Source: Thiothrix sp.
Lineage (GTDB): Bacteria; Pseudomonadota; Gammaproteobacteria; Thiotrichales; Thiotrichaceae
Assembly: GCA_020442915.1 (NCBI GenBank)
Contig: JAGRJD010000001.1
Span: forward strand, 62,001-126,000
Direction of reading: 5' to 3'
DNA: 64,000 nucleotides
Positions 1-64,000 of this stretch are shown here, in pieces. A program made the translations under genes and the position numbers. A model generated the notes under the pieces. It searched no databases, was not told where the DNA came from, and was given only the letters and a program-made list of their open reading frames with translations. How positions within the stretch are numbered: position 1 is the stretch's first letter; every line of letters starts with the position of its first letter.

Positions 1-165
1 ACCGCGCCCGCGGCCACAACAGAAACAGACAGCAACCGGAAACCCCGTTTCATCGGCAGCTGCCATGCCCTGCAGGAAAGCAGCCCGGTCGTGCGTGATC
101 ATTATCCGCACTGCTACCGTGCTCCGGCGCCGGAAACCGGTGCACAGACCCGCAGCGCTCCCTGA
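1..165 (+). CDS. C-terminal end of an upstream gene (partial, unidentified)
   Basis: Frame 1 is open from the first base to a TGA at 163-165 and would encode the last 54 residues of a protein entering from the left. The segment is rich in Ala, Thr, Pro and Arg and contains two Cys and several His; I recognise no domain. It lies on the same strand as glucokinase 75 bases downstream, so it could be the preceding gene, but an open frame of this length could also be chance in GC-rich DNA. Confidence 0.3.
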   Translation, partial: TAPAATTETDSNRKPRFIGSCHALQESSPVVRDHYPHCYRAPAPETGAQTRSAP

Positions 166-239
166 CTGCCCGCCGCCTGCCGACAGATGCTTTTTTCCGC
201 CAATCGCCTAAAATGGCGCTTTCACCCAAGGAGACACGT

Positions 240-1229
240 ATGACAACCAGCCATACAGCCCTGTCGGTTGACATCGGCGGCACCAATATCCGCTTTGGAC
301 TGCTGGAACAGGGCCAGCCCTGCCCGGCTCACATCCAGAGCTACCCGATTGATCACTTCCCTGATCTGGCCGCCGTCATGCGTCAATACCTGGACAGCAT
401 TCCCGGCCATGCCGTCAGCGAGGCCTGCATTGATGTGGCCACCCCCGTGACCGGCGACCGGATCAAGCTCACCAATCATGGCTGGAATTTCAGCATCACC
501 GAGACCCGCCGCCAGTTCGGCTTCCAGCGCCTGAAGGTCATCAACGATTTTACCGCCTTGGCCCTGTCACTCCCGCTGCTGGAGCCACGGGAACTGATCC
601 GGATCGGTGGCGGGGAGCCGGACCCCGACGGCAATATCGCCCTGCTGGGTGCCGGGACCGGGTTGGGAGTTTCCGGGCTGGTGCGGACTTCAGACGGGGA
701 TTACCCGGTCAGCGGTGAAGGTGGACACGTGACACTCGGCGCCCGCAATGCCCGCGAGCTGGCAATTTTTCAGGCGTTCTGGGATAAATATGGCCACATG
801 TCTGCCGAACGCTTACTGTCCGGAACCGGGCTGGGTGAATTTTATCAGGCGATCTGTCACTTGGATGGACAACCGGTGGAGGCCCTTACACCGGCGGAAA
901 TTTCGGTTCGTGCCCTGGATGGCAGCTGCCCGCGCTGTCTGGAAGTCATGAACCTGTTCTGCGAATGGCTGGGCATCATGGCCTCCAATCTGGTCCTGAC
1001 CCTGTGGGCCACCGGGGGGGTCTACATCGGCGGCGGCATCATCCCCAAGCTGGGTGACTTCTTTCTGAACTCCGGCTTTCGTTCAGCACTGGAGACCAAA
1101 GGCCGTTTCCGCAGCCAGCTCCGGTCCGTCCCGGCCTATGTGATCATGGCTGACCAGCCTGCACTGCGGGGTGCCGCGCGGGCGCTGCACCCGAACTACG
1201 AAAAGCTCGGATTGACCCGTCGGGCCTGA
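240..1229 (+). CDS. glk: Glucokinase (ROK-independent Glk type)
   Basis: Predicted ATP-dependent glucokinase, phosphorylating cytosolic glucose to glucose 6-phosphate. The 329-residue protein has the N-terminal phosphate-binding motif DIGGTNIRFG at residues 10-19, the catalytic-base segment NDFTALALSL with Asp103 (equivalent to Asp100 of E. coli Glk), and a second glycine-rich loop GAGTGLGVSG near residue 140. Length fits the E. coli-type family (about 320). The start at 240 is preferred over an upstream in-frame ATG at 213 because AAGGAGA lies six bases before it. It is followed by a convergent gene ending at 1241. Confidence 0.93.
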   Translation: MTTSHTALSVDIGGTNIRFGLLEQGQPCPAHIQSYPIDHFPDLAAVMRQYLDSIPGHAVSEACIDVATPVTGDRIKLTNHGWNFSITETRRQFGFQRLKVINDFTALALSLPLLEPRELIRIGGGEPDPDGNIALLGAGTGLGVSGLVRTSDGDYPVSGEGGHVTLGARNARELAIFQAFWDKYGHMSAERLLSGTGLGEFYQAICHLDGQPVEALTPAEISVRALDGSCPRCLEVMNLFCEWLGIMASNLVLTLWATGGVYIGGGIIPKLGDFFLNSGFRSALETKGRFRSQLRSVPAYVIMADQPALRGAARALHPNYEKLGLTRRA

Positions 1230-1240
1230 GGCCCGGCATG

Positions 1241-1573
1241 TCAGCACCCACCACTGCTCCAGTCGGCCACAACTTGGTAATCAAGACCGCCGGCAGGACC
1301 ATGCTCCCACTCCACAGCCAGTGTGCACTGTTCCCGACCGGGATTGCAGCCGGCAGCCGGCAGGCGTGAGATTCTGGCGCTGCCATAGCGGCGTTTGCTG
1401 AACTCCAGCCGGGCACTCCGAAACACCATGCAGCTGCCCGGTGCAGACAGGCTGACGGTATCGACACCCTTGCCACCGGAACTGTTGTTGTGCTGAAAGC
1501 TGGCTGTGGCAGCATGGGCAACCCCCAGATTCAATATCAGGGTACCCAGCAGTATGATGATCCCTTTTTTCAT
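1241..1573 (-). CDS. Small secreted cysteine-containing protein, unknown function
   Basis: A 110-residue protein beginning MKKGIIILLGTLILNLG with a clear signal peptide ending near AHA (about residue 20). The mature part of about 90 residues has four cysteines, one of them the final residue, which suggests two disulfides in a periplasmic or extracellular protein. No known domain is recognised. The ATG at 1573 is preferred over an earlier in-frame ATG at 1609 because it begins a typical signal peptide. It starts 10 bases after the histidine kinase stop codon, so it is probably the third gene of that operon and may be a sensed, accessory or output protein of the system. Confidence 0.65.
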   Translation of the reverse strand: MKKGIIILLGTLILNLGVAHAATASFQHNNSSGGKGVDTVSLSAPGSCMVFRSARLEFSKRRYGSARISRLPAAGCNPGREQCTLAVEWEHGPAGGLDYQVVADWSSGGC

Positions 1574-1583
1574 GATTTTATCC

Positions 1584-3677
1584 TCATTTTTTACGGGTTC
1601 CGGCCACACCGTTCAGGCGGCCTCCGGATTGTGCCAGGGTCATGGAATCCCCCTGGCCGGCAGCAACTGGCAGGTAAACGGTCACTGAGGTGCCCTGCCC
1701 ATCGGACGAAACGGCCAGTTCAGCCTGGATTTTTTTCGCCCGGTACTGCATGTTTTTCAGGCCGTTTCCACCCGGCCTTTCATCAACAAAACCTTTTCCA
1801 TTATCACGAATTTCTATCTTGATTCGATTACTCCTGCCGGGCTGGAGTTCCGTGCCAGCCGACAGACTGACCCGCTCACTGCCGGAATGCTTGACCGCAT
1901 TGGTGACCGCTTCCTGCAGGATGCGCAACAGGTTGAGCGCTCGCTCCGGTCCGAAATCAGCCACCTGTGGCAGTTCATCCACCGCCCATTCCAGCTCCAT
2001 GCCACAGGCATCCAGCACCGCACTGATCCGGGTCCGGAACATGCCCAGCATGGCGGACAGGTCGGTACTGGCATTGCCGAGGGAATCAATCATCAGCCGC
2101 AGGTCATTCAGGGCATTGCGGGCTGAGTCCCGGAGCTGCTCCCGGTCAATGCTGGCGGTATCCAGCTGGCGCAGCATGCTGGTCAGATAAACACCAATGC
2201 CGTCATGCATGTCACGCATGATGCGGGAACGCTCGTTCAACAGCACTTCACGCTGCTCGAACTGGCGGATGGTTTCATAGCTTTCGGCGATCCGGCGTCC
2301 GCGCTCGGCCACCCGCTGCTCCAGCTCCTGGTTCAGGGTCAGCAGCTTGCGGTTATAGGTTTCCGTGGCCTGCAGCGAGCTGACAAAACGGCGCAGCAGA
2401 ATCCAGGTGAAAGACAGCATCAGCACCGGGGCACCAAAATGCAGAAACATGCCGTTGACCTGAGAACGCCAGCCCATCTGTACCGTAAAATCATAACTGG
2501 CAAAAATGAAGATCACTGCAATCGCGAGCACCAGTGCATACAGCTCCCGGCTGGCGTACTGCTGTCCGATCTTGTGCAGAATGAACAGCAGCACATAGGC
2601 ACCGTATACCAGCAATACCGGATTCCAGACATAAAGCACCACCAGATAGGCATACGTCCTGGGCAGGACCAGGCACAGCAGCACCACCGGCACCCCGATC
2701 ATCAGCATCAGGCGCTCCACCTGCGGGTGGGCCTCATGCAGAAAACGGTGCACGAACATTACCCCCAGAAACACGAAACCGCTCAGGCTGAGCATCATCA
2801 GCCAGTCCCAGTAAAACACCGGCAGCGGGATGTCCACCACGAACTGGTCCATGGCATTCACGGCCCAGCACAGGCTGGCCAGCGCGAACAGCCCGTATTC
2901 GGTCTCCCTGCGGCGGTAGAACCACAGCACGCCGATAAACAGGGAGATCACCAGCAGCGACAGTGCAATGGCACGCGGTATTTCATGGCGGAAAATACCG
3001 TGCTCATGATAAGCCGCTTCCAGCACCTCGATCGGTGCCAGATACAGCTTGTCCAGAAAACCACGGGGCACAGGTTCGGCCACCACGTAAACATCAATCC
3101 AGTTCCGGCCTTCACGCAGCAGACCCGCCGGAATGGAAAACAGCATCGGACGGGTGGCATTACGGGCCACCGGCTGCTCGAAACTGCCGCCCCAGCCCAA
3201 CAGCACATCGTTCAGGAATACAGCGGCATTGCTGTTGATGGCGGGCAGGTACAGGCCGTACAGCACCGGCTGATTCCCGCCCAGGTCCAGGGAGATACGG
3301 TAAAGACCACGCCCCGACATGAGTTCGGGAAAACTGTCTGTCCGGGTGCGCCATTCATGCGGCAGCTGCACCTCCCGCCCCTGTGCCCCGGCCCGGCCCA
3401 GCTGCCGGACACAGTTCAGCAGTTGCGTGGCAATGGGCTCGGGCACGTCACTGGCATAGGCCAGACTGTCACTGATGGAAGGACTGCACACCCCCCCGGA
3501 ATCCGGGTAAAAGGCAGCCTGCTCCAGCACCAGCGCATCATAGGGCTTGAAGCTGATGCCGGTCAGCTGCCAGGCCGCGACCATGACCAGCAACATGCCG
3601 GCCAGCGCCATCAACAGCGGAAACCAGCCACTGACATGAAACGGTCGGGTCAGGACCGTGCGGACACCGGCGGTCAT
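1584..3677 (-). CDS. Sensor histidine kinase with 7TMR-DISM-like sensor region
   Basis: A 697-residue membrane sensor kinase. A transmembrane helix at about residues 20-40 is followed by a periplasmic region of about 190 residues, then a block of seven predicted helices at roughly 235-425, the architecture of 7TMR-DISM receptors. A coiled linker leads to a HisKA_3 dimerisation domain with phospho-acceptor His491 (motif MRDMHDGIGV), and the ATPase domain has the N box around LLRILQEAVTNAVKH and the G box DNGKGF with GGNGLKNM. It overlaps the response regulator stop by four bases (ATGA), so the two are translationally coupled. The ligand is unknown; the DISM extracellular fold often binds carbohydrates. 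Confidence 0.9.
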   Translation of the reverse strand: MTAGVRTVLTRPFHVSGWFPLLMALAGMLLVMVAAWQLTGISFKPYDALVLEQAAFYPDSGGVCSPSISDSLAYASDVPEPIATQLLNCVRQLGRAGAQGREVQLPHEWRTRTDSFPELMSGRGLYRISLDLGGNQPVLYGLYLPAINSNAAVFLNDVLLGWGGSFEQPVARNATRPMLFSIPAGLLREGRNWIDVYVVAEPVPRGFLDKLYLAPIEVLEAAYHEHGIFRHEIPRAIALSLLVISLFIGVLWFYRRRETEYGLFALASLCWAVNAMDQFVVDIPLPVFYWDWLMMLSLSGFVFLGVMFVHRFLHEAHPQVERLMLMIGVPVVLLCLVLPRTYAYLVVLYVWNPVLLVYGAYVLLFILHKIGQQYASRELYALVLAIAVIFIFASYDFTVQMGWRSQVNGMFLHFGAPVLMLSFTWILLRRFVSSLQATETYNRKLLTLNQELEQRVAERGRRIAESYETIRQFEQREVLLNERSRIMRDMHDGIGVYLTSMLRQLDTASIDREQLRDSARNALNDLRLMIDSLGNASTDLSAMLGMFRTRISAVLDACGMELEWAVDELPQVADFGPERALNLLRILQEAVTNAVKHSGSERVSLSAGTELQPGRSNRIKIEIRDNGKGFVDERPGGNGLKNMQYRAKKIQAELAVSSDGQGTSVTVYLPVAAGQGDSMTLAQSGGRLNGVAGTRKK

Positions 3678-4639
3678 ATCCGGTCCAGCATGGCCTTCAG
3701 GGCCGCTTCATGGCTGATGCCGGCATTGAGCATGTGTTCCACCACCTGCCGATCCTGCAGCTGGAAACACTGGCAGGCCATGGCAAAAATATCACTGACC
3801 GGCACTTCCAGCTGATGCAGCAGCTCAATACCGGCTTCCAGCTCCATGCCATAGGCCAGTTTCAGTACGTCCATGACCTCAATGGCAGACTTGTCGCCCA
3901 GCAGCAGCGATTCGGCAATCTGGCGCGCATTCTTCTGCGAGCTGGCAGCACCGCCCTGCTGGCGCATGGTGAGCTGCCCCATGCGCCAGCCTTCATAGAC
4001 GGCCTCATTACGCGAATTCACTTCCAGCTTGCGGTAGATGCGCTTGATGTGGGAAGCCACGGTGTGCGGGGAAATGTCCAGCGAACGGGCAATCTCCTTG
4101 TTGGAGTAACCGCGGGAAATGTACTGCAGCACCATTTTTTCCTTGGGAGTCAGCAGGTTGTCTGAATCACCCCCGTCCGGGGAGACGGCAGCCTCGGTCA
4201 CATCCTCATGCTGAAAGTAATCCAGGATATAGCGTGCAATGGCCGGGCTGATGGGGGAGCCGCCCTGCAGCAACTGCTCGACCGCACTCAGGATATGCTC
4301 ATGGGACTCGTCCTTGAGCAGGTAGCCACCGGCACCGGCCTTGATGGCCTCCACCACGCTGTTTTCGTCGCCAAAGCGTGAAATAACCATGATTTCCGCC
4401 CGCGGATGCAGCTGCCGGGTCTGTTCGATCAGCTGCTTGCCATTGCCGTCCGGCAACCCCAGGTCCGTGAGCAGTACATCCGGTGCCTGCTGCTCCAGCC
4501 ATGCGGACGCCTCGGAAAATGTCCCGGCCATCCCGACAACCTCCAGCTCAGGAGCCTGTGCCAGAATAGCAGCGAGACGTTGCAGGGTCGGGGTATCATC
4601 TTCTACCAGGAAAACCCGTTGCTTCCGTTTGTTCATCAT
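3674..4639 (-). CDS. LuxR/NarL-family response regulator with extra C-terminal domain
   Basis: Partner of the adjacent kinase. Residues 7-125 form a receiver domain with phospho-acceptor Asp59 (LLTDLGLPDG) and conserved Lys109. Residues 163-220 are a LuxR-type helix-turn-helix (TPKEKMVLQYISRGYSNKEI). NarL-family regulators normally stop near residue 215; this one continues to 321 with a helical extension at about 231-321 that I cannot assign. Two adjacent ATG codons follow AAGGTG; the first is used here. It is divergent from the first DUF4360-like gene, and two TCCC/GGGA palindromes lie between them, so it is the best candidate activator of the DUF4360 genes and perhaps of its own operon. Confidence 0.9.
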   Translation of the reverse strand: MMNKRKQRVFLVEDDTPTLQRLAAILAQAPELEVVGMAGTFSEASAWLEQQAPDVLLTDLGLPDGNGKQLIEQTRQLHPRAEIMVISRFGDENSVVEAIKAGAGGYLLKDESHEHILSAVEQLLQGGSPISPAIARYILDYFQHEDVTEAAVSPDGGDSDNLLTPKEKMVLQYISRGYSNKEIARSLDISPHTVASHIKRIYRKLEVNSRNEAVYEGWRMGQLTMRQQGGAASSQKNARQIAESLLLGDKSAIEVMDVLKLAYGMELEAGIELLHQLEVPVSDIFAMACQCFQLQDRQVVEHMLNAGISHEAALKAMLDRI

Positions 4640-4706
4640 TTTTTCACCTTAAAATGTTCCGGTCTTCCATCTCTGTCTTTATATACAGGATGCTGGTTTG
4701 CGAATA

Positions 4707-4722
4707 TCCCTCAAATCAGGGA
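4707..4722. promoter_or_regulatory. Candidate response-regulator box 1 (TCCCTCAAATCAGGGA)
   Basis: A perfect inverted repeat TCCCT-N6-AGGGA in the divergent region between the response regulator and the first DUF4360-like gene. It lies exactly 50 bases upstream of a similar box, about five helical turns, which suits cooperative binding. Assignment to the neighbouring LuxR-type regulator is inferred. Confidence 0.5.
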
Positions 4723-4756
4723 TGCACGCGTAACGCACGGCCCGGCATCAGGCTGG

Positions 4757-4794
4757 TCCCTCAAACAGGGGAGCCGGTTTTTCAGCACAATACC
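4757..4794 (+). promoter_or_regulatory. Promoter of DUF4360-like gene 1 with box TCCCTCAAACAGGGGA
   Basis: Box 4757-4772 is followed after 16 bases by a weak -10 (AATACC, 4789-4794). The right half of the box occupies the -35 slot, which is typical of an activator-dependent promoter. The same arrangement and spacing recur at 6314-6351, and the following stretch CATCTACGGGAT is identical in both. The conservation of box, spacing and leader supports a duplicated functional promoter. Confidence 0.5.
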
Positions 4795-4899
4795 CATCTA
4801 CGGGATACCGTCCGGCGGCCCTGGCTGGCAAGATGGATTCCACGATGACGACACACAAGACGCCATCTCCACCAAAACTCACCAATCGAGGGACTGACC

Positions 4900-5478
4900 A
4901 TGAAAACGTTCGCCACAGCCATCGCCGCCGCCGTTCTGGGTTTCGGACTCAATACTGCCGCCCATGCCGATTCAGTGTACTTCAAGAATCCGATCAATTT
5001 CGCCGGTACCGGTTGCCCGGCCAACTCAATCGCCGTCAGCGGTGCCAATAGCGCCACCCTGAGCATCCTGTTCGACCAGTACGACGCCGGCAACAACTCC
5101 ATCACCGGCCTGAACCGTTCCGCCTGCAGCTTCGCGGTACCGGTGCACGTGCCACAAGGCATGCAGGTTTCAATCATGACCGCCGACTGGCAGGGCTTCG
5201 CCCAGGGCCGTACCCAGCTGAGCCGCAAATACTTCTTTGCCGGTGCACCGGCCCAGCCCTGGCTGCGCAACAACTACAACTCCGGTGGTGGCCGCGACTT
5301 CCTGGAGCGTGACAACCTGATCCACAGCACCACCACCTGGGCCCCCTGTGGCCGTGATGTCCAGCTGCGCATCAACAGCAACATCCGTACCCTGGGGGGC
5401 AACAGCTACATGGCGGTGGATACTGTCGACCTGCAGAACCGGGTGGTGTTCCGGGTTCAATGGAGGAACTGCCGCTGA
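4900..5478 (+). CDS. Secreted DUF4360-like protein, paralogue 1
   Basis: A 192-residue exported protein with a signal peptide ending near AAHA (residue 22). The mature part matches the pattern of the DUF4360 family: GTGCPANSIAV near the start, a central FAVPVHVPQG segment, SRKYFFAGAP, WAPCG and a C-terminal VQWRNC. Its paired Cys in these conserved segments would suit disulfides in a secreted beta-rich fold. The function of the family is not established. It is the first of three tandem paralogues, preceded by the boxed promoter and followed by a strong hairpin terminator. Confidence 0.85.
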   Translation: MKTFATAIAAAVLGFGLNTAAHADSVYFKNPINFAGTGCPANSIAVSGANSATLSILFDQYDAGNNSITGLNRSACSFAVPVHVPQGMQVSIMTADWQGFAQGRTQLSRKYFFAGAPAQPWLRNNYNSGGGRDFLERDNLIHSTTTWAPCGRDVQLRINSNIRTLGGNSYMAVDTVDLQNRVVFRVQWRNCR

Positions 5479-5546
5479 GCGCCTCCCGTCTGCAGACCCG
5501 TTCCGGCAGCCTCCTCCCGGCCCCAAACCGTGCCGGAACGGTTCAG

Positions 5547-5591
5547 GGCTTATCCCCGGCCAGTACACCTGACCGGGGATAAGCCTTTTCC
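5547..5591 (+). terminator. Rho-independent terminator after DUF4360-like gene 1
   Basis: A perfect 13-bp stem (5547-5559 with 5573-5585, arm GGCTTATCCCCGG) with a 13-base loop is followed by CTTTTCC-type sequence. It lies between paralogues 1 and 2. Paralogue 2 has no recognisable promoter box of its own, so partial read-through could set its level. Confidence 0.7.
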
Positions 5592-5656
5592 GGCGGCCCC
5601 CACCGCCCGCCGTTTCATTACCCGCCGAATCCATCGGCCTGCAAAGGACGACGACC

Positions 5657-6286
5657 ATGAAAACCCCGACGCACCGTCTATCTGCTTTTCTGCTGGGTGC
5701 CCTGCTCAGCATGCTGTCCCCCCTGGCACCCGCCACGGAGAATCCTGCCACCGGCAACAGCGACCGCATCCATTTCAAGGGGCTGCTGGCCATGGCCGGT
5801 ACCGGCTGCCCGGCCAATACACCCGAGCCCAGCGGTGTCGGCACTACCGACCTGGAACTCCGCTTCAGGCACTATGATGCCGGCAAGGGCTCCGGAACCG
5901 ACCTTGAGCGCAGCGCCTGCAGCTTTGCCCTCCCGGTACACGTGCCACAAGGTATGCAGGTTTCGGTCATGACCACGGACTGGGTGGTCTATGTCCGGGG
6001 CAAGGCACAGCTGAGCCGCAAATACTTCTTTGCCGGCGCCCCGGAACAACCCTGGCAGCGCAATGACTATGACAGCGCCCGGGGAGAATACTTCACCGAA
6101 CACGACACCCCGCTCACGGCAACCGCTGCCTGGACCCCCTGCGGGCAGGATGTCACCCTGCGCATCAACAGCAATATCCGGGTACGCAACAGCGACAGTT
6201 ACATTGCCGTCCACCCGGTCGGCAGCAGCATCCCCCCGGATCAGGGACGCATCCGCTTCACCCTGATGGCCCGGGCCTGCCAGTGA
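5657..6286 (+). CDS. Secreted DUF4360-like protein, paralogue 2 (divergent copy)
   Basis: A 209-residue exported protein with a signal peptide of about 26 residues (LLGALLSMLSPLAPA). The mature part keeps the family landmarks: AGTGCPAN, SFALPVHVPQGMQVSVM, SRKYFFAGAP, WTPCGQDVTLRINSN and a C-terminal Cys. It is the most diverged of the three copies, particularly in its N-terminal third and its last 25 residues, where the VDTVDL segment of the others is replaced by a different sequence. The start follows AAGGACGA. No TCCC/GGGA box precedes it; expression probably depends on read-through of the upstream terminator or on an unrecognised promoter. Confidence 0.8.
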   Translation: MKTPTHRLSAFLLGALLSMLSPLAPATENPATGNSDRIHFKGLLAMAGTGCPANTPEPSGVGTTDLELRFRHYDAGKGSGTDLERSACSFALPVHVPQGMQVSVMTTDWVVYVRGKAQLSRKYFFAGAPEQPWQRNDYDSARGEYFTEHDTPLTATAAWTPCGQDVTLRINSNIRVRNSDSYIAVHPVGSSIPPDQGRIRFTLMARACQ

Positions 6287-6313
6287 GCAGGCACAATGGT
6301 TCCCGTACCGTCC

Positions 6314-6351
6314 TCCCCGAAACAGGGGAGGCACATTCAGCCACCGATACT
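6314..6351 (+). promoter_or_regulatory. Promoter of DUF4360-like gene 3 with box TCCCCGAAACAGGGGA
   Basis: The box at 6314-6329 sits inside a longer perfect palindrome CTCCCC-N6-GGGGAG (6313-6330). A -10 (GATACT, 6346-6351) follows after 16 bases, the same spacing as at 4757-4794. The box differs from the upstream copy at two of 16 positions. CATCTACGGGAT follows directly in both promoters, and the leader beyond it shows patchy similarity. Confidence 0.5.
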
Positions 6352-6531
6352 CATCTACGGGATGTTCCGGAACCGGCATCAATGGCAACATGGGTCCCAG
6401 ATGACAGAGAGGCCGGCGAAAAGAACACCGGCTGTCATCCAAACAGAATTGACAGAACGAAACCATTGAGACATGACACAATTGTCAGTCAGCAAATAAC
6501 CATCAAGTTATCAGTTAAAGGAAAACCATCA

Positions 6532-7113
6532 ATGAAAGCTTTAGCCACCGTATTTGCCGCAACTCTGGCTGGTCTGGCCCTGAATGCCCCCGTCTCTGCC
6601 GCCGATTCCGTTTATTTCAAGAATCCGGTCAATTTCGCCGGTACCGGCTGCCCGGCGGGTTCCATCGCCGTCACCGGTGCCAATACCGACACCCTGAGTG
6701 TCCTGTTCGACCAGTATGACGCCGGCAACAACGCCATTACCGGGCTGAGCCGCTCCTCCTGCAACTTCGCGGTCCCGGTACATGTTCCCCAGGGAATGCA
6801 GGTTTCCGTCATGACTGCCGACTGGCAGGGTTTCGCTCAGGGCCGTACCCAGCTGAGCCGCAAATACTTCTTTGCCGGTGCACCGGGCCAGCCCTGGCTG
6901 CGCAATGACTACTATGCCCCGAACGGCAAGGACTTTCTGGAGCGGGATGGCCTGATGCACTCCTCCAGTACCTGGGCACCTTGCGGACAGGACATCCAGC
7001 TGCGCATCAACAGCAACATCCGCACCCTGGGAGGCAGCAGCTACATGGCGGTGGATACGGTTGACCTCAAGAACAAGGTGGTCTTCCAGCTGCAATGGAG
7101 AAACTGCCGCTGA
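6532..7113 (+). CDS. Secreted DUF4360-like protein, paralogue 3
   Basis: A 193-residue exported protein, very similar to paralogue 1 through most of the mature region (SVYFKNPVNFAGTGCPAG, FAVPVHVPQGMQVSVMTADW, WAPCGQDIQLRINSNIRTLG, LQWRNC). The signal peptide ends near VSAA (about residue 23). The start at 6532, after AAAGGAAAA, is chosen because an upstream in-frame ATG at 6283 would put 83 non-signal residues before the signal peptide. It has its own boxed promoter and a terminator downstream, so it is a separate transcription unit under the same apparent control as paralogue 1. Confidence 0.85.
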   Translation: MKALATVFAATLAGLALNAPVSAADSVYFKNPVNFAGTGCPAGSIAVTGANTDTLSVLFDQYDAGNNAITGLSRSSCNFAVPVHVPQGMQVSVMTADWQGFAQGRTQLSRKYFFAGAPGQPWLRNDYYAPNGKDFLERDGLMHSSSTWAPCGQDIQLRINSNIRTLGGSSYMAVDTVDLKNKVVFQLQWRNCR

Positions 7114-7214
7114 TACGCCGCAGGCACCACAAATCGGACAAGACATAAAAACGGGAAAGGCAAAAGGTATCCGTAAAACAAACACCGACTGTTCACTCTC
7201 CTTCCTTTACGTCC

Positions 7215-7246
7215 CCCCGCACGGTTACGCTGTGCGGGGTCTTTTT
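7215..7246 (+). terminator. Rho-independent terminator after DUF4360-like gene 3
   Basis: An 8-bp GC-rich stem (CCCCGCAC with GTGCGGGG) and 9-base loop are followed by TCTTTTTA. It lies between the third DUF4360-like gene and the convergent ppk gene. Confidence 0.8.
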
Positions 7247-7266
7247 ATGGCCCGCGCCCCCCGGCA

Positions 7267-9390
7267 TCAATGCATGGTCGGTGACGCCGAGAGCTGCAGC
7301 ATGCCGCCGCTGCCATCCTCCCCCAGCCGCTGCATCAGGGCATCCTGAGCCGACAGGGGCAACTCACCGTCCGCGCAGTGATTGCGCTGATAACTGCCAT
7401 CGGCACTCAGCTGCCAGGACAGGATGTTATCCTGCAGGTAAAGTGCAAAAGCCTCTTCGCGGATGCGTTGACGCAGCTCCGGATCCAGAATCGGAAAAGC
7501 CACCTCGACCCGGCGGAAAAAATTGCGCGGCATCCAGTCGGCACTGGCGCAATACAGGGATTCTTCCCCGTTATTGAGGAAATAATAAACCCGTGGATGC
7601 TCCAGAAAACGCCCCATGACCGAACGCACGCGGATGTTTTCCGACACCCCCGGAATGCCCGGACGCAGGCAGCAGATGCCGCGAATGATGAGGTCGATCT
7701 GCACCCCGGCACAGGAAGCCCGATACAGATTCTCAATCAGCTCCGGTTCAATCAGGGCGTTCAGGCGCGCCATGATGTGTGCGGGTCGCCCTGCACGGGC
7801 GTGTCCGGTTTCACGCTCGATCTTGATCATGAGGGCGCCGTGCAGGCTGAAAGGCGATTCCAGCAGGTAACGCAAGCCGTGCAGACGCCCGAGGCCGGTG
7901 AGCATGTGGAAGACCCGGTGCACATCCTCGGTCATGCCGGGATGCGCGGTGAACAGGCTGAAGTCGGTATAGGCGCGGGCGGTACCGGCATGATAATTGC
8001 CGGTGCCCAGCTGGGCATAACGGCGCAGTCCGTCCTCGTCACGCCGGACCACCAGACACATCTTGGCATGGGTCTTGTAGCCCACCACGCCATACAGGAC
8101 ATGCACATTGGCCTGCTGCAGGCGACTGGTCAGGTCGATATTGGCCTCCTCATCAAACCGTGCCCGCAGCTCCACCACCACCGTCACTTCCTTGCCGGCC
8201 CGGGCCGCCCGCATCAGGATGTCGATCAGGGGCGAATTCTTGCCGGTACGGTACAGGGTGAGCTTGATGGCCAGTACCTTGCTGTCACGGGCGGCCTGAT
8301 CCAGGAAATCCAGCATGGGGGCAAAAGACTGATAGGGCTGATGCACCAGGACATCACGCCTGCGGATGCGTGCGAACATGTTGCGATGCGCCCCCTCCCG
8401 TAACAGCGGCAGGCCCTGCTTGAAAGCCCGGAAACGCAGGTCGGGGCGATCCGCCAGATCCACCACCTGCATCAGGCGGTTGAGATTGACCGGACCATCG
8501 ACCCGGTAGACTTCACGCTCGGCAAGGCTGAAATGGCTGCGCAGAAAGTCAATGCTTTCCAGCGGGCAGTGCTCCGCCACCTCCAGGCGCACCGCCGCCC
8601 CGTAATTGCGGTGGGCCAGCTCCCCCTTCATGGCCTTGAGCAGGTCATCAATCTCCTCCTCGTCCACATACATGTTGCTGTTGCGCGTCACCCGGAACTG
8701 GTAACAGCCTTCCACGTCCATGCCCGGAAACAGGCGGTTGATGAAGGCATGCATGACCGAGGACAGAAACACGAAACTGTCACTGCTGGGGGCAATGTCA
8801 GCCGGCAGGCGGATGATGCGCGGTAGTACCCGCGGAGCCTGCACGATGGCGGCATTGAGTTCACGCCCGAAGGCATCAGTACCGTGCAGCTGAATGATGA
8901 AATTCAGGCTCTTGTTGATCACGTTCGGGAACGGATGGGCCGGATCCAGCCCCAGCGGGCTTAAAAGCGGCAACAGCTCACGATCAAAATAATCACTCAG
9001 CCAGGTACGCTGGGCCTCGTTCCAGTGCGTGCGGCGCAGGAAATAAACCTGTTCACGCTTCAGAGCCGGAATCAGCACCGTGTTCAGCAGGCTGTACTGC
9101 GCCTCCACCAGTGCATGGGAGCGTACGGAAATCTCGTTCAGCACCTGTCCCGGTGACATGCCGTCCGGTGAGGAGGGATGCAGGCCCAGGGCAATCTGCT
9201 GCTTGAGGCTGCCGACCCGGACCTCAAAAAACTCGTCCAGGTTGGAGCTGGAAATGCACAGGAACCGCAGGCGCTCCAGCAGCGGCAGCTGCTCGTCCAT
9301 GGCCAGCTCCAGCACACGCTGGTTAAAGGCCAGCAGGCTCAGTTCACGGTTGATGAAATACTCAAACTGGTTCAATCGTTGCAGGGTCAT
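7267..9390 (-). CDS. ppk1: Polyphosphate kinase (PPK1)
   Basis: Reversibly transfers the gamma-phosphate of ATP to inorganic polyphosphate at the inner membrane. The 707-residue protein covers the full family. N-terminal FINRELSLLAFNQRVLE is the hallmark start. YKTHAKM holds the predicted phospho-accepting His of the first HxK motif, and HPRVYYF precedes the conserved SADWMPRNFFRRVEV block. The start at 9390 follows AAAGAGAAAA and is preferred over an in-frame upstream ATG at 9465. It is divergent from the Bcp gene. Confidence 0.95.
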   Translation of the reverse strand: MTLQRLNQFEYFINRELSLLAFNQRVLELAMDEQLPLLERLRFLCISSSNLDEFFEVRVGSLKQQIALGLHPSSPDGMSPGQVLNEISVRSHALVEAQYSLLNTVLIPALKREQVYFLRRTHWNEAQRTWLSDYFDRELLPLLSPLGLDPAHPFPNVINKSLNFIIQLHGTDAFGRELNAAIVQAPRVLPRIIRLPADIAPSSDSFVFLSSVMHAFINRLFPGMDVEGCYQFRVTRNSNMYVDEEEIDDLLKAMKGELAHRNYGAAVRLEVAEHCPLESIDFLRSHFSLAEREVYRVDGPVNLNRLMQVVDLADRPDLRFRAFKQGLPLLREGAHRNMFARIRRRDVLVHQPYQSFAPMLDFLDQAARDSKVLAIKLTLYRTGKNSPLIDILMRAARAGKEVTVVVELRARFDEEANIDLTSRLQQANVHVLYGVVGYKTHAKMCLVVRRDEDGLRRYAQLGTGNYHAGTARAYTDFSLFTAHPGMTEDVHRVFHMLTGLGRLHGLRYLLESPFSLHGALMIKIERETGHARAGRPAHIMARLNALIEPELIENLYRASCAGVQIDLIIRGICCLRPGIPGVSENIRVRSVMGRFLEHPRVYYFLNNGEESLYCASADWMPRNFFRRVEVAFPILDPELRQRIREEAFALYLQDNILSWQLSADGSYQRNHCADGELPLSAQDALMQRLGEDGSGGMLQLSASPTMH

Positions 9391-9468
9391 GTTTTTCTCT
9401 TTCTGACGCAGTCCATTGGGATTTGCACTGACACGATGGCAGAATAACCCGTGCAGTATGAACAATTA

Positions 9469-9498
9469 ATGACAAATCTGCTAAAAACCCCCTATTCT
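9469..9498 (+). promoter_or_regulatory. Candidate sigma-70 promoter for bcp
   Basis: ATGACA (9469-9474), an 18-base spacer and TATTCT (9493-9498) lie about 30 bases upstream of the peroxiredoxin start, within the divergent region with ppk1. Confidence 0.4.
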
Positions 9499-9529
9499 GT
9501 TTCACCCATCCAGACACAAGGAAACCGAC

Positions 9530-10000
9530 ATGCCCGCTCCCGTTATCGGCCAGACCGTCGAGGCCCCCGAAGCCCCCATGACCTCCGGCAAAAACTTCCG
9601 GCTGGCGGACTTTCATGACAAGGCACATGTCGTGCTTTATTTTTATCCCAAGGACAATACTCCCGGTTGCACCACCGAAGGTCAGGACTTCCGGGATGCC
9701 TGGGCGGACTTTCAGGCTGCAGGCGCAGCAGTGTTCGGCATTTCCCGCGACTCACTGAAAATGCACGAAAACTTTCGTACCCGGCAGGACTTTCCGTTTG
9801 AGCTGATTGCCGATACGGAAGAAAACCTGTGCCGCTACTTTGAGGTCATCAAGCTGAAAAACCTGTATGGCAGACAGGTACTCGGCATTGAACGCAGCAC
9901 CTTCCTGATTGACAAAAACGGGGTGTTGCGACAGGAATGGCGCAAAGTCAAAGTCAAGGCGCATGTGGCACAGGTCCTTCAGGCGGTGCAGGCACTCTGA
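9530..10000 (+). CDS. bcp: Thiol peroxidase of the Bcp/PrxQ peroxiredoxin family
   Basis: Reduces hydrogen peroxide and organic hydroperoxides in the cytosol using thioredoxin. The 156-residue protein has the peroxidatic motif TPGCTTEGQDFRD with Cys47, preceded by VVLYFYPKDN. The resolving Cys found five residues later in E. coli Bcp is absent here (Glu-Gly follows), so the enzyme probably works by a 1-Cys mechanism or with a resolving Cys elsewhere. The length is normal. It starts a plus-strand pair with the PhoH-like gene 49 bases on. Confidence 0.92.
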   Translation: MPAPVIGQTVEAPEAPMTSGKNFRLADFHDKAHVVLYFYPKDNTPGCTTEGQDFRDAWADFQAAGAAVFGISRDSLKMHENFRTRQDFPFELIADTEENLCRYFEVIKLKNLYGRQVLGIERSTFLIDKNGVLRQEWRKVKVKAHVAQVLQAVQAL

Positions 10001-10049
10001 GCCTGTGCCGGCCCCAACCAAACCGGAATCCAAAGAGCGAAAAACAAGC

Positions 10050-11495
10050 ATGACTGAAAAAAAATCTTCCAGAAAACCGTCCAGACAGACTTCCACCGTG
10101 CCGGCACGGCGTCTTTTTGTGCTGGACACCAACGTCCTGATGCATGATCCGACCGCGCTGTTCCGCTTTCAGGAGCACGACATCTACCTGCCCATGGTGG
10201 TGCTGGAGGAACTGGACCGGGGCAAGAAAGGCGTGTCCGAAGTGGCCCGCAACGTGCGTCAGGTCAACCGCTTTCTGGATGACCTGATTCAGGCTCACAA
10301 GGATCAGCCGCTGCATGAGGGCATCGAGCTGGACAACAATCCGGTGTTCAGCAACGGCAGCAGTGCCCACGGTCGCCTGTTCTTCCAGACCGATGTGCTG
10401 GATGCCGCCCCCCTGCCCCAGCTGCCGGGCAACTCGGTGGACAACACCATTCTCGGCGTGGCCCTGCACCTGTGCAGCCAGCAGCCGCAGCGCGAGGTGA
10501 TCCTGGTATCCAAGGACATCAACCTGCGCATCAAGGCCAATATCGTCGGTCTGGTCGCCGAGGATTATTTCAATGATCAGGTGCTGGAAGATGCCGACCT
10601 GCTGCCGGTCGGCTTTCATGAGCTGCCCGAAGGCTTCTGGGAGGAGCATGGCAAGGACGTGGATTCCTGGCAGGACCACGGCCACACCTTCTACCGCATC
10701 AAGGGGCCGCTGGCAGGCGAGTGGGCACCGGGGGCGTTCCTGTATCAGGACCAGGAACACGGCTTTCAGGCCATTGTGCGCAGAAGCCGCAATGAGCACG
10801 CCACGGTCGAGACCATCCGCGACTACACCGAGGAAAAGCATGCGGTCTGGGGCATCAGCGCCCGCAACCGCGAGCAGAATTTCGCCCTCAACCTGCTGAT
10901 GGACCCGGACATTGACTTGGTGACCCTGCTCGGGGCTGCCGGTACCGGCAAGACCCTGCTGACCCTGGCGGCGGGTCTGGCCCAGACCTTGGACGAACAG
11001 CTGTACAAGGAAATCATCATGACCCGCGTCACGGTCCCGGTGGGTGAGGATATCGGCTTCCTGCCCGGTACCGAGGAAGAAAAAATGGCACCCTGGATGG
11101 GCGCACTGATGGACAATCTGGAAGTGCTGACCCAGCCCAGCAACAACGGCAAATGGGCGCGCAACAGCACCGACGAGTTCCTGCTCAGCAAGATCAAGAT
11201 CAAGTCGCTCAACTTCATGCGCGGGCGCACCTTCCTGAATCGCTACCTGATCATCGACGAAGCCCAGAACCTGACCCCGAAACAGATGAAGACCCTGATC
11301 ACCCGTGCCGGCCCCGGTACCAAGGTGGTGTGCATCGGCAATATTGCCCAGATTGACACGCCCTACCTGACCGAGACCTCTTCGGGCCTGACCTACGTGG
11401 TGGACCGGTTCCGGCGCTGGGAACACAGCGGACACATCACCCTGCGCCGGGGTGAGCGTTCACGGCTGGCGGATTTTGCTTCGGACAACCTGTAA
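10050..11495 (+). CDS. PIN-PhoH fusion ATPase (PhoH2/YlaK type)
   Basis: A 481-residue cytosolic protein joining an N-terminal PIN nuclease-like domain (LDTNVLMHDP with the first catalytic Asp, about residues 20-160) to a C-terminal PhoH-type P-loop ATPase. Walker A is GAAGTGKTLL and Walker B is YLIIDEAQN, followed by a GNIAQIDTPY sensor segment. PhoH2 proteins are reported as sequence-specific RNA helicase/RNase toxins or RNA-processing enzymes; the role here is inferred. The start at 10050 is chosen because residues from an upstream in-frame ATG would lie inside the end of bcp. Confidence 0.9.
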   Translation: MTEKKSSRKPSRQTSTVPARRLFVLDTNVLMHDPTALFRFQEHDIYLPMVVLEELDRGKKGVSEVARNVRQVNRFLDDLIQAHKDQPLHEGIELDNNPVFSNGSSAHGRLFFQTDVLDAAPLPQLPGNSVDNTILGVALHLCSQQPQREVILVSKDINLRIKANIVGLVAEDYFNDQVLEDADLLPVGFHELPEGFWEEHGKDVDSWQDHGHTFYRIKGPLAGEWAPGAFLYQDQEHGFQAIVRRSRNEHATVETIRDYTEEKHAVWGISARNREQNFALNLLMDPDIDLVTLLGAAGTGKTLLTLAAGLAQTLDEQLYKEIIMTRVTVPVGEDIGFLPGTEEEKMAPWMGALMDNLEVLTQPSNNGKWARNSTDEFLLSKIKIKSLNFMRGRTFLNRYLIIDEAQNLTPKQMKTLITRAGPGTKVVCIGNIAQIDTPYLTETSSGLTYVVDRFRRWEHSGHITLRRGERSRLADFASDNL

Positions 11496-11684
11496 CGGAG
11501 CCGGGGTTTCAGGCAAAACGCCGGCAGCCCGCGCAATTACCGGTGGCTGACCGTCAAGCCCGGCTGGTCAGCCCCGCCTTCCGGTGGATGGCTTCGTAAC
11601 AGGCATCCGTGCCGGCAGTCCGAAGCGCTCCTCAAAGCGGGCAAAAACGGCCAGCTCCTTGTACGAATCCCGGTTGACATTACC

Positions 11685-12899
11685 CTAACACTTCAGCCCG
11701 ATCACCACATCCATCACATTGGTGCCGGTCGGGCCAGTATGGATCAGGTCGCCACTGGCTGCCAGAAAAGTGCCGGAATCCGCACGCTGCAGACTGCCTT
11801 CAGCCGCACCGGCCACAATACGGCCACGGGCACAGCTGGCCCCGTCAACCAGCGCCCCGGCATCGGCAGACAGGCCATCACTGCCATCCGTGCCGGCAGC
11901 CAGCAGCAGCAGATTCTCCTGCCCCTGCATGGCCACGGCGGCACTGAGGGCCAGATGCTGGTTGCGCCCGCCACGACCGGGCCGGGCCGGCAGCCTGACC
12001 GTGGTTTCCCCGCCCCAGAGGTGAATGCCTGCCACACCCTGCTGCAGGACACTGACACACTGCCGCGCCTCATCAGCGGTATCGCCATTCAGAAACCGGG
12101 GTTCAAGCCGCACCGGATAACCCAGCTCACGAGCCCGCTCCTGCATCGCCGCCAGTGCCAGCGCATTACTGGCGACAATCTGCCACTGAAATGCCGGGGC
12201 CGGCTCAAGCGCGGCAAAAGCCGGCAGACGCTGCTTCCATGCTGCCGGCAAATCCGGCGGCACAGCATCCCGCTCCGGTGGAAACAGCAGCCCGGAACCG
12301 ATACTGGAAGGATGGTCCCCCTCCACATCGGAAATCAGCAGCGCACGGACCGGCCTGGCACCGACAAACTGCCAGAGCCTGCCCCCCTTGATCTGCGAAA
12401 GGCGCTGCCGCACCGCATTCATGCTGCCAATGTCATAACCCGCCCCGAGCATGAAGCGGGTCAGGCTGCGCAGCGCTTCCAGCGTCCAGTCTCCGGTCAG
12501 CACCTCACACAGACTGGATGCCCCGCCTGAAATCAGGAACAGACAGGGCTCTCCGGCAGGTAACTGCTGCAGATAGGCAATCAGGTGCCGACCCGCCGCC
12601 AGCGAGGAGTCATCCGGAACCGGGTGCGCCGCCTCAATCAGGCGATAGCGGGTACCAGAACGCAAGGCCGCCGAAAAATGGCCGGTTTTGCTGATCAGCA
12701 GGGCACTGCGGACGGCATCCCCGAGATAGCGCTCCGCTCCCTGAAACATGGCCTCTGCAGCCTTGCCGATGGCCACCACATGGGTAGCGGTACACACTTC
12801 GTCCTGTGCCAGCAGGGCCTGATAAACCGCGTTATCGCCTCTGACGGCATCCAGACCTGCCGTATAAATAGCCAAAAGCTGTTCACGTCGTGTCTTCAT
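11685..12899 (-). CDS. Glycerate 2-kinase (MOFRL/DUF4147 family)
   Basis: Predicted to phosphorylate D-glycerate to 2-phosphoglycerate; older annotations of the family say hydroxypyruvate reductase (TtuD). The 404-residue protein has the N-terminal VVAIGKAAEAM segment, a central LISGGASSL motif and the C-terminal GTDGSDG segment of the MOFRL domain. It is the last recognisable gene before the glycine cleavage operon, on the opposite strand. Glycerate and glycine/serine metabolism are linked, but no shared regulation is visible. Confidence 0.85.
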   Translation of the reverse strand: MKTRREQLLAIYTAGLDAVRGDNAVYQALLAQDEVCTATHVVAIGKAAEAMFQGAERYLGDAVRSALLISKTGHFSAALRSGTRYRLIEAAHPVPDDSSLAAGRHLIAYLQQLPAGEPCLFLISGGASSLCEVLTGDWTLEALRSLTRFMLGAGYDIGSMNAVRQRLSQIKGGRLWQFVGARPVRALLISDVEGDHPSSIGSGLLFPPERDAVPPDLPAAWKQRLPAFAALEPAPAFQWQIVASNALALAAMQERARELGYPVRLEPRFLNGDTADEARQCVSVLQQGVAGIHLWGGETTVRLPARPGRGGRNQHLALSAAVAMQGQENLLLLAAGTDGSDGLSADAGALVDGASCARGRIVAGAAEGSLQRADSGTFLAASGDLIHTGPTGTNVMDVVIGLKC

Positions 12900-13252
12900 C
12901 AGTCGAGTTTCCCAAAATCTGCGCTCCCACGCCCGTTGCCACTATAGAAGAGATGAATCCGCATCAGATTGTAATACACCACCCCTGCATCCAGCACTGC
13001 ATGGAGTTTACCCTGTTGCACATTTTTTAATCTCATTCCTGTCACACGTCCACTCAGCACGCAGCTTTTGCAGTCTCCACATCTCAAACTGTTGCGCCCA
13101 CAACTGACGAATTTCAGTCTGGACAGCCAATATAGTACCCACCGGTGATCCCGTTCCACCAGATGCTGGGTTTTTCAGAAGCCTGTACATAACTGCATTC
13201 CAGCCTTTGAACCACCTGAAAAAGTATGCTACGTTATCCGGCCATAACCATA
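12900..13252. other. Intergenic region with a doubtful transposase remnant and the gcv promoter
   Basis: No convincing gene. The minus strand carries an 86-codon frame (12899-13159) whose end reads HAVLDAGVVYYNLMRIH, faintly like the end of a DDE transposase. It lacks upstream catalytic parts and is at best debris. Near the right end, TTGAAC (13207-13212), 17 bases, and TACGTT (13230-13235) could be the promoter of the riboswitch-gcv transcript. Confidence 0.3.
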
Positions 13253-13431
13253 GGACTGACAGGAGAGTGCTGCTCCCGCAGCCGCCGAAGGCGCATTACG
13301 CCCGTAAACGCTCAGGCAAAAGGACTGTCATGACTGTTAACTCTGGAGAGTGGTGCCAGGCACCCACCGAAGGGCAGTAACCGGATTTGCAGGTATGCAT
13401 CCGGGAATCTCTCAGGTAAAACGGACAGAGG
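13253..13431 (+). promoter_or_regulatory. Tandem glycine riboswitch
   Basis: Two consecutive glycine aptamers precede gcvT. Aptamer 1 is closed by TGACAG (13257-13262) pairing with CTGTCA (13325-13330); aptamer 2 by CTCTG (13341-13345) with CAGAG (13426-13430). Each has the conserved GGAGAG entry, a CCGAAGG core and CTCAGG-AAA exit. The double-aptamer form is known to bind glycine and usually to turn on glycine cleavage genes. The 3' strand of the second closing helix touches the base of the following terminator, which is consistent with ligand-dependent antitermination. Confidence 0.95.
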
Positions 13432-13465
13432 GGCGGCAGGCGATCAACCTGCCGCCCCTTTTTTT
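13430..13465 (+). terminator. Riboswitch-controlled Rho-independent terminator
   Basis: A perfect 11-bp stem (GGGGCGGCAGG, 13430-13440, with 13448-13458), a 7-base loop and seven T residues lie between aptamer 2 and gcvT. It is the likely expression platform: termination at low glycine, read-through when glycine is bound. Confidence 0.9.
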
Positions 13466-13489
13466 ATTACCGATTTCCGGAGGATGACA

Positions 13490-14575
13490 ATGCAACAGAC
13501 AGCCCTTCACCAGCGCCACCTGCAGGCTGGCGCCAGAATGGTCGACTTCGCCGGCTGGAACATGCCGATTCATTATGGCTCCCAGCTCAATGAACACAAA
13601 CAGGTGCGTTCCGATGCCGGCCTGTTCGATGTCTCGCACATGGTCATCGTCGACATTCACGGCCCCGGTGCCAAATCCTGGCTGCAGCAGCTGCTGGCCA
13701 ATGATGTCGCCCGCCTGACCACCCCCGGCAAGGCGCTGTACAGCTGCATGCTCAACCCCGAAGGCGGGGTGATTGACGACCTGATCGTGTATTACCGCAC
13801 TGATACCTGCTACCGCATGGTGGTGAACGCCGCCACCCGCCAGCAGGATCTGGACTGGATGCAGCAACAGGTGGCCGGCTTTGACCTCACCCTGACCGAA
13901 CGTACCGACCTGTCCATGCTGGCCGTGCAGGGGCCGAATGCGCGTGCCAGGGTACTTTCGATCCTGCCACCGGATCAGGCCGCCACAGCAGCCAGCCTCC
14001 AGCCCTTTTTCGGGGCCGGGATCGGGGACTGGTTTATCGCCAGCACCGGCTATACCGGTGAAGATGGCTTCGAAATCATGCTGCCGCATGCCGAAGCACA
14101 AAAAGCCTGGGATGCCCTGCTGGCTGCCGGGGTGGCTCCGATCGGGCTGGGGGCACGCGATACCCTGCGCCTGGAGGCAGGCATGAACCTGTATGGTCAT
14201 GACATGGACCAGACCACCTCACCCTTGGTATCCGGTCTGGCCTGGACCATTGCCTTTGAGCCCGAAGCCCGGGATTTCATCGGTCGGTCGGCACTGGAGG
14301 CGGAAAAGGCCGCCGGGGTCAAACAGCGTCTGGTCGGACTGGTACTGGAAGGCAAAGGCGTCCTGCGCAGCCACATGCGCGTGGTCTGTAGCCATGGCGA
14401 AGGTGAAACCACCTCCGGCACCTTCTCCCCCACCCTGGGAAAGGCGATTGCGCTGGCCCGGATTCCGGTGGCATCCGGTGATGGTTGTGAAGTGGACATT
14501 CGCGGTAAACTGGTGCCCGCCCGGATTGTACGCCCCTGCTTTGTCAGGCATGGCAAGGCAGTCGTGGCACTTTAA
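13490..14575 (+). CDS. gcvT: Glycine cleavage system T protein (aminomethyltransferase)
   Basis: Transfers the methylene group from aminomethyl-lipoyl-GcvH to tetrahydrofolate and releases ammonia. The 361-residue protein has the early folate-site segment [30 protein letters not shown] and the C-terminal [17 protein letters not shown]. The ATG at 13490 is chosen because GGAGG (13479-13483) is six bases before it; an in-frame ATG at 13484 abuts the ribosome binding site. It is the first gene of gcvT-gcvH-gcvP behind the glycine riboswitch. Confidence 0.97.
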
Positions 14576-14646
14576 ACGGATTCAGTGCAGCGGCCCGCAA
14601 GACCGGTGCACACCCCAATGACCCGATTTTTCAGGAGTTTTCAGCA

Positions 14647-15162
14647 ATGAGCATGATCCCCAAGGATTTGAAATACACCGCCTCTCACGAGTGGGTGCGC
14701 GACAACGACGATGGCACCGTGACCATCGGCATCACCGACCACGCCCAGGAGCTGCTGGGGGATCTGGTGCATCTGGAGCTGCCGGAAGTGGACAGCGAAT
14801 ACGGGCTGGAGGATGCCATTGCCGTGGCCGAATCCGTCAAGGCCGCCTCCGATATTTATGCACCGGTCTCCGGTACCGTGGTCGAGGTCAATGAAGGCGT
14901 ACTGGATGCCCCGGAGCTGGTGAACTCGGATGCCTACGGTGAAGGCTGGCTGTTCACCATTCGCCTGGATGATGAAGATGAACTGCAGGAGCTGATGGAT
15001 GCGTCGGCCTACCGTGCCATGCTGGAGGAGGAATCCGGCGAGGATGGCGCTGAAGACGATGACGACTTCGACGCTGAAGATGAAGATGAAGACGGTTACG
15101 ATGACGACGATCATGATGAGGATGACGACGGCGACAATGGCAACAGGAAGGGCAGGAAGTAA
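14647..15162 (+). CDS. gcvH: Glycine cleavage system H protein with long acidic C-terminal tail
   Basis: Lipoyl carrier that shuttles the aminomethyl group between GcvP and GcvT and is re-oxidised by lipoamide dehydrogenase. Residues 1-126 are a complete GcvH with lipoylated Lys65 ([15 protein letters not shown]). Normal GcvH ends near residue 126-130; this one continues to 171 with a tail in which 27 of residues 127-163 are Asp or Glu, closing with basic NRKGRK. The tail looks disordered. The start follows AGGAG at 14633. The gcvP gene begins four bases after its stop. Confidence 0.95.
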
Positions 15163-15165
15163 CAC

Positions 15166-18045
15166 ATGACCGACCTTCACGCCCTGGAAGCACACGACCG
15201 TTTCATCCGCCGCCACAATGGCCCGGATGCCGCTGAAACCGCAGCCATGCTGGCTGAACTCGGGCTGGAATCACTGGATCAGCTGGTGGAACAGACCCTG
15301 CCGCATGCCATCCGCCTGCAGGCTCCACTGGCCCTTCCGGCCAGCCGCAGTGAGCAGGCCGTGCTGGAAACCCTGCAGCAGCTGGCCAGCCGTAACCGCA
15401 TCAACCGGTCCTTCATCGGGCTGGGGTATTACGATACCGTGGTGCCGCCGGTCATTCTGCGCAATGTGCTGGAAAATCCGGGCTGGTATACGGCTTACAC
15501 GCCTTATCAGCCGGAAATTTCCCAAGGGCGTCTGGAAGGTCTGCTGAATTTCCAGCAGATGGTCATGGACCTGAGCGGCATGGAAATCGCCAATGCCTCC
15601 CTGCTGGATGAGGCTACAGCGGCGGCAGAGGCCATGGCCCTGTGCCGCCGTTCCAACCGCAAGGTCAAGGCCGACCGTTTTTTTGTGGCGGACGATGTGC
15701 TGCCGCAGACCTTGGATGTGCTGCGCACCCGCGCCTATTACTTCGGCATTGAACTGGTGGTCGGCAACCCGGCTACCGATCTGGTCGCACAGGAGGTCTT
15801 CGGGGTGCTGCTGCAATACCCCGGTGCTGACGGGGGCATTCCGGACCTCAAGGCCCTGATCGAGCAGGCCCATGCCCGGAACGCGCTGGTGTGTGTGGCT
15901 GCCGATATCATGAGCCTGGTGCTGCTGACCCCGCCGGGTGAGCTCGGGGCAGATGTGGTGGTCGGCTCCACCCAGCGTTTCGGCGTCCCCATGGGTTATG
16001 GGGGGCCACATGCGGCCTATTTCGCCACCCGCGATGCCTACAAGCGCACCATGCCCGGACGGGTGATCGGGGTATCGGTCGATGCCCGTGGCAAGCCGGC
16101 TTATCGCATGGCGATGCAGACCCGCGAGCAGCATATCCGGCGTGAAAAAGCCACCTCCAACATTTGTACGGCTCAGGCACTGCTGGCCAACATGGCGGGA
16201 TTCTATGCGGTCTACCACGGCCCCGAAGGGCTCAAGACCATCGCAGCCCGCATTGAGCGCCTGACTGCCATTCTGGCACTGGGCCTGACCCGGAAAGGGC
16301 TGCAGTTGCGGCATGACAGCTGGTTTGACACCCTCACGCTGCAGGTCGGTGAACAGCAGTCGGCCCTGTATCAGCGTGCCCTGAATGCCGGCCTGAACCT
16401 GCGCCAGGTCGGGACGGATGCCCTGGGGATCAGTCTGGATGAGCGCAAGACCCGCGCCGATGTGCTGGCCTTGTTTGATGCCCTGCTGGGTGCGGATCAC
16501 GGGCTGGATGTGGAGGCGCTGGACAGTGAAGTGCAGTTGCGCAGTTTCAGCGGCATTCCGGCAGCGCTGAAACGCAGCTCCCCGTTCCTGACCCACGAAG
16601 TCTTCAGGCGCCACCATTCCGAAACCAGTATGCTGCGCTACCTCAAGCAGCTGGAAAACCGCGATTATTCACTGGTGCACGGCATGATTCCACTCGGCTC
16701 CTGCACCATGAAGCTCAATGCCAGCAGTGAGATGCTGCCCATCACCTGGCCGGCCTTTGCCGACATGCACCCTATGGCTCCGGATGACCAGACTACCGGC
16801 TACCGGCAGATGATTGATGAACTGGCGGCTGCACTGGCAGAAATCACCGGCTACGATGCCATTTCCATGCAGCCCAACTCCGGAGCGCAGGGAGAATATG
16901 CCGGGCTGGTCGCCATCCGCCGCTACCAGCGCAGTCTGGGGCAGGAACAGCGCGATGTGTGCCTGATCCCGAGTTCTGCCCATGGTACCAATCCGGCTTC
17001 TGCGGCCATGGCCGGCCTCAGGATCGTGATTGTGGAATGTGACGACAACGGCAATGTGGATGTGGATGACCTGCGAGCCAAGGCCGGTCAGCATGCTGAC
17101 CGCCTGTCCTGCATCATGATCACCTACCCCTCCACCCATGGCGTGTTTGAAGAAGCCATCGTGGATATCTGCGCCATCGTGCATGAACACGGCGGACAGG
17201 TCTACATGGACGGGGCCAACATGAACGCTCAGGTCGGGCTGTCCAAACCGGGCCGGTTCGGTTCCGATGTGTCTCACCTCAACCTGCACAAGACTTTCTG
17301 CATTCCGCATGGCGGCGGGGGTCCCGGCATGGGACCGATCGGTGTCAGATCGCATCTGGCCCCGTTCCTGTCCGGTCATGTGTGGCGCAGTGACAAAACA
17401 GATACCGCAGGGGCCGGTGCGGTTGCCGCCGCCCCGTTCGGCAGTGCCTCCATTCTGCCGATCTCCTGGGTCTATCTGCAGCTGATGGGGGCACAGGGCC
17501 TCAGGCAGGCGACGGAACTGGCCATCCTGAATGCCAATTACGTTGCCGCACGTCTGGACGGTCATTACCCGATCCTGTACCGGGGGCGTCAGGGACGGGT
17601 GGCGCACGAGTGCATCATTGACATTCGCCCCCTGAAAGCGGCCTCCGGCATCAGTGATGAAGATATTGCCAAACGCCTGATGGATTATGGCTTTCATGCG
17701 CCCACCATGTCTTTTCCGGTGGCCGGTACCCTGATGATCGAACCGACCGAATCGGAATCCCGGGCAGAGCTGGACCGCTTTTGTGAGGCCATGATCAGTA
17801 TTCGGGATGAAACCCGCCGGGTACAGAATGGCGAATGGCCGCAGGACAACAACCCGCTGGTGCGTGCGCCGCATACGCTGGAAGACCTGCTGGACTGGGA
17901 CCGGCCCTATGAGGCGCGGCTGGCGATCCTGCCCGGCAACACCCCCGCGCACGTCAAGTTCTGGCCCAGCGTGAACCGGGTGGATAATGTCTACGGCGAC
18001 CGGCATCTGGTGTGCTCCTGTGCACCGGTTGACAGTTATCGCTGA
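15166..18045 (+). CDS. gcvP: Glycine dehydrogenase (decarboxylating), P protein
   Basis: The PLP-dependent P protein decarboxylates glycine and loads the aminomethyl group on lipoyl-GcvH. The 959-residue protein is a full-length single-chain type with both halves. The PLP-binding Lys is at 709 in [17 protein letters not shown]. An N-terminal [14 protein letters not shown] segment and [14 protein letters not shown], the usual landmarks, are present. It ends the riboswitch-controlled operon; lipoamide dehydrogenase is not in the window. A hairpin follows. Confidence 0.97.
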
Positions 18046-18067
18046 GTATCCGTAAGCCTTGCTCTGG

Positions 18068-18097
18068 GGGCCAGACTTGAGTGAGTCTGGCCCTTCC
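18068..18097 (+). terminator. Hairpin after gcvP, probable terminator
   Basis: GGGCCAGACT (18068-18077) pairs perfectly with AGTCTGGCCC (18084-18093) around a 6-base loop, followed by a short TTCC tract. A second 10-bp hairpin (GGGCTGCAGT/ACTGCAGCCC, 18143-18166) lies further on and could serve either strand. The T-runs are weak. Confidence 0.5.
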
Positions 18098-18176
18098 ACT
18101 TGGCATCAGGGACTGACCTGCACGAACCTGTTTTGCCCTCCCGGGCTGCAGTTTCAACTGCAGCCCTATCCCCACA

Positions 18177-19535
18177 TCAGCGTATGAGCAGCCGATCGAC
18201 CATCGCTGGTGCTGTACCAAGATAATTAGCGGGCGTTGTCAGTTCTCGTACACGGTCCTTGCCTAGCGGACCGACTACTTCGGCCACGTCGATCAGCACA
18301 TCGTACAGGCTTTGATCGTTGGCAATCGCCTGCCGGCAGGCCCCATAGACCAGATCATGTGCCGCAACCCGGCCGGTATGGGGGGCAAGCGCCATCATCA
18401 CGGCCTCTGCCACGATCAGCCCGCGCGAATGGTTCAGGTTGCGTGCCATCGCATCGGGGTGAACGACAAGGCCACCCAACATGAATTGCGCCTGTGCCAA
18501 AGCGCCCGATGCCATGCTGAACGCTTCTGGAACAGCGGACCATTCCAGATGCCAGGGTCCGGTTGCACGCTCGAAATCGTGCAGCAAAGCATCATACATC
18601 GTCGCCGCGTGGTTTCTTAGCAGACGAGCGGACGCGAGCAGCAGTTCGCAACTGACCGGGTTCTGCTTTTGCGGCATGGTCGAACTTGCCCCGCGATGGC
18701 GCACGAAAGGCTCGGAGACCTCGCCCAATTCTGTCGTCATCATGATGGAAATGTCGGTGGCGATCTTTCCCAGCGATCCGCCGATCATCGCCAACAAACT
18801 GACGGCCTCGGCGATGCTGTCGCGCATCGAATGCCAAGTGATCGAGGGCACACCAAGACCTAATTCCGCCGCAAGTTCACGCTGGACATCCAGCCCATCG
18901 GCACCAAGCGAGGCAAGCGTACCCGACGCACCAGAGAATTCGACCACCAGCAGGCGCGGGCGCAGCTGCCCGAGCCGCTCAAGATGCCGGTCGAAGGCCG
19001 ACAGCCAGACCGCCGCCTTCCATCCGAAGGTCACCGGCAGGGCGTGTTGAAGATGCGTGCGCCCGGCCATCGGCGTATCGCGATGGGCGTGGGCCAGACC
19101 GGCCAGAGTCGCCCGGACGTCCTTCAGCCGCCGCTCGATCAGGTCCAGGGCACCCGCCAGTTGCAAGATCGTGGCGGTATCCATGATGTCCTGCGTGGTC
19201 GCGCCCCAATGCAGGTATCGTCCGGCTTCGCCAGCCGCCGCCGACATCTGTTCGACCAGCGGCAGGATCGGATAGCCGACGATTTCGGTCTCATGCGCCA
19301 TACGGTCCATGTCCAGATCAAGGCCTTCGGCAGCGCCTGCGATTCCCTCCGCAACCTCTTTCGGCACGATGCCGAGGCGCGCTTGCGCGCGCGCCAAGGC
19401 AACTTCGGTCCGCTTGCAGGCATCCAGATAGGCCGCAGCGGACATGATTCCGCGCATCTCGTCATCGGCGAAGCTTCGGCCCCAAAGGGGATTATCCAGA
19501 AGCGAAACCGCACTGGCGGAAAATTCGGGTTTCAT
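18177..19535 (-). CDS. Fumarase/aspartase-superfamily lyase, PcaB-like
   Basis: A 452-residue homotetrameric-type lyase. The superfamily signature appears as SSTMPQKQNP, together with HWGATTQDIMDT and GRTHLQHALPVTFG, the three conserved regions forming the active site. It most resembles 3-carboxy-cis,cis-muconate cycloisomerase and related elimination lyases, but no pca genes are nearby, so the substrate may be a different C-N or C-O bonded dicarboxylate. The start at 19535 lies one base after the stop of the TAXI gene, so it ends a TRAP permease-TAXI-lyase operon. Oligonucleotide style (rich in CGAT/GATC) differs from the host-like flanks. Confidence 0.8.
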   Translation of the reverse strand: MKPEFSASAVSLLDNPLWGRSFADDEMRGIMSAAAYLDACKRTEVALARAQARLGIVPKEVAEGIAGAAEGLDLDMDRMAHETEIVGYPILPLVEQMSAAAGEAGRYLHWGATTQDIMDTATILQLAGALDLIERRLKDVRATLAGLAHAHRDTPMAGRTHLQHALPVTFGWKAAVWLSAFDRHLERLGQLRPRLLVVEFSGASGTLASLGADGLDVQRELAAELGLGVPSITWHSMRDSIAEAVSLLAMIGGSLGKIATDISIMMTTELGEVSEPFVRHRGASSTMPQKQNPVSCELLLASARLLRNHAATMYDALLHDFERATGPWHLEWSAVPEAFSMASGALAQAQFMLGGLVVHPDAMARNLNHSRGLIVAEAVMMALAPHTGRVAAHDLVYGACRQAIANDQSLYDVLIDVAEVVGPLGKDRVRELTTPANYLGTAPAMVDRLLIR

Positions 19536-19536
19536 C

Positions 19537-20523
19537 TTATTCCATCCCTTCCGGCAAAGCACCTGCAGGCAGTTCGATACCCTGCTCACGGTAATAGCGC
19601 ACGGCGCCGGGGTGATAGGGCAGCACATCGTTGGCGCCGGCATTCGCGACCAGCGTCTCAACAGCCGCCGCGTGTGTCGCCACGAGATCGTCATGCTTCT
19701 CGAACACCGTCTTCACGATTTCATAGGCCAGGCTTTCCGGCATCTCGGCATTGGCGAAGGCCACGTTCCACATAGCGACAGTTTCGATCGGCCCGGTTTG
19801 TGACGAATAGGTGCCCTCGGGAATGGTGAAGGACTGTGCAAAAGGCGACATCTCCTCGATCACCTTGATCTCGTCCAGGGTGAAGCCGAACATCACCGTC
19901 GGCGCGAGCGTCTCAAGCTCGGTGAAGGCGGCGATGGGGATGCCTGCTGCCGTGGTAACGGCGTCAAGCCGACCGTCGGCGAGTTGCGAGGTCTGGTCAC
20001 CGATGGGACCGTTCTGAATGCTGCTCTCCACCTTCAGCGCGCCAAGCCAGCGTTCCCAATAGGTGCCGCCGGTGCCACCGCGTGGGCCGGTTCCGATGGT
20101 TTTGCCGGCGAGGTCGCTGACGCTGGAGATGCCGGAACGCTGAAGTGCTGCACCCTGGAACGGCGTCAGATACATCGGGAAGAGCGCCCGCAAAGACGTG
20201 TATTCCGTGCCGGGATTCATGTCGAGTTCGCCATGCATGGCCTCGTAGGCCGGCCCCATGGTCGTCATGCCGATATCGATGCGATTACCGTCAACCAGCA
20301 CGATGTTATGCGCCGGCCCCTGGGTCTGCTGGGTCGATGCGGTCACCCCAAGGGTCTCTGACAAGATGCTTGCAAGTCCTTGACCATAGATGGCGTAAGT
20401 TCCGCCGGGCGATGCCGTGCCCACGACCAGCGTAGAGGGCCAGTCCGAACGGTCTGCGTCCTGGGCAATCGCCGTGGTGGCCGCGAGGGCGAAGAAAACG
20501 GATGTGAGTGTCAGTTTAGTCAT
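19537..20523 (-). CDS. TAXI-family TRAP transporter solute-binding protein
   Basis: A periplasmic binding protein of 328 residues with a signal peptide ending near TAIA (residue 20). The TAXI family landmarks are present: VVGTASPGGTYAIYGQGLA and RIDIGMTTMGPAYEA, then GPRGGTGGTYWERWL. It delivers ligand to the fused permease encoded just upstream in the same operon. TAXI systems carry organic acids and amino acids such as glutamate; the ligand here is unknown but should be a substrate or precursor of the adjacent lyase. Confidence 0.9.
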   Translation of the reverse strand: MTKLTLTSVFFALAATTAIAQDADRSDWPSTLVVGTASPGGTYAIYGQGLASILSETLGVTASTQQTQGPAHNIVLVDGNRIDIGMTTMGPAYEAMHGELDMNPGTEYTSLRALFPMYLTPFQGAALQRSGISSVSDLAGKTIGTGPRGGTGGTYWERWLGALKVESSIQNGPIGDQTSQLADGRLDAVTTAAGIPIAAFTELETLAPTVMFGFTLDEIKVIEEMSPFAQSFTIPEGTYSSQTGPIETVAMWNVAFANAEMPESLAYEIVKTVFEKHDDLVATHAAAVETLVANAGANDVLPYHPGAVRYYREQGIELPAGALPEGME

Positions 20524-20548
20524 GATGTCCTCCTATTGATGACTTGGA

Positions 20549-22672
20549 TCAGGTCTTATTGCCGCGGACGCCTGAGCGTGTCGGGAACGCGCCCCGCAAC
20601 ATCAGCAGGCCAAGGCAGAGTGCGATGCCCACAAGGTCGGTGTAGATGTCACCCGCAATCAGCAATCCGGCGGCAGCAACAAAGGCAATGCGGATCAGGG
20701 CCGGCAATTTGCCGCGCAACCAGCCCTCGCTGGCGATCGCCAATGCCCAGACACCGGCGGCGGCGGTCAGCGACGTGCGGATGATTTCGAGAACGCTACC
20801 CTCCATCAGCACGCCCTGATTGTGAATGAACAGGAACGGCACGAGGAAGGCGGCGATGCCAAAACGCACGGCCTTGAAGGCGGTTTCCCACGGATCGGCC
20901 CCGGCCAGCGCCGCGCCAGCGAAGGCTGACAATGCGATCGGCGGCGTGATGGTCGAGATTACCGCGAAATAGAAGATGAACAGGTGGACCGGCAGCATCG
21001 GCAGTCCCATCCGCTGTAACGCGGGTGCCACGACGCTGGCGGCGATGGCATAGGCAGCGGTGGTCGGCATACCCATCCCCAGGATCAGCGAGATGATCAT
21101 GCCGAAGATCAAAGCCAGCATCTCGGATTGCCCGGCGATGCTGAGCAGCAGCGATGAAAAGCGCCCGCCAAGCCCGGTCAGACCGATCACCCCGACAACG
21201 ATCCCTGCGCATGCGCAGACGGCGGCCAGTTGCAGCGATTGACGGGTGCCGGCGGCCAGTGCCGCGCCGATATCCTGTGCGGTCCCGCCAAGCGCCGTGC
21301 CGATAGCGTTGCGGCGCCCACCCAGAGCCCAGCCGACGACAAGGGCGACCAGGCCGATCATCGTGGCGATGGCGCCATGCGTATTGGCCGCCAGATTCGG
21401 CATGGCCGAAATCGTGAAGATCGCCGATGCCATGGGCGCGGCCAGCAGCCGCGTATCCAGATCCAGCCGCTGTTGCAGCATCACGAGGACGGCGATGGCG
21501 ATGCCCCAGCTACCGGCCGAGATGATCGAATAGCCACCGGCCAGAAAGGTGATCAGCACGGCCAGAGGTGCCAGCATAAAAGCATTGCGCAGAAGCGGAC
21601 GCAGCGGCGGCAATTCCGAACGCGGCAGACCCTCGATGCCTTCCTTGCGGGCTTGCAGGTCGATATGCAGGTAGACCGCGAGATAGTAGAGGATACAGGG
21701 GATCAGCGCCGCGACGATGATCGTCGTGTACGGAATGCCGGTCGCCTCCGCCATGATGAAGGCACCCGCACCCATGATCGGCGGGGTCAACTGACCGCCG
21801 GTCGAGGCCGCGGCCTCAATGGCGCCCGCGCTGGACGGCTTATAGCCGACGCGCTTCATCACAGGGATGGTGAAGGTGCCCGACGCCACGACATTCGCCA
21901 CGCCAGAGCCCGAAATCATCCCGAACAGGACCGAGCCGAACAGCGACACCTTGGCCGGCCCGCCGCGCAGTCCGCCAAAGGCAGAAAAGGCAATGTCCAT
22001 GAAATAATCGCCAACCTTGGAGACCTGCAGGAACGCGGCGAAAGTCACGAACAGCACGATATACAGCGCTGCGGCGGCAGTGGTGATCCCGAAGATCCCT
22101 TCCATCGAATAGACGAAGGTCGTGAACTCGCCGAAGCCGAAGCCGCGGTGATAGAGAACCCCCGGCAGCCACGGACCGACAAAACCGTATATGACAAAAA
22201 GCCCGGCCAGAATCGGCAATGCCAGCCCCGCCGAACGACGGGTGAATTCGATCACCACGATAATGCCAAGAGTTGCCACGACGACATCCGGCGTCGTCAT
22301 CAACACGCCGCTGCGCAGCACCAACTCGTTCAGGTTCAGCCAGATATAGGCTACCGCGCCGATGGCGACGGCCGACAAAGCCAGATCAAACAGCGGGATG
22401 CGGTTTTCGGGTTTGCCGAAGGGCGCATACAGTGCGAAGACGATCACCGCCGCCATGTTGACATGGATCGCGCGGAACACCCACGCATCGAGTTGCACCG
22501 CATTCAGCACCAGAAGATGGAATGCCGTATAGAGCAGGCAAAGCGCACCGACAGTCGCCTTTTGCCAACCACCAAGCGTACGGGTTTTTGCTCCGAAATC
22601 GAATTTCTCGGCCTTTTCGACGGACTCGGCCTCCAGAGTTGCCATGGCGGCACTCCCGGGTTGTTCAGACAT
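20549..22672 (-). CDS. TRAP transporter fused small-large permease (DctQM type)
   Basis: A 707-residue inner-membrane protein with about 4 plus 12 or more predicted helices, the fused 4TM-12TM organisation that accompanies TAXI binding proteins. A conserved DctM segment GSGVANVVASGTFTIP and QLTPPIMGAGAFIMAE are visible. Start at 22672 (MSEQPG) follows an unusually strong GGAGGAGGAG; an upstream in-frame ATG would begin inside the operator. It is the first gene of the island operon, divergent from the GntR regulator. Confidence 0.9.
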   Translation of the reverse strand: MSEQPGSAAMATLEAESVEKAEKFDFGAKTRTLGGWQKATVGALCLLYTAFHLLVLNAVQLDAWVFRAIHVNMAAVIVFALYAPFGKPENRIPLFDLALSAVAIGAVAYIWLNLNELVLRSGVLMTTPDVVVATLGIIVVIEFTRRSAGLALPILAGLFVIYGFVGPWLPGVLYHRGFGFGEFTTFVYSMEGIFGITTAAAALYIVLFVTFAAFLQVSKVGDYFMDIAFSAFGGLRGGPAKVSLFGSVLFGMISGSGVANVVASGTFTIPVMKRVGYKPSSAGAIEAAASTGGQLTPPIMGAGAFIMAEATGIPYTTIIVAALIPCILYYLAVYLHIDLQARKEGIEGLPRSELPPLRPLLRNAFMLAPLAVLITFLAGGYSIISAGSWGIAIAVLVMLQQRLDLDTRLLAAPMASAIFTISAMPNLAANTHGAIATMIGLVALVVGWALGGRRNAIGTALGGTAQDIGAALAAGTRQSLQLAAVCACAGIVVGVIGLTGLGGRFSSLLLSIAGQSEMLALIFGMIISLILGMGMPTTAAYAIAASVVAPALQRMGLPMLPVHLFIFYFAVISTITPPIALSAFAGAALAGADPWETAFKAVRFGIAAFLVPFLFIHNQGVLMEGSVLEIIRTSLTAAAGVWALAIASEGWLRGKLPALIRIAFVAAAGLLIAGDIYTDLVGIALCLGLLMLRGAFPTRSGVRGNKT

Positions 22673-22723
22673 TTCTCCTCCTCCTTTGACCAGATCAGGT
22701 TGGATCATCGTTCTATTTCGTAA

Positions 22724-22752
22724 ATGTACGTACATGTTAAATGTACGTACAT
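22724..22752. promoter_or_regulatory. Twin GntR operators ATGTACGTACAT
   Basis: Two identical 12-bp perfect palindromes at 22724-22735 and 22741-22752, centres 17 bases apart, sit between the divergent TRAP operon and the GntR gene. Their symmetry and location make them the likely binding sites of that regulator, controlling both directions. Confidence 0.75.
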
Positions 22753-22817
22753 TTAGCATGTTCGATATTGCATCCGGAAAAGGCTCATGTCAAGCTTTAT
22801 GAAATAAGGAGAACACA

Positions 22818-23561
22818 ATGTCATCTCGACCAATCTATGCCGCACTGGCAAATGAATTACGTCAGGAAATAGTCTCTGGAAAACTCAAGGTTGGTGCACT
22901 ACTGCCACCGGAAGTCGAGATCGCCACGGCGCACAAACTGTCGCGGTCAACAGTCAGGGCAGCACTGAATTGCCTTGTGGAAGAGGGACTTATCAGTCGA
23001 AAAAAGGGGAGCGGCACACGGGTTGAGGCACCTCGCCCCCCGAGAATATTTGATGTTTCGACATCAAGCATCGAAGATCTGACACATTTCAGTCTCGCGA
23101 CGAACCGGACGATCCTGTCACAGACAGACATCATTCTCGATATTGCACTGGCAGCCCGGCTGGAGGCGCAGCCAGGCTCGCATTGGCACCGGATCACCAC
23201 GCTGCGTGTGCCACCTGAGTCACCCGACCGCCCAATCTCAAAAACCGAGATATATCTGGAGGCCTCATTGGCAACGGACCTGGAAGATATTGACAGCTTC
23301 AAAGGCCTTTTCGCCGATCTGATCTATGAAAAACACGGAATATCAGTCGAAGCCGTACAACAGGTCATTCGACCTGCGCTTTTGGATGACGAAACCGCAC
23401 AGCTGCTGAAAACTGACAGGAACACCCCCGGGCTGGAAATCACAAGACGGTATATCTCGCATGGCCAACCCGTCCTGTTCAGCTTCAGTGTCTATCCGGC
23501 AGGCCGTTTCGAGTATCGCATCACGCTACATCGCAACAGCGGGTATGGCGACCGAACCTGA
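22818..23561 (+). CDS. GntR-family regulator, HutC subfamily (UTRA domain)
   Basis: A 247-residue transcription factor. Residues 5-70 are a winged helix (YAALANELRQEIVSGKLKVG, then LSRSTVRAALNCLVEEGLI), followed by a UTRA ligand-binding domain at about 90-240. AAGGAG precedes the ATG. It is divergent from the TRAP-lyase operon with twin palindromes between, so it probably represses the operon until a small ligand, perhaps the imported compound, binds. Confidence 0.9.
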   Translation: MSSRPIYAALANELRQEIVSGKLKVGALLPPEVEIATAHKLSRSTVRAALNCLVEEGLISRKKGSGTRVEAPRPPRIFDVSTSSIEDLTHFSLATNRTILSQTDIILDIALAARLEAQPGSHWHRITTLRVPPESPDRPISKTEIYLEASLATDLEDIDSFKGLFADLIYEKHGISVEAVQQVIRPALLDDETAQLLKTDRNTPGLEITRRYISHGQPVLFSFSVYPAGRFEYRITLHRNSGYGDRT

Positions 23562-23633
23562 ATGTCACTCACCATACACCCTCTTGCCCTGAGGCTACAG
23601 CATGAGCCAACCACAGCAAACAGGAGCCACTCC

Positions 23634-23993
23634 ATGCAGATTCACCGTATCAACCCGACCCGCCGCTGGTCCGACATCACGGTTTTCAATGGCATCGCCC
23701 GTTTTGTCGAGGTTCCGGAAGACGCTTCCGGCACCATTGAATCCCAGGTCCGGCAGGTGCTGGCGCAGGCGGAACAGTCACTGACACAGGTAGGCAGCGA
23801 CCGGAACCGGGTACTGTCCGTAACCATTTACCTTACGGACTTCGGCAACCTTGATGCCATGAATGCCATCTGGGATGACTGGTTTCCGGAGGGCAGTGCC
23901 CCGAGCCGTGCCTGTGTCAAGGCGGCGCTTGCCGATCCGGATTATCAGGTGGAAATGGCCTTCGTGGCGGTTGCCGGAGACCGCTGGCACTGA
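23634..23993 (+). CDS. RidA/YjgF-family protein
   Basis: A 119-residue small enamine/imine deaminase-like protein. Family landmarks are SDITVFNGIARFVEV, VLAQAEQSLTQVGSD, SVTIYLTD and a C-terminal VEMAFVAVAG segment. The start at 23634 follows CAGGAG; an earlier in-frame ATG lacks this. The family's conserved substrate-binding Arg falls in SRACVKAAL. It lies at the right border of the GntR-TRAP island but its style looks host-like. Confidence 0.85.
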   Translation: MQIHRINPTRRWSDITVFNGIARFVEVPEDASGTIESQVRQVLAQAEQSLTQVGSDRNRVLSVTIYLTDFGNLDAMNAIWDDWFPEGSAPSRACVKAALADPDYQVEMAFVAVAGDRWH

Positions 23994-24118
23994 AATGGGC
24001 CATGGCTTGCCAACCATCCTGCACACCTCCAGCGAGGCCTCAGGCACAGCAGCTCTAGGCATCCCGAGTCCGGATTGGTATCATCCCGGCTTCTTTACAG
24101 CAGACAAACCGATAAGCC

Positions 24119-25214
24119 ATGGAACTGAATCTCACCTACACCCGCATCAAGGACCTGCAGGCGCGTCTGGATGCGCTTAGGGGGTATCTTTGACTACGAC
24201 GCCAAGCATGAGCGTTTTGAGGAAGTCAACCGTGAACTGGAGCAACCGGACATCTGGAATGATCCCGAACGTGCCCAGCAGTTAGGCAGGGAGCGTGCCG
24301 CCCTTGAAACCGTTGTTGAAGGGATAGCCAGCCTCACCACCGGACTGGATGATGCCAATGAATTGCTGACGCTGGCAGAAGCCGAGGATGACGAAGCCAG
24401 CGCCGATGAAGTGATTGCCGAGATTGACCGTCTGGAACAGCAGGTCGAGCAGCTGGAATTCCAGCGCATGTTTGCCGGCGAGCTGGATGGCAACAACGCT
24501 TTCCTCGACATTCAGGCCGGTTCCGGCGGTACCGAAGCCCAGGACTGGGCCGAAATGCTGTTGCGCATGTACCTGCGCTGGGGTGAGGCCAAGGGATTCA
24601 AGACCGAGCTGATCGAAGCTTCACCCGGTGACGTGGCCGGGATCAAGAGTGCCACCATTGAATTTGAAGGCCCTTATGCCTATGGCTGGCTGCGTACCGA
24701 AACCGGCGTGCATCGGCTGGTTAGAAAGTCGCCGTTTGATTCCGGCAACCGCCGCCACACCTCGTTTTCCGGTGTGTTCGTGTCGCCCGAGATTGACGAC
24801 AATATCGAAGTCGAGATCAACCCGGCTGACCTGCGGGTGGACGTGTACCGTGCCTCCGGTGCCGGGGGCCAGCACGTCAACAAGACTGAATCCGCAGTAC
24901 GGATCACCCACAATCCCAGCGGCATTGTGGTCCAGTGCCAGAACGGGCGCTCCCAGCACCAGAACCGTGACACGGCCATGAAACAGCTCAAGGCCAAGCT
25001 CTACGAAATGGAGCTGCAGAAACGCCGGGACAAGCAGCAGGCGCTGGAAGACAGCAAGTCGGATATCGGCTGGGGTAGCCAGATCCGCTCTTATGTGCTG
25101 GACCAGTCACGCATCAAGGACCTGCGTACCGGCGTGGAAACCAGCAACACCCAGGCAGTGCTGGATGGCGACTTGGACCGTTTCATCGAAGCCAGCCTCA
25201 AAAGCGGGCTGTAA
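24119..25214 (+). CDS. prfB: Peptide chain release factor 2 (programmed +1 frameshift)
   Basis: Recognises UGA and UAA stop codons and triggers peptide release. A 24-codon first frame starts at 24119 and reaches TGA at 24191-24193; a +1 shift at CTT-TGA-C joins it to the main frame (GAC from 24192), giving 364 residues, the usual RF2 length. The RF2-specific codon-recognition motif SPF is in RKSPFDSGN, and the catalytic GGQ is in [12 protein letters not shown]. Frame-blind annotation would miss the first 24 residues. lysS follows after 65 bases, a common pairing. Confidence 0.97.
24179..24194 (+). promoter_or_regulatory. RF2 programmed frameshift site
   Basis: AGGGGGTAT followed by CTTTGAC: an internal Shine-Dalgarno-like AGGGGG three bases before the slippery CTT, then the UGA stop with C in the next position. 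This is the autoregulatory site of RF2, which limits its own synthesis by terminating at the in-frame UGA. Confidence 0.97.
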
Positions 25215-25279
25215 CCCCCCTTCCCCATTCCCGCCGCTGCCCCGTCAGCGAGGCGGCGGTGTCATACAGGTGAAAAGAC

Positions 25280-26779
25280 ATGAGTGAACAGACAAGCCCG
25301 CAGCAGGATGATAACCAGTTGATGGCCCAGCGACGCGAGAAACTTGCTGCCCTGCGTGCTGAAGGTGTGGCGTTTCCGAACCGGGTCACGCGTGAGCACA
25401 AGGCGGCAGAGCTGCTGGCCGAATACGGCAGACACGAGCGTGAATGGTTCGAGGCCAACGAAATCCGGGTCACGGTAGCCGGGCGTGTGATGCTGCGGCG
25501 CATGATGGGCAAGGCCAGCTTTGCCACCATTTCCGATGTCTCCGGGCGCATCCAGCTGTATGTACAGAAGAACCGTATCGGTGCTGCGGCTTTCGATGCC
25601 TACCAGTATCAGGACATCGGCGATATCGTGGCGGCTGCAGGGGTACTGTTCAAAACCCAGACCGGCGAGCTGTCCGTCAAGGTGGACAGCCTGCAGCTGC
25701 TGACCAAATCGCTGCGTCCGCTGCCGGAAAAATACCATGGCCTGACCGACCATGAGCAGCGTTACCGCCAGCGTTACCTCGACCTGATCATGAATCAGGA
25801 AACCCGGGATGCCTTCCGCCTGCGTTCACGCATCATCGCTTATATCCGCACCTTCTTTCTGGAGCGCGAGTATCTGGAGGTGGAAACCCCGATGCTGCAG
25901 GTGATTCCGGGCGGGGCCACGGCACGCCCCTTCGTCACCCACCACAATGCCCTGGACCTGCCCATGTTTCTGCGCATTGCGCCCGAGCTCTATCTCAAGC
26001 GTCTGGTGGTGGGCGGCTTCGAGCGCGTGTTCGAGATCAACCGCAATTTCCGCAATGAAGGCGTATCCACCCGTCATAATCCGGAATTCACCATGCTGGA
26101 ATTTTATCAGGCCTATGCCACCTATCATGAGCTGATGGACCTGACCGAAGACCTGCTGCGTGGACTGGCCCGGACCGTCATGGGCCGGAACGAAGTCACC
26201 TATCAGGGCCAGACTTATGACTTCGGAGGCACATTCGAACGTATCAGTGTGCGCGACGCGATCCTGAAGCACAATCCGGACCTCCGTCCCGAACAGCTGG
26301 ATGAGCTTGAATCCGCCCGTGCCGTGGCACAGCAGCTTGGCCTGAAACCGAATGCAACGGCAGGCCTTGGCAAGGTGCAGATTGAAATCTTCGAGGAAAC
26401 GGTGGAGCACAAACTGCTGCAGCCGACCTTCATCACCGAGTACCCGGCGGAAGTCTCACCCCTGGCCCGGCGCAATGATGACAACCCCTTCATCACCGAC
26501 CGCTTTGAGTTTTTTGTGGGCGGACGCGAACTGGCCAACGGCTTTTCGGAGCTTAATGATGCTGAAGATCAAGCCGAACGCTTCCGCCAGCAGGTGCTGG
26601 AGAAGGATGCCGGGGATGATGAGGCCATGCATTACGATGCCGATTATGTGCGGGCACTGGAATACGGCCTGCCACCGACCGCAGGTGAAGGGATCGGGAT
26701 CGACCGGCTGGTGATGCTGTTTACCGATGCGCCGTCGATCCGGGATGTGATTCTGTTTCCACACCTGCGCCCGGAATAG
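25280..26779 (+). CDS. lysS: Lysyl-tRNA synthetase, class II
   Basis: Charges tRNA-Lys in the cytosol. The 499-residue protein has the N-terminal OB-fold anticodon-binding domain (about residues 55-165) and the class II core with motif 2 ([19 protein letters not shown]) and motif 3 ([15 protein letters not shown], ending [14 protein letters not shown]). It is complete and lies downstream of prfB, with which it may be co-transcribed. Confidence 0.97.
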
Positions 26780-26866
26780 GTGATTCAGGCTGCCCCGGCA
26801 GCAGCCCGCCCATGCCGTAAAAGAGCCCCCCAGCAACTGGAGCCAACGCATTTCCTGATCCGGACC

Positions 26867-27490
26867 ATGAATATACTGCCTGTGACTGAAATGATTGCCG
26901 TGTTTGTCTTCGGTTTGTCCGGCGCTCTGGTTGCCAGCCGGGCCCAAATGGATATTGTGGGGTTTTTGTTTTTTTCTTGCCTGACGGGTGTCGGGGGAGG
27001 AACATTTCGTGACCTTGTTCTGGGGCAGACGCCGGTGTTCTGGGTCCATGAACCCGGCTACCTTTTTGTTGCCAGTACCGCAGCTGTTATCGGTTTCTTC
27101 CTTGCCCCGATGCTGGAAAGCCGTTACCGCTGGCTCATCTGGTTCGATGCTGCAGCCCTGTCTGTGGCAGTGCCGCTGGGGGTGGGCATAGCACTGAAAT
27201 TAAGTGATTCCTGGTCGATCGCCTTGCTGATGGGGGTGGCAACCGGTACGTTTGGCGGGCTGATCCGTGATGTTATTGCCAATGAAGTACCGCTGCTGCT
27301 GGTGAAGGGGGAAATGTACGCCAGTGCCGCCTTTGGTGGTGCCCTGCTTTATCCGCTAACCCTGCATTTCGGTCTGGGAGAAACAGTGGCGCTTCCGGCG
27401 GCGGCCCTGGGGACTTTCCTGTTACGCGCAGGCAGCCTGGTTTTCGGCTGGCACCTGCCGGCCTACAAGGCACGTCCACCCGCAGAATAA
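26867..27490 (+). CDS. TRIC/UPF0126 family membrane protein (YicG-like)
   Basis: A 207-residue inner-membrane protein with seven predicted helices built from two repeats, each carrying a glycine-rich motif (GVGGGTFRDLVLGQTPVFW and GTFGGLIRDVIANEVPLLL), diagnostic for UPF0126. Bacterial members are TRIC-like channels, and E. coli YicG has been linked to glycine transport. The start at 26867 begins the first helix; the in-frame ATG at 26780 would add a polar N-terminus. Its last 28 bases overlap the convergent LysR gene. Confidence 0.85.
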   Translation: MNILPVTEMIAVFVFGLSGALVASRAQMDIVGFLFFSCLTGVGGGTFRDLVLGQTPVFWVHEPGYLFVASTAAVIGFFLAPMLESRYRWLIWFDAAALSVAVPLGVGIALKLSDSWSIALLMGVATGTFGGLIRDVIANEVPLLLVKGEMYASAAFGGALLYPLTLHFGLGETVALPAAALGTFLLRAGSLVFGWHLPAYKARPPAE

Positions 27491-28467
27491 GCACCGGGCA
27501 GGCCCTCATCATGCCCACGGTAGCGGATGTGAACAGCCTCTTCCAGTATCCGGTCGATGATGCCCTGGGTATGCAGTTTGGTTCTGGATTTCTTTTCATT
27601 GATTTTCAGAAAATTACCACGCTCCACCACACATTGGTGGTTACAGGCATAAACCAGCGCTCCCGAGTGGATATACCGGTGAACCATGTGCCGCCATCCC
27701 AAGACAACACCTTCCCCCTCAATGGCAGCCTGAAGCAGCAGGGGGTAGGAATTGCTGCAAAAATGGGGAAAGGGGCTGGTCAGTATCGTTCCCTGGGACG
27801 TGAACCAGTTTTCCCAGTCCAGAGGCTGCCAGCCGATGGCCATGGCGTGCCAATGCCGCTGATGGAGATGCAGCAGCCTGGCCTGGTTCAGACTGTCCGC
27901 CTCCGGGAACGGTCCGTACTTTTCCAGATAGCCGGGGCTGCAGACAGGCTGCACGATTTCATGGAACAAGAAATGCAGCCTGTCCCCGGCATCAAAACGC
28001 TCATTGCCGCACACCAGTGCCAGATCCACTTCCTGAAAGTCATGCAGTGAAGCATCTTCATCCGAAGCAAGGATCACGATCCGGGCTTCGGGGTGGGTAT
28101 TGATATAGCGCCTGACGATAGGCCACAGGAAGCAGTGGGAAACCCCGGTCGTTGCAGAAATCGTCACGGTCTGGTCTTCCCGCTCAAGCCCGAGAATCGC
28201 ATTGACCGTTGTCCCGATGGTGCCCAGCCCCTGCTGCACGGCCCGAAGCAGCAGCATGCCTTCTTGTGTCAGCTCCAGGCTGTTATGAAGCCGGTGAAAC
28301 AGCGGGGTGTCCAGCGCCTTTTCCAGAATACGGATCTGCTGGCTGATGGCCGCCTGCGTGACATGCAGTTCGCTGGCGGCAACGGTAAAACTAAGGTGTT
28401 TTGCCGCGACTTCAAAGGTCGCCAGTGAGCCCAGCGACGGAAGGGCCTTGTAATTCCTGAGCAACAT
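27463..28467 (-). CDS. LysR-family regulator (GcvA-like)
   Basis: A 334-residue LysR regulator. The N-terminal winged helix (SLATFEVAAKHLSFTVAASELHVTQAAISQQI) resembles the GcvA group, followed by a periplasmic-binding-protein-like effector domain from about residue 90. It lies downstream of, and on the same strand as, the TRAP-DapA-ALDH-DAO gene string, 85 bases beyond its last gene, and is the natural candidate to control that operon. The C-terminus overlaps the convergent UPF0126 gene by 28 bases. Confidence 0.88.
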   Translation of the reverse strand: MLLRNYKALPSLGSLATFEVAAKHLSFTVAASELHVTQAAISQQIRILEKALDTPLFHRLHNSLELTQEGMLLLRAVQQGLGTIGTTVNAILGLEREDQTVTISATTGVSHCFLWPIVRRYINTHPEARIVILASDEDASLHDFQEVDLALVCGNERFDAGDRLHFLFHEIVQPVCSPGYLEKYGPFPEADSLNQARLLHLHQRHWHAMAIGWQPLDWENWFTSQGTILTSPFPHFCSNSYPLLLQAAIEGEGVVLGWRHMVHRYIHSGALVYACNHQCVVERGNFLKINEKKSRTKLHTQGIIDRILEEAVHIRYRGHDEGLPGAYSAGGRAL

Positions 28468-28552
28468 AACCACACTTTTGCCGGCAAGCCAGTTGTGCCG
28501 GCCATTTTACCACGAGAGAGCAGTACAAGTGCCGGTTTGTGAGACTGTCCCC

Positions 28553-29908
28553 TTACTCCAGCCCCGCGCACCATTGCCTCCAGCGCAGCACCGTGCGTAC
28601 GCCCCAGGTTGCAAAGGGTTCCGGAGGCAGCCGTGCCAGCGGGGGTTCCCGGGCAAAATAATCCGAAATCTCGCTGGCCACCCCCAATGCCTGTTCAGCT
28701 GCCGCGATGCCGGTCAGGGTGCCCCGTGTGGCACCCAGGCCATTTTGCACGCAGGCTGCAAATACCCCCTCTTCCACCGGTTTGCCGAAGGATACCCCGT
28801 TGTAGCTCAGGCAGACATGGCCGGACCAGCAATACGCCATCGCCACGCCGGCAAGGTCCGGGAAACGCCGCTCGAACTTGTTGCGCATGACCGGAATGGC
28901 CCGCTTCAGTTGTACGGCTGTGGGCCGGGTATCCGGGCAATAGGCCACCCCCGTGCGGGTGATAATGCGGGTACCGCTTTCAGCGTTCTGGATACGCCGC
29001 ACCGTTGTACCCATGGGATCGGAAGGGGTGATGCCCCAACGGGCCTGCCCACCCAGGCGGGTGCATTGCGCATCGTCAAGCCGACAGGTCATGGATGAGA
29101 ACAGGAACAGGTGCAGCAATTTTCCGGCTTGCACCCCGAATGACCCCAGATGTCCGTTCACGGCCAGAATCACCTTGTGGGCATCAACATGGCCTTTCGG
29201 GGTCGTGAGCCGCCAGCTGCCGGTGGTTTTCGCAAACTTCAGGACCGGAGAATTCACAAACAGCCGGGCACCATCACGCATCAGGCCCCGTGCCATGCCC
29301 TGTGCATAACCCGCCGGCTGCAGCAGTACCGTTCCGGGGGTATAAATGCCTGAGGTATAAAACCGGGAGCCCGTTATCTCCTGCATCGCCCCGGCATCCA
29401 GTACTTCAAAAGGCTCTTTCATGGCGGTCAGGTGCCCGGCATATTGCCGGTTGGCCTGATCGCCACCTGCTGTCGTTGCGCCATTGATTTTTCCAGCAGG
29501 CTCGAAATAATGGGGGGCGATGCCGTAATCATCGACTGCCTCACCGGCAAAACCAATGGCCTGCCGGTTCAGCCGGGTCAGCACATTGTCCAGAGCGGAA
29601 CCAGCCCCGGCATAGTCTTCCGAAGTCAGGTCATGCGGCAAATCAATCATAAAACCGGAATTACGGCCAACCCCTCCCTCCCCCAGTGCCAGGGCATCCA
29701 GAACCGTAATGTCCAACGATGCATCCAGCTGCTGCAGCCGCCGCGCCGCCGCAAGCCCGGCAAATCCGGCACCGATAATCGCCACATCGCATGAATGGCC
29801 ATGATCCAGTTCAGGCACCGATACATGCTCGGGCAGCATCGCATTCCAGGCCGCCACCCCCTGTAAATGGGGCAGATGGGCGGCTTTATACTCTTGGGTC
29901 ATCGGCAA
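28553..29908 (-). CDS. FAD-dependent amine/amino-acid oxidoreductase (DAO family)
   Basis: A 451-residue flavoenzyme. The dinucleotide-binding motif is VAIIGAGFAGLAAARRL at about residues 43-59 and GEGGVGRNSGFMI follows, a pattern seen in PuuB/OrdL-type gamma-glutamylputrescine oxidases and related D-amino-acid or secondary-amine dehydrogenases. It is the last enzyme gene of the TRAP-associated operon. An oxidation of an imported amine or amino acid to an imine or aldehyde, to be handled by the adjacent aldehyde dehydrogenase, would fit; the substrate is not shown. Confidence 0.85.
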   Translation of the reverse strand: MPMTQEYKAAHLPHLQGVAAWNAMLPEHVSVPELDHGHSCDVAIIGAGFAGLAAARRLQQLDASLDITVLDALALGEGGVGRNSGFMIDLPHDLTSEDYAGAGSALDNVLTRLNRQAIGFAGEAVDDYGIAPHYFEPAGKINGATTAGGDQANRQYAGHLTAMKEPFEVLDAGAMQEITGSRFYTSGIYTPGTVLLQPAGYAQGMARGLMRDGARLFVNSPVLKFAKTTGSWRLTTPKGHVDAHKVILAVNGHLGSFGVQAGKLLHLFLFSSMTCRLDDAQCTRLGGQARWGITPSDPMGTTVRRIQNAESGTRIITRTGVAYCPDTRPTAVQLKRAIPVMRNKFERRFPDLAGVAMAYCWSGHVCLSYNGVSFGKPVEEGVFAACVQNGLGATRGTLTGIAAAEQALGVASEISDYFAREPPLARLPPEPFATWGVRTVLRWRQWCAGLE

Positions 29909-29930
29909 GCTCCACGAAACAATCCGTAAA

Positions 29931-30692
29931 TTATGCAGCTTTCAGACGGTGCATCAGAATTTCGAGCCCTTCAACCAGTATTTCGGGCGTTCCGGCCTCG
30001 GCCATGCGCTTCGACAGCGTCTGGTTCAACCCGCCCTCCGTATTCAGTTCCGCACGCACGGTATTGAAACCCGGTGCCGGGTCCTGAGCCAGCCGGTCAA
30101 AATAGCTGCCGAACAGCCTGATCAGATACTGTTCAGCCACACGTTCTCCACCGATCCGCCCGGACAGCCAGTGTGCTGCCGCATCCAGCTGGTCCAGGAC
30201 CGGCAGGAGCAGGGCGCTGGCGACAAACAGGCTGTTCAGAGCGGCTTCGTCCGGGGTCGGCAGGATCAGTGCCTGCCCGGCAAACAGCCTCCGGATATCC
30301 GGATGATCAGGGTAGCAGGCCAGCGGGCTTTGGCCACCTTTGAGGGTTGGCAACGGGATCATGCGCGCCACACTGCCCACGGGTGCGCACAGGGTAGCCA
30401 GTTCGGCACAGCTGATGTCCGTCATCACCGAGACAAGGCGTTGCTCCGCCCGAAACGGCAAGCTACCCAGAATCTGGCGTGCCACCGGCGGCAACAGGCA
30501 GACCACCACCAGTTCGGAGCCGGCAACCAGCGCCTTATTAGCGCAGACCCTGACTTCCGGGAAGCGCTCGCATAAGTCTTGCGCCCGGTCTGCATTGCGT
30601 GTGGAAACAAGGATTTCATGCCCCTGTCCGGCAAGGGTTTCCACCAGGACAGCAGCAATCTCACCGGTACCCAGGAAACCAATCCGCGCCAT
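29931..30692 (-). CDS. NAD(P)-binding dehydrogenase of the ProC/6PGDH-like superfamily
   Basis: A 253-residue protein with an N-terminal Rossmann motif IGFLGTGEIAAVLVETLAGQ and the layout of pyrroline-5-carboxylate reductase: a nucleotide-binding domain to about residue 155 and an all-helical C-terminal domain. The C-terminal part does not show the classic ProC signature clearly, so imine reductase or another ketimine-type substrate is possible. Its start overlaps the aldehyde dehydrogenase stop by one base (TGATG), placing it in the same operon. Confidence 0.75.
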   Translation of the reverse strand: MARIGFLGTGEIAAVLVETLAGQGHEILVSTRNADRAQDLCERFPEVRVCANKALVAGSELVVVCLLPPVARQILGSLPFRAEQRLVSVMTDISCAELATLCAPVGSVARMIPLPTLKGGQSPLACYPDHPDIRRLFAGQALILPTPDEAALNSLFVASALLLPVLDQLDAAAHWLSGRIGGERVAEQYLIRLFGSYFDRLAQDPAPGFNTVRAELNTEGGLNQTLSKRMAEAGTPEILVEGLEILMHRLKAA

Positions 30693-32194
30693 CAGTCGAC
30701 CTCCTCATCAGCAGCATCGGACAAATCGATCCAGATGGTTTTCAACTGGGTGTACTGGTCATGGGCGTGTATCCCATTGTCACGACCACCGAAGCCAGAC
30801 GCCTTGAAACCACCGAACGGGGTCGAAATATCCCCTTCACCGAAACGGTTGACGGTCACTGTACCCGCCTGCAAACGGCGCGCGCCACGCATGGCCTGCT
30901 TGACATTCGAGGTGAACAGCGAGGCACACAGACCGTACTCGGTGTCATTGGCGATGCGGATGGCCTCGTCAAAACCTGCAACCTCAATGACAGCCAGCAC
31001 CGGGCCGAATACCTCTTCGCGGGCCAGGGCTGAGTTATTGTCAGCCACTTCCACCACGGTGGCCTCAACAAAAGCGCCATCAAAGGATTTCCCTCCCAGC
31101 AACACTTTTTCTGCCTGGTCCAGATAGGAGCAGACCTTGCTGAAATGCGCCCTGGAGACCAATGCCCCCATCCGGGTCCGGGGATCCAGCGGGTCCCCGA
31201 CATTCCACTGCCGGGCGTGGTGGGCAATACGCGCCAGCAATTCAGCCTTGATATCCCGGTGTACAATCAGGCGCGAAGTGGCTGAACAATTCTCACCCAT
31301 ATTCCAGAAGGCCCCGTTGACCAGGTGCTGTGCCACCCGATCCAGGTTTTCGGCATCCGCCATCACAATGGCAGGGTTCTTGCCGCCCATTTCCAGCACG
31401 ACTTCTTTGGCATTGGATTCTGCGGAATAGCAAAGAAAGCGCTTGCCGGTCACTGTCGAACCGGTGAAGGATATCATGTCAACATCCGGATGCCGTCCCA
31501 GCGGCTCTCCGACAGCCACCCCCGTTCCTGTCACAATATTGAGGACTCCTCTGGGCAAACCGGCTTCTGCCGCCAGCTCTGCCACCCGCAAGGCAGTCAG
31601 TGATGTTTCCTCCGCAGGCTTTACAACCACGGAGCAGCCTGCCGCCAGCGCCGGGCCGAGCTTCCAGGCCAGCATCAGCAGCGGAAAATTCCAGGGTAAA
31701 ACCAAACCCACCACGCCCACAGGCTCCCGCACCACCAAAGCGATATGCTCATCGGAGGCGGGGGCGACCTGATCATAAATCTTGTCGATCAGCTCCGCAT
31801 GCCATTGCAGGCAATGGATGGTTTCAGGCACATCCACCGTTTCACAATCATAGATGGACTTGCCTGAATCCAGGCTCTCCATCACCGCCAGTTCATGCCG
31901 GTTACGCCTCATGAGCCTGCACAGACGCAGCAAAACCTTTTTGCGCTCAGAGGGATGCAGCTTTGACCAGCGCCCGTCATCAAAGGACGCCCGCGCCTTG
32001 GCGACTGCAAAATCAACATCCTCGGCAGCACAGGCCGCAACATCGGCCAGCTTCACCCCGGTGGCAGGGTTCACGCTCTCAAAAGTCGCCCCGGCCATGG
32101 CCGGACGGAACGCGCCATCGATAAAGGCATTAGCCGGCAGTGTCAGGGACCGGGCCAGTACGAGGTATTCTTCCTGAGTCAGTAAATCGGACAT
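30692..32194 (-). CDS. NAD(P)+-dependent aldehyde dehydrogenase (PuuC-like)
   Basis: A 500-residue ALDH-superfamily enzyme. Visible landmarks are the oxyanion Asn in LPWNFPLL, NAD-binding KPAEETSLTAL, FTGSTVTGK, catalytic Glu in VVLEMGGKNP and nucleophile Cys in MGENCSATSR. The start region MSDLLTQEEYLVLARSL resembles PuuC-like 4-aminobutanal-type dehydrogenases. It lies between the DapA-like lyase and the ProC-like gene and should oxidise an aldehyde produced in this pathway. Confidence 0.92.
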   Translation of the reverse strand: MSDLLTQEEYLVLARSLTLPANAFIDGAFRPAMAGATFESVNPATGVKLADVAACAAEDVDFAVAKARASFDDGRWSKLHPSERKKVLLRLCRLMRRNRHELAVMESLDSGKSIYDCETVDVPETIHCLQWHAELIDKIYDQVAPASDEHIALVVREPVGVVGLVLPWNFPLLMLAWKLGPALAAGCSVVVKPAEETSLTALRVAELAAEAGLPRGVLNIVTGTGVAVGEPLGRHPDVDMISFTGSTVTGKRFLCYSAESNAKEVVLEMGGKNPAIVMADAENLDRVAQHLVNGAFWNMGENCSATSRLIVHRDIKAELLARIAHHARQWNVGDPLDPRTRMGALVSRAHFSKVCSYLDQAEKVLLGGKSFDGAFVEATVVEVADNNSALAREEVFGPVLAVIEVAGFDEAIRIANDTEYGLCASLFTSNVKQAMRGARRLQAGTVTVNRFGEGDISTPFGGFKASGFGGRDNGIHAHDQYTQLKTIWIDLSDAADEEVD

Positions 32195-32197
32195 GGA

Positions 32198-33115
32198 TCA
32201 GCCCTCCTTTTTGATGGCAGCGATGGTGGCTTTCAGAACGTCAATCACCTGTTCAAGCCGGCGTTTATCATCCTTGTTGAGCCCTTTGAGCGGCGGGCGC
32301 ATTGGCCCGGCTTTCAAACCGGTGTATTCCACCCCATGCTTGACGCACTGGATGAATTTCCCGCCCTGCTCCAGCACCCGCATCAGCGGCATCATGGCCG
32401 ACATGATACGCCGCCCCTTGACAAAATCCCCCTGAAGCACACAGGTTTCATACAAATAAACGTGCTCCTCAGGCAGGAAATTGGAGCCGGCACAAATCCA
32501 GCTGCGTGCCCCCCAGGCAAAAAACTCCAGCGCCTGGTCATCCATGCCGCAGGAGAGCGGGATATGGGGGTAGTCACGCGCCAGCAGGTGAACCCGGTTA
32601 ATGTCACCCGAGCTTTCCTTGATGCCGCTTATATTGCGCGAGCGCCCCACCCGGTCAAGAAATTCCTCCCCCATGTTGACGCCCATGCGTCCGGGGTAAT
32701 TGTAAAGGATGACCGGCAGATCGGCAGCCTTGTCGATGGCCAGCGCATTCAGGGCATTTTCACGCTCGGTGGGCACCGAATAAGGCGGTGTTCCCAACAG
32801 GATGGCATCCGCCCCCATCTCACGCGCCCCCCTTGCCAGGGCTATGGAATCCGGAGTCATCATTGAGCCGGTGCCGACAATCACCGGCAGGCGTGCTTTG
32901 GCCACTTCCTTGATAAACCGGGCCGCTTCCAGACGTTCGGCCACGGTCTGGGCATAATTTTCTGCGGTTGAACCACCGGAAATCAAGCCATGAACCCCCC
33001 TGTCGATCAGGTGTTCGACAACTGCGGCCAGGCCGTCAAAGTCAAAGGACCCATCCGCATGGAACGGGGTGATAACGGGCGTGTAAATGCCCTCAAGTAC
33101 CAATCTGGTCGACAT
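32198..33115 (-). CDS. DapA/N-acetylneuraminate lyase-family aldolase or deaminase
   Basis: A 305-residue (beta/alpha)8 enzyme. The Schiff-base Lys lies in GIKESSGD and the catalytic Tyr in YNYPGRMGVN; the substrate loop is GGSTAENYAQT rather than the GTTGE of true DapA, so it is probably not lysine biosynthetic. Members of this family in catabolic operons include pyrroline-4-hydroxy-2-carboxylate deaminase and 2-keto-3-deoxy acid aldolases. Together with a DAO-type oxidase and an aldehyde dehydrogenase, a hydroxyproline-like route is one possibility, unproven. Confidence 0.85.
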   Translation of the reverse strand: MSTRLVLEGIYTPVITPFHADGSFDFDGLAAVVEHLIDRGVHGLISGGSTAENYAQTVAERLEAARFIKEVAKARLPVIVGTGSMMTPDSIALARGAREMGADAILLGTPPYSVPTERENALNALAIDKAADLPVILYNYPGRMGVNMGEEFLDRVGRSRNISGIKESSGDINRVHLLARDYPHIPLSCGMDDQALEFFAWGARSWICAGSNFLPEEHVYLYETCVLQGDFVKGRRIMSAMMPLMRVLEQGGKFIQCVKHGVEYTGLKAGPMRPPLKGLNKDDKRRLEQVIDVLKATIAAIKKEG

Positions 33116-33163
33116 ATTGGTCGTGCTCCACTTGCTAAAGGCCGGGCCTTGCCGGCCTGGGTT

Positions 33164-34459
33164 TTACATGAACCCGAACAGTCTGGGCAGAAACAGGGAC
33201 AGGGAAGGCCAGTAAGTCGTCACCAGCATCACGGGCAACGCCGCCAGCGCCATAAAGGCCAACGCCGGCTTGATGACTTCAGCCATGCCCACTTCCCCGA
33301 CCCGGCAGGCCATGAACAGTATCGGGGCCATCGGTGGGCTGTTGGCCCCGATCACCACACTGGTACCGATAATGGCCGCAAAATGGATCGGGTCAACACC
33401 GATTTCCGCCATCACCGGAACCATCAGCGGGCTGATGATGGCAATCACGCTTACGTCGTCCATGATCATGCCGATCAGAACCAGAAAAACATTCACCATC
33501 AGCAGGATGAGGATCGGGCTTTCAAAAGTCTCCAGCAATATTTCAGTCAGCTCCTGTGGTACCTGCTCCAGCGTGAAAATACGGCTGGCCACAAAAGAAA
33601 ACACCAGAATCACCATGATCACGCCGGTCGTTGTTGCGGCCTTGATGACGGCCTCCCCGATTTTCCCCGGCGTCAACTCACGGTAGACAAACAACCCCAC
33701 CGGAATGGCATACACCACGGCGATTGCAGCGGCTTCCGTCGGTGTAAAAATACCACCATAAATACCACCCAGGATAATAACCGGCAGCATCAGGGCCGGA
33801 ATGGCGCGCCAGCCGGTTTGTGCAGTTTCCTGCAGGCGTTGCCCAAACGGTACTCTGGTCGTGTCTCCGCCCATATTGCGCATGACATGAAACCGGTTCA
33901 CGATGGCCAGCATCACCATCAACAGGATACCGGGTCCGATGGTTGCCAGAAAGCAGGCCGCCACCGACTGGCGGGTCACCACCGCATACAGGATCATCGT
34001 AATCGACGGGGGTATCAACAGCCCCAACAGGGATGAAACACCAAGCAAGGCACTGGTGTAGCCCCGTGAGTAGCCGTGCTTTTCCATCGGGTCTATCATG
34101 ATCGAGCCGATGGAGGCAACCGCCGCCGAGGCTGTACCTGAAATGGCCCCGAAAATGCCACAGGAAGTCACCATGGCAGTCCCCATTCCCACTTTGGAAC
34201 GACCGGTCATTGCCTCGACAAACTCGACCAGCCGCCTTGCGATTCCTCCCGTCTGCATGAGGTAGCCGGTCATGATGAACAGTGGCAATGCCACCAGAAT
34301 CACCGAGTTAACCGACCAGAAGCCGGTCGTCATCAGCGACGAAATATCCACATCATACAAAACCGACAGAATCAGGGTCATCGCAGCAAAGCAGAACACG
34401 ACGGGAACCCCGATGACCATCAGCACCACAACAGTGGCTATCGCTATGATTGCACCCAT
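33164..34459 (-). CDS. TRAP transporter large permease (DctM)
   Basis: A 431-residue inner-membrane protein with about 12 predicted helices and the DctM hallmarks GIFGAISGTASAAVASIG and LLGLLIPPSITMILYAV. It uses the ion gradient to import the ligand delivered by the DctP protein of the same operon. It starts three bases after the small permease. Confidence 0.95.
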   Translation of the reverse strand: MGAIIAIATVVVLMVIGVPVVFCFAAMTLILSVLYDVDISSLMTTGFWSVNSVILVALPLFIMTGYLMQTGGIARRLVEFVEAMTGRSKVGMGTAMVTSCGIFGAISGTASAAVASIGSIMIDPMEKHGYSRGYTSALLGVSSLLGLLIPPSITMILYAVVTRQSVAACFLATIGPGILLMVMLAIVNRFHVMRNMGGDTTRVPFGQRLQETAQTGWRAIPALMLPVIILGGIYGGIFTPTEAAAIAVVYAIPVGLFVYRELTPGKIGEAVIKAATTTGVIMVILVFSFVASRIFTLEQVPQELTEILLETFESPILILLMVNVFLVLIGMIMDDVSVIAIISPLMVPVMAEIGVDPIHFAAIIGTSVVIGANSPPMAPILFMACRVGEVGMAEVIKPALAFMALAALPVMLVTTYWPSLSLFLPRLFGFM

Positions 34460-34462
34460 AAT

Positions 34463-34990
34463 TTACGCTCCTTCCCGATCGGAGTGGCCGGATATTTCAG
34501 CAACATGTCCCGAGCCGGTGATTTCCTGATACAAATCACGCAACAAGTAGGCCACAAACAAAACGGCAGCGACAAACAAACTGGACTGGGCCACCACCCA
34601 GGGAATTGAAAATACGGGTGTTTTCTGTCCTTTCTGGAACCCCCAGGCCATCAGGTCATAGGACCAGGCCACAAACATCACCGCCATGACCAGGGAGATA
34701 ACCGTGGAAACCAGTGCCGCCAAACGCCACACGTGGGGATTTTTGCTGATCACCTGGATAAAATCTGCTGACAGATGAGAGCGCTCACGCGATGCCAGTG
34801 CCGCCCCCAGCATGTAAAACCACATCACGGCAATCAAAATCAGTTCTTCCAGCCCGAACAAGGGCACCCCCAATACCGCACGGGAAAAAATACCCGCCAC
34901 AAAACACACGGCAACAGCAAGCCCTGTAAAAATCAGTATGGGGTGAATCAACCTGACAAGCAGCATGTCAATCTTCTTCAGAAGCACCAT
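34463..34990 (-). CDS. TRAP transporter small permease (DctQ)
   Basis: A 175-residue membrane protein with four predicted helices; the segment LEELILIAVMWFYMLGAALA is typical of DctQ. The start at 34990 (MVLLKKIDM) is preferred because GGAGG lies seven bases upstream, whereas the in-frame ATG at 34996 is nearly adjacent to it. It lies between dctP and dctM in the operon. Confidence 0.9.
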   Translation of the reverse strand: MVLLKKIDMLLVRLIHPILIFTGLAVAVCFVAGIFSRAVLGVPLFGLEELILIAVMWFYMLGAALASRERSHLSADFIQVISKNPHVWRLAALVSTVISLVMAVMFVAWSYDLMAWGFQKGQKTPVFSIPWVVAQSSLFVAAVLFVAYLLRDLYQEITGSGHVAEISGHSDREGA

Positions 34991-35062
34991 AACCATTCCT
35001 CCTGCTTCTTCCACGGACGCAGTGGGGCAACGGGGTCAACGCCGCCCCACAACTGGACAAAA

Positions 35063-36073
35063 TCACTGGGGTTCAGAGGCGTTGGCGCGTACCGTGTCCA
35101 TGATGGCCTTGCCCAGTTTCTCCTCAATCTGTGGCCAGACTTCATCCCGTACCCGCTGGATCCAGGCCAGCTTCTGTGCTGCAGTCGGCACGGTGTATGT
35201 CATGCCATCAGCCTGTGCTGCGGCAATCCATTTATCATCTTCCACCTTGGCATCGACAAACTGCTGATCAATCACAAGCTGCGCGGCATTGGCGATAATG
35301 GCGCGATCTTCATCATCCATGCCCTCCCAGGTTTCGCCATTCATCAACAGCGCATAGGATGAAAAGTTATGTGAGGACTGGACAAAATAATCCAGCTGGT
35401 CACCGAAATACTTGTAATCCCAGTAAATAACGTTTGAGCTGTCACCATTGACCACCCCCGTCTGGATGGAGGTGTAAACTTCAGCCCAGTCAATGGGAAC
35501 GGCCTGGAAGCCCATCGCCTGAACCGTTTGCGGCAGCGGGAAAATGGGTTGTGAGCGGACTTTCAGCCCCTGGGCCTCCTCATAACTCAGCGCCTGACGG
35601 CCCTTGGTGGCAATACCGCCGAACCCTTCCGGAAACGGGCCGAAGTAATGCAGGCCCAGGTCGGTATAGACCGGCTCAACCACCTTGCGCAGCCAGCCAT
35701 CCTTGCCATAAGACTTGATCGCATCATCCCAATCCAGCACCAGGTAAGGGATATAATTGACACCGACACGCTCGTCATACGAGGTCTGCGGCCAGGTGAT
35801 CATCATGTGGATGTTGCCCTTGACCAGTTGATCGAACAGTTCCTGCTGCCCTCCCAGCTCGCCCTGATAGAACACATTGACCTTCATGCGGCCATCCGAA
35901 GCCTCCTTGATGCCTGCGGCCCATGCCTGCATGGCTTTTCCCATGGGGGAATCACGGTCTCCCGCCTCTGACGTAAGTACAAACTTATACTTCTGATCAC
36001 TGGCAGTCGCAGGCAGTGCCGATACAACCAACGCAACCCCCATGGCAAAACTCAGAACCCTGGTGAACTTCAT
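35063..36073 (-). CDS. TRAP transporter solute-binding protein (DctP)
   Basis: A 336-residue periplasmic binding protein, first gene of the operon. A signal peptide ends near ATA (about residue 24). DctP-family features are GKAMQAWAAGIKEASDGRMKV near the start, KVRSQPIF with the ligand carboxylate-binding Arg, and the central YTSIQTGVVNGDSSN. The start at 36073 is six bases from AGGAGG; an earlier in-frame ATG directly abuts it. The conserved Arg points to a carboxylate-containing substrate. Confidence 0.92.
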   Translation of the reverse strand: MKFTRVLSFAMGVALVVSALPATASDQKYKFVLTSEAGDRDSPMGKAMQAWAAGIKEASDGRMKVNVFYQGELGGQQELFDQLVKGNIHMMITWPQTSYDERVGVNYIPYLVLDWDDAIKSYGKDGWLRKVVEPVYTDLGLHYFGPFPEGFGGIATKGRQALSYEEAQGLKVRSQPIFPLPQTVQAMGFQAVPIDWAEVYTSIQTGVVNGDSSNVIYWDYKYFGDQLDYFVQSSHNFSSYALLMNGETWEGMDDEDRAIIANAAQLVIDQQFVDAKVEDDKWIAAAQADGMTYTVPTAAQKLAWIQRVRDEVWPQIEEKLGKAIMDTVRANASEPQ

Positions 36074-36079
36074 CTCCAT

Positions 36080-36425
36080 CCTCCTAATAAAAACAAACTA
36101 TTGCTGACCGGGCGGACACGGTACAGCAGGTAGAAGAACAGATTCCGGGCCCGTAATACAAACGAGATTATCGTTACGGCTGCCATAAGAAAAAAATTAT
36201 GTCAATCCGGCTCATGCCTGCCTTCGGCAAAGTGGTTCCGGCATAACGACTCACCCTCCCTCACCACCCTCGGCAACCCCTTGCGAAACGGACCGGAATC
36301 CGACAATCTATTACGCATGAATCCTGCCACTACCCCTCCCTGCATTGATGCCATCCGTGCCGCCTTCCGGCAGGGCCGGGGGATGGCGGATTTCACCGCC
36401 CCCCGCAACCGCTGACGATCACCCC
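36080..36425. other. Divergent intergenic region between TRAP operon and TauE gene
   Basis: No gene seen. It holds nested inverted repeats: AACGA-N5-TCGTT (36161-36175) and CCGTAA/TTACGG (36151-36179), a possible regulator site about 80-110 bases upstream of the DctP start. A 33-codon frame near 36316 has no support. Confidence 0.3.
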
Positions 36426-37160
36426 ATGCCTGTCAATGAACTCCTGCTGATGCTGTTCGCCTTCCTGACCTCCCTGCTCACGGCCGTCATGGGCCTGGGT
36501 GGCGGCCTGATCCTGATCGCCCTCATGCCCGGCCTGCTGCCACCGCTGGCCATCATCCCGGTGCATGCGGCCACCCAGCTGGTTTCCAATGCCAGCCGGG
36601 CCCTGTTTGCCTGGCGTGACATCCACTGGATTGTTGTCACACCGTTCCTGATCGGCTCCATCACCGGCGGCCTGCTGTCCACTCGCATCGCGGCACTGAT
36701 CAACCTGGACTACCTTCCGCTGCTGATCGCCGCTTTCATCCTGTTCAATGTCTGGGGTGGCGGCATCAACTTCCAGACCAACCCCAAAGGGGAATTCTTA
36801 ACCATCGGCTTGATCCAGACCGGCATGGGCATGCTGGCCGGGGCCACCGGCCCGCTGGGACAGTCCACCCTGCTGCGCAAGGGACTGGTGCGTGACGCCA
36901 TGGTAGCCACCTCTGCGGTGTTCATGAGCATTACCCATCTGGTCAAACTGGCCTTTTTCGGCCTGCTGGGCTTCAGTTTCGCCAGCTACTGGCCGGTCAC
37001 GCTGGCCATGATGGGCGCGGTTATCGCCGGCACCTGGACCGGCACCCGCCTGCGTCACCGGGTACCGGATGCACGCTTCAAGGTCGTGGTCAAATGGCTG
37101 CTGACCCTGCTGGCCCTGCGGATCGTGGTACAGGTCCTGCTGGCCCGGCTGGATGGATAA
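36426..37160 (+). CDS. TauE/SafE-family anion exporter
   Basis: A 244-residue membrane protein with about eight predicted helices in two repeats. The family segments GLGGGLILIALMPGLLPP and GMGMLAGATGPLGQSTLLRK are present. TauE/SafE proteins export sulfite, sulfoacetate or related anions; the substrate here is unknown. The start at 36426 begins the first helix; an upstream in-frame ATG at 36345 would add a polar stretch. Confidence 0.88.
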   Translation: MPVNELLLMLFAFLTSLLTAVMGLGGGLILIALMPGLLPPLAIIPVHAATQLVSNASRALFAWRDIHWIVVTPFLIGSITGGLLSTRIAALINLDYLPLLIAAFILFNVWGGGINFQTNPKGEFLTIGLIQTGMGMLAGATGPLGQSTLLRKGLVRDAMVATSAVFMSITHLVKLAFFGLLGFSFASYWPVTLAMMGAVIAGTWTGTRLRHRVPDARFKVVVKWLLTLLALRIVVQVLLARLDG

Positions 37161-37268
37161 ACACACCGGCACGGACCAACACCGGATTCCGCCCTGCCGG
37201 GAGCGTGCTATCATGCGGCCCACCGCACCGGAGTGGTGCGGCCTCCCATGCCTGACCAGGAACAGCAG

Positions 37269-38879
37269 ATGACCCAGAAAAGCAAACCTTCGGCCCTGAG
37301 CCCGTTCAAGCACCGGACGTTCACCATCATGTGGCTGGCAGCGCTGGTTTCCAATATCGGTACCTGGATGCACTCGGTAGGGGCCAGCTGGCTGATGACC
37401 GATCTTTCCCCCTCACCGCTGCTGATTGCACTGGTGCAAAGCGCCGCCATGCTGCCCATGTTCCTGTTCGCCCTGCCGGCGGGGGCACTGGCCGACATTT
37501 TCAACCGCCGCACCCTGCTGCTGCTGACCAACAGCTTCATGCTTGTCGCCGCCATCCTGTTTGCCCTGCTGGTCTGGCGCGGTGAAGCCACGGCCCTGTG
37601 GCTGCTGCTGTTCACCTTCTGTCTCGGTGCCGGTACAGCCTTCATGGCACCGGCCTGGCAGGCGGTCATACCCCGCATGGTCCCGCGGGAAGACCTGCCG
37701 CAGGCCATCGCACTGGGCGGTATCAGCATGAACCTGAGTCGGGCCGTGGGACCGGCAGTGGCCGGCATCCTGATCAGCCTCTACGGGCTGGCTTCTCCTT
37801 TCATCCTCAACGCCCTCTCCTTCATCTTCATCATCCTGGCGCTGGCCTGGTGGAAGTACCAGTCACCGACGCCGAGCCGCACCCTGCCACCGGAGCGTGT
37901 CCTCCCGGCCATGCGCGCCGGTACCCGTTATGCCTGGCACAGCCAGCCGATGAAAAATACCCTCTGGCATGTGCTGGGTTTCATGTTTTTCGCCAATGCC
38001 TTCTGGGGACTGCTGCCACTGATTTCACGCAGCCAGCTTGAGGGCGATGCCACCTTTTTCGGATTCCTGATGGGCGCCATCGGCACCGGCGGAATATTGG
38101 GAGCCTTTCTGCTGCCCACGTTCAAGGAGTACCTGAATGCCAACCGTCTGGTCGCCACCGGTGGCGCCGGAGCCGCACTGGTCATCGGCCTGTTCGCCTT
38201 CACCCGCAGCCCGATAGTGGCGCTGGGAGCCAGCTTCCTGTTCGGCCTGAGCTGGATCCTGGTACTGTCCACCCTCAATGTCTCAGCCCAGCTGGCGTTA
38301 CCGGACTGGGTGCGGGCGCGGGGGCTGGCGGTCTACCTGATGACATTTTCCGGCAGCATGAGCCTGGGTGCCGCCTTCTGGGGCTGGCTCGCCGACGCGG
38401 CCTCGATTCAGACCGCCATGCTGGGGGCGGCCATCGGTGCCCTGCTCTTCATCGCGTTTGCCTACCGCTTCGAGTTGCAGCAGGGCGAACACCTTGATCT
38501 TTCACCCTCCCATTACTGGCCGGAACCGGTCACACACCATGATATCCAGCATGATGCCGGGCCGGTGCTGGTACAGGTCAGCTACCGGATCGAAGAGACC
38601 GATCGCGCCGCCTTTCTGGAGGCCCTGTATGCCCTTCGGGCTTCACGCAAGCGCAATGGCGCCTATCGCTGGGGCATCTACGAAGATACCCGTCAACCGG
38701 GTGTTTATGTCGAATATTACCTGGAAGAAACCTGGGCCGAGCACCTGCGGCATCATGACCGCCTGCCCCATGCCGATACGCCCCTGCAGGAAACGGTACT
38801 CACCTTCCTGACCGATGGCAGGCCGCCACGGGTGCAGAGCTTTCTGGCGGCGCACCGGCCCGACCGGCGACGCAGCTGA
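37269..38879 (+). CDS. MFS transporter of the EntS-like MFS_3 family with C-terminal soluble domain
   Basis: A 536-residue inner-membrane transporter. About 12 helices occupy residues 15-410; the first segment FTIMWLAALVSNIGTWMHSV is typical of the MFS_3 (DUF894) family, whose members include the enterobactin exporter EntS. Residues 430-536 are a soluble tail with a monooxygenase-like (ABM) ferredoxin fold appearance, VQVSYRIEETDRAAFLEAL, which is common in this family. The start follows CCAGGA at 37257. Cargo unknown. Confidence 0.85.
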   Translation: MTQKSKPSALSPFKHRTFTIMWLAALVSNIGTWMHSVGASWLMTDLSPSPLLIALVQSAAMLPMFLFALPAGALADIFNRRTLLLLTNSFMLVAAILFALLVWRGEATALWLLLFTFCLGAGTAFMAPAWQAVIPRMVPREDLPQAIALGGISMNLSRAVGPAVAGILISLYGLASPFILNALSFIFIILALAWWKYQSPTPSRTLPPERVLPAMRAGTRYAWHSQPMKNTLWHVLGFMFFANAFWGLLPLISRSQLEGDATFFGFLMGAIGTGGILGAFLLPTFKEYLNANRLVATGGAGAALVIGLFAFTRSPIVALGASFLFGLSWILVLSTLNVSAQLALPDWVRARGLAVYLMTFSGSMSLGAAFWGWLADAASIQTAMLGAAIGALLFIAFAYRFELQQGEHLDLSPSHYWPEPVTHHDIQHDAGPVLVQVSYRIEETDRAAFLEALYALRASRKRNGAYRWGIYEDTRQPGVYVEYYLEETWAEHLRHHDRLPHADTPLQETVLTFLTDGRPPRVQSFLAAHRPDRRRS

Positions 38880-39005
38880 AGCCTGACAGGAGGTCATGGT
38901 TTCACCCTGCAGAAAGACGGCCAAGAATGCCATTACCAGGGTACAGAAACAATTGCGCAAGCCGGCAATCACACCAGCCGGTAAAATGCCGGTTGCAAGG
39001 CTGGC

Positions 39006-39449
39006 TCAGGGCAGTACCGCCGTCGCCTCAATCTCCACTCTGGCCCGGTCCTCGATCAGCGCCACCACCTGCACCATGGCCATGGCCGGAAAATGGCGGC
39101 CCAGCGTACGCCGGTAAGCCGCTCCCACGGCCTTGAGGCTGGCGAGGTATTCCTGCTTGTCGGTCACGTACCAGGTCAGGCGCACCAGATGCTCCGGCCC
39201 GGCTCCGGCCTCAGCCAGCAGGTCCGCGATGTTGCGCAGTGCCTGCTCCACCTGCCCGACAAAATCATCGGTCTCAAACTCCTGCTGTGCATTCCAGCCG
39301 ATCTGCCCGCCCAGAAACAGCAGGCGGCCTGTGGCCAGCATGCCATTGGCGTAACCGGCTGCCTTTTTCCAGTGCGCCGGATGCAGGCGTTCATGCGGTG
39401 ATGGTGTGCCGTCACTGCCATCCGTATGGTTCGTATTGTCAATGCTCAT
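39006..39449 (-). CDS. RidA-family protein of the anthraniloyl-CoA operon
   Basis: A 147-residue RidA/YjgF homologue with family landmarks ANGMLATGRLLFLGGQIGWN, VEQALRNIADLLAEAGAG and a conserved Arg in ARVEIEATAVLP. It follows kynA by 24 bases and ends the minus-strand operon. RidA enzymes hydrolyse reactive enamines and imines; the ring-reduced products of 2-aminobenzoyl-CoA are enamine-type, so it may speed deamination of a pathway intermediate. This role is inferred from context. Confidence 0.88.
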   Translation of the reverse strand: MSIDNTNHTDGSDGTPSPHERLHPAHWKKAAGYANGMLATGRLLFLGGQIGWNAQQEFETDDFVGQVEQALRNIADLLAEAGAGPEHLVRLTWYVTDKQEYLASLKAVGAAYRRTLGRHFPAMAMVQVVALIEDRARVEIEATAVLP

Positions 39450-39473
39450 GCGCTGCTCCTAATCGCTTCCAGC

Positions 39474-40319
39474 TCACAATTCCGTCCTGACATGCCAGAG
39501 TTCGGGAAACAGCTCCACCGCCAGCATGCGCTTGAGGTAGGACACCCCGCCGGTGCCGCCGGTGCCACGCTTGAAGCCGATGATGCGCTCCACGGTAGTG
39601 ACGTGGTTGAAACGCCAGCGCCGGAAATAATCCTCAAAATCCACCAGTTTTTCTCCCAGCTCGTACAGGGGCCAATACTGCTCCGGGGACTGATAGACCT
39701 GTTTCCATGCGGCCTGTACACCCGGATCAGGAACATAGGACCGGCCCACATCCCGGGCCAGCACCGACGCCGGTATCGCAAGCCCGGCCCGCTGCAGCAA
39801 CTGCAGCGCCACATCATACAGGCTGGGCTGCTGCAACTCCCGTTCCAGCAGTGCGACAACAGCCGCATGATGCAGATGCGGACGCAGCATGGCCGGGTTG
39901 CGGTTGCCGAGCATGAACTCGATCAGGCGGTACTGGTGTGACTGAAAGCCGGAGCTTTGCCCAAGCCGGCTTCTGAAACGGGTGTATTCACTCGGGGTCA
40001 TGGTGCGCAGGACATCCCAGGCACTGTTGAGCTGCTCAAAAATCCGTGCCACCCGCACCAGCATCTTGAAAGCCGGCTGCAGGCACCCGGCCTGCAGGGA
40101 GGTCCGCGCAGCAGCCAGTTCGTGCAGTGCCAGCCGCATCCACAACTCCGAGGTCTGATGCTGGATGATGAACAGCATCTCGTCATGCGCATCACTCAGG
40201 GGACGCTGGGCCTGCAGCAGGGTTTCGAGCTGCAGGTAATCCCCGTAGGCCATGCGCCCGTCAAACTGCATCTGCGCACCGTCCTGCGCCGGGTCATAAG
40301 GCGGATCGGATTCACTCAT
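39474..40319 (-). CDS. kynA: Tryptophan 2,3-dioxygenase
   Basis: Heme enzyme opening the indole ring of L-tryptophan to N-formylkynurenine. The 281-residue protein has the canonical [19 protein letters not shown] with conserved His and Glu, [16 protein letters not shown] and the C-terminal [15 protein letters not shown], in agreement with bacterial TDO. The ATG at 40319 overlaps the stop of the upstream ligase-kynureninase gene by four bases (ATGA); a longer in-frame start would lie deeper in that gene. Confidence 0.96.
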
Positions 40320-43126
40320 GTCACTGCTGCCTTGTCCTGGTATTCGGGACGGGTCCACAAACGCTGTTCGATCACTTCCGCCAGCACCGCCACCGCCCTG
40401 AGCACCTCCTGCTCACCAAGATAGAGCGGGGTGAAACCGAAGCGCATGATGTCCGGCGCACGAAAATCCCCGATCACGCCACGCGCAATCAGGGCCTGCA
40501 TGACGGCATAACCGTGCTCGCAGCGGAACGCTACCTGGGAGCCACGCTCGTCGGCATTGCGCGGGCTGGCCAGCGTCAGGACCGGACAGCGTGCTTCCAC
40601 CTCACGGATGAACAGCTCACACAGCCCGATCGAACGGGCACGGACATCCGCCATGCTCACCCCGTCCCAGGCATCCAGCGCCGCCTCCAGCACAGCCAGT
40701 GCCAGTACCGGCGGCGTGCCGACCCGCATGCGCTCAATGCCTTCACCCGCACGGTAATCGAGGTCAAAGGCAAACGGGGCTGCATGCCCCATCCAGCCCG
40801 ACAGGACCGGACGTGCCTGCGTCGCATGCCGGGGCGCGACATAGATGAAGGCCGGTGCACCCGGTCCTCCATTCAGGTATTTGTAGGTACAGCCCACGGC
40901 AAAATCCGCCCCGGCAGCCGTCAGGTCCACCGGTACCGCTCCCGCCGAATGGGCCAGATCCCAGAGGGTCAGCACACCCTGCGCATGGGCCTTCGCCGTC
41001 AGGGCCTCCATGGCATGCAGGCGCCCGCTGCGGTAATCCACATGGGTCAGCATCAGCACTGCCACCGTGTCATCAATGGCGGCTTCCACGGCTTCCGGTG
41101 CCACCACGCGCAGCTCCAGTCCCTGCCCCAGGGCCTCAATCAGCCCCTGTGCCATGTAAAGATCGGTGGGGAAATTGCCGCTGTCCGAGAGAATCACCCG
41201 GCGGGCGGGATTCAGTGCCAGCGCTGCCGCCAGCGCCTGATAGACCTTGATCGACAGGGTATCACCCATCACCACCGACCCCGCCGGTGCGCCCAGCAGG
41301 GCGGCAATACGATCACCGACCCGGCGCGGCTGCACATACCAGCCGGCGGTATTCCAGCCCCGGATCAGCTCGTCCCCCCATTCCTGCTGCATAACCTGTT
41401 GCAGGCGCTCCGCTGCTGCCAGCGGCAGGGGACCGAGGGAATTGCCATCCAGATAGATCACGCCTTCCGGAATGTGGAAACGGGAACGGGTCAGCACGAA
41501 GTCGGTGCCTGGGTGGCGGCGCAGCCGGAAACGCTGGATCTTGCCGGTTGCAGTCCTGGGCAGGGCATCGGTGAACAGCACCGAGCGCGGGTACTTGTAG
41601 GGTGCGATGGTCTGCTTGACATGGTTCTGCAACACCTTGATGGTATCGGCATTGCGCGCAATGCCGGCCTCCAGCACCACATGCGCCTGCACAATATGGC
41701 CACGATCAGGGTCAGGCGCTCCCACCACGGCACACTCCACCACCCAGGCATGGGCCAGCAGTGCCGCCTCCACTTCCGGCCCGGCAATGTTGTAACCGGA
41801 GGAAATGATCATGTCATCACTGCGGGCGGCAAAATGGAAATAACCCTGCTCATCCTGCACAAACGTATCACCGGTCAGGTTCCAGCCGTCACGCACGTAA
41901 TGGCACTGGCGTTCATCCGCCAGATAACGGCAGCCGGTCGGCCCGCGCACTGCCAGCTGTCCCGGCTCGCCCCGTGGCAGCTCCTGCATGTTTTCATCCA
42001 CGATCCGGGCCTCATAACCGCTGACCGGCCTGCCGGTGCAACCGGATCGGGCATCCGCAAAGCGGTTGGTGATGAAGATGTGCAGCATCTCGGTGGAACC
42101 GATCCCGTCCAGCATCGGCTTGCCGGTCTTCTGCTGCCATTCCTCGAACACCGGCCCCGGCAGGGTTTCCCCCGCCGATACCGCACAGCGCAGTGAGCTC
42201 AGGTCCGCACCGGCATCCATGGCCCGCAGCATGAAACGGTAGGCCGTGGGCGAAGTGAAACAGATACTGGCGCGGTGTGCCTCGATGATCCCGATCAGGT
42301 TGGCAGGGGAGGCATCCTCCAGCAGGATGGCCGCCGCCCCGAAACGCAGCGGGAACACCGCCAGCCCCCCCAGTCCGAAGGTGAAAGCCAGTGGCGGAGA
42401 GCCGACAAACACGTCCTCCGGCGTCACGCCCAGCACTTCCCTGGCATACCCGTCCGCCACGATCAGCAGGTCGCGGTGAAAATGCATGGTGGCCTTGGCT
42501 TCACCGGTCGTACCGGAAGTAAAGCCCAGCAGGGCCACATCATCTCGCCCGGTCTGCACCGCCTTGAAACCGACCGGCCGGGACAGGGCCGCCCGGTCCA
42601 GTTCGGCATCGTGATTGGCCGTGCCGTCAAAACCGATCACGGTCCGCAGGTACTGACTCGACTTGGCGCACTCGGTGATCTCATCCATCAGGCGCGTATC
42701 GCACAGCGCCAGCCGGATCTGTGCCTTGTCCACAATCCTGGCAAGCTCGCCGGCACGCAGCAGGGGCATGGTATTGACCACCACGGCACCGGCTTTGGTC
42801 GCCGCCAGCCAGCAGGCCACCAGTGCCGGATTGTTGGCCGAGCGGATCAGGACACGTTCACCGGGACGGAGGCCGTGATCCTCCACCAGCACGTGTGCCA
42901 GCCGGCTGGTCCAGTCGCTCAGCTCCTTGTAGGTGCGCTGGCGGCCATTGCCGATCAGGGCGACATGATCACCGAAGCCCTTCTCCACCATGTGGTCGGT
43001 CAGCTCCACTGCCACGTTCAGGTGGTCCGGATACGGGAACCCCTCCAGCAGGATATCCGGCCACAACGCCCGTGGTGGCAGGTTATCGCGGGTAAAGGTA
43101 TCTTCATGGGCACTGGGACCTAACAT
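40316..43126 (-). CDS. Fused 2-aminobenzoate-CoA ligase and kynureninase
   Basis: One 936-residue frame with two complete enzyme modules. Residues 1-537 are an ANL-family acyl-CoA synthetase of the benzoate/2-aminobenzoate-CoA ligase group: P-loop [10 protein letters not shown] at 203-212, [17 protein letters not shown], and catalytic Lys529 in [10 protein letters not shown]. Residues 538-936 are kynureninase: [14 protein letters not shown], and PLP Lys749 in [12 protein letters not shown]. Only about 13 residues separate the ligase end from the kynureninase core. Together they would convert kynurenine to anthranilate plus alanine, then to anthraniloyl-CoA. A GTG in the junction (FVL) could permit internal initiation. 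Confidence 0.93.
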
Positions 43127-43177
43127 GGTTTCACTCCTCTGAATTTGCGGATCACGGCCTGTACGGGACTCAGGCTT

Positions 43178-44326
43178 TCAGGCAGCCAGCACCTGGCGGG
43201 CGATCACCAGCTTCTGTACATCACTGGCCCCCTCGTAAATGCGCAGGGCACGGATTTCCCGGTACAGGCTTTCCACCACACTGCCCTGACGCACCCCGTC
43301 CCCCCCGTGCAGCTGCACGGCGGCATCAATCACGCGCTGGGCACTTTCGGTCGCATACAGCTTGGCCATGGCCGCCTCACGGCTGACACGGGCGGCCCCC
43401 TGATCCTTGGTCCAGGCGGCACGGTAGACCAGCAGGGCGGCAGCATCAACATCCAGCGCCATGTCGGCCAGATGGCCCTGCACCAGCTGCAGCGCCTGCA
43501 ACGGTGCACCAAACAGGTGCCGGGTCCGGCAGCGGCTGACACTTTCATCCAGGGCCCGGCGTGCGAAACCGAGTGCCGCCGCCCCCACCGTGGCGCGGAA
43601 CACGTCCAGTACGCTCATGGCGATTCTGAAGCCCTCACCCGGCCTGCCGATCAGGGCCCCGGCGGGCAGGCGTATGTCATTGAAACGCAGATGTGCCAGC
43701 GGGTGCGGGGCCATGGTGTCAAGCCGTGCCACAAGCTCCAGCCCCGGCGCATCCCCCGGCAGCAGGAAGGCCGACAGCCCCTTCGCCCCCGGTGCCGCAT
43801 CCTCCGGCTCGGTACGTGCAAACACCACATACACGCCGGCAATGCCGCCATTGGAAATCCAGGTCTTTTCACCCTGCAGCAGCCAGCCGTCACCCTCACG
43901 CCGGGCCTGCGTGCTGATGGCCGCCACGTCCGAACCGGAAGCGGGTTCCGTGAGGGCAAAAGCCGCCAGGGTACGACCATGACGGGTCTGCTCCAGCCAC
44001 GCCTGCTGCATCGGGGTGCCGAACAGGCTCACAGCCCCCATGCCCAGCCCCTGCATGGCAAAGGCAAAATCAGCCAGCCCGTCATGGCGTGCCAGAATTT
44101 CGCGCGTCAGGCACAGGCCACGCACATCCAGCCGCTCTCCGGCCCCGGCAGCACTGTGCAAAAGCAGGCCGCGCTCACCGAGATCACGCACCAGCTCGCG
44201 GCAGGCGGCATCCACATCCTGATGCGATACCGGCAGGTTGGCACTGGCCCACTGCTCCAGCTCGGCAGCCAGCTCGCGGTGGCGAGGCTCGAAAAACGGC
44301 CAGTCCAGAAAGCTCCGGTCTGTCAT
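43178..44326 (-). CDS. Acyl-CoA dehydrogenase of the anthraniloyl-CoA pathway
   Basis: A 382-residue FAD enzyme. Landmarks are [34 protein letters not shown] and the C-terminal [17 protein letters not shown]. It probably oxidises or otherwise processes an alicyclic CoA intermediate after ring reduction of 2-aminobenzoyl-CoA. The start overlaps the enoyl-CoA hydratase stop by one base (TGATG), and the fused ligase-kynureninase follows after 51 bases. Confidence 0.9.
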
Positions 44327-45144
44327 CAGTCACCTCCGAATACGGGTTTACGCTTGTCGACAAAAGCATGGTAAGCACGCTCGAAATCCCGGGTCTGCAT
44401 GCAGATCGCCTGCGCCTGGGCCTCGGCCTCGATGGCTTGCTCCGGGGACATGTTCCATTCGTGCATGAGCTGGGTCTTGGTGATGCCATGGGCAAAAACG
44501 GGGCCGGCGGCAATCTGCTGTGCCAGTGCCAGCGCCCGCTCCTCCAGCACATCGGCGGCATGCAGGGCATTGAAAAAGCCCCAGTCCAGCCCCTCCTGTG
44601 CCTGCATCATGCGTCCGGTGTACAGCAGCTCGGCAGCCCGGCCCTGCCCGATGATGCGCGGCAGCATGGCACAGGCCCCCATGTCACAGCCTGCCAGCCC
44701 GACACGGGTGAACAGAAAGCCGGTTTTCGCCTCCGGCGTCCCCAGGCGCAGGTCGGAAGCCATGGCAATGATGGCTCCGGCCCCGACACAGATGCCCTCC
44801 ACCGCCGCGATCACCGGTTTGCCGCAGCCCAGCATGGCCTTGACCAGATCACCGGTCATGCGCGTGAAGGCCAGCAGGTCCTTCATGTCCATCCGTACCA
44901 ACGGGCCGATGATGTCGTGCACATCGCCACCGGAACAGAAATTGCCGCCATTGGAGGCAAACACCACAGCCTGCACATCGCCGGCCTGACTCAGGGCCCG
45001 GAACGTATCGCGCAGCTCGGCATAGCTCTCGAAGGTAAGCGGATTCTTGCGCTCCGGACGCGCAAGGCGCATCACCGCCACCGTGCCCTGCATCTCCCAG
45101 TGGAAATGCTGCGGTTTCAGTCCGGCCATCGGTATCAGGCTCAT
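44326..45144 (-). CDS. Enoyl-CoA hydratase/isomerase family protein
   Basis: A 272-residue crotonase-fold enzyme with the first oxyanion-hole segment [15 protein letters not shown] and the second near [18 protein letters not shown]. It would hydrate or open a CoA-bound ring intermediate in the lower pathway. Start at 45144 overlaps the MarR stop by four bases (ATGA); an earlier in-frame ATG lies inside marR. Confidence 0.9.
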
Positions 45145-45611
45145 GACAGCGCTCCCATGGGGGCATCCGGATGCTCGCAACGCTGCAGCAGCCGGTTGAG
45201 TTCAACAATCGTCTCCGCATCCAGACCGGCAAACAGTGCATTGACATGCTGTTCATGACCGGCAGCCATGGCGGCAAACTGATCAAGTCCAGCCACCGTG
45301 AGCGAGACCCGCAGGCTGCGGCGATCATGCTCGTGCGGCTCACGCCGCGCCAGCCCGTCCTTCACCAGCCGGTCCACCACCGTGGTGATATTGCCGTTCG
45401 ATACCAGCAGATGGCGCGAAAGCTCGGTCATGGTCTGGGGCTCCGGACTGCGGTACAGGGCTGCCATCACATCAAAACGCGGCAGGGTGGTCTGGTGTGC
45501 CACACGCAGGAATTCACGCAGATCAGCCTCAATGCTGCGCGTGGTGCGCAGCAGGTGCAGCCACAGGCGCAGGCGCTGCTTGGACAGTGCATCGGATGCG
45601 GTTGGACTCAT
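45141..45611 (-). CDS. MarR-family regulator of the anthraniloyl-CoA operon
   Basis: A 156-residue winged-helix regulator: [43 protein letters not shown] and the wing [15 protein letters not shown]. The start at 45611 overlaps the SDR stop by four bases (ATGA). Being embedded in the operon it probably autoregulates it by binding the palindrome at 48759-48789, released by an aromatic CoA ester or similar ligand. Known benzoyl-type catabolic MarR proteins respond to CoA thioesters; the ligand here is inferred. Confidence 0.9.
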
Positions 45612-46378
45612 GCCTGCCCTCCGTCCAGTGTCACCGCCTGGCCATTGATGGAGTCCGCACCCTCGGAACACAGCCACAGGGCCGTGGCCGTGACCTCAGC
45701 GGGGGCAATCAGACGGCCCTGCGGGTTGTGCCTGCATAGTGCCGCCACAGCCTGCTCGCGGTTGCGTCCGGTTTTCTGCATCACCTTGCGGATGGTGTTT
45801 TCCGTCATTTCAGTATCCAGATAGGCGGGACAGATGGCATTCACGGTCACGCCCTGTCGTGCCACTTCCAGCGCTGCCGAACGGACCAGCCCGAGCACGC
45901 CATGCTTGCTGGCGGCATAGGCTCCGGCATAGGCCTGGCCACGCAGCCCGGCTGTCGAAGCCACGGCAATCAGCCGCCCCCAGTGCCTGCCATCCTGCTC
46001 CAGCGCCTGCAGCCCGGCCCGGAAGGTCAGGAATACCCCGGTCAGGTTGACAGCCAGCATCTGCTGCCACTGCGCAAGCGTGGTTCGGGAAAGCCGGTTG
46101 GAATCCGCCACCCCGGCATTGGCAATCACAATATCGGGAACGCCGGCAACCGCAAACAATGCCGCCACCTGGGCCTCATCCGTGACATCCGCCACGACCG
46201 GGATGATGTGTGCATGGCGGTCGGCCATACGCTCCAGTGCCGCCGGTCTGCGCCCGCTGATAACCACACGTGCACCGGCTTCGGCAAAGGCCAGCGCCAT
46301 GTCGGCCCCGGTACCACTGCCACCACCGGTGATCAGTACCGATTTACCGGCAAACCGGCTGGCTGCTGTGGTCGTCAT
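45608..46378 (-). CDS. Short-chain dehydrogenase/reductase of the anthraniloyl-CoA pathway
   Basis: A 256-residue SDR with the cofactor motif ITGGGSGTGADMALAFAE, NAG in VIANAGVADS, and catalytic Ser and YAASK (Tyr, Lys). It probably acts as a 3-hydroxyacyl-CoA dehydrogenase on an alicyclic CoA intermediate. Start at 46378 follows GGAGG. It lies 37 bases after the monooxygenase/reductase. Confidence 0.9.
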   Translation of the reverse strand: MTTTAASRFAGKSVLITGGGSGTGADMALAFAEAGARVVISGRRPAALERMADRHAHIIPVVADVTDEAQVAALFAVAGVPDIVIANAGVADSNRLSRTTLAQWQQMLAVNLTGVFLTFRAGLQALEQDGRHWGRLIAVASTAGLRGQAYAGAYAASKHGVLGLVRSAALEVARQGVTVNAICPAYLDTEMTENTIRKVMQKTGRNREQAVAALCRHNPQGRLIAPAEVTATALWLCSEGADSINGQAVTLDGGQA

Positions 46379-46415
46379 GCGGCCCTCCGCTCGGGTCTGA
46401 TGGGCTGGCACATGC

Positions 46416-48704
46416 TCATACCTGCCCGGTTTCACGCGCCCGTCCGGCCAGCCGGCGGGCCTGATCCCGCCCGGCCAGATAGGGCAGCGGCCATTCCTCA
46501 ACTTCATCGCCCAGTGCCAGCGCCGCATGCAGGGTCCAGTAGGGGTCATTCAGGTGCGGACGTGCCAGACACACCAGGTCAGCCCGTCCGGCCATCAGGA
46601 TGGAGTTGGCATGGTCAGGCTCATAGATGTTGCCCACCGCCATGGTACTGATGCCGGTTTCGTTGCGGATACGGTCGGAAAACGGGGTCTGAAACATGCG
46701 CCCGTAGACAGGCCGGGCCGCCGTCGAGGTCTGCCCGGCAGAAACGTCAATAATATCGGCACCGGCCTCATGGAACTGCCGGGCAATGACCACGGCCTCC
46801 GCCGGCGTGACCCCGCCCGCACCCACCCAGTCGGTCGCCGAGATACGCACGCTCATGGGCTTGTGTGCCGGCCACACGGCACGCATGGCAGCAAATACCT
46901 CAAGCGGATAGCGCAGACGGTTTTCCAGCGTGCCGCCGTAGTCATCTTCTCGCTGATTCGAGAGTGGCGAGATGAAAGCAGAAATCAGGTAGCCATGCGC
47001 CGCATGCAGTTCCACCATGTCAAACCCGGCCCGGTCAGCCATGCGCGTGGCCTCTGCAAACTGCTCACGCACCCTGTCCATAGCCGCACGGGTCATGGCC
47101 TCGGGCACGGCATTCCGCCCTGTCCAGGGGATGGCGGATGCCGACAGCAGCGCCCAGTTGTCCGCTGCCTCCGGCAAGGGCTGATCCATGCCCTCCCAGC
47201 CGATCTGGGTCGAACCCTTGCGCCCGGCGTGACCAATCTGGCAGCAGATGCGGGCACTGGTGTGCTCATGCACAAAACCGGTGATGCGCTTCCATGCGGC
47301 CTCATGCTCAGGGGCATACAGGCCCGGACAGCCGGGAGTGATGCGCCCTTCGGGAGATACACAGGTCATTTCGGTATACACCAGCCCCGCCCCGCCCTTG
47401 GCCCGTTCACCGTAATGCACCAGATGCCAGTCACCCGGGCAGCCATCCCGTGCCATGTACTGCGCCATGGGCGAGACCACGATACGGTTTTTGAGCGTCA
47501 GGTCGCGCAGGCGGAACGGGGCAAACAGGGGGGCACGGGCCGAAGTGCTGCCGGCCTGCTGCTGGAACCAGCGTTCGGCGGAGGCCAGCCAGTCCGGATC
47601 ACGCAGCCGCAGGTTTTCATGACTGATACGCTGGGAACGGGTCAGCAGGGAATAGTTGAACTGCACCGGGTCCAGGTCGAGGTAACGCTCCACCTGCTCG
47701 AACCATTCGGTGGAGTTGCGCGCTGCCGACTGCAGGCGCAGCACATCCAGCCGCCGGTCCTCCTGATAGCGCCGGAAGGCCGACTCCATGTCAGGTTCAG
47801 TGTGCAGGAAATTCGCCAGGGCAATGGCGGACTCGAATCCGAGCTTGGTGCCGGAGCCGATGGAAAAGTGTGCCGTGGCGGAAGCATCGCCCAGCAGCAC
47901 CACATTGCGGTAATGCCATTTTTCACACAGCACCCGCGGGAAGCTGAGCCAGGCCGAGCCCCGGATGTGACTGGCATTGCTCATCAGTCCATGCCCGGCC
48001 AGATGTTCCCGGAAAATGTGCTCACAGACAGCAATGCTTTCTGCCTGACTCATGTTGCCGAAGCCGAACTTCTCCCAGGTCGCCTCACTGCACTCAACAA
48101 TGAAGGTAGCGGTATCGGCATCAAACTGGTAGGCGTGTGCCCAGACCCAGCCATGCTCGGTAGGCTCAAAAATGAAAGTGAAGGCATCATCGAATTTCTG
48201 GTGCGTCCCGAGCCAGACAAACCGGCAGGCACGCACATCGATCTCCGGGCGGAAATGCTCGGCCAGGGCCGTACGGGTACGGGAGTTGAGCCCGTCAGCC
48301 GCCACCACCAGATCATGATCCTGCATGTAGTGCTCGGCACTTTCCGCTTCGGTTTCAAAGCAGATCCGGATACCCAGCTCCCGTGCCCGTACCTGCAGGT
48401 CCAGCAGCAGCTGGCGCCGCCCGATCCCACAGAAACCATGGCCGCCGGAAACGGTACGCACGCCCCGGTGGCGCACCGCAATGTCATCCCACCAAGCGAA
48501 ATGGGAGCGGATCACGGCCTCGCTCACCGGGTCGTTGGTGCGCAGGTTGTCCAGGGTTTCCTCCGACAGCACCACACCCCAGCCGAAAGTATCATCAGAG
48601 CGGTTGCGCTCCAGCAGGGTGATGTCATGGGATGCATCCCGTAATTTCATGCTGATGGCAAAATAAAGCCCGGCCGGACCGGCGCCCAGAATCAGGATTT
48701 TCAT
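46416..48704 (-). CDS. 2-aminobenzoyl-CoA monooxygenase/reductase
   Basis: A 762-residue bifunctional flavoprotein, first gene of the operon. The N-terminal half is an FAD monooxygenase of the salicylate-hydroxylase type ([34 protein letters not shown]). From about residue 393 it is an Old Yellow Enzyme-type FMN reductase ([41 protein letters not shown]). In Azoarcus evansii this architecture hydroxylates and then reduces the ring of 2-aminobenzoyl-CoA. Databases also use the name salicylyl-CoA 5-hydroxylase/oxidoreductase; the linked kynureninase favours anthraniloyl-CoA. The ATG at 48704 is preferred over GTG at 48710 by spacing from GAGAGG. Confidence 0.93.
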
Positions 48705-48736
48705 GTCCACCTCTCCCGTGACACTGACATTTGCTG

Positions 48737-48789
48737 ACTATACGACAGTGGGTTTTTTATTTCAAATTTAAAATATTTAAATTTGAAAT
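48737..48789 (-). promoter_or_regulatory. Promoter and palindromic operator of the anthraniloyl-CoA operon
   Basis: On the minus strand TTGAAA (48760-48765), a 17-base spacer and TATAGT (48737-48742) form a near-consensus sigma-70 promoter about 35 bases upstream of the first gene. The -35 lies inside a perfect palindrome, ATTTCAAATTTAAA-ATA-TTTAAATTTGAAAT (48759-48789), an AT-only island but for two C/G pairs in GC-rich DNA. Its size and symmetry fit a MarR dimer, which would block the -35. Confidence 0.75.
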
Positions 48790-48877
48790 TTATTCTGATG
48801 GCATCCCCCTGCCCCATTTGCCACAATCGCCCCATCATAACCATCAACCAGCCATTCACGATTACAGGGGCCATGCC

Positions 48878-50068
48878 ATGTACAGGGATTATTTCCAGAA
48901 CCGGAGCTTTCGTTTCATCCTGCTGTTTCTGCTGTTCCTGCTGCCACTGTCCTTGTGGCTCCGGAACTGTCACAAGGACAGGCCGCCGGCGGTAACACCG
49001 GGGCTACGTGAACCGATCGGTGCCCTTAGCGGGGAAATGCTGGACTGGGCTGATCTGCCCGGCTGGAACCGGGACCGGCAGCAGGAAGCCTGGCCGGCAC
49101 TGCTGAAAAACTGCCGGGTCATGCACAAAAAGCCGCTCTGGGGCCGTATCTGTCAGCAGGCCGAAACCCTGCCCGCCCCCCCGGATCAGGCTGGTGCCCG
49201 CCGCTTTTTTGAAGAAAATTTCACCCCCTACCGCCTGTTCAGTCAGGAAGGCAGGGATCAGGGCTTCATGACCGGTTATTACGAACCGCTGCTAATGGGC
49301 AGTTACACGCGGGATGAGCGTTTCAAATACCCGCTTTATGGCCCCCCCAGAGACATGCTGACCGTGGAACTGGACAGCCTGTTTCCGGAACTCAAGGGTA
49401 AGCGCGTGCGCGGACGTCTGGATGGCAACCGCGTGATCCCCTACTACTCACGGGCGGAAATCGAGGTACCTGACAGCCCGCTGGCCGGGCAGGAAATCCT
49501 GTGGGTGGATGACCATGCCGCCACCTTCTTCCTGCAGGTACAGGGCTCGGGGCGGGTGCAGCTGCCGGATGGAAAAGTCATTGGTGCCGGTTATGCCAAC
49601 CAGAATGGCCAGCCCTACGTGGCCATCGGCAAGACCCTGATGGACTGGGGCGAAGTTGAACCGGGCAAGGTCAACCTGTTCGTACTGCGCGAATGGCTCA
49701 AAAATCATCCTGATCGCGCTCAGGCGCTCATGAACACCAATCCGAGTTACGTATTCTTCAGCCTGCGCGAAAATGTGGAAGATGGCCCGACCGGCTCCCT
49801 GAATGTGCCGCTCACCGCCGAACGCAGCATTGCCATTGACCGCAAGGCCATTGAGCTCGGCTCGCTTCTGTTTGTGGATTCCCGTTATCCGGCCGGCGAC
49901 AAGGCCCCGTTGCAGAAGCTGGTCTTCGCCCAGGATACCGGCGGCGCCATTCGCGGCGATCTACGTGCCGACTTTTTCTTCGGTACCGGTGAGCAGGCGG
50001 AGAAATGGGCCGGTACCATGAAGCAGGATACGCATTTTTATTTCCTCAAGCCCAAACCGGCATCCTGA
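48878..50068 (+). CDS. mltA: Membrane-bound lytic murein transglycosylase A
   Basis: Cleaves peptidoglycan with formation of 1,6-anhydromuramic acid. The 396-residue protein has the MltA domain (TGYYEPLLMGS, VQGSGRVQLPDG) and a C-terminal 3D domain (FAQDTGGAIRGDLRADFFFGTGEQAE) with the catalytic Asp. MltA is usually an outer-membrane lipoprotein; here the N-terminus FRFILLFLLFLLPLSLW leads to LRNC, which does not fit a lipobox, so an uncleaved membrane anchor is possible. It is divergent from the anthraniloyl-CoA operon. Confidence 0.9.
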   Translation: MYRDYFQNRSFRFILLFLLFLLPLSLWLRNCHKDRPPAVTPGLREPIGALSGEMLDWADLPGWNRDRQQEAWPALLKNCRVMHKKPLWGRICQQAETLPAPPDQAGARRFFEENFTPYRLFSQEGRDQGFMTGYYEPLLMGSYTRDERFKYPLYGPPRDMLTVELDSLFPELKGKRVRGRLDGNRVIPYYSRAEIEVPDSPLAGQEILWVDDHAATFFLQVQGSGRVQLPDGKVIGAGYANQNGQPYVAIGKTLMDWGEVEPGKVNLFVLREWLKNHPDRAQALMNTNPSYVFFSLRENVEDGPTGSLNVPLTAERSIAIDRKAIELGSLLFVDSRYPAGDKAPLQKLVFAQDTGGAIRGDLRADFFFGTGEQAEKWAGTMKQDTHFYFLKPKPAS

Positions 50069-50087
50069 ACCTGGTTAAGGGCATGAC

Positions 50088-51005
50088 TCAAACGGGCTGG
50101 CGGGTGCTGCGGGCCGGTACAGCACGCATCCGGACCAGAATGGCTTTCGAGCGCCCCAGCAGCACTGCCGAAAAAATCAGTGCGCACCCCAGCAGCTGCA
50201 GCATGCTCATGCCCTGCCCGAGCCAGAACAGGCCCAGCAGGGCCACCCAGACCGGCTCCAGCACCAGAATCAACGCCACATTGCTGGCACTGGTCCGGCC
50301 CTGGGCCCAGGTCTGGAGCACAAAACGGCCACTGGTAGACAGCAGCACACTGGCCATGAGCCAGCCCCAGACCGCCAGGGAGGCTGTCATCCCCTGCCCT
50401 TCAAACAGCAGTGACAGCGGCAGCACCACCACTGCCACCATCAGCTGCTGTACCGCCACCAGCCCCAGCGCCGGAATGCGGCGGGCAGCCGTGCTGTTGA
50501 GGTTGAGGAACAGGGCGAACAACAGGGCTGACAACGCGATATAAAATTCGCCCGGCCCGAAGACAAAGCCATCCTCCAGCAGCAGGCAGGCCACCCCGAC
50601 CAGTGCCACCGGCAAGGCCAGCCAATGCATCAGTCCCGGACGCTCCCCGAACAGCAGGCCCAGCAGTGGCACCAGCAAAAAGTTCAGGCTCAGGATAAAA
50701 GCACCGATCCCCATGTGCGTGCTGTACTGCAAACCCAGAATCCAGCACATCATGCCCCCGGCAAACGCCAGTCCCGCCGGAACAATCGCCAGCAACTCCC
50801 GCCGACTGCGCCCGCGCAGCCCGCGCCAGCCCAGCATCAACAGCAGCAAACCTGAAAACAGGAAGCGCAGGGCGATAAACAGTAAAGGCGGCATGCCGGT
50901 CAGGGCTTCGGAGGAAAAGAACCAGCCCAGAGAAGCAATCAGCGTCACCAGCACCAAGGCAAGGTCAGCCAGGGCATGTTCGGACAGGGAAAAACGGCCA
51001 GCCAT
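50088..51005 (-). CDS. DMT-superfamily transporter (EamA/RhaT-like)
   Basis: A 305-residue inner-membrane protein with ten predicted helices and two EamA repeats (first from LVLVTLIASLGWFFSSE, second from LVAVQQLMVAVVVLPLS). Such proteins export metabolites or amino acids. The start is uncertain between 51005 and 51023; neither has a good ribosome binding site. It converges on mltA with a 19-base gap. Confidence 0.85.
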   Translation of the reverse strand: MAGRFSLSEHALADLALVLVTLIASLGWFFSSEALTGMPPLLFIALRFLFSGLLLLMLGWRGLRGRSRRELLAIVPAGLAFAGGMMCWILGLQYSTHMGIGAFILSLNFLLVPLLGLLFGERPGLMHWLALPVALVGVACLLLEDGFVFGPGEFYIALSALLFALFLNLNSTAARRIPALGLVAVQQLMVAVVVLPLSLLFEGQGMTASLAVWGWLMASVLLSTSGRFVLQTWAQGRTSASNVALILVLEPVWVALLGLFWLGQGMSMLQLLGCALIFSAVLLGRSKAILVRMRAVPARSTRQPV

Positions 51006-51089
51006 AAAATTTGTGCACTGCAAAAAACCAAAACCGCATCATGCCCGAGAACGGGGTGACAGACAAGCTGTAAACCACCTGCCTGAGAC

Positions 51090-53273
51090 TTATGCCAGGC
51101 CCGGATGCCGGATCAGCCAACACCTGTGAATGTTCGGATCACGCTGAAAATCCTCCGGGATGGATGGCTTGTGGAAATCCTGCAGCTCATAGCGCTGTTC
51201 CAGTACCGGGTCGATTTTAAAACGGCGGAAATTGTTGGAAAACACCAGCACGCCGTCCGGTTCCAGCACCCGCATGGCATCATCGATCAGGGCCACATGA
51301 TCACGCTGGACATCAAAGACATCCTGCATGCGCCTGGAGTTGCTGAAGGTCGGCGGGTCAAGAAAAATCAGCTGATAGCGTCCCCGACACCCGGCCAGCC
51401 ACTCCACCGCATTGGCACGGATGAAACGCCAGGTATAGGGGCTGGGCCGGAAACCGTTAAGACGGAAATTGGCCTGGGCCCAGTCAAGGTAGGTCTGGGA
51501 CATATCCACACTGTCGACCCGCTGCGCCCCGCCCATGGCCGCATGCACACTCACCGCCCCGGTATAGCAGAACAGGTTGAGCACGGTCCTGCCCTTGCTG
51601 TGCTGCTGCACCCAATGGCGCATCGGGCGATGATCCAGAAACAGGCCGGTATCCAGGTATTCGGTGAGATTGACCCTGAACTTCACCCCATGCTCAAACA
51701 CGGTCAGGTTCCGGGCCTCACCCTGTTTCTGATACTGCTCAGGGCCACGCTGGCGTTTGCGTTCCTTGAGCACAATATGCTGCGGGTCCACATCCAGCAC
51801 CTCCGGCAGGGTCAGCAACGCCTGCTCCAGCCGCTGGTGGGCCAGCTTCGGATCAATGCTGGCGGGTGCAGCATATTCCTGCACATGCAGCCAGTCGCCA
51901 TACCGGTCCACCGCCAGTGCAAACTCCGGAATATCGGCGTCATAAATGCGGTAGGCATTGGTTTCCTGACGCTTGAGGAAAGGCTTGAGGCGACGCAGGT
52001 TTTTGCGCAAGCGGTTGGCAAAATCCTCGGAAATCCAGACCGTAGGCCGCTGCTTCTGCTTCAGGGTATCCAGGGTCCAGAGCTGGCTTTCCTGGCGTCC
52101 GTTCATGACGCGGTAGGTACGGCTGTAAAACAGGTCGGTCATGGCCAGCGGGGCCTCCATGGGGGCAAACAGCGCCCCCCGGAATCCGGATGGCAGGGCG
52201 GCCAGTGCCTGCCCGCTGGCGGCATAACGCGGGCGCACGCGGGCTGCCGTGTCCTCCTTGCCGAATGCCAGCCGGGTCACCACCAGCCCCTGCGCCTGCG
52301 CCGCCGGTAGCAGCGTTGTTCCCCACACCCCGCCCGGCAGGCCCAGCAGGTCCCAGTCAGCCTGCGCCACTGCCAGTGCCCGGGCATCCGTATCAGCGCC
52401 CAGAAACCGCACGCTCCCGGCCTGCGCCAATCCGGCTTCGCGCCGCTGACGGGCTTCCTGCAGCAGTGCCTCCCACAACCCGGCATCATGCCCCGGCCAA
52501 CGGCTGGCCACCGTGCTTCCACGCAGCAGGCCGGGTGCAATGTCATAAGCCATCAAGGCCCCTTCGATCAGAAACACCCCGGTGCCACACTGTGGCTCGA
52601 ACAGGGTCAGTACTGCAGCCGGGCCGGTGTTCGTATCCGTGCGGGTATCGGCACGGGCTTGCCGATGGGCCTGCAACAAGGCAGGCCAGCCTGCGCGCAC
52701 CAGAATGGCAGCAGCCAGATTTTCATGCAGGGCATAATGCTGCTCCGGATCACGATAGCCGCGTGCATGCAGCCCGCCGCTACTCAACTCCACGCCGATG
52801 CTGGCTTTGCCGCTGTAGAGATTGACCGATACCACCACATCCGGATGCTCACTGATATCCGGCCTGCGTCCACCCCGACGGCGGAACTGATCCACAATGC
52901 GATCCTTGACCCACTGCGCCCCGAAGCGGGTATTGCCAATGTCATCATTGCGCCCGGAAAAGCGCACCCGAAAGCTGCCGTCAGGGCGGATGTGGGTGCT
53001 CCAGTCCACGCCCTCAAGCAGCCGGGCCAGCTCGGCCTGATCCTTGCCATAGCCCTGTACCAGCTGCAGAGTCAGGCGTGAAGCCAGCCGGCTCCAGAGC
53101 AGCACCCGACAGGCAAAAGCCAGATCACCCCCAGCCAGCACTCCGGCATACCCGGTCTTCACTGATACCGCCCCCAGTGCAGTCAGCTCCTCCGCCAGCA
53201 ACGGCTCGACCAATGGCGGGCAGGCCACAAACCAGAGCATGGGCTCCGCAGTGGGAGAAAGATCGGCGGGCAT
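51090..53273 (-). CDS. rlmKL: RlmKL-like 23S rRNA methyltransferase; N-terminal RlmL half looks inactive
   Basis: A 727-residue fused enzyme. The order is a THUMP domain (about 50-165), an RlmL-type methyltransferase module and a C-terminal RlmK module. The RlmK half (m7G2069) is intact: VLNLFCYTGAVSVHAAMGGA and LIFLDPPTFSNSRRM. In the RlmL half (m2G2445) the expected DPxCGSGT is EPQCGTGV and the catalytic NPPYGER is replaced by TRLAFGKED, so it has probably lost activity but remains for folding or RNA binding. Length is normal (E. coli 702). Confidence 0.9.
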   Translation of the reverse strand: MPADLSPTAEPMLWFVACPPLVEPLLAEELTALGAVSVKTGYAGVLAGGDLAFACRVLLWSRLASRLTLQLVQGYGKDQAELARLLEGVDWSTHIRPDGSFRVRFSGRNDDIGNTRFGAQWVKDRIVDQFRRRGGRRPDISEHPDVVVSVNLYSGKASIGVELSSGGLHARGYRDPEQHYALHENLAAAILVRAGWPALLQAHRQARADTRTDTNTGPAAVLTLFEPQCGTGVFLIEGALMAYDIAPGLLRGSTVASRWPGHDAGLWEALLQEARQRREAGLAQAGSVRFLGADTDARALAVAQADWDLLGLPGGVWGTTLLPAAQAQGLVVTRLAFGKEDTAARVRPRYAASGQALAALPSGFRGALFAPMEAPLAMTDLFYSRTYRVMNGRQESQLWTLDTLKQKQRPTVWISEDFANRLRKNLRRLKPFLKRQETNAYRIYDADIPEFALAVDRYGDWLHVQEYAAPASIDPKLAHQRLEQALLTLPEVLDVDPQHIVLKERKRQRGPEQYQKQGEARNLTVFEHGVKFRVNLTEYLDTGLFLDHRPMRHWVQQHSKGRTVLNLFCYTGAVSVHAAMGGAQRVDSVDMSQTYLDWAQANFRLNGFRPSPYTWRFIRANAVEWLAGCRGRYQLIFLDPPTFSNSRRMQDVFDVQRDHVALIDDAMRVLEPDGVLVFSNNFRRFKIDPVLEQRYELQDFHKPSIPEDFQRDPNIHRCWLIRHPGLA

Positions 53274-53444
53274 GGGCAGGATTCCGGGGAAAACGCTGAT
53301 TCTAGCATCAGGCTACCCCATGGCCCAAGCGTGATCTTGCCGGTTCAGAAGTCAGGATTTGCCCCATTCCGTACCACCTCTGGACCGGTTGGTGAAAGCA
53401 GGCTGGCGGAGAATCGGCAGAGGCGCCTGCCCGTCACCGTTCGC

Positions 53445-53740
53445 TCATGCCGCTGAGCACAATGCCTGCACCGCTACCAGCGTCAGCCCGGTCTTTGATG
53501 CGATGGTGGCATCATCCAGCAGCTCCAGCAGGTTACGGGCAATGTCCAGCTTCTCTTCCTTCCGGCCCGTCTGCAGCCCTCCTCCAGTCCCTCCTGCCGG
53601 CCCTCCGCCCGGGCCGTGTCCTCCGAGTTCTTCAGGTGCTGATGCAGCTGAGGTCGAAAATGGCCCGCCGGTCCACCGGGCCGATGCCCTGATACTCGTT
53701 CTTGGTGTAGTTCAGCTCCACAATCTCCGGTTTATCGGTC
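53445..53740 (-). pseudogene. Fragment of a Rpn-family recombination-promoting nuclease (PD-(D/E)XK transposase-like)
   Basis: Reading the minus strand with two frame changes gives a continuous C-terminal piece: EIVELNYTKNEYQGI, then HQHLKNSEDTARAEGRQEGL, then RKEEKLDIARNLLELLDD and IASKTGLTLVAVQAL before a TGA at 53445-53447. The charged GRQEG repeat and the IARNLL...TGL ending are typical of Rpn/YhgA-like proteins. The catalytic N-terminal domain is missing. Confidence 0.6.
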
Positions 53741-53756
53741 CTATGACACCATTCCT

Positions 53757-53921
53757 CAGCGGATTGATGGTGCGCAGGCGCAGCACTTCGCACCCCTTGA
53801 GGCGGGTGGAGCTGAGGCAGGCAAAACCACTCCCGGCCAGTACCTGTGCCCGGCGGGCGTGCTCACCTTCAGCCGCCCCACGCAGGGCAAAGCAGACAAT
53901 GCCGTGGTACGGGCGTCGGGA
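53757..53921 (-). pseudogene. Possible C-terminal remnant of a PLP-dependent decarboxylase
   Basis: The minus strand encodes about 55 residues ending LKGCEVLRLRTINPL, preceded by YHGIVCFALRG and SGFACLSSTR. This order resembles the end of group II PLP decarboxylases (IVCF..., S-T-x-L-x-G, LR-x-x-x-x-NP). No start or upstream domain is present and the frame runs straight into the Rpn fragment. Identification is tentative. Confidence 0.4.
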
Positions 53922-54124
53922 TGCCATTTCACCAGCGTTTGACCTCGTAACTATGGCTGGATAATATCGGCTCAGGAATTTGAACAAGGGGTAGTCTCTT
54001 GATGGGATATGATCCCATGAGATGGGACAGGTAAACTTACCGGGCATGGGCCGTTGTGGAAAATACCTGCAACAGGGCATTTTTTGTTTAAAAACAAGGA
54101 ATATAACTAGGGATGTCATCCTGA

Positions 54125-54901
54125 ATGAGCCTGAACCCGCTGGATGCTGAAGCCATCCGAGCCTCCCTGTCTCCGACCGTGGCCGCTGCCCTGGGGCCGA
54201 TCCAGGTATTCCGGCAGCTGGATTCCACCAACTGCTGGCTGCTGGAACAGGGGCGGAGCGGGGATGTATGTCTGGCCGAGGCCCAGACGGCCGGGCGTGG
54301 GCGTTACGGCAAACGCTGGCAGTCACCGGAGGGCAATATCTACTGTTCACTGCGCTGGCATTTTGATACCGTACCACCACAGTTCGGCTGCCTGAGTCTG
54401 GTGACCGGTGTGGCACTGGCACAGGCACTGGAGCAGGTCGGACTCACGGGACACGGACTCAAGTGGCCGAATGACCTCTGGCATCAGGACCGCAAACTGG
54501 GGGGTATCCTGATCCAGACGGCAGATGTTCCGTCACAGGTAGTGATCGGTATCGGGCTCAATGTGCAGATGGCGGTTGATACCGAGACACCGATTGACCA
54601 ACCCTGGTGCCAGTTGTCTGATTTACTTGCCTTCCTGCCGGACAGGAACCATCTTCTCGGGGTGATGCTGGAACAACTGGTTCCGGCCCTGCAGCGTTTC
54701 CCGGCCTTCAGCCTGCCTGCGTTTCTGCCGGAATGGGAACGTCGGGATGTGCTCAACGGGCGCCGCATCCGTGCCCTGTCCGGCCATGATACCCTGACCG
54801 GGGTGGCCATGGGGCTGGACAGCCGGGGCTGGCTGCGACTTCGGGACCCGAGTGGCCGCGAGCATGCCTTTTCATCAGCAGACGTATCCATAAAACTGTG
54901 A
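54125..54901 (+). CDS. birA: Biotin--[acetyl-CoA-carboxylase] ligase (no DNA-binding domain)
   Basis: Activates biotin to biotinyl-AMP and attaches it to the biotin carrier domain. The 258-residue protein has AGRGRYGKRW, the biotinyl-AMP loop, and LKWPNDLW with the catalytic Lys, plus a small C-terminal domain. It lacks the N-terminal helix-turn-helix of E. coli BirA, so it is not a repressor. coaX starts within its stop (GTGA overlap). A TGGGAT-ATG-ATCCCA repeat lies upstream at 54003-54017. Confidence 0.93.
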   Translation: MSLNPLDAEAIRASLSPTVAAALGPIQVFRQLDSTNCWLLEQGRSGDVCLAEAQTAGRGRYGKRWQSPEGNIYCSLRWHFDTVPPQFGCLSLVTGVALAQALEQVGLTGHGLKWPNDLWHQDRKLGGILIQTADVPSQVVIGIGLNVQMAVDTETPIDQPWCQLSDLLAFLPDRNHLLGVMLEQLVPALQRFPAFSLPAFLPEWERRDVLNGRRIRALSGHDTLTGVAMGLDSRGWLRLRDPSGREHAFSSADVSIKL

Positions 54902-55671
54902 CAAGCTTGTTGATCGACGCCGGAAATTCCCGGCTTAAATGGTCTTTGCTGCATGGCGGCGGGCGCAGTGCCCAGCAATCCTGCAGTTATGAGCCCGGTA
55001 AACCGGTACCGGCGGCAGCCCTGGCATGCCTGCAGGCATTGCTGGCACAGCAGGCCGGTGTGGAACAGCTGGTACTGGTTCATGTACTGGGGCATGCATT
55101 TACCACCGGACTGGTGGCGCTGGGAGAGCGCCATCACTGCCGGGTGCTGGTAGTACAGAGTCAGGCGCACCATGCCGGTGTGACCAATGCCTATGCCCGC
55201 CCCGAACACCTGGGCGCGGATCGCTTTGTCGGCCTGCTGGCGGCCCGCCGGCTGGTACCGGCACAGGCGGCCATCGTGATCGACTGTGGTACGGCAGTGA
55301 CCCTGGACGGGTTGCAGGCGGACGGTATCCACTGTGGCGGCCTGATCCTGCCGGGCCTCGGCTTGCTGGGGCAGGCCCTGACCAGTCGCACCCAGGCGGC
55401 CCACATGGCCGAACTGGATATGTCCAGGCCGATGGTTTTTGCCGATAATACCCGTCAGGCCATGGGTAGTGGCTGCCTGCTGGGGCTGGCCGGTGCGCTG
55501 GAGGGCATCCGGCGGCGCATGCAGATGCAGCTGGGCGCGGATACCGTGACCCTGCTGTGTGGCGGTGATGCCGGGCGGCTGCATGCCCTGCTGGAGCGGC
55601 CCGAACAGGTCAGGCTGGTGCCGGACCTGCTGATGGCGGGCCTGCAGCATTATCTGGAGCAACAGTCATGA
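54898..55671 (+). CDS. coaX: Type III pantothenate kinase
   Basis: First step of CoA synthesis; phosphorylates pantothenate. The 257-residue protein has the N-terminal phosphate motif DAGNSRLKWSLL, GADRFVGLLAARRL and DCGTAVTLDGL, the three CoaX signatures. It starts with GTG at 54898, overlapping the birA stop by four bases, and overlaps the next gene by four bases (ATGA), so these are translationally coupled. Confidence 0.95.
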   Translation: MTSLLIDAGNSRLKWSLLHGGGRSAQQSCSYEPGKPVPAAALACLQALLAQQAGVEQLVLVHVLGHAFTTGLVALGERHHCRVLVVQSQAHHAGVTNAYARPEHLGADRFVGLLAARRLVPAQAAIVIDCGTAVTLDGLQADGIHCGGLILPGLGLLGQALTSRTQAAHMAELDMSRPMVFADNTRQAMGSGCLLGLAGALEGIRRRMQMQLGADTVTLLCGGDAGRLHALLERPEQVRLVPDLLMAGLQHYLEQQS

Positions 55672-56306
55672 TGAATCTGCTGGTGATCCTGCTGGTGTTC
55701 CTCAACCTGTCCCTGCTGGCTCTCAACCTGGGGCTGGTGGGCAGCTTGGGCAGCATTCCGCTGACGGAGCCGGGCATCGCTTCGCTGGAGCTGGTGCATG
55801 AGGTACCACCGGTCGGTTACAGCAGTGGTCAGGGGGTCGACAGCAGCTGCTATACCATTGGTCCCTACAACAGCGAGCGGGCCGCACAACAGGTTATGGC
55901 GCGCATCCGCAATTATGGCCTTGCGGTGCAGATGCGCTCGCTGCGGACCATGGAAACCCTGAGTTACCTGGTTTACATCCCGGCCCAGTCCAGCGAGGCT
56001 GAAGTGGAACGGATCACCCGTGATCTGGCGCGTTATGATGTTCCGGATTACATGGTGATCAGGGAAGGTCCCTACCAGAATGCCATTTCGCTCGGTTTCT
56101 TTGAGGACCTGCAGAAGGCGAAACGCCATACCGAATACATCCGTTATCTGGGCTATGATGCCCGCTATACGGAGCAGAAGGCGGCGCGGGAAGTGTTCTG
56201 GCTGGATTATGATGAACCGTTCGGCAGCAATACACCGGTCCTGGACTGGAGCCAGGCGGTGGATTCCGCCTCGCGCCTGCAGTTGATTCCGCGTGCCTGC
56301 CGTTGA
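55668..56306 (+). CDS. SPOR-domain-like membrane-anchored protein
   Basis: A 212-residue protein with one N-terminal transmembrane segment (LLVILLVFLNLSLLALNLGL) and a periplasmic part. Residues 60-135 resemble a SPOR peptidoglycan-binding domain (CYTIGPYNSERAAQQVMARI) and residues 138-180 may be a second partial repeat. It lies in the birA-coaX-SPOR string common in proteobacteria and may act at the division septum. Two ATG codons overlap the coaX stop. Confidence 0.75.
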   Translation: MMNLLVILLVFLNLSLLALNLGLVGSLGSIPLTEPGIASLELVHEVPPVGYSSGQGVDSSCYTIGPYNSERAAQQVMARIRNYGLAVQMRSLRTMETLSYLVYIPAQSSEAEVERITRDLARYDVPDYMVIREGPYQNAISLGFFEDLQKAKRHTEYIRYLGYDARYTEQKAAREVFWLDYDEPFGSNTPVLDWSQAVDSASRLQLIPRACR

Positions 56307-56316
56307 GGAGCGACCC

Positions 56317-56748
56317 TTGAAAAGCCTGTTGCTGGTGGCACATGGCAGCCGCCGTCCGGCCTCGAATGAGGAAATCCGCAGCCTGACCCGGCAGGTGGCA
56401 GCCCGTTCCGGTACGGCTTTTGGCCATGTGGACTGTGCCTTTCTGGAGCTGGCCGAGCCCTCGATCGGTGCAGGGATCGAAGCCGGGATTGCTGCCGGTG
56501 CCACCGAAATCGTGGTATTTCCCTGTTTCCTGTCCGCCGGACGCCATGTGGTGCAGGATGTGCCGGACCAGGTGGCGGCCAAGCAGCGTGAGCACCCGGA
56601 TGTGGTGCTGCGCATAGGCAGCCACCTGGGGGCATCGACGGTTTTACCGGAGCTGATTCTGGCAACGGTAGCACAGGGTTTCTGTGTGTGTGGCCGGGTA
56701 CGGGCACAATGCAGATTTCCGCACTGCCGGCCAGTGGATGGAAACTGA
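56317..56748 (+). CDS. CbiX/SirB-family cobaltochelatase-like protein
   Basis: A 143-residue single-domain protein like the CbiX small chelatases of siroheme or cobalamin synthesis. HGSR lies in the N-terminal VAHGSRRPASNEEI, and the second metal-site His in LSAGRHVVQDV. TTG at 56317 is chosen as start because GAGGAG is six bases before it. Family members end around residue 122; the remaining 20 residues here (CVCGRVRAQCRF...) look unrelated and may result from a frameshift or changed stop. Confidence 0.8.
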   Translation: MKSLLLVAHGSRRPASNEEIRSLTRQVAARSGTAFGHVDCAFLELAEPSIGAGIEAGIAAGATEIVVFPCFLSAGRHVVQDVPDQVAAKQREHPDVVLRIGSHLGASTVLPELILATVAQGFCVCGRVRAQCRFPHCRPVDGN

Positions 56749-57144
56749 AGAATAACCTGATCCGGAACCGGTTCTGGAGAGGAAATGGGACGGCACCAGA
56801 AAATCGTGTGAGGCTTCAGCCTTGAACCGAAAGTTCAAGGTGGAACCCGATTCCATGCCATAAGGCTTACCGACTTGCAGTCATGCACACAGGCATGAAA
56901 AACAGATTCCTGGATCAAGTATTAGGCTCAAGGATTTATCCACCCCATCACGGGTTCCCCAGTTCGCCGTCCTTGAGGCCATACTATTACATTCAGGTGC
57001 ATGAGAAAAGTTTTCCGGATGAAAAAGCGTGTAACCTGATAGACAATGCTGGCCATCAGAACCTCACCGCAAAAAAGTTTCATCTGACTACGTGAGTCAG
57101 TTCAACTCATCTAAAGCATGACCCTTCTCCGAAGTATGGCCTGC
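56749..57144. other. Intergenic region without a recognisable gene
   Basis: Contains an 8-bp hairpin (CCTTGAAC with GTTCAAGG, 56820-56840) lacking a T-run and a near-palindrome CCGGAACCGGTTCTGG around 56762. A weak terminator-like hairpin for the convergent ribE gene lies at 57084-57100 (CTGACT/AGTCAG). A 70-codon plus-strand frame at 56883 has no support. Confidence 0.4.
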
Positions 57145-57846
57145 TTACGCCTTTCCTGGCAGTACCACCGGTCGTTCCAGCTCAATGCCGCGCTCGGCCA
57201 GCAAAGCCTCCAGAGCCGGCAGCAGGTCGCCAAGGTATTCTTCCAGTGTATCACGCACGGTATCGACCATGACCTGGGTGCTGCGCTCGATTTCGACATT
57301 GATACGGTCACCCGGTGCCTTGGCTTCAAACGTGGTCATGCGCCGGGTTTCCGGAATCAGCCAGACTTCAAACCAGCCGGCTTTCCTGTCAGCTTCCGAG
57401 ACCGTCAGGCTCACCCCGTTCAGGGCAATATACCCTTTGGCAAAAATATAGCGCATCCACGGCTCCGGTACCCCGAAACGCAGGCAGGCATTATTTTCCT
57501 GATGGCGGATTTCCAGCACGGTGGCACAGCAATCCACATGCCCGGACAGGGGATGCCCGCCGATTTCCGCCCCATCCTTTGCCGCCCGCTCCACATTCAC
57601 CTGACCGCCTTCAGCAAAATCCCCCAGGCTGCTGACCTGCAGGCTCTGCCAGATCACATCGAAACTGGCGGTATTCGCATCAAGCACCTGCGTCACCGTC
57701 AGACAGACCCCGTCCACCGCCACACTGGCTCCGACTTCAAGCCCTTGGCAGAAACCCTCCGGGAACGTGATGACAAACGTGCGCATGCCGGTCTTATCGG
57801 TAATACGCGTCAGGGTAGCTATACCCTGAACAATGCCGGTAAACAT
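57145..57846 (-). CDS. ribE: Riboflavin synthase alpha subunit
   Basis: Converts two 6,7-dimethyl-8-ribityllumazines into riboflavin. The 233-residue protein has two lumazine-binding repeats; the hallmark MFTGIVQGIA start defines the ATG at 57846, GHPLSGHVDC closes repeat one and GYIALNGVSLTV marks repeat two. A C-terminal stretch of about 20 residues beyond the E. coli length is present. It is a lone rib gene here, with no FMN riboswitch seen. Confidence 0.95.
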   Translation of the reverse strand: MFTGIVQGIATLTRITDKTGMRTFVITFPEGFCQGLEVGASVAVDGVCLTVTQVLDANTASFDVIWQSLQVSSLGDFAEGGQVNVERAAKDGAEIGGHPLSGHVDCCATVLEIRHQENNACLRFGVPEPWMRYIFAKGYIALNGVSLTVSEADRKAGWFEVWLIPETRRMTTFEAKAPGDRINVEIERSTQVMVDTVRDTLEEYLGDLLPALEALLAERGIELERPVVLPGKA

Positions 57847-58102
57847 GAAGACACTCCCAGAATTACAATCCGACAAGGGTTCCAGAGTTGGAGGATGGTG
57901 TCAAACAGGTTACGCCGCATCAGGGCGGCAGTCTGCTTGATCTTTTGCAGTGACTCTGCAATGCTCGACATCAGATGGACTTCCACCCTGACTGACGCTT
58001 GCAGATACGCTGCAGCCGGCAGAGCTCATCCGGATTCATGCCACTGCCGGTATCGGAATGAAATGGCGTTATTCGTAAAGTGCGAAACGTGGTACCAATT
58101 GA

Positions 58103-58759
58103 ATGCTGTTTCTGATACTGGATGATCATCCGTTATTTGCAGACGCCCTGCGGCAGGTTCTGCTGCGTTATGCCGATCATGTCATCGTCCGGATTGCGCC
58201 AAGTGTTGTACAGGCTCAAGCCTTGATCAATTCGGGCTTGGCGTTTGACCTGTTTCTGGTGGACCTCAAATTGCCGGGGCTGGATGGCTTTTCATTCATT
58301 CACTGGATAAAAAAGCAGAATATTGCCACACCGGTCATCGTCATCTCATCCTCGGATACCGTGGAATACGATGAGGGTCTCCAGGCACTGGGCGTGATGG
58401 ACTTCATCCATAAATCAGCCGACAGCAGGAGCATCCTGAAATCCATTCATGCAGTCCTGCTGCTGAAGACTCCTGCAGGTGCAAATGCAGGCGACAGCAG
58501 AGGCCACAGGGCACCCGGCCAGTCCACCGATCCGGTCTGCACAACACAACAGCAGGGATTCTGCCTGACGCGAAGGCAGATGGAGATTCTGTCCCTGATG
58601 AATGGCGGCCTGTCAAACCGGGAGATCGGTCTGCAGCTCAACATTGCCGAATCCACCGTCAAGAAACACGTTTCCAGCCTGATCAGGCTTTTTTCTGCAC
58701 ATAATCGAACCAAATGCATTTTGGAAGCCAGGCGACTGGGCGTATTGCCGGACAGCTGA
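58103..58759 (+). CDS. LuxR/NarL-family response regulator
   Basis: A 218-residue regulator: receiver domain with acidic pair at 7-8, phospho-acceptor Asp54 (LFLVDLKLPGLDG) and Lys104 (FIHKSAD); linker; LuxR helix-turn-helix at about 150-210 (LTRRQMEILSLMNGGLSNREI). It precedes the hybrid histidine kinase by 17 bases on the same strand, so the two probably form a phosphorelay pair. Confidence 0.92.
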   Translation: MLFLILDDHPLFADALRQVLLRYADHVIVRIAPSVVQAQALINSGLAFDLFLVDLKLPGLDGFSFIHWIKKQNIATPVIVISSSDTVEYDEGLQALGVMDFIHKSADSRSILKSIHAVLLLKTPAGANAGDSRGHRAPGQSTDPVCTTQQQGFCLTRRQMEILSLMNGGLSNREIGLQLNIAESTVKKHVSSLIRLFSAHNRTKCILEARRLGVLPDS

Positions 58760-58776
58760 CTGCCGCAAGGGTGAAC

Positions 58777-60567
58777 ATGGAACAATATCTGGAGCGCAAG
58801 GTTGAATCCGAGCAGATTCTGCTGCTTTATCAGAATCTGAACTCCGCCCTTTCCGGCAACCTTCTGGTGCTGGTCTGTCTGGCCTGGGCCTCCCGCGAGC
58901 AGATGCATACCTGGGGAATGATGCTGGCCATCGCCGGCTGCATCCTGTTTTTCCTGAGGTATCTGGACGGCCTGCAGCTCTCCGGCAATCCCCGCTCCAT
59001 CCGGGAGCATCCCCGATACTGGGAGCGACGCTATGCGACCGGCCTGCTGCTGACCGGAACCTTCTGGGGGCTGGTGTTTTACGGCATCATTGAAAACCAG
59101 AACCCTGAAATGAACTTTTTCGTCATGTGCTTTTTCGGGGCCATCGTCTCCATCGGGGGCGCGACAACGGCGGCCAGATTCCCGGTCTACCTGTACCTGA
59201 TCCTGCCAATCTGCGGTCTGGTGATGATCAAGTTCTTCCTGCTGGAAGGCATGCTGTACCGCATCCTGTTTCTGGCCCTGTTTGCCTTTATCGCCATCAA
59301 TGTCGTGGTGAACCGCAACTATAACCGCATCATTTCCAAAAGCATTTACCTGCGTTATGAAAATGCGTTCCTGATTGCCAAACTGGAGCAGGAAAAAAGC
59401 CGGGCGGAAGAAAACCAGGCACTGGCCGAAGATGCGATGCGCTCCAAGGACAAATTTCTGGCGGCAGCCAGTCATGACCTGCGCCAGCCACTGCACGCCC
59501 AGAGCCTTTATCTGGACATTATCCAGGATTACATCAGTCCGGCGGGCCTGGAAAGCCTGACGGCCCTGAAAAAAACCAATCTAACCCTTTCCGAACTGTT
59601 CAACAAGGTGCTGGACGTATCGCGCCTGAATGCGGGTATCGTGATCGCCAAGCAACGCCATTTCCACTTGACGGATGTCACGGCCTCGCTGATGGAAGAG
59701 TTCCGTCAGGATGCCAGGGCCAAAGGGCTGCTGCTGGAAGAAAAGGCGGACGATGGTGCCATCATTCATACCGACCCGGTATTGCTGGCACAGATTCTGC
59801 GCAATATCCTTGCCAATGCCATCCGCTATACCGATCAGGGCAGCATTTCCCTGTCCTGTCAGGTCCGGAACAGCTACGTCAGCATCAGTATCAGCGATAC
59901 GGGCAAAGGCATCCCCCCGGCAGAACAGCAAAAGATTTTTCAGGAATATTATCAGCTTCAGAATCCTGAACGCGACCGGAACAAGGGGTTGGGACTGGGT
60001 CTGGCGATTGTTGCCAAAATGTGCAAGCTGCTGGCGCTGGAAATAAAATGCGACTCGATACCCGGACGGGGTTCCACCTTTACCCTCAACGTGCCCTGCG
60101 GCCATGAAAGCGAGGTTGCACCGGAGCATCTCCCGATCAATTACAAAATACTGGATCAGGCCCGTATTCTGGTGATTGACGACGAACTGGACATTTTGCA
60201 GGGCATGGAACTGCTGCTGACCTCCTGGGGCCTGCAGACCCTGTCAGCCGAGTCAGAGGCGGATGCCATCCTGAAAATACGCACAGCCTGTTTCAGACCG
60301 GACCTGATCATTGCCGATTACCGGCTGCGCAATGACAAAACCGGTGCCGAGGCCATTGCCGGTATCAGACGGCTGCTGGCAGCGGAAATCCCGGCACTCC
60401 TGATTACCGGTGACACCAGCGAGGAGCGCCTGCAGGAGGCAGACACCAGTGGCCTGCTGATCCTGCACAAACCGCTTCAGCCCATGAAACTGAGACCGGT
60501 ACTTTATTCCCTGCTGCACCCCGGCCCCGGCAGACCTGTCTCCAGCCAGCAGCCTGCACCGGAGTGA
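58777..60567 (+). CDS. Hybrid sensor histidine kinase
   Basis: A 596-residue membrane kinase. About six predicted helices occupy residues 25-190, without a large periplasmic loop. HisKA has His233 (AAASHDLRQPLHAQ), HATPase has NAIRYTDQGS and DTGKGIP with GLGLGLAIV, and a C-terminal receiver domain carries Asp514 (IIADYRLRN). The ASHDLRQP box and the C-terminal receiver match the RpfC/PAS-less hybrid group. Start at 58777 follows AAGGGTG. Confidence 0.92.
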   Translation: MEQYLERKVESEQILLLYQNLNSALSGNLLVLVCLAWASREQMHTWGMMLAIAGCILFFLRYLDGLQLSGNPRSIREHPRYWERRYATGLLLTGTFWGLVFYGIIENQNPEMNFFVMCFFGAIVSIGGATTAARFPVYLYLILPICGLVMIKFFLLEGMLYRILFLALFAFIAINVVVNRNYNRIISKSIYLRYENAFLIAKLEQEKSRAEENQALAEDAMRSKDKFLAAASHDLRQPLHAQSLYLDIIQDYISPAGLESLTALKKTNLTLSELFNKVLDVSRLNAGIVIAKQRHFHLTDVTASLMEEFRQDARAKGLLLEEKADDGAIIHTDPVLLAQILRNILANAIRYTDQGSISLSCQVRNSYVSISISDTGKGIPPAEQQKIFQEYYQLQNPERDRNKGLGLGLAIVAKMCKLLALEIKCDSIPGRGSTFTLNVPCGHESEVAPEHLPINYKILDQARILVIDDELDILQGMELLLTSWGLQTLSAESEADAILKIRTACFRPDLIIADYRLRNDKTGAEAIAGIRRLLAAEIPALLITGDTSEERLQEADTSGLLILHKPLQPMKLRPVLYSLLHPGPGRPVSSQQPAPE

Positions 60568-60615
60568 CGGCCCCCCACGCATCGGTCACCTGGCCGGCTC
60601 CGGGGCGGGCCTGAA

Positions 60616-61956
60616 TCACTGCCCGCCGGTGATGACGATCGAAGAAACCACATCATTGGCACCATTATTGACAAAACAGTCATCGTCAGCCGCAAAGTTC
60701 CACTGACTGCCCGCAAATCCGGCATCAGCAAACAGTTGTGCCCGCATGCCGCGCGGAATCCGGATGGAGGACAGGTCATCATTCCTGATGCCCATGGCCT
60801 GGATCTGCCCCATGTCATAGCGTCCGGGTGCCAGACTGACGGCATAGCCACCATAATTACAGTCCTGATACACCGTGACGACACGGGAAGCCACGGGATT
60901 CGGCCCTGGCTGGGCGGTTGCGGTACCGCTGGCCAGGGTCGGGAAAGGCAGACGGGTTTCCGCAGTCGCCTGTCTGGGTGACAAAGGCATCATGTCATTG
61001 CCGCAGGTATTGGTTTTTTTCACCGTGAAGGGCGCACCGGGTGTCAGATAGACATCACCATGCTGGTCGATGGCCAGACCCGGCCCGCCACTGATATGGT
61101 ATTCAGGCATCTGGTCACAGCGGAACGGCCATTCATAACCGGCGTATTGCCCGCCCATGGTGACTGTACCCGCTTCGGTCAGGTACTCGCCCACCTTCTC
61201 GATCATGGCTTTGCTGAGTGACTTGGCGGAGACCTTAATGGCTGTTTTCAGGGCCTGTCTGGCCACCTGTCTGGCGACAATCTGCCCCACGGCAGCAGGA
61301 GCCGCGCCACCTCCCGTGGCTACGGTTTCGGCCACGCCGATCAGCACGTCACCCACGATTTCAGCCACCGGCTCGATACAGTCGAAATCGGTTTGCGGAT
61401 TGATGCCGTCCGGCTGGATATGCGCCCGCAAGGTGAACCAGACCGCTCCCGTATTGAAGGTTTTCACACCGTCCCGGCCATTGAACCTTGAGGGCAGCAC
61501 ATCATGGTACAGACAGCCCACCTGCTCCAGGGAATAGGCCACCGGCCAGGCCGTTTCATTCACCAGACGAAACCCCGGACTTTTGCCCTGGGCCGAGCGG
61601 CTGACTTTCCCGAACTCATGGTCGGAAAAAATCCGGTACTGGCCACCATAGGCCTCGATCTGAAAGTTGCCGTAACTGGTGCCGGTTGAATCATAAGGAA
61701 CGATTTTTGTCGACTCGCCATGTTTGGCGCTGCCGGAAGCCGTGCCGGTAATCCGGGTGATCAGGCAGACGCCCCGACTTCTGGCCGTCCAGGTCTGCCC
61801 GGGCTGAACCGTGTAATCATCATCCGAACAGCCGGGGTATTCCACGGTACCGCTGACGGCATAATCCGTCTGGTTGGTGATCTTTGCCAATGGATAGGCA
61901 GCAAACCCCGGTGCACTGATCAACAGCAACAGGGTAGAAAGTGGTGCTTTTTTCAT
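60616..61956 (-). CDS. Secreted protein with C-terminal calcium-type beta-gamma-crystallin domain
   Basis: A 446-residue exported protein. The signal peptide runs to about residue 20 (LLLLISAPGFA). Residues 20-340 are a Cys-containing region of unknown family with a central Ala/Lys-rich helical segment (VARQVARQALKTAIKV). Residues about 365-446 form two Greek-key motifs, VYQDCNYGGYAVSL and LFADAGFAGSQWNF, each followed by the Ca-binding signature N/D-N/D-x-x-S/T-S (NDDLSS and NDVVSS). It may bind Ca2+ extracellularly. Start at 61956 follows AAGGATG; a longer frame upstream lacks a signal peptide at its start. Confidence 0.8.
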   Translation of the reverse strand: MKKAPLSTLLLLISAPGFAAYPLAKITNQTDYAVSGTVEYPGCSDDDYTVQPGQTWTARSRGVCLITRITGTASGSAKHGESTKIVPYDSTGTSYGNFQIEAYGGQYRIFSDHEFGKVSRSAQGKSPGFRLVNETAWPVAYSLEQVGCLYHDVLPSRFNGRDGVKTFNTGAVWFTLRAHIQPDGINPQTDFDCIEPVAEIVGDVLIGVAETVATGGGAAPAAVGQIVARQVARQALKTAIKVSAKSLSKAMIEKVGEYLTEAGTVTMGGQYAGYEWPFRCDQMPEYHISGGPGLAIDQHGDVYLTPGAPFTVKKTNTCGNDMMPLSPRQATAETRLPFPTLASGTATAQPGPNPVASRVVTVYQDCNYGGYAVSLAPGRYDMGQIQAMGIRNDDLSSIRIPRGMRAQLFADAGFAGSQWNFAADDDCFVNNGANDVVSSIVITGGQ

Positions 61957-62249
61957 GGAATCATCCTTACCTTTGACACAGCCAGTGTTGCAGGCCGCAA
62001 CCGGTCCTGTCCGCCACAGCTTTTCCTGACCGGCAGCCAGCCCCGCTTTTACAGGTTCTCCCTCGCAAGAAAAACCATTCACTGACATTGTATGCGGGTA
62101 TTAAAGGCTGTAAATGGTACCAAAGTACCGATTCAGCCGAAATTTCGGGGAATGCTGGAAATCAGGCCGGGGGTGGAATCCGCATGCCCCCTGCAAGGCA
62201 GCACGGGACATGCGGGTGGAGATGAAAAACACGGCAGGGTGCAGACGGC

Positions 62250-62405
62250 TTAACGGCGGTCGTCTCCGGAGGGATGATCTGCTCCCGGTGGGTCAAAAGG
62301 AATTTCGGCATCCTTTTGATAACGTTTCCTGGCCCATGGGCGGTAGACGTACAGCACAATACCGATGAAGACCACCGGAATCAGGTAATACAACCAGTTT
62401 TCCAT
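62250..62405 (-). CDS. Small CcoQ/FixQ-like membrane protein
   Basis: A 51-residue frame, start MENWLYYLIPVVFIG, preceded by AAAAGGAGCG. One transmembrane helix (residues 4-21) is followed by YRPWARKRYQKDAEIPF, the pattern of CcoQ, the small subunit of cbb3 cytochrome oxidase, which has Y-x-P-x-x-K/R-x-R-F and a final acidic tail. No ccoN, ccoO or ccoP is nearby, so it may be a stray copy or an unrelated small membrane peptide. It lies 54 bases beyond the stop of a same-strand membrane protein gene. Confidence 0.55.
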   Translation of the reverse strand: MENWLYYLIPVVFIGIVLYVYRPWARKRYQKDAEIPFDPPGADHPSGDDRR

Positions 62406-62458
62406 TTTTCGCTCCTTTTAAAGTACCAGAGAAGGTGAAGATGCGGCTCCCTGCCGTG

Positions 62459-63055
62459 TCATGCACTGGTATCGGTCCTGCCGCCCGCATGGCGAATCTG
62501 CCAGACCACAAACAGCAGCACCAGCCCCATCATCACCACGGCAGCGATGACAATCATCCACAGATACTGTTCCACATAGGTTGCCAGCAGCAGGGCCAAC
62601 AGCAGCAGCGCACTGACCACATACAGTTTCCATGACACCAGCATGCCATCCACAAACGTGGCAAAGGCCAGCAGCAGCAGGGTCAGCAGCCCCGTGGTTT
62701 CATAATTGAGGCGCCCGGTACCGAGAAGCAGATAGACAACCGCCGTGGCAATCAGCGCCCCGCTCCACAGCACCAGTTGCTGGAACAGTATCCTGCTGCC
62801 ATGTGCCAGGCCCAACCGCCGTGAGCGCCATATCCCCCACAGGGTGGTTATCAGCGCCATCAGGATCAGCAGGTAGCGCCAGTAGCCATGGGCACTTGTA
62901 CCACGGTAATCGGTAATGCCCACACCCAGCAGGGCCAGCAACATGATGCCGACAAAAACGATCGCATCAACCTTCATGACATGACCGAGGGAATGCATCC
63001 GCTCCGACAGGGTTCTGCCATCATCCGGTTTCGGGGTATCCACAGGGGTACTCAT
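62459..63055 (-). CDS. Membrane protein with five or six helices, unknown function
   Basis: A 198-residue protein. A polar N-terminus of about 25 residues precedes predicted helices at about 30-47, 58-75, 90-112, 120-135, 137-160 and 165-185; the charged segment WGIWRSRRLGLAHGSRILFQ sits between the second and third. I recognise no family. The TGAC/RBS context GGAGCAA upstream of the ATG is good. It precedes the CcoQ-like gene on the same strand. Confidence 0.7.
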   Translation of the reverse strand: MSTPVDTPKPDDGRTLSERMHSLGHVMKVDAIVFVGIMLLALLGVGITDYRGTSAHGYWRYLLILMALITTLWGIWRSRRLGLAHGSRILFQQLVLWSGALIATAVVYLLLGTGRLNYETTGLLTLLLLAFATFVDGMLVSWKLYVVSALLLLALLLATYVEQYLWMIVIAAVVMMGLVLLFVVWQIRHAGGRTDTSA

Positions 63056-63230
63056 TATTGCTCCTTGACTGACGTACCGGCAGCCCCATGCCGCCGGTAC
63101 GATAGATAGTATGCATGAACTGACTCACGATGATGAATCGCGCTATCAGTCGCGGTACCAATCATAGCCCAAAAATACTGCACCCGCTCACTCGGGACCG
63201 GGTGCGCTGCCGTGCTACCGACACGGCTCC

Positions 63231-64000
63231 CTACAGCTGGATCAGGCGCTGCAGCTCCACTTCGGCCAGCCCCTGTGCTGCATCGGGAAACTCACTGATC
63301 GGCCTAGGCCTGGAAAAATAATAGCCCTGCATGAAATCGAAGTCGTAGCGGCTGGCTTCCAGCAATATTTCATGATTTTCCACCCCCTCGGCAATGGTCT
63401 TTATGCCCAGATTTTTACACAGCTCGATCAGGGAGCGGACAATATGGTGGCTTGAGCTGTTGACCAGCAACTCCCTGATCAGGGACTTATCCAGTTTGAT
63501 ATAGTCAACTCCCAGCTTTGCCAGATAGGAAAAGGAAGAGAATCCGGTTCCGAAATCATCCAGAGCAAAACGCAGGCCGTAATGCTTCATGTTTTTTATG
63601 AATTCACGGGTAATATTGATATTTCTTATTTCAGCCGTTTCGGTGATTTCTATAATAATGTTCTGTAACGGATAGCGGGTTGTCACCGAGCAATCAAAGA
63701 CATACCTCATCAAGTCTGGATTTGACAAGGTTGCATAGGAAAGATTGATATTCAATACCGGATAGTCCAGCCTTGCCCCCATGCTCATGGATTTTTTCAG
63801 GACGTACTTGTCAATCACCACAATCTTTCGGTTCCTTTCCGCATAATCAATAAAGCCTTCCGGCGTATAAATTTCATCGTCTTTTTTGATTCTTGTCAGT
63901 GCTTCATAAGCAAAGTTCAGATGGCTGTCGGCATGGACAATCGGCTGTAGATACACGACATACAGCATTTTTCTGAAGCCGGTCTCCAGCAGGTCATCCC
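63231..64000 (-). CDS. EAL-domain c-di-GMP phosphodiesterase (partial, continues beyond window)
   Basis: The C-terminal part of a cyclic-di-GMP phosphodiesterase. The signature is EALTRI (canonical EAL), then NINLSYATL, EITETAEI, LRFALDDFGTGFSSFSYL, DYIKLDKSLI and TIAEGVEN, so the catalytic residues appear intact and the enzyme is probably active. The frame stays open to base 64000 with DDLLETGFRK upstream of the first Met in the domain, so a further N-terminal domain, possibly GGDEF or a sensor, lies outside. Confidence 0.9.
   Translation of the reverse strand, partial: DDLLETGFRKMLYVVYLQPIVHADSHLNFAYEALTRIKKDDEIYTPEGFIDYAERNRKIVVIDKYVLKKSMSMGARLDYPVLNINLSYATLSNPDLMRYVFDCSVTTRYPLQNIIIEITETAEIRNINITREFIKNMKHYGLRFALDDFGTGFSSFSYLAKLGVDYIKLDKSLIRELLVNSSSHHIVRSLIELCKNLGIKTIAEGVENHEILLEASRYDFDFMQGYYFSRPRPISEFPDAAQGLAEVELQRLIQL

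Follow-up and report, generated by a model that had tools for sequence, protein, structure and literature searches.

A predicted two-component regulon of small exported proteins, including a DUF4360 array, in Thiotrichaceae

A 64,000-nucleotide stretch of a Thiothrix sp. genome (the window) carries three tandem genes for exported DUF4360 proteins, divergent from genes for a response regulator (RR), a histidine kinase (HK) and a small exported Cys protein (SSP). Comparison with related genomes indicates that this is most probably an autoregulated two-component system whose targets, genes for small exported proteins with a probable place in the surface or matrix, are dispersed over the genome and activated together. 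The initial annotation had described a tandem trio of exported paralogues facing a regulator–kinase pair that ends in a small secreted Cys protein; both the trio and the three facing genes, all on the reverse strand, were recovered (Table 1). Divergent synteny shared among relatives, a conserved two-element operator with a -10 element at a fixed distance and the co-occurrence of operator and regulator lend strong support to its reading of the region as a regulated secretion locus.

Table 1. Features of the DUF4360 array, the facing operon and their predicted control elements, in window coordinates
Feature	Position	Strand	Remarks
SSP, small exported Cys protein	1241..1573	-	110 aa, four invariant Cys
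Histidine kinase (HK)	1584..3677	-	Extracytoplasmic domain, 7TMR-DISM-like membrane part, HisKA_3, HATPase_c
Response regulator (RR), NarL/LuxR-type	3674..4639	-	Receiver, GerE HTH, C-terminal extension
TATAAA of predicted RR promoter	4683-4678	-	
Putative operator palindrome TCCCTCAAATCAGGGA	4707..4722		67 bp upstream of RR start
Putative distal operator, copy 1, TCCCTCAAACAGGGGA	4757..4772		Centre ~-77.5
Putative proximal operator, copy 1, ATACCCATCTACGGGA	4790..4805		Centre ~-44.5
-10-like CAAGAT, copy 1	4829..4834	+	Predicted transcription start A4842
DUF4360 copy 1	4900..5478	+	192 aa, signal peptide; PF14273 103.3 bits
17-bp hairpin then TTTT, between copies 1 and 2	5547..5585	+	Inverted repeat
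DUF4360 copy 2, diverged	5657..6286	+	209 aa, signal peptide; PF14273 73.6 bits
Putative distal operator, copy 3, TCCCCGAAACAGGGGA	6314..6329		
Putative proximal operator, copy 3, ATACTCATCTACGGGA	6347..6362		
-10-like CAACAT, copy 3	6386..6391	+	Predicted transcription start A6399
DUF4360 copy 3	6532..7113	+	193 aa, signal peptide; PF14273 109.4 bits
Hairpin resembling intrinsic terminator, 3' of copy 3	7215..7239	+	

The DUF4360 array and the facing operon

DUF4360 is a family of exported proteins, known from bacteria and fungi, to which no function has been assigned. A profile search placed all three copies above the curated Pfam cut-off for the family (PF14273, 27 bits), so the label 'DUF4360-like' was correct, and every shared motif listed with it was present in the translations. 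All three ORFs stand, with a changed start for copy 3: homology and the signal peptide place it at ATG 6532 rather than at GTG 6283, where the mechanical ORF opens. Copies 1 and 3 were 78 % identical in alignment, whereas copy 2 was 49 % identical to copy 3 and had a long branch (0.97), in agreement with the annotated pattern of two close copies and a diverged one. The source genome, a 4.08-Mb draft, contained exactly three full DUF4360 copies; a further match, on contig C108, was weak and partial. Of the cysteines expected to form the two disulfides of the family, C40, C77 and C192 were invariant among 48 DUF4360 proteins and that of the W-PCG segment was in the consensus. In the tree of these 48 sequences the window copies grouped together (94/80), with copies 1 and 3 joined at 99/87, and separate expansions were seen in other genomes; the triplication is therefore lineage-specific and the arrangement with the regulator older.

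The RR and HK genes share 4 nt, and 11 nt separate the end of HK from the start of SSP, a spacing that is tight, as in a single predicted operon. RR matched Response_reg (PF00072, 75 bits) and GerE (PF00196, 71.6 bits), and D14, D15, D59 and K109 were invariant among orthologues, so that both a phospho-acceptor Asp and a GerE helix-turn-helix (HTH) are present. Its orthologues were 62–67 % identical, with a nearly invariant HTH. Past the HTH, the protein continues in a conserved extension of some 100 aa (residues ~220–321; 3674–3980, reverse strand), the end of which resembled a UBA-like motif (PF22567) at E 0.011, below the cut-off.

HK orthologues were 46–52 % identical. HisKA_3 (27.6 bits, cut-off 24) and HATPase_c (41.4 bits, cut-off 26.4) were recognized and the phospho-acceptor His, H491, was invariant, and the 7TM region scored 27.6 bits against PF07695 (cut-off 29 bits, E 3.3e-6). 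The DISMED models of Pfam did not recognize the outer domain, which gave a weak match to GH2 sugar-binding domains (E 0.0018), a likeness that fits the carbohydrate binding proposed for DISMED domains (PMC6107284, PMC8544897). SSP had no Pfam or NCBIfam family and no sequence match in the PDB. Its predicted fold bore a weak likeness to H-type lectins, with discoidins, SLL-2 and Helix agglutinins in the top rows at Z 6.0–6.7, which is below a clear match, and the fold search gave no Foldseek hit with E < 0.001. SSP and the RR extension are further parts of the system without a known family.

The divergent neighbour of RR was a DUF4360 gene in all 13 genomes with a contig running past RR (G000, G001, G002, G004, G005, G006, G007, G021, G058, G063, G067, G069 and G026). 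SSP was scored in these loci only where the contig reaches it, and three genomes whose contig ends within or near RR (G008, G027 and G060) were left out. Many family members carry DUF4360 genes without an RR of this kind, and the tie between the two is therefore lineage-specific. In G026 (L150, 8832–9789) RR was more diverged and split over two overlapping frames, by frameshift or assembly error, and the operator was degenerate, yet the palindrome TCCTCGATTTGAGGGA lay upstream of DUF4360. G020 has nine DUF4360 genes at several places (L065, L047) but neither SSP nor a close match to RR, and must therefore regulate them in another way. A contig recorded under the name Candidatus Electrothrix gigas also carried six tandem DUF4360 genes (L036, 6693–10514), in a stretch with no match to RR, HK or SSP of the window; these copies lie near Thiotrichaceae copies in the tree, and transfer or a binning error is therefore possible.

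Operator and promoter architecture

Copies 1 and 3, and not copy 2, are preceded by paired 16-bp elements with centres 33 bp apart, a putative operator that the initial annotation had not recorded. Relatives share the pair, the best form of which is TCCCCTATTTAAGGGA followed by a right half-site AAGGGAT, and the two-element pattern had only two matches in the whole source genome, upstream of copies 1 and 3. Copy 2, with no operator upstream of its own gene, lies behind the hairpin at 5547–5585, a probable terminator or attenuator; its expression would therefore need read-through or an unrecognized promoter, and the evidence for direct control is confined to copies 1 and 3. The operator can also be absent from single DUF4360 copies of other genomes (e.g. 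G005 copy 3 and L042).

Promoters of 20 DUF4360 and three LysM genes were aligned on anchors chosen by eye, blind to the -10 element. In 23 of 23, a CATTAT-like hexamer, with A as its second and T as its sixth base, lay at an offset of exactly 24–29 from the end of the proximal element, and most had a C–A step at 36/37, which is probably the transcription start. On this basis the proximal element is centred near -44.5 and the distal element near -77.5. G067 and G069, obtained once the pattern was fixed, had the same layout. A sigma-70 consensus scan recognized no promoter, a result that would be expected of activator-dependent promoters yet is uninformative. In most genomes the RR promoter combined the palindrome with a TATAAA-like -10 element at or near the distance found at DUF4360 promoters, which suggests that the RR operon is autoregulated.

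Co-occurrence of operator and regulator and the candidate regulon

Across 76 genomes, the palindrome TCCCYYRWWYRRGGGA was counted 31 times among the 15 that have SSP and four times among the 61 that do not, the motif having been refined on the same genomes as were counted, except G067 and G069; the reversed pattern, used as a control, gave five sites in each group. By genome, the palindrome was present in 11 of 15 and four of 61, respectively (Fisher p = 2.6e-7, uncorrected for relatedness). All 10 strict sites of relatives that do not precede DUF4360 genes had a signal-peptide gene 60–160 bp downstream, where the strict form of the motif was picked after the sites had been seen and signal peptides were called by a simple hydrophobicity rule; the background was 1.75 % for random and 8 % for intergenic positions.

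In the source genome itself, a GC-richer form of the element (TCCCCTGTTCAGGGGA) was located upstream of genes for an exported LysM protein (C79), an exported beta/gamma-crystallin (C129) and an exported 158-aa protein (C138). The crystallin had a 68 % identical relative in G006 with a site 98 bp upstream, and relatives of the 158-aa protein in G004 and G006 had a site about 110 bp upstream; the relative in G001 had no site upstream. LysM proteins of G004, G006 and G007 were preceded by the two-element form. Further palindromes of the source genome were considered and rejected as regulon members: those on C3, C6, C76, C126, C146 and C162 were degenerate and had no exported gene downstream, and those at C4:11834 and C124:3243 were closer to the motif but had no convincing exported gene downstream.

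Co-occurrence and promoter geometry together point to binding of the palindromes by RR. In the proposed mechanism, the extracytoplasmic domain of HK would sense a cue from outside the cell or from the envelope, perhaps a glycan, and HK, judging from the domains, would phosphorylate the NarL-type RR. Dimers of RR would recognize the conserved 16-bp inverted repeats TCCC(C/T)(C/T)A(A/T)(A/T)T(A/G)(A/G)GGGA, two dimers being placed near -77.5 and -44.5, some three helical turns apart, and would bring RNA polymerase to DUF4360 promoters that are weak by themselves; the geometry is observed, and activation is its probable meaning. A further site, the palindrome before RR, would drive the regulator operon. 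As the same element precedes genes for other small exported proteins elsewhere in the genome, the output would be a group of surface or matrix proteins that are exported in concert. SSP may, speculatively, belong to this output, or be a feedback partner of the sensor.

Two other readings of the operator were weighed. The palindromes might be bound by a different transcription factor, with the two-component genes as neighbours that are themselves targets. The motif is off the NarL consensus by a one-base shift, binding by RR is a prediction from sequence, and G003 (67 % complete) has a site with neither SSP nor RR detected. Another factor is nonetheless rather improbable, as the sites are found mainly in genomes that have the system and in most of them lie upstream of RR itself, the RR HTH is almost invariant, and the length, dyad symmetry and position of the element suit a NarL-family dimer. 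Even less probable is that RR acts as a repressor from which the cue lifts repression. NarL-family regulators can do both, and NarL represses frdA (PMC4549865), but the elements lie upstream of the -10 element at a fixed distance typical of activators (~-44.5) and not over the start, and the promoters are without a sigma-70 consensus.

E. coli NarL binds as a dimer to inverted heptamers in 7-2-7 arrays, with a site at -40 to -49 at napF (PMC4549865). RR and NarL both combine a receiver with a GerE HTH, and the operators share the 16-bp inverted repeat and a proximal site near -44, as at napF. The NarL half-site TACYYMT in 7-2-7 arrangement was not found here; the 16-bp dyad has TCCCCTA-like half-sites in place of TACCCCT, with the C run one base further out, and the operator is therefore NarL-like but not that of NarL. 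RR further differs in its C-terminal extension, the type of its kinase and its targets. HK resembles 7TMR-DISM proteins (RetS, LadS, NicD and RgsP) in joining an extracytoplasmic sandwich-like domain to a 7TM-like part and a signalling module, and carbohydrate sensing has been proposed for them, as it is, tentatively, for HK here; it differs in that it is of the HisKA_3 type and shares an operon with a NarL-type RR of its own, and in having an outer domain that the Pfam DISMED models do not match. NarL-type two-component systems controlling exported proteins are a known kind. No description of this RR, operator, target set or SSP was found in the literature searched, and a search combining 7TMR-DISM, LuxR, secreted and response regulator gave no match.

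Possible role of the exported proteins

The structural model of DUF4360 copy 3 (pLDDT 86.4) had its best match in 8OKH, Bdellovibrio Bd1399 (Foldseek E 7.2e-8; Z 11.9 over 152 residues), with the next match at Z 8.5. Below 8OKH came CBM61, CBM16, CBM4 and CBM35 (Foldseek), CBM27 (Z 8.1) and other jelly rolls; at Z 7–8 a beta-sandwich will match many folds. Copy 3 alone gave no match in the PDB with phmmer; the family profile found 8OKH, with three of the four family cysteines aligned. Bd1399 (with Bd2850 and Bd2851) shares with DUF4360 an exported, elongated beta-sandwich, and differs in sequence (16–18 % identity in structural alignments) and in its predation context; the available portion of its description mentions no link to a comparable regulator. 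In the proposed reading DUF4360 is a disulfide-locked beta-sandwich that would probably bind a polymer such as a glycan, the binding being the weakest step of the argument. Taken with the weak likenesses of the HK outer domain to GH2 and of SSP to lectins, the fold speaks for a role in the surface or matrix in which glycans take part, each step being one of resemblance only.

The initial annotation had suggested a surface, matrix or competition function. Surface or matrix is the part favoured by the folds and by the LysM and crystallin genes, and no pointer to competition was found. The proteins could still be effectors against other organisms, in competition or predation, rather than parts of a surface or matrix: Bd1399 was found to be upregulated in predation and required for it, and related fungal proteins are secreted (PMC10792529), the fungal members being termed candidate effectors (PMC10792529, PMC10949477); the paralogues have also expanded lineage by lineage. 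This is unlikely, though less so than the two alternatives for the operator, given that immunity genes, toxin domains and dedicated secretion genes are absent from the immediate surroundings of the array and that its predicted co-regulated partners are genes for LysM, crystallin and further small exported proteins. The surface or matrix reading can be narrowed, tentatively, to an undescribed Thiotrichaceae regulon in which a glycan-sensing 7TMR kinase and a NarL-like RR may deploy exported glycan-binding-like proteins (DUF4360, LysM, crystallin and the lectin-like SSP) that build or modify the surface or matrix; in this narrow form it is possible but less likely than not.

For DUF4360, the analysis predicts which regulator acts on the genes, through which operator, where transcription starts and which other genes share this control. 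If the regulon is real, it offers a handle on the cue and on the action of DUF4360 at the cell surface, and if the glycan reading holds, the family acquires a defined regulatory and functional context.

Two RNA features were noted elsewhere in the window: a pair of tandem glycine riboswitch aptamers at 13250–13430 (forward strand), directly before a gcvT-like gene at 13484, and a 6S RNA gene at 56789–56968 (reverse strand).
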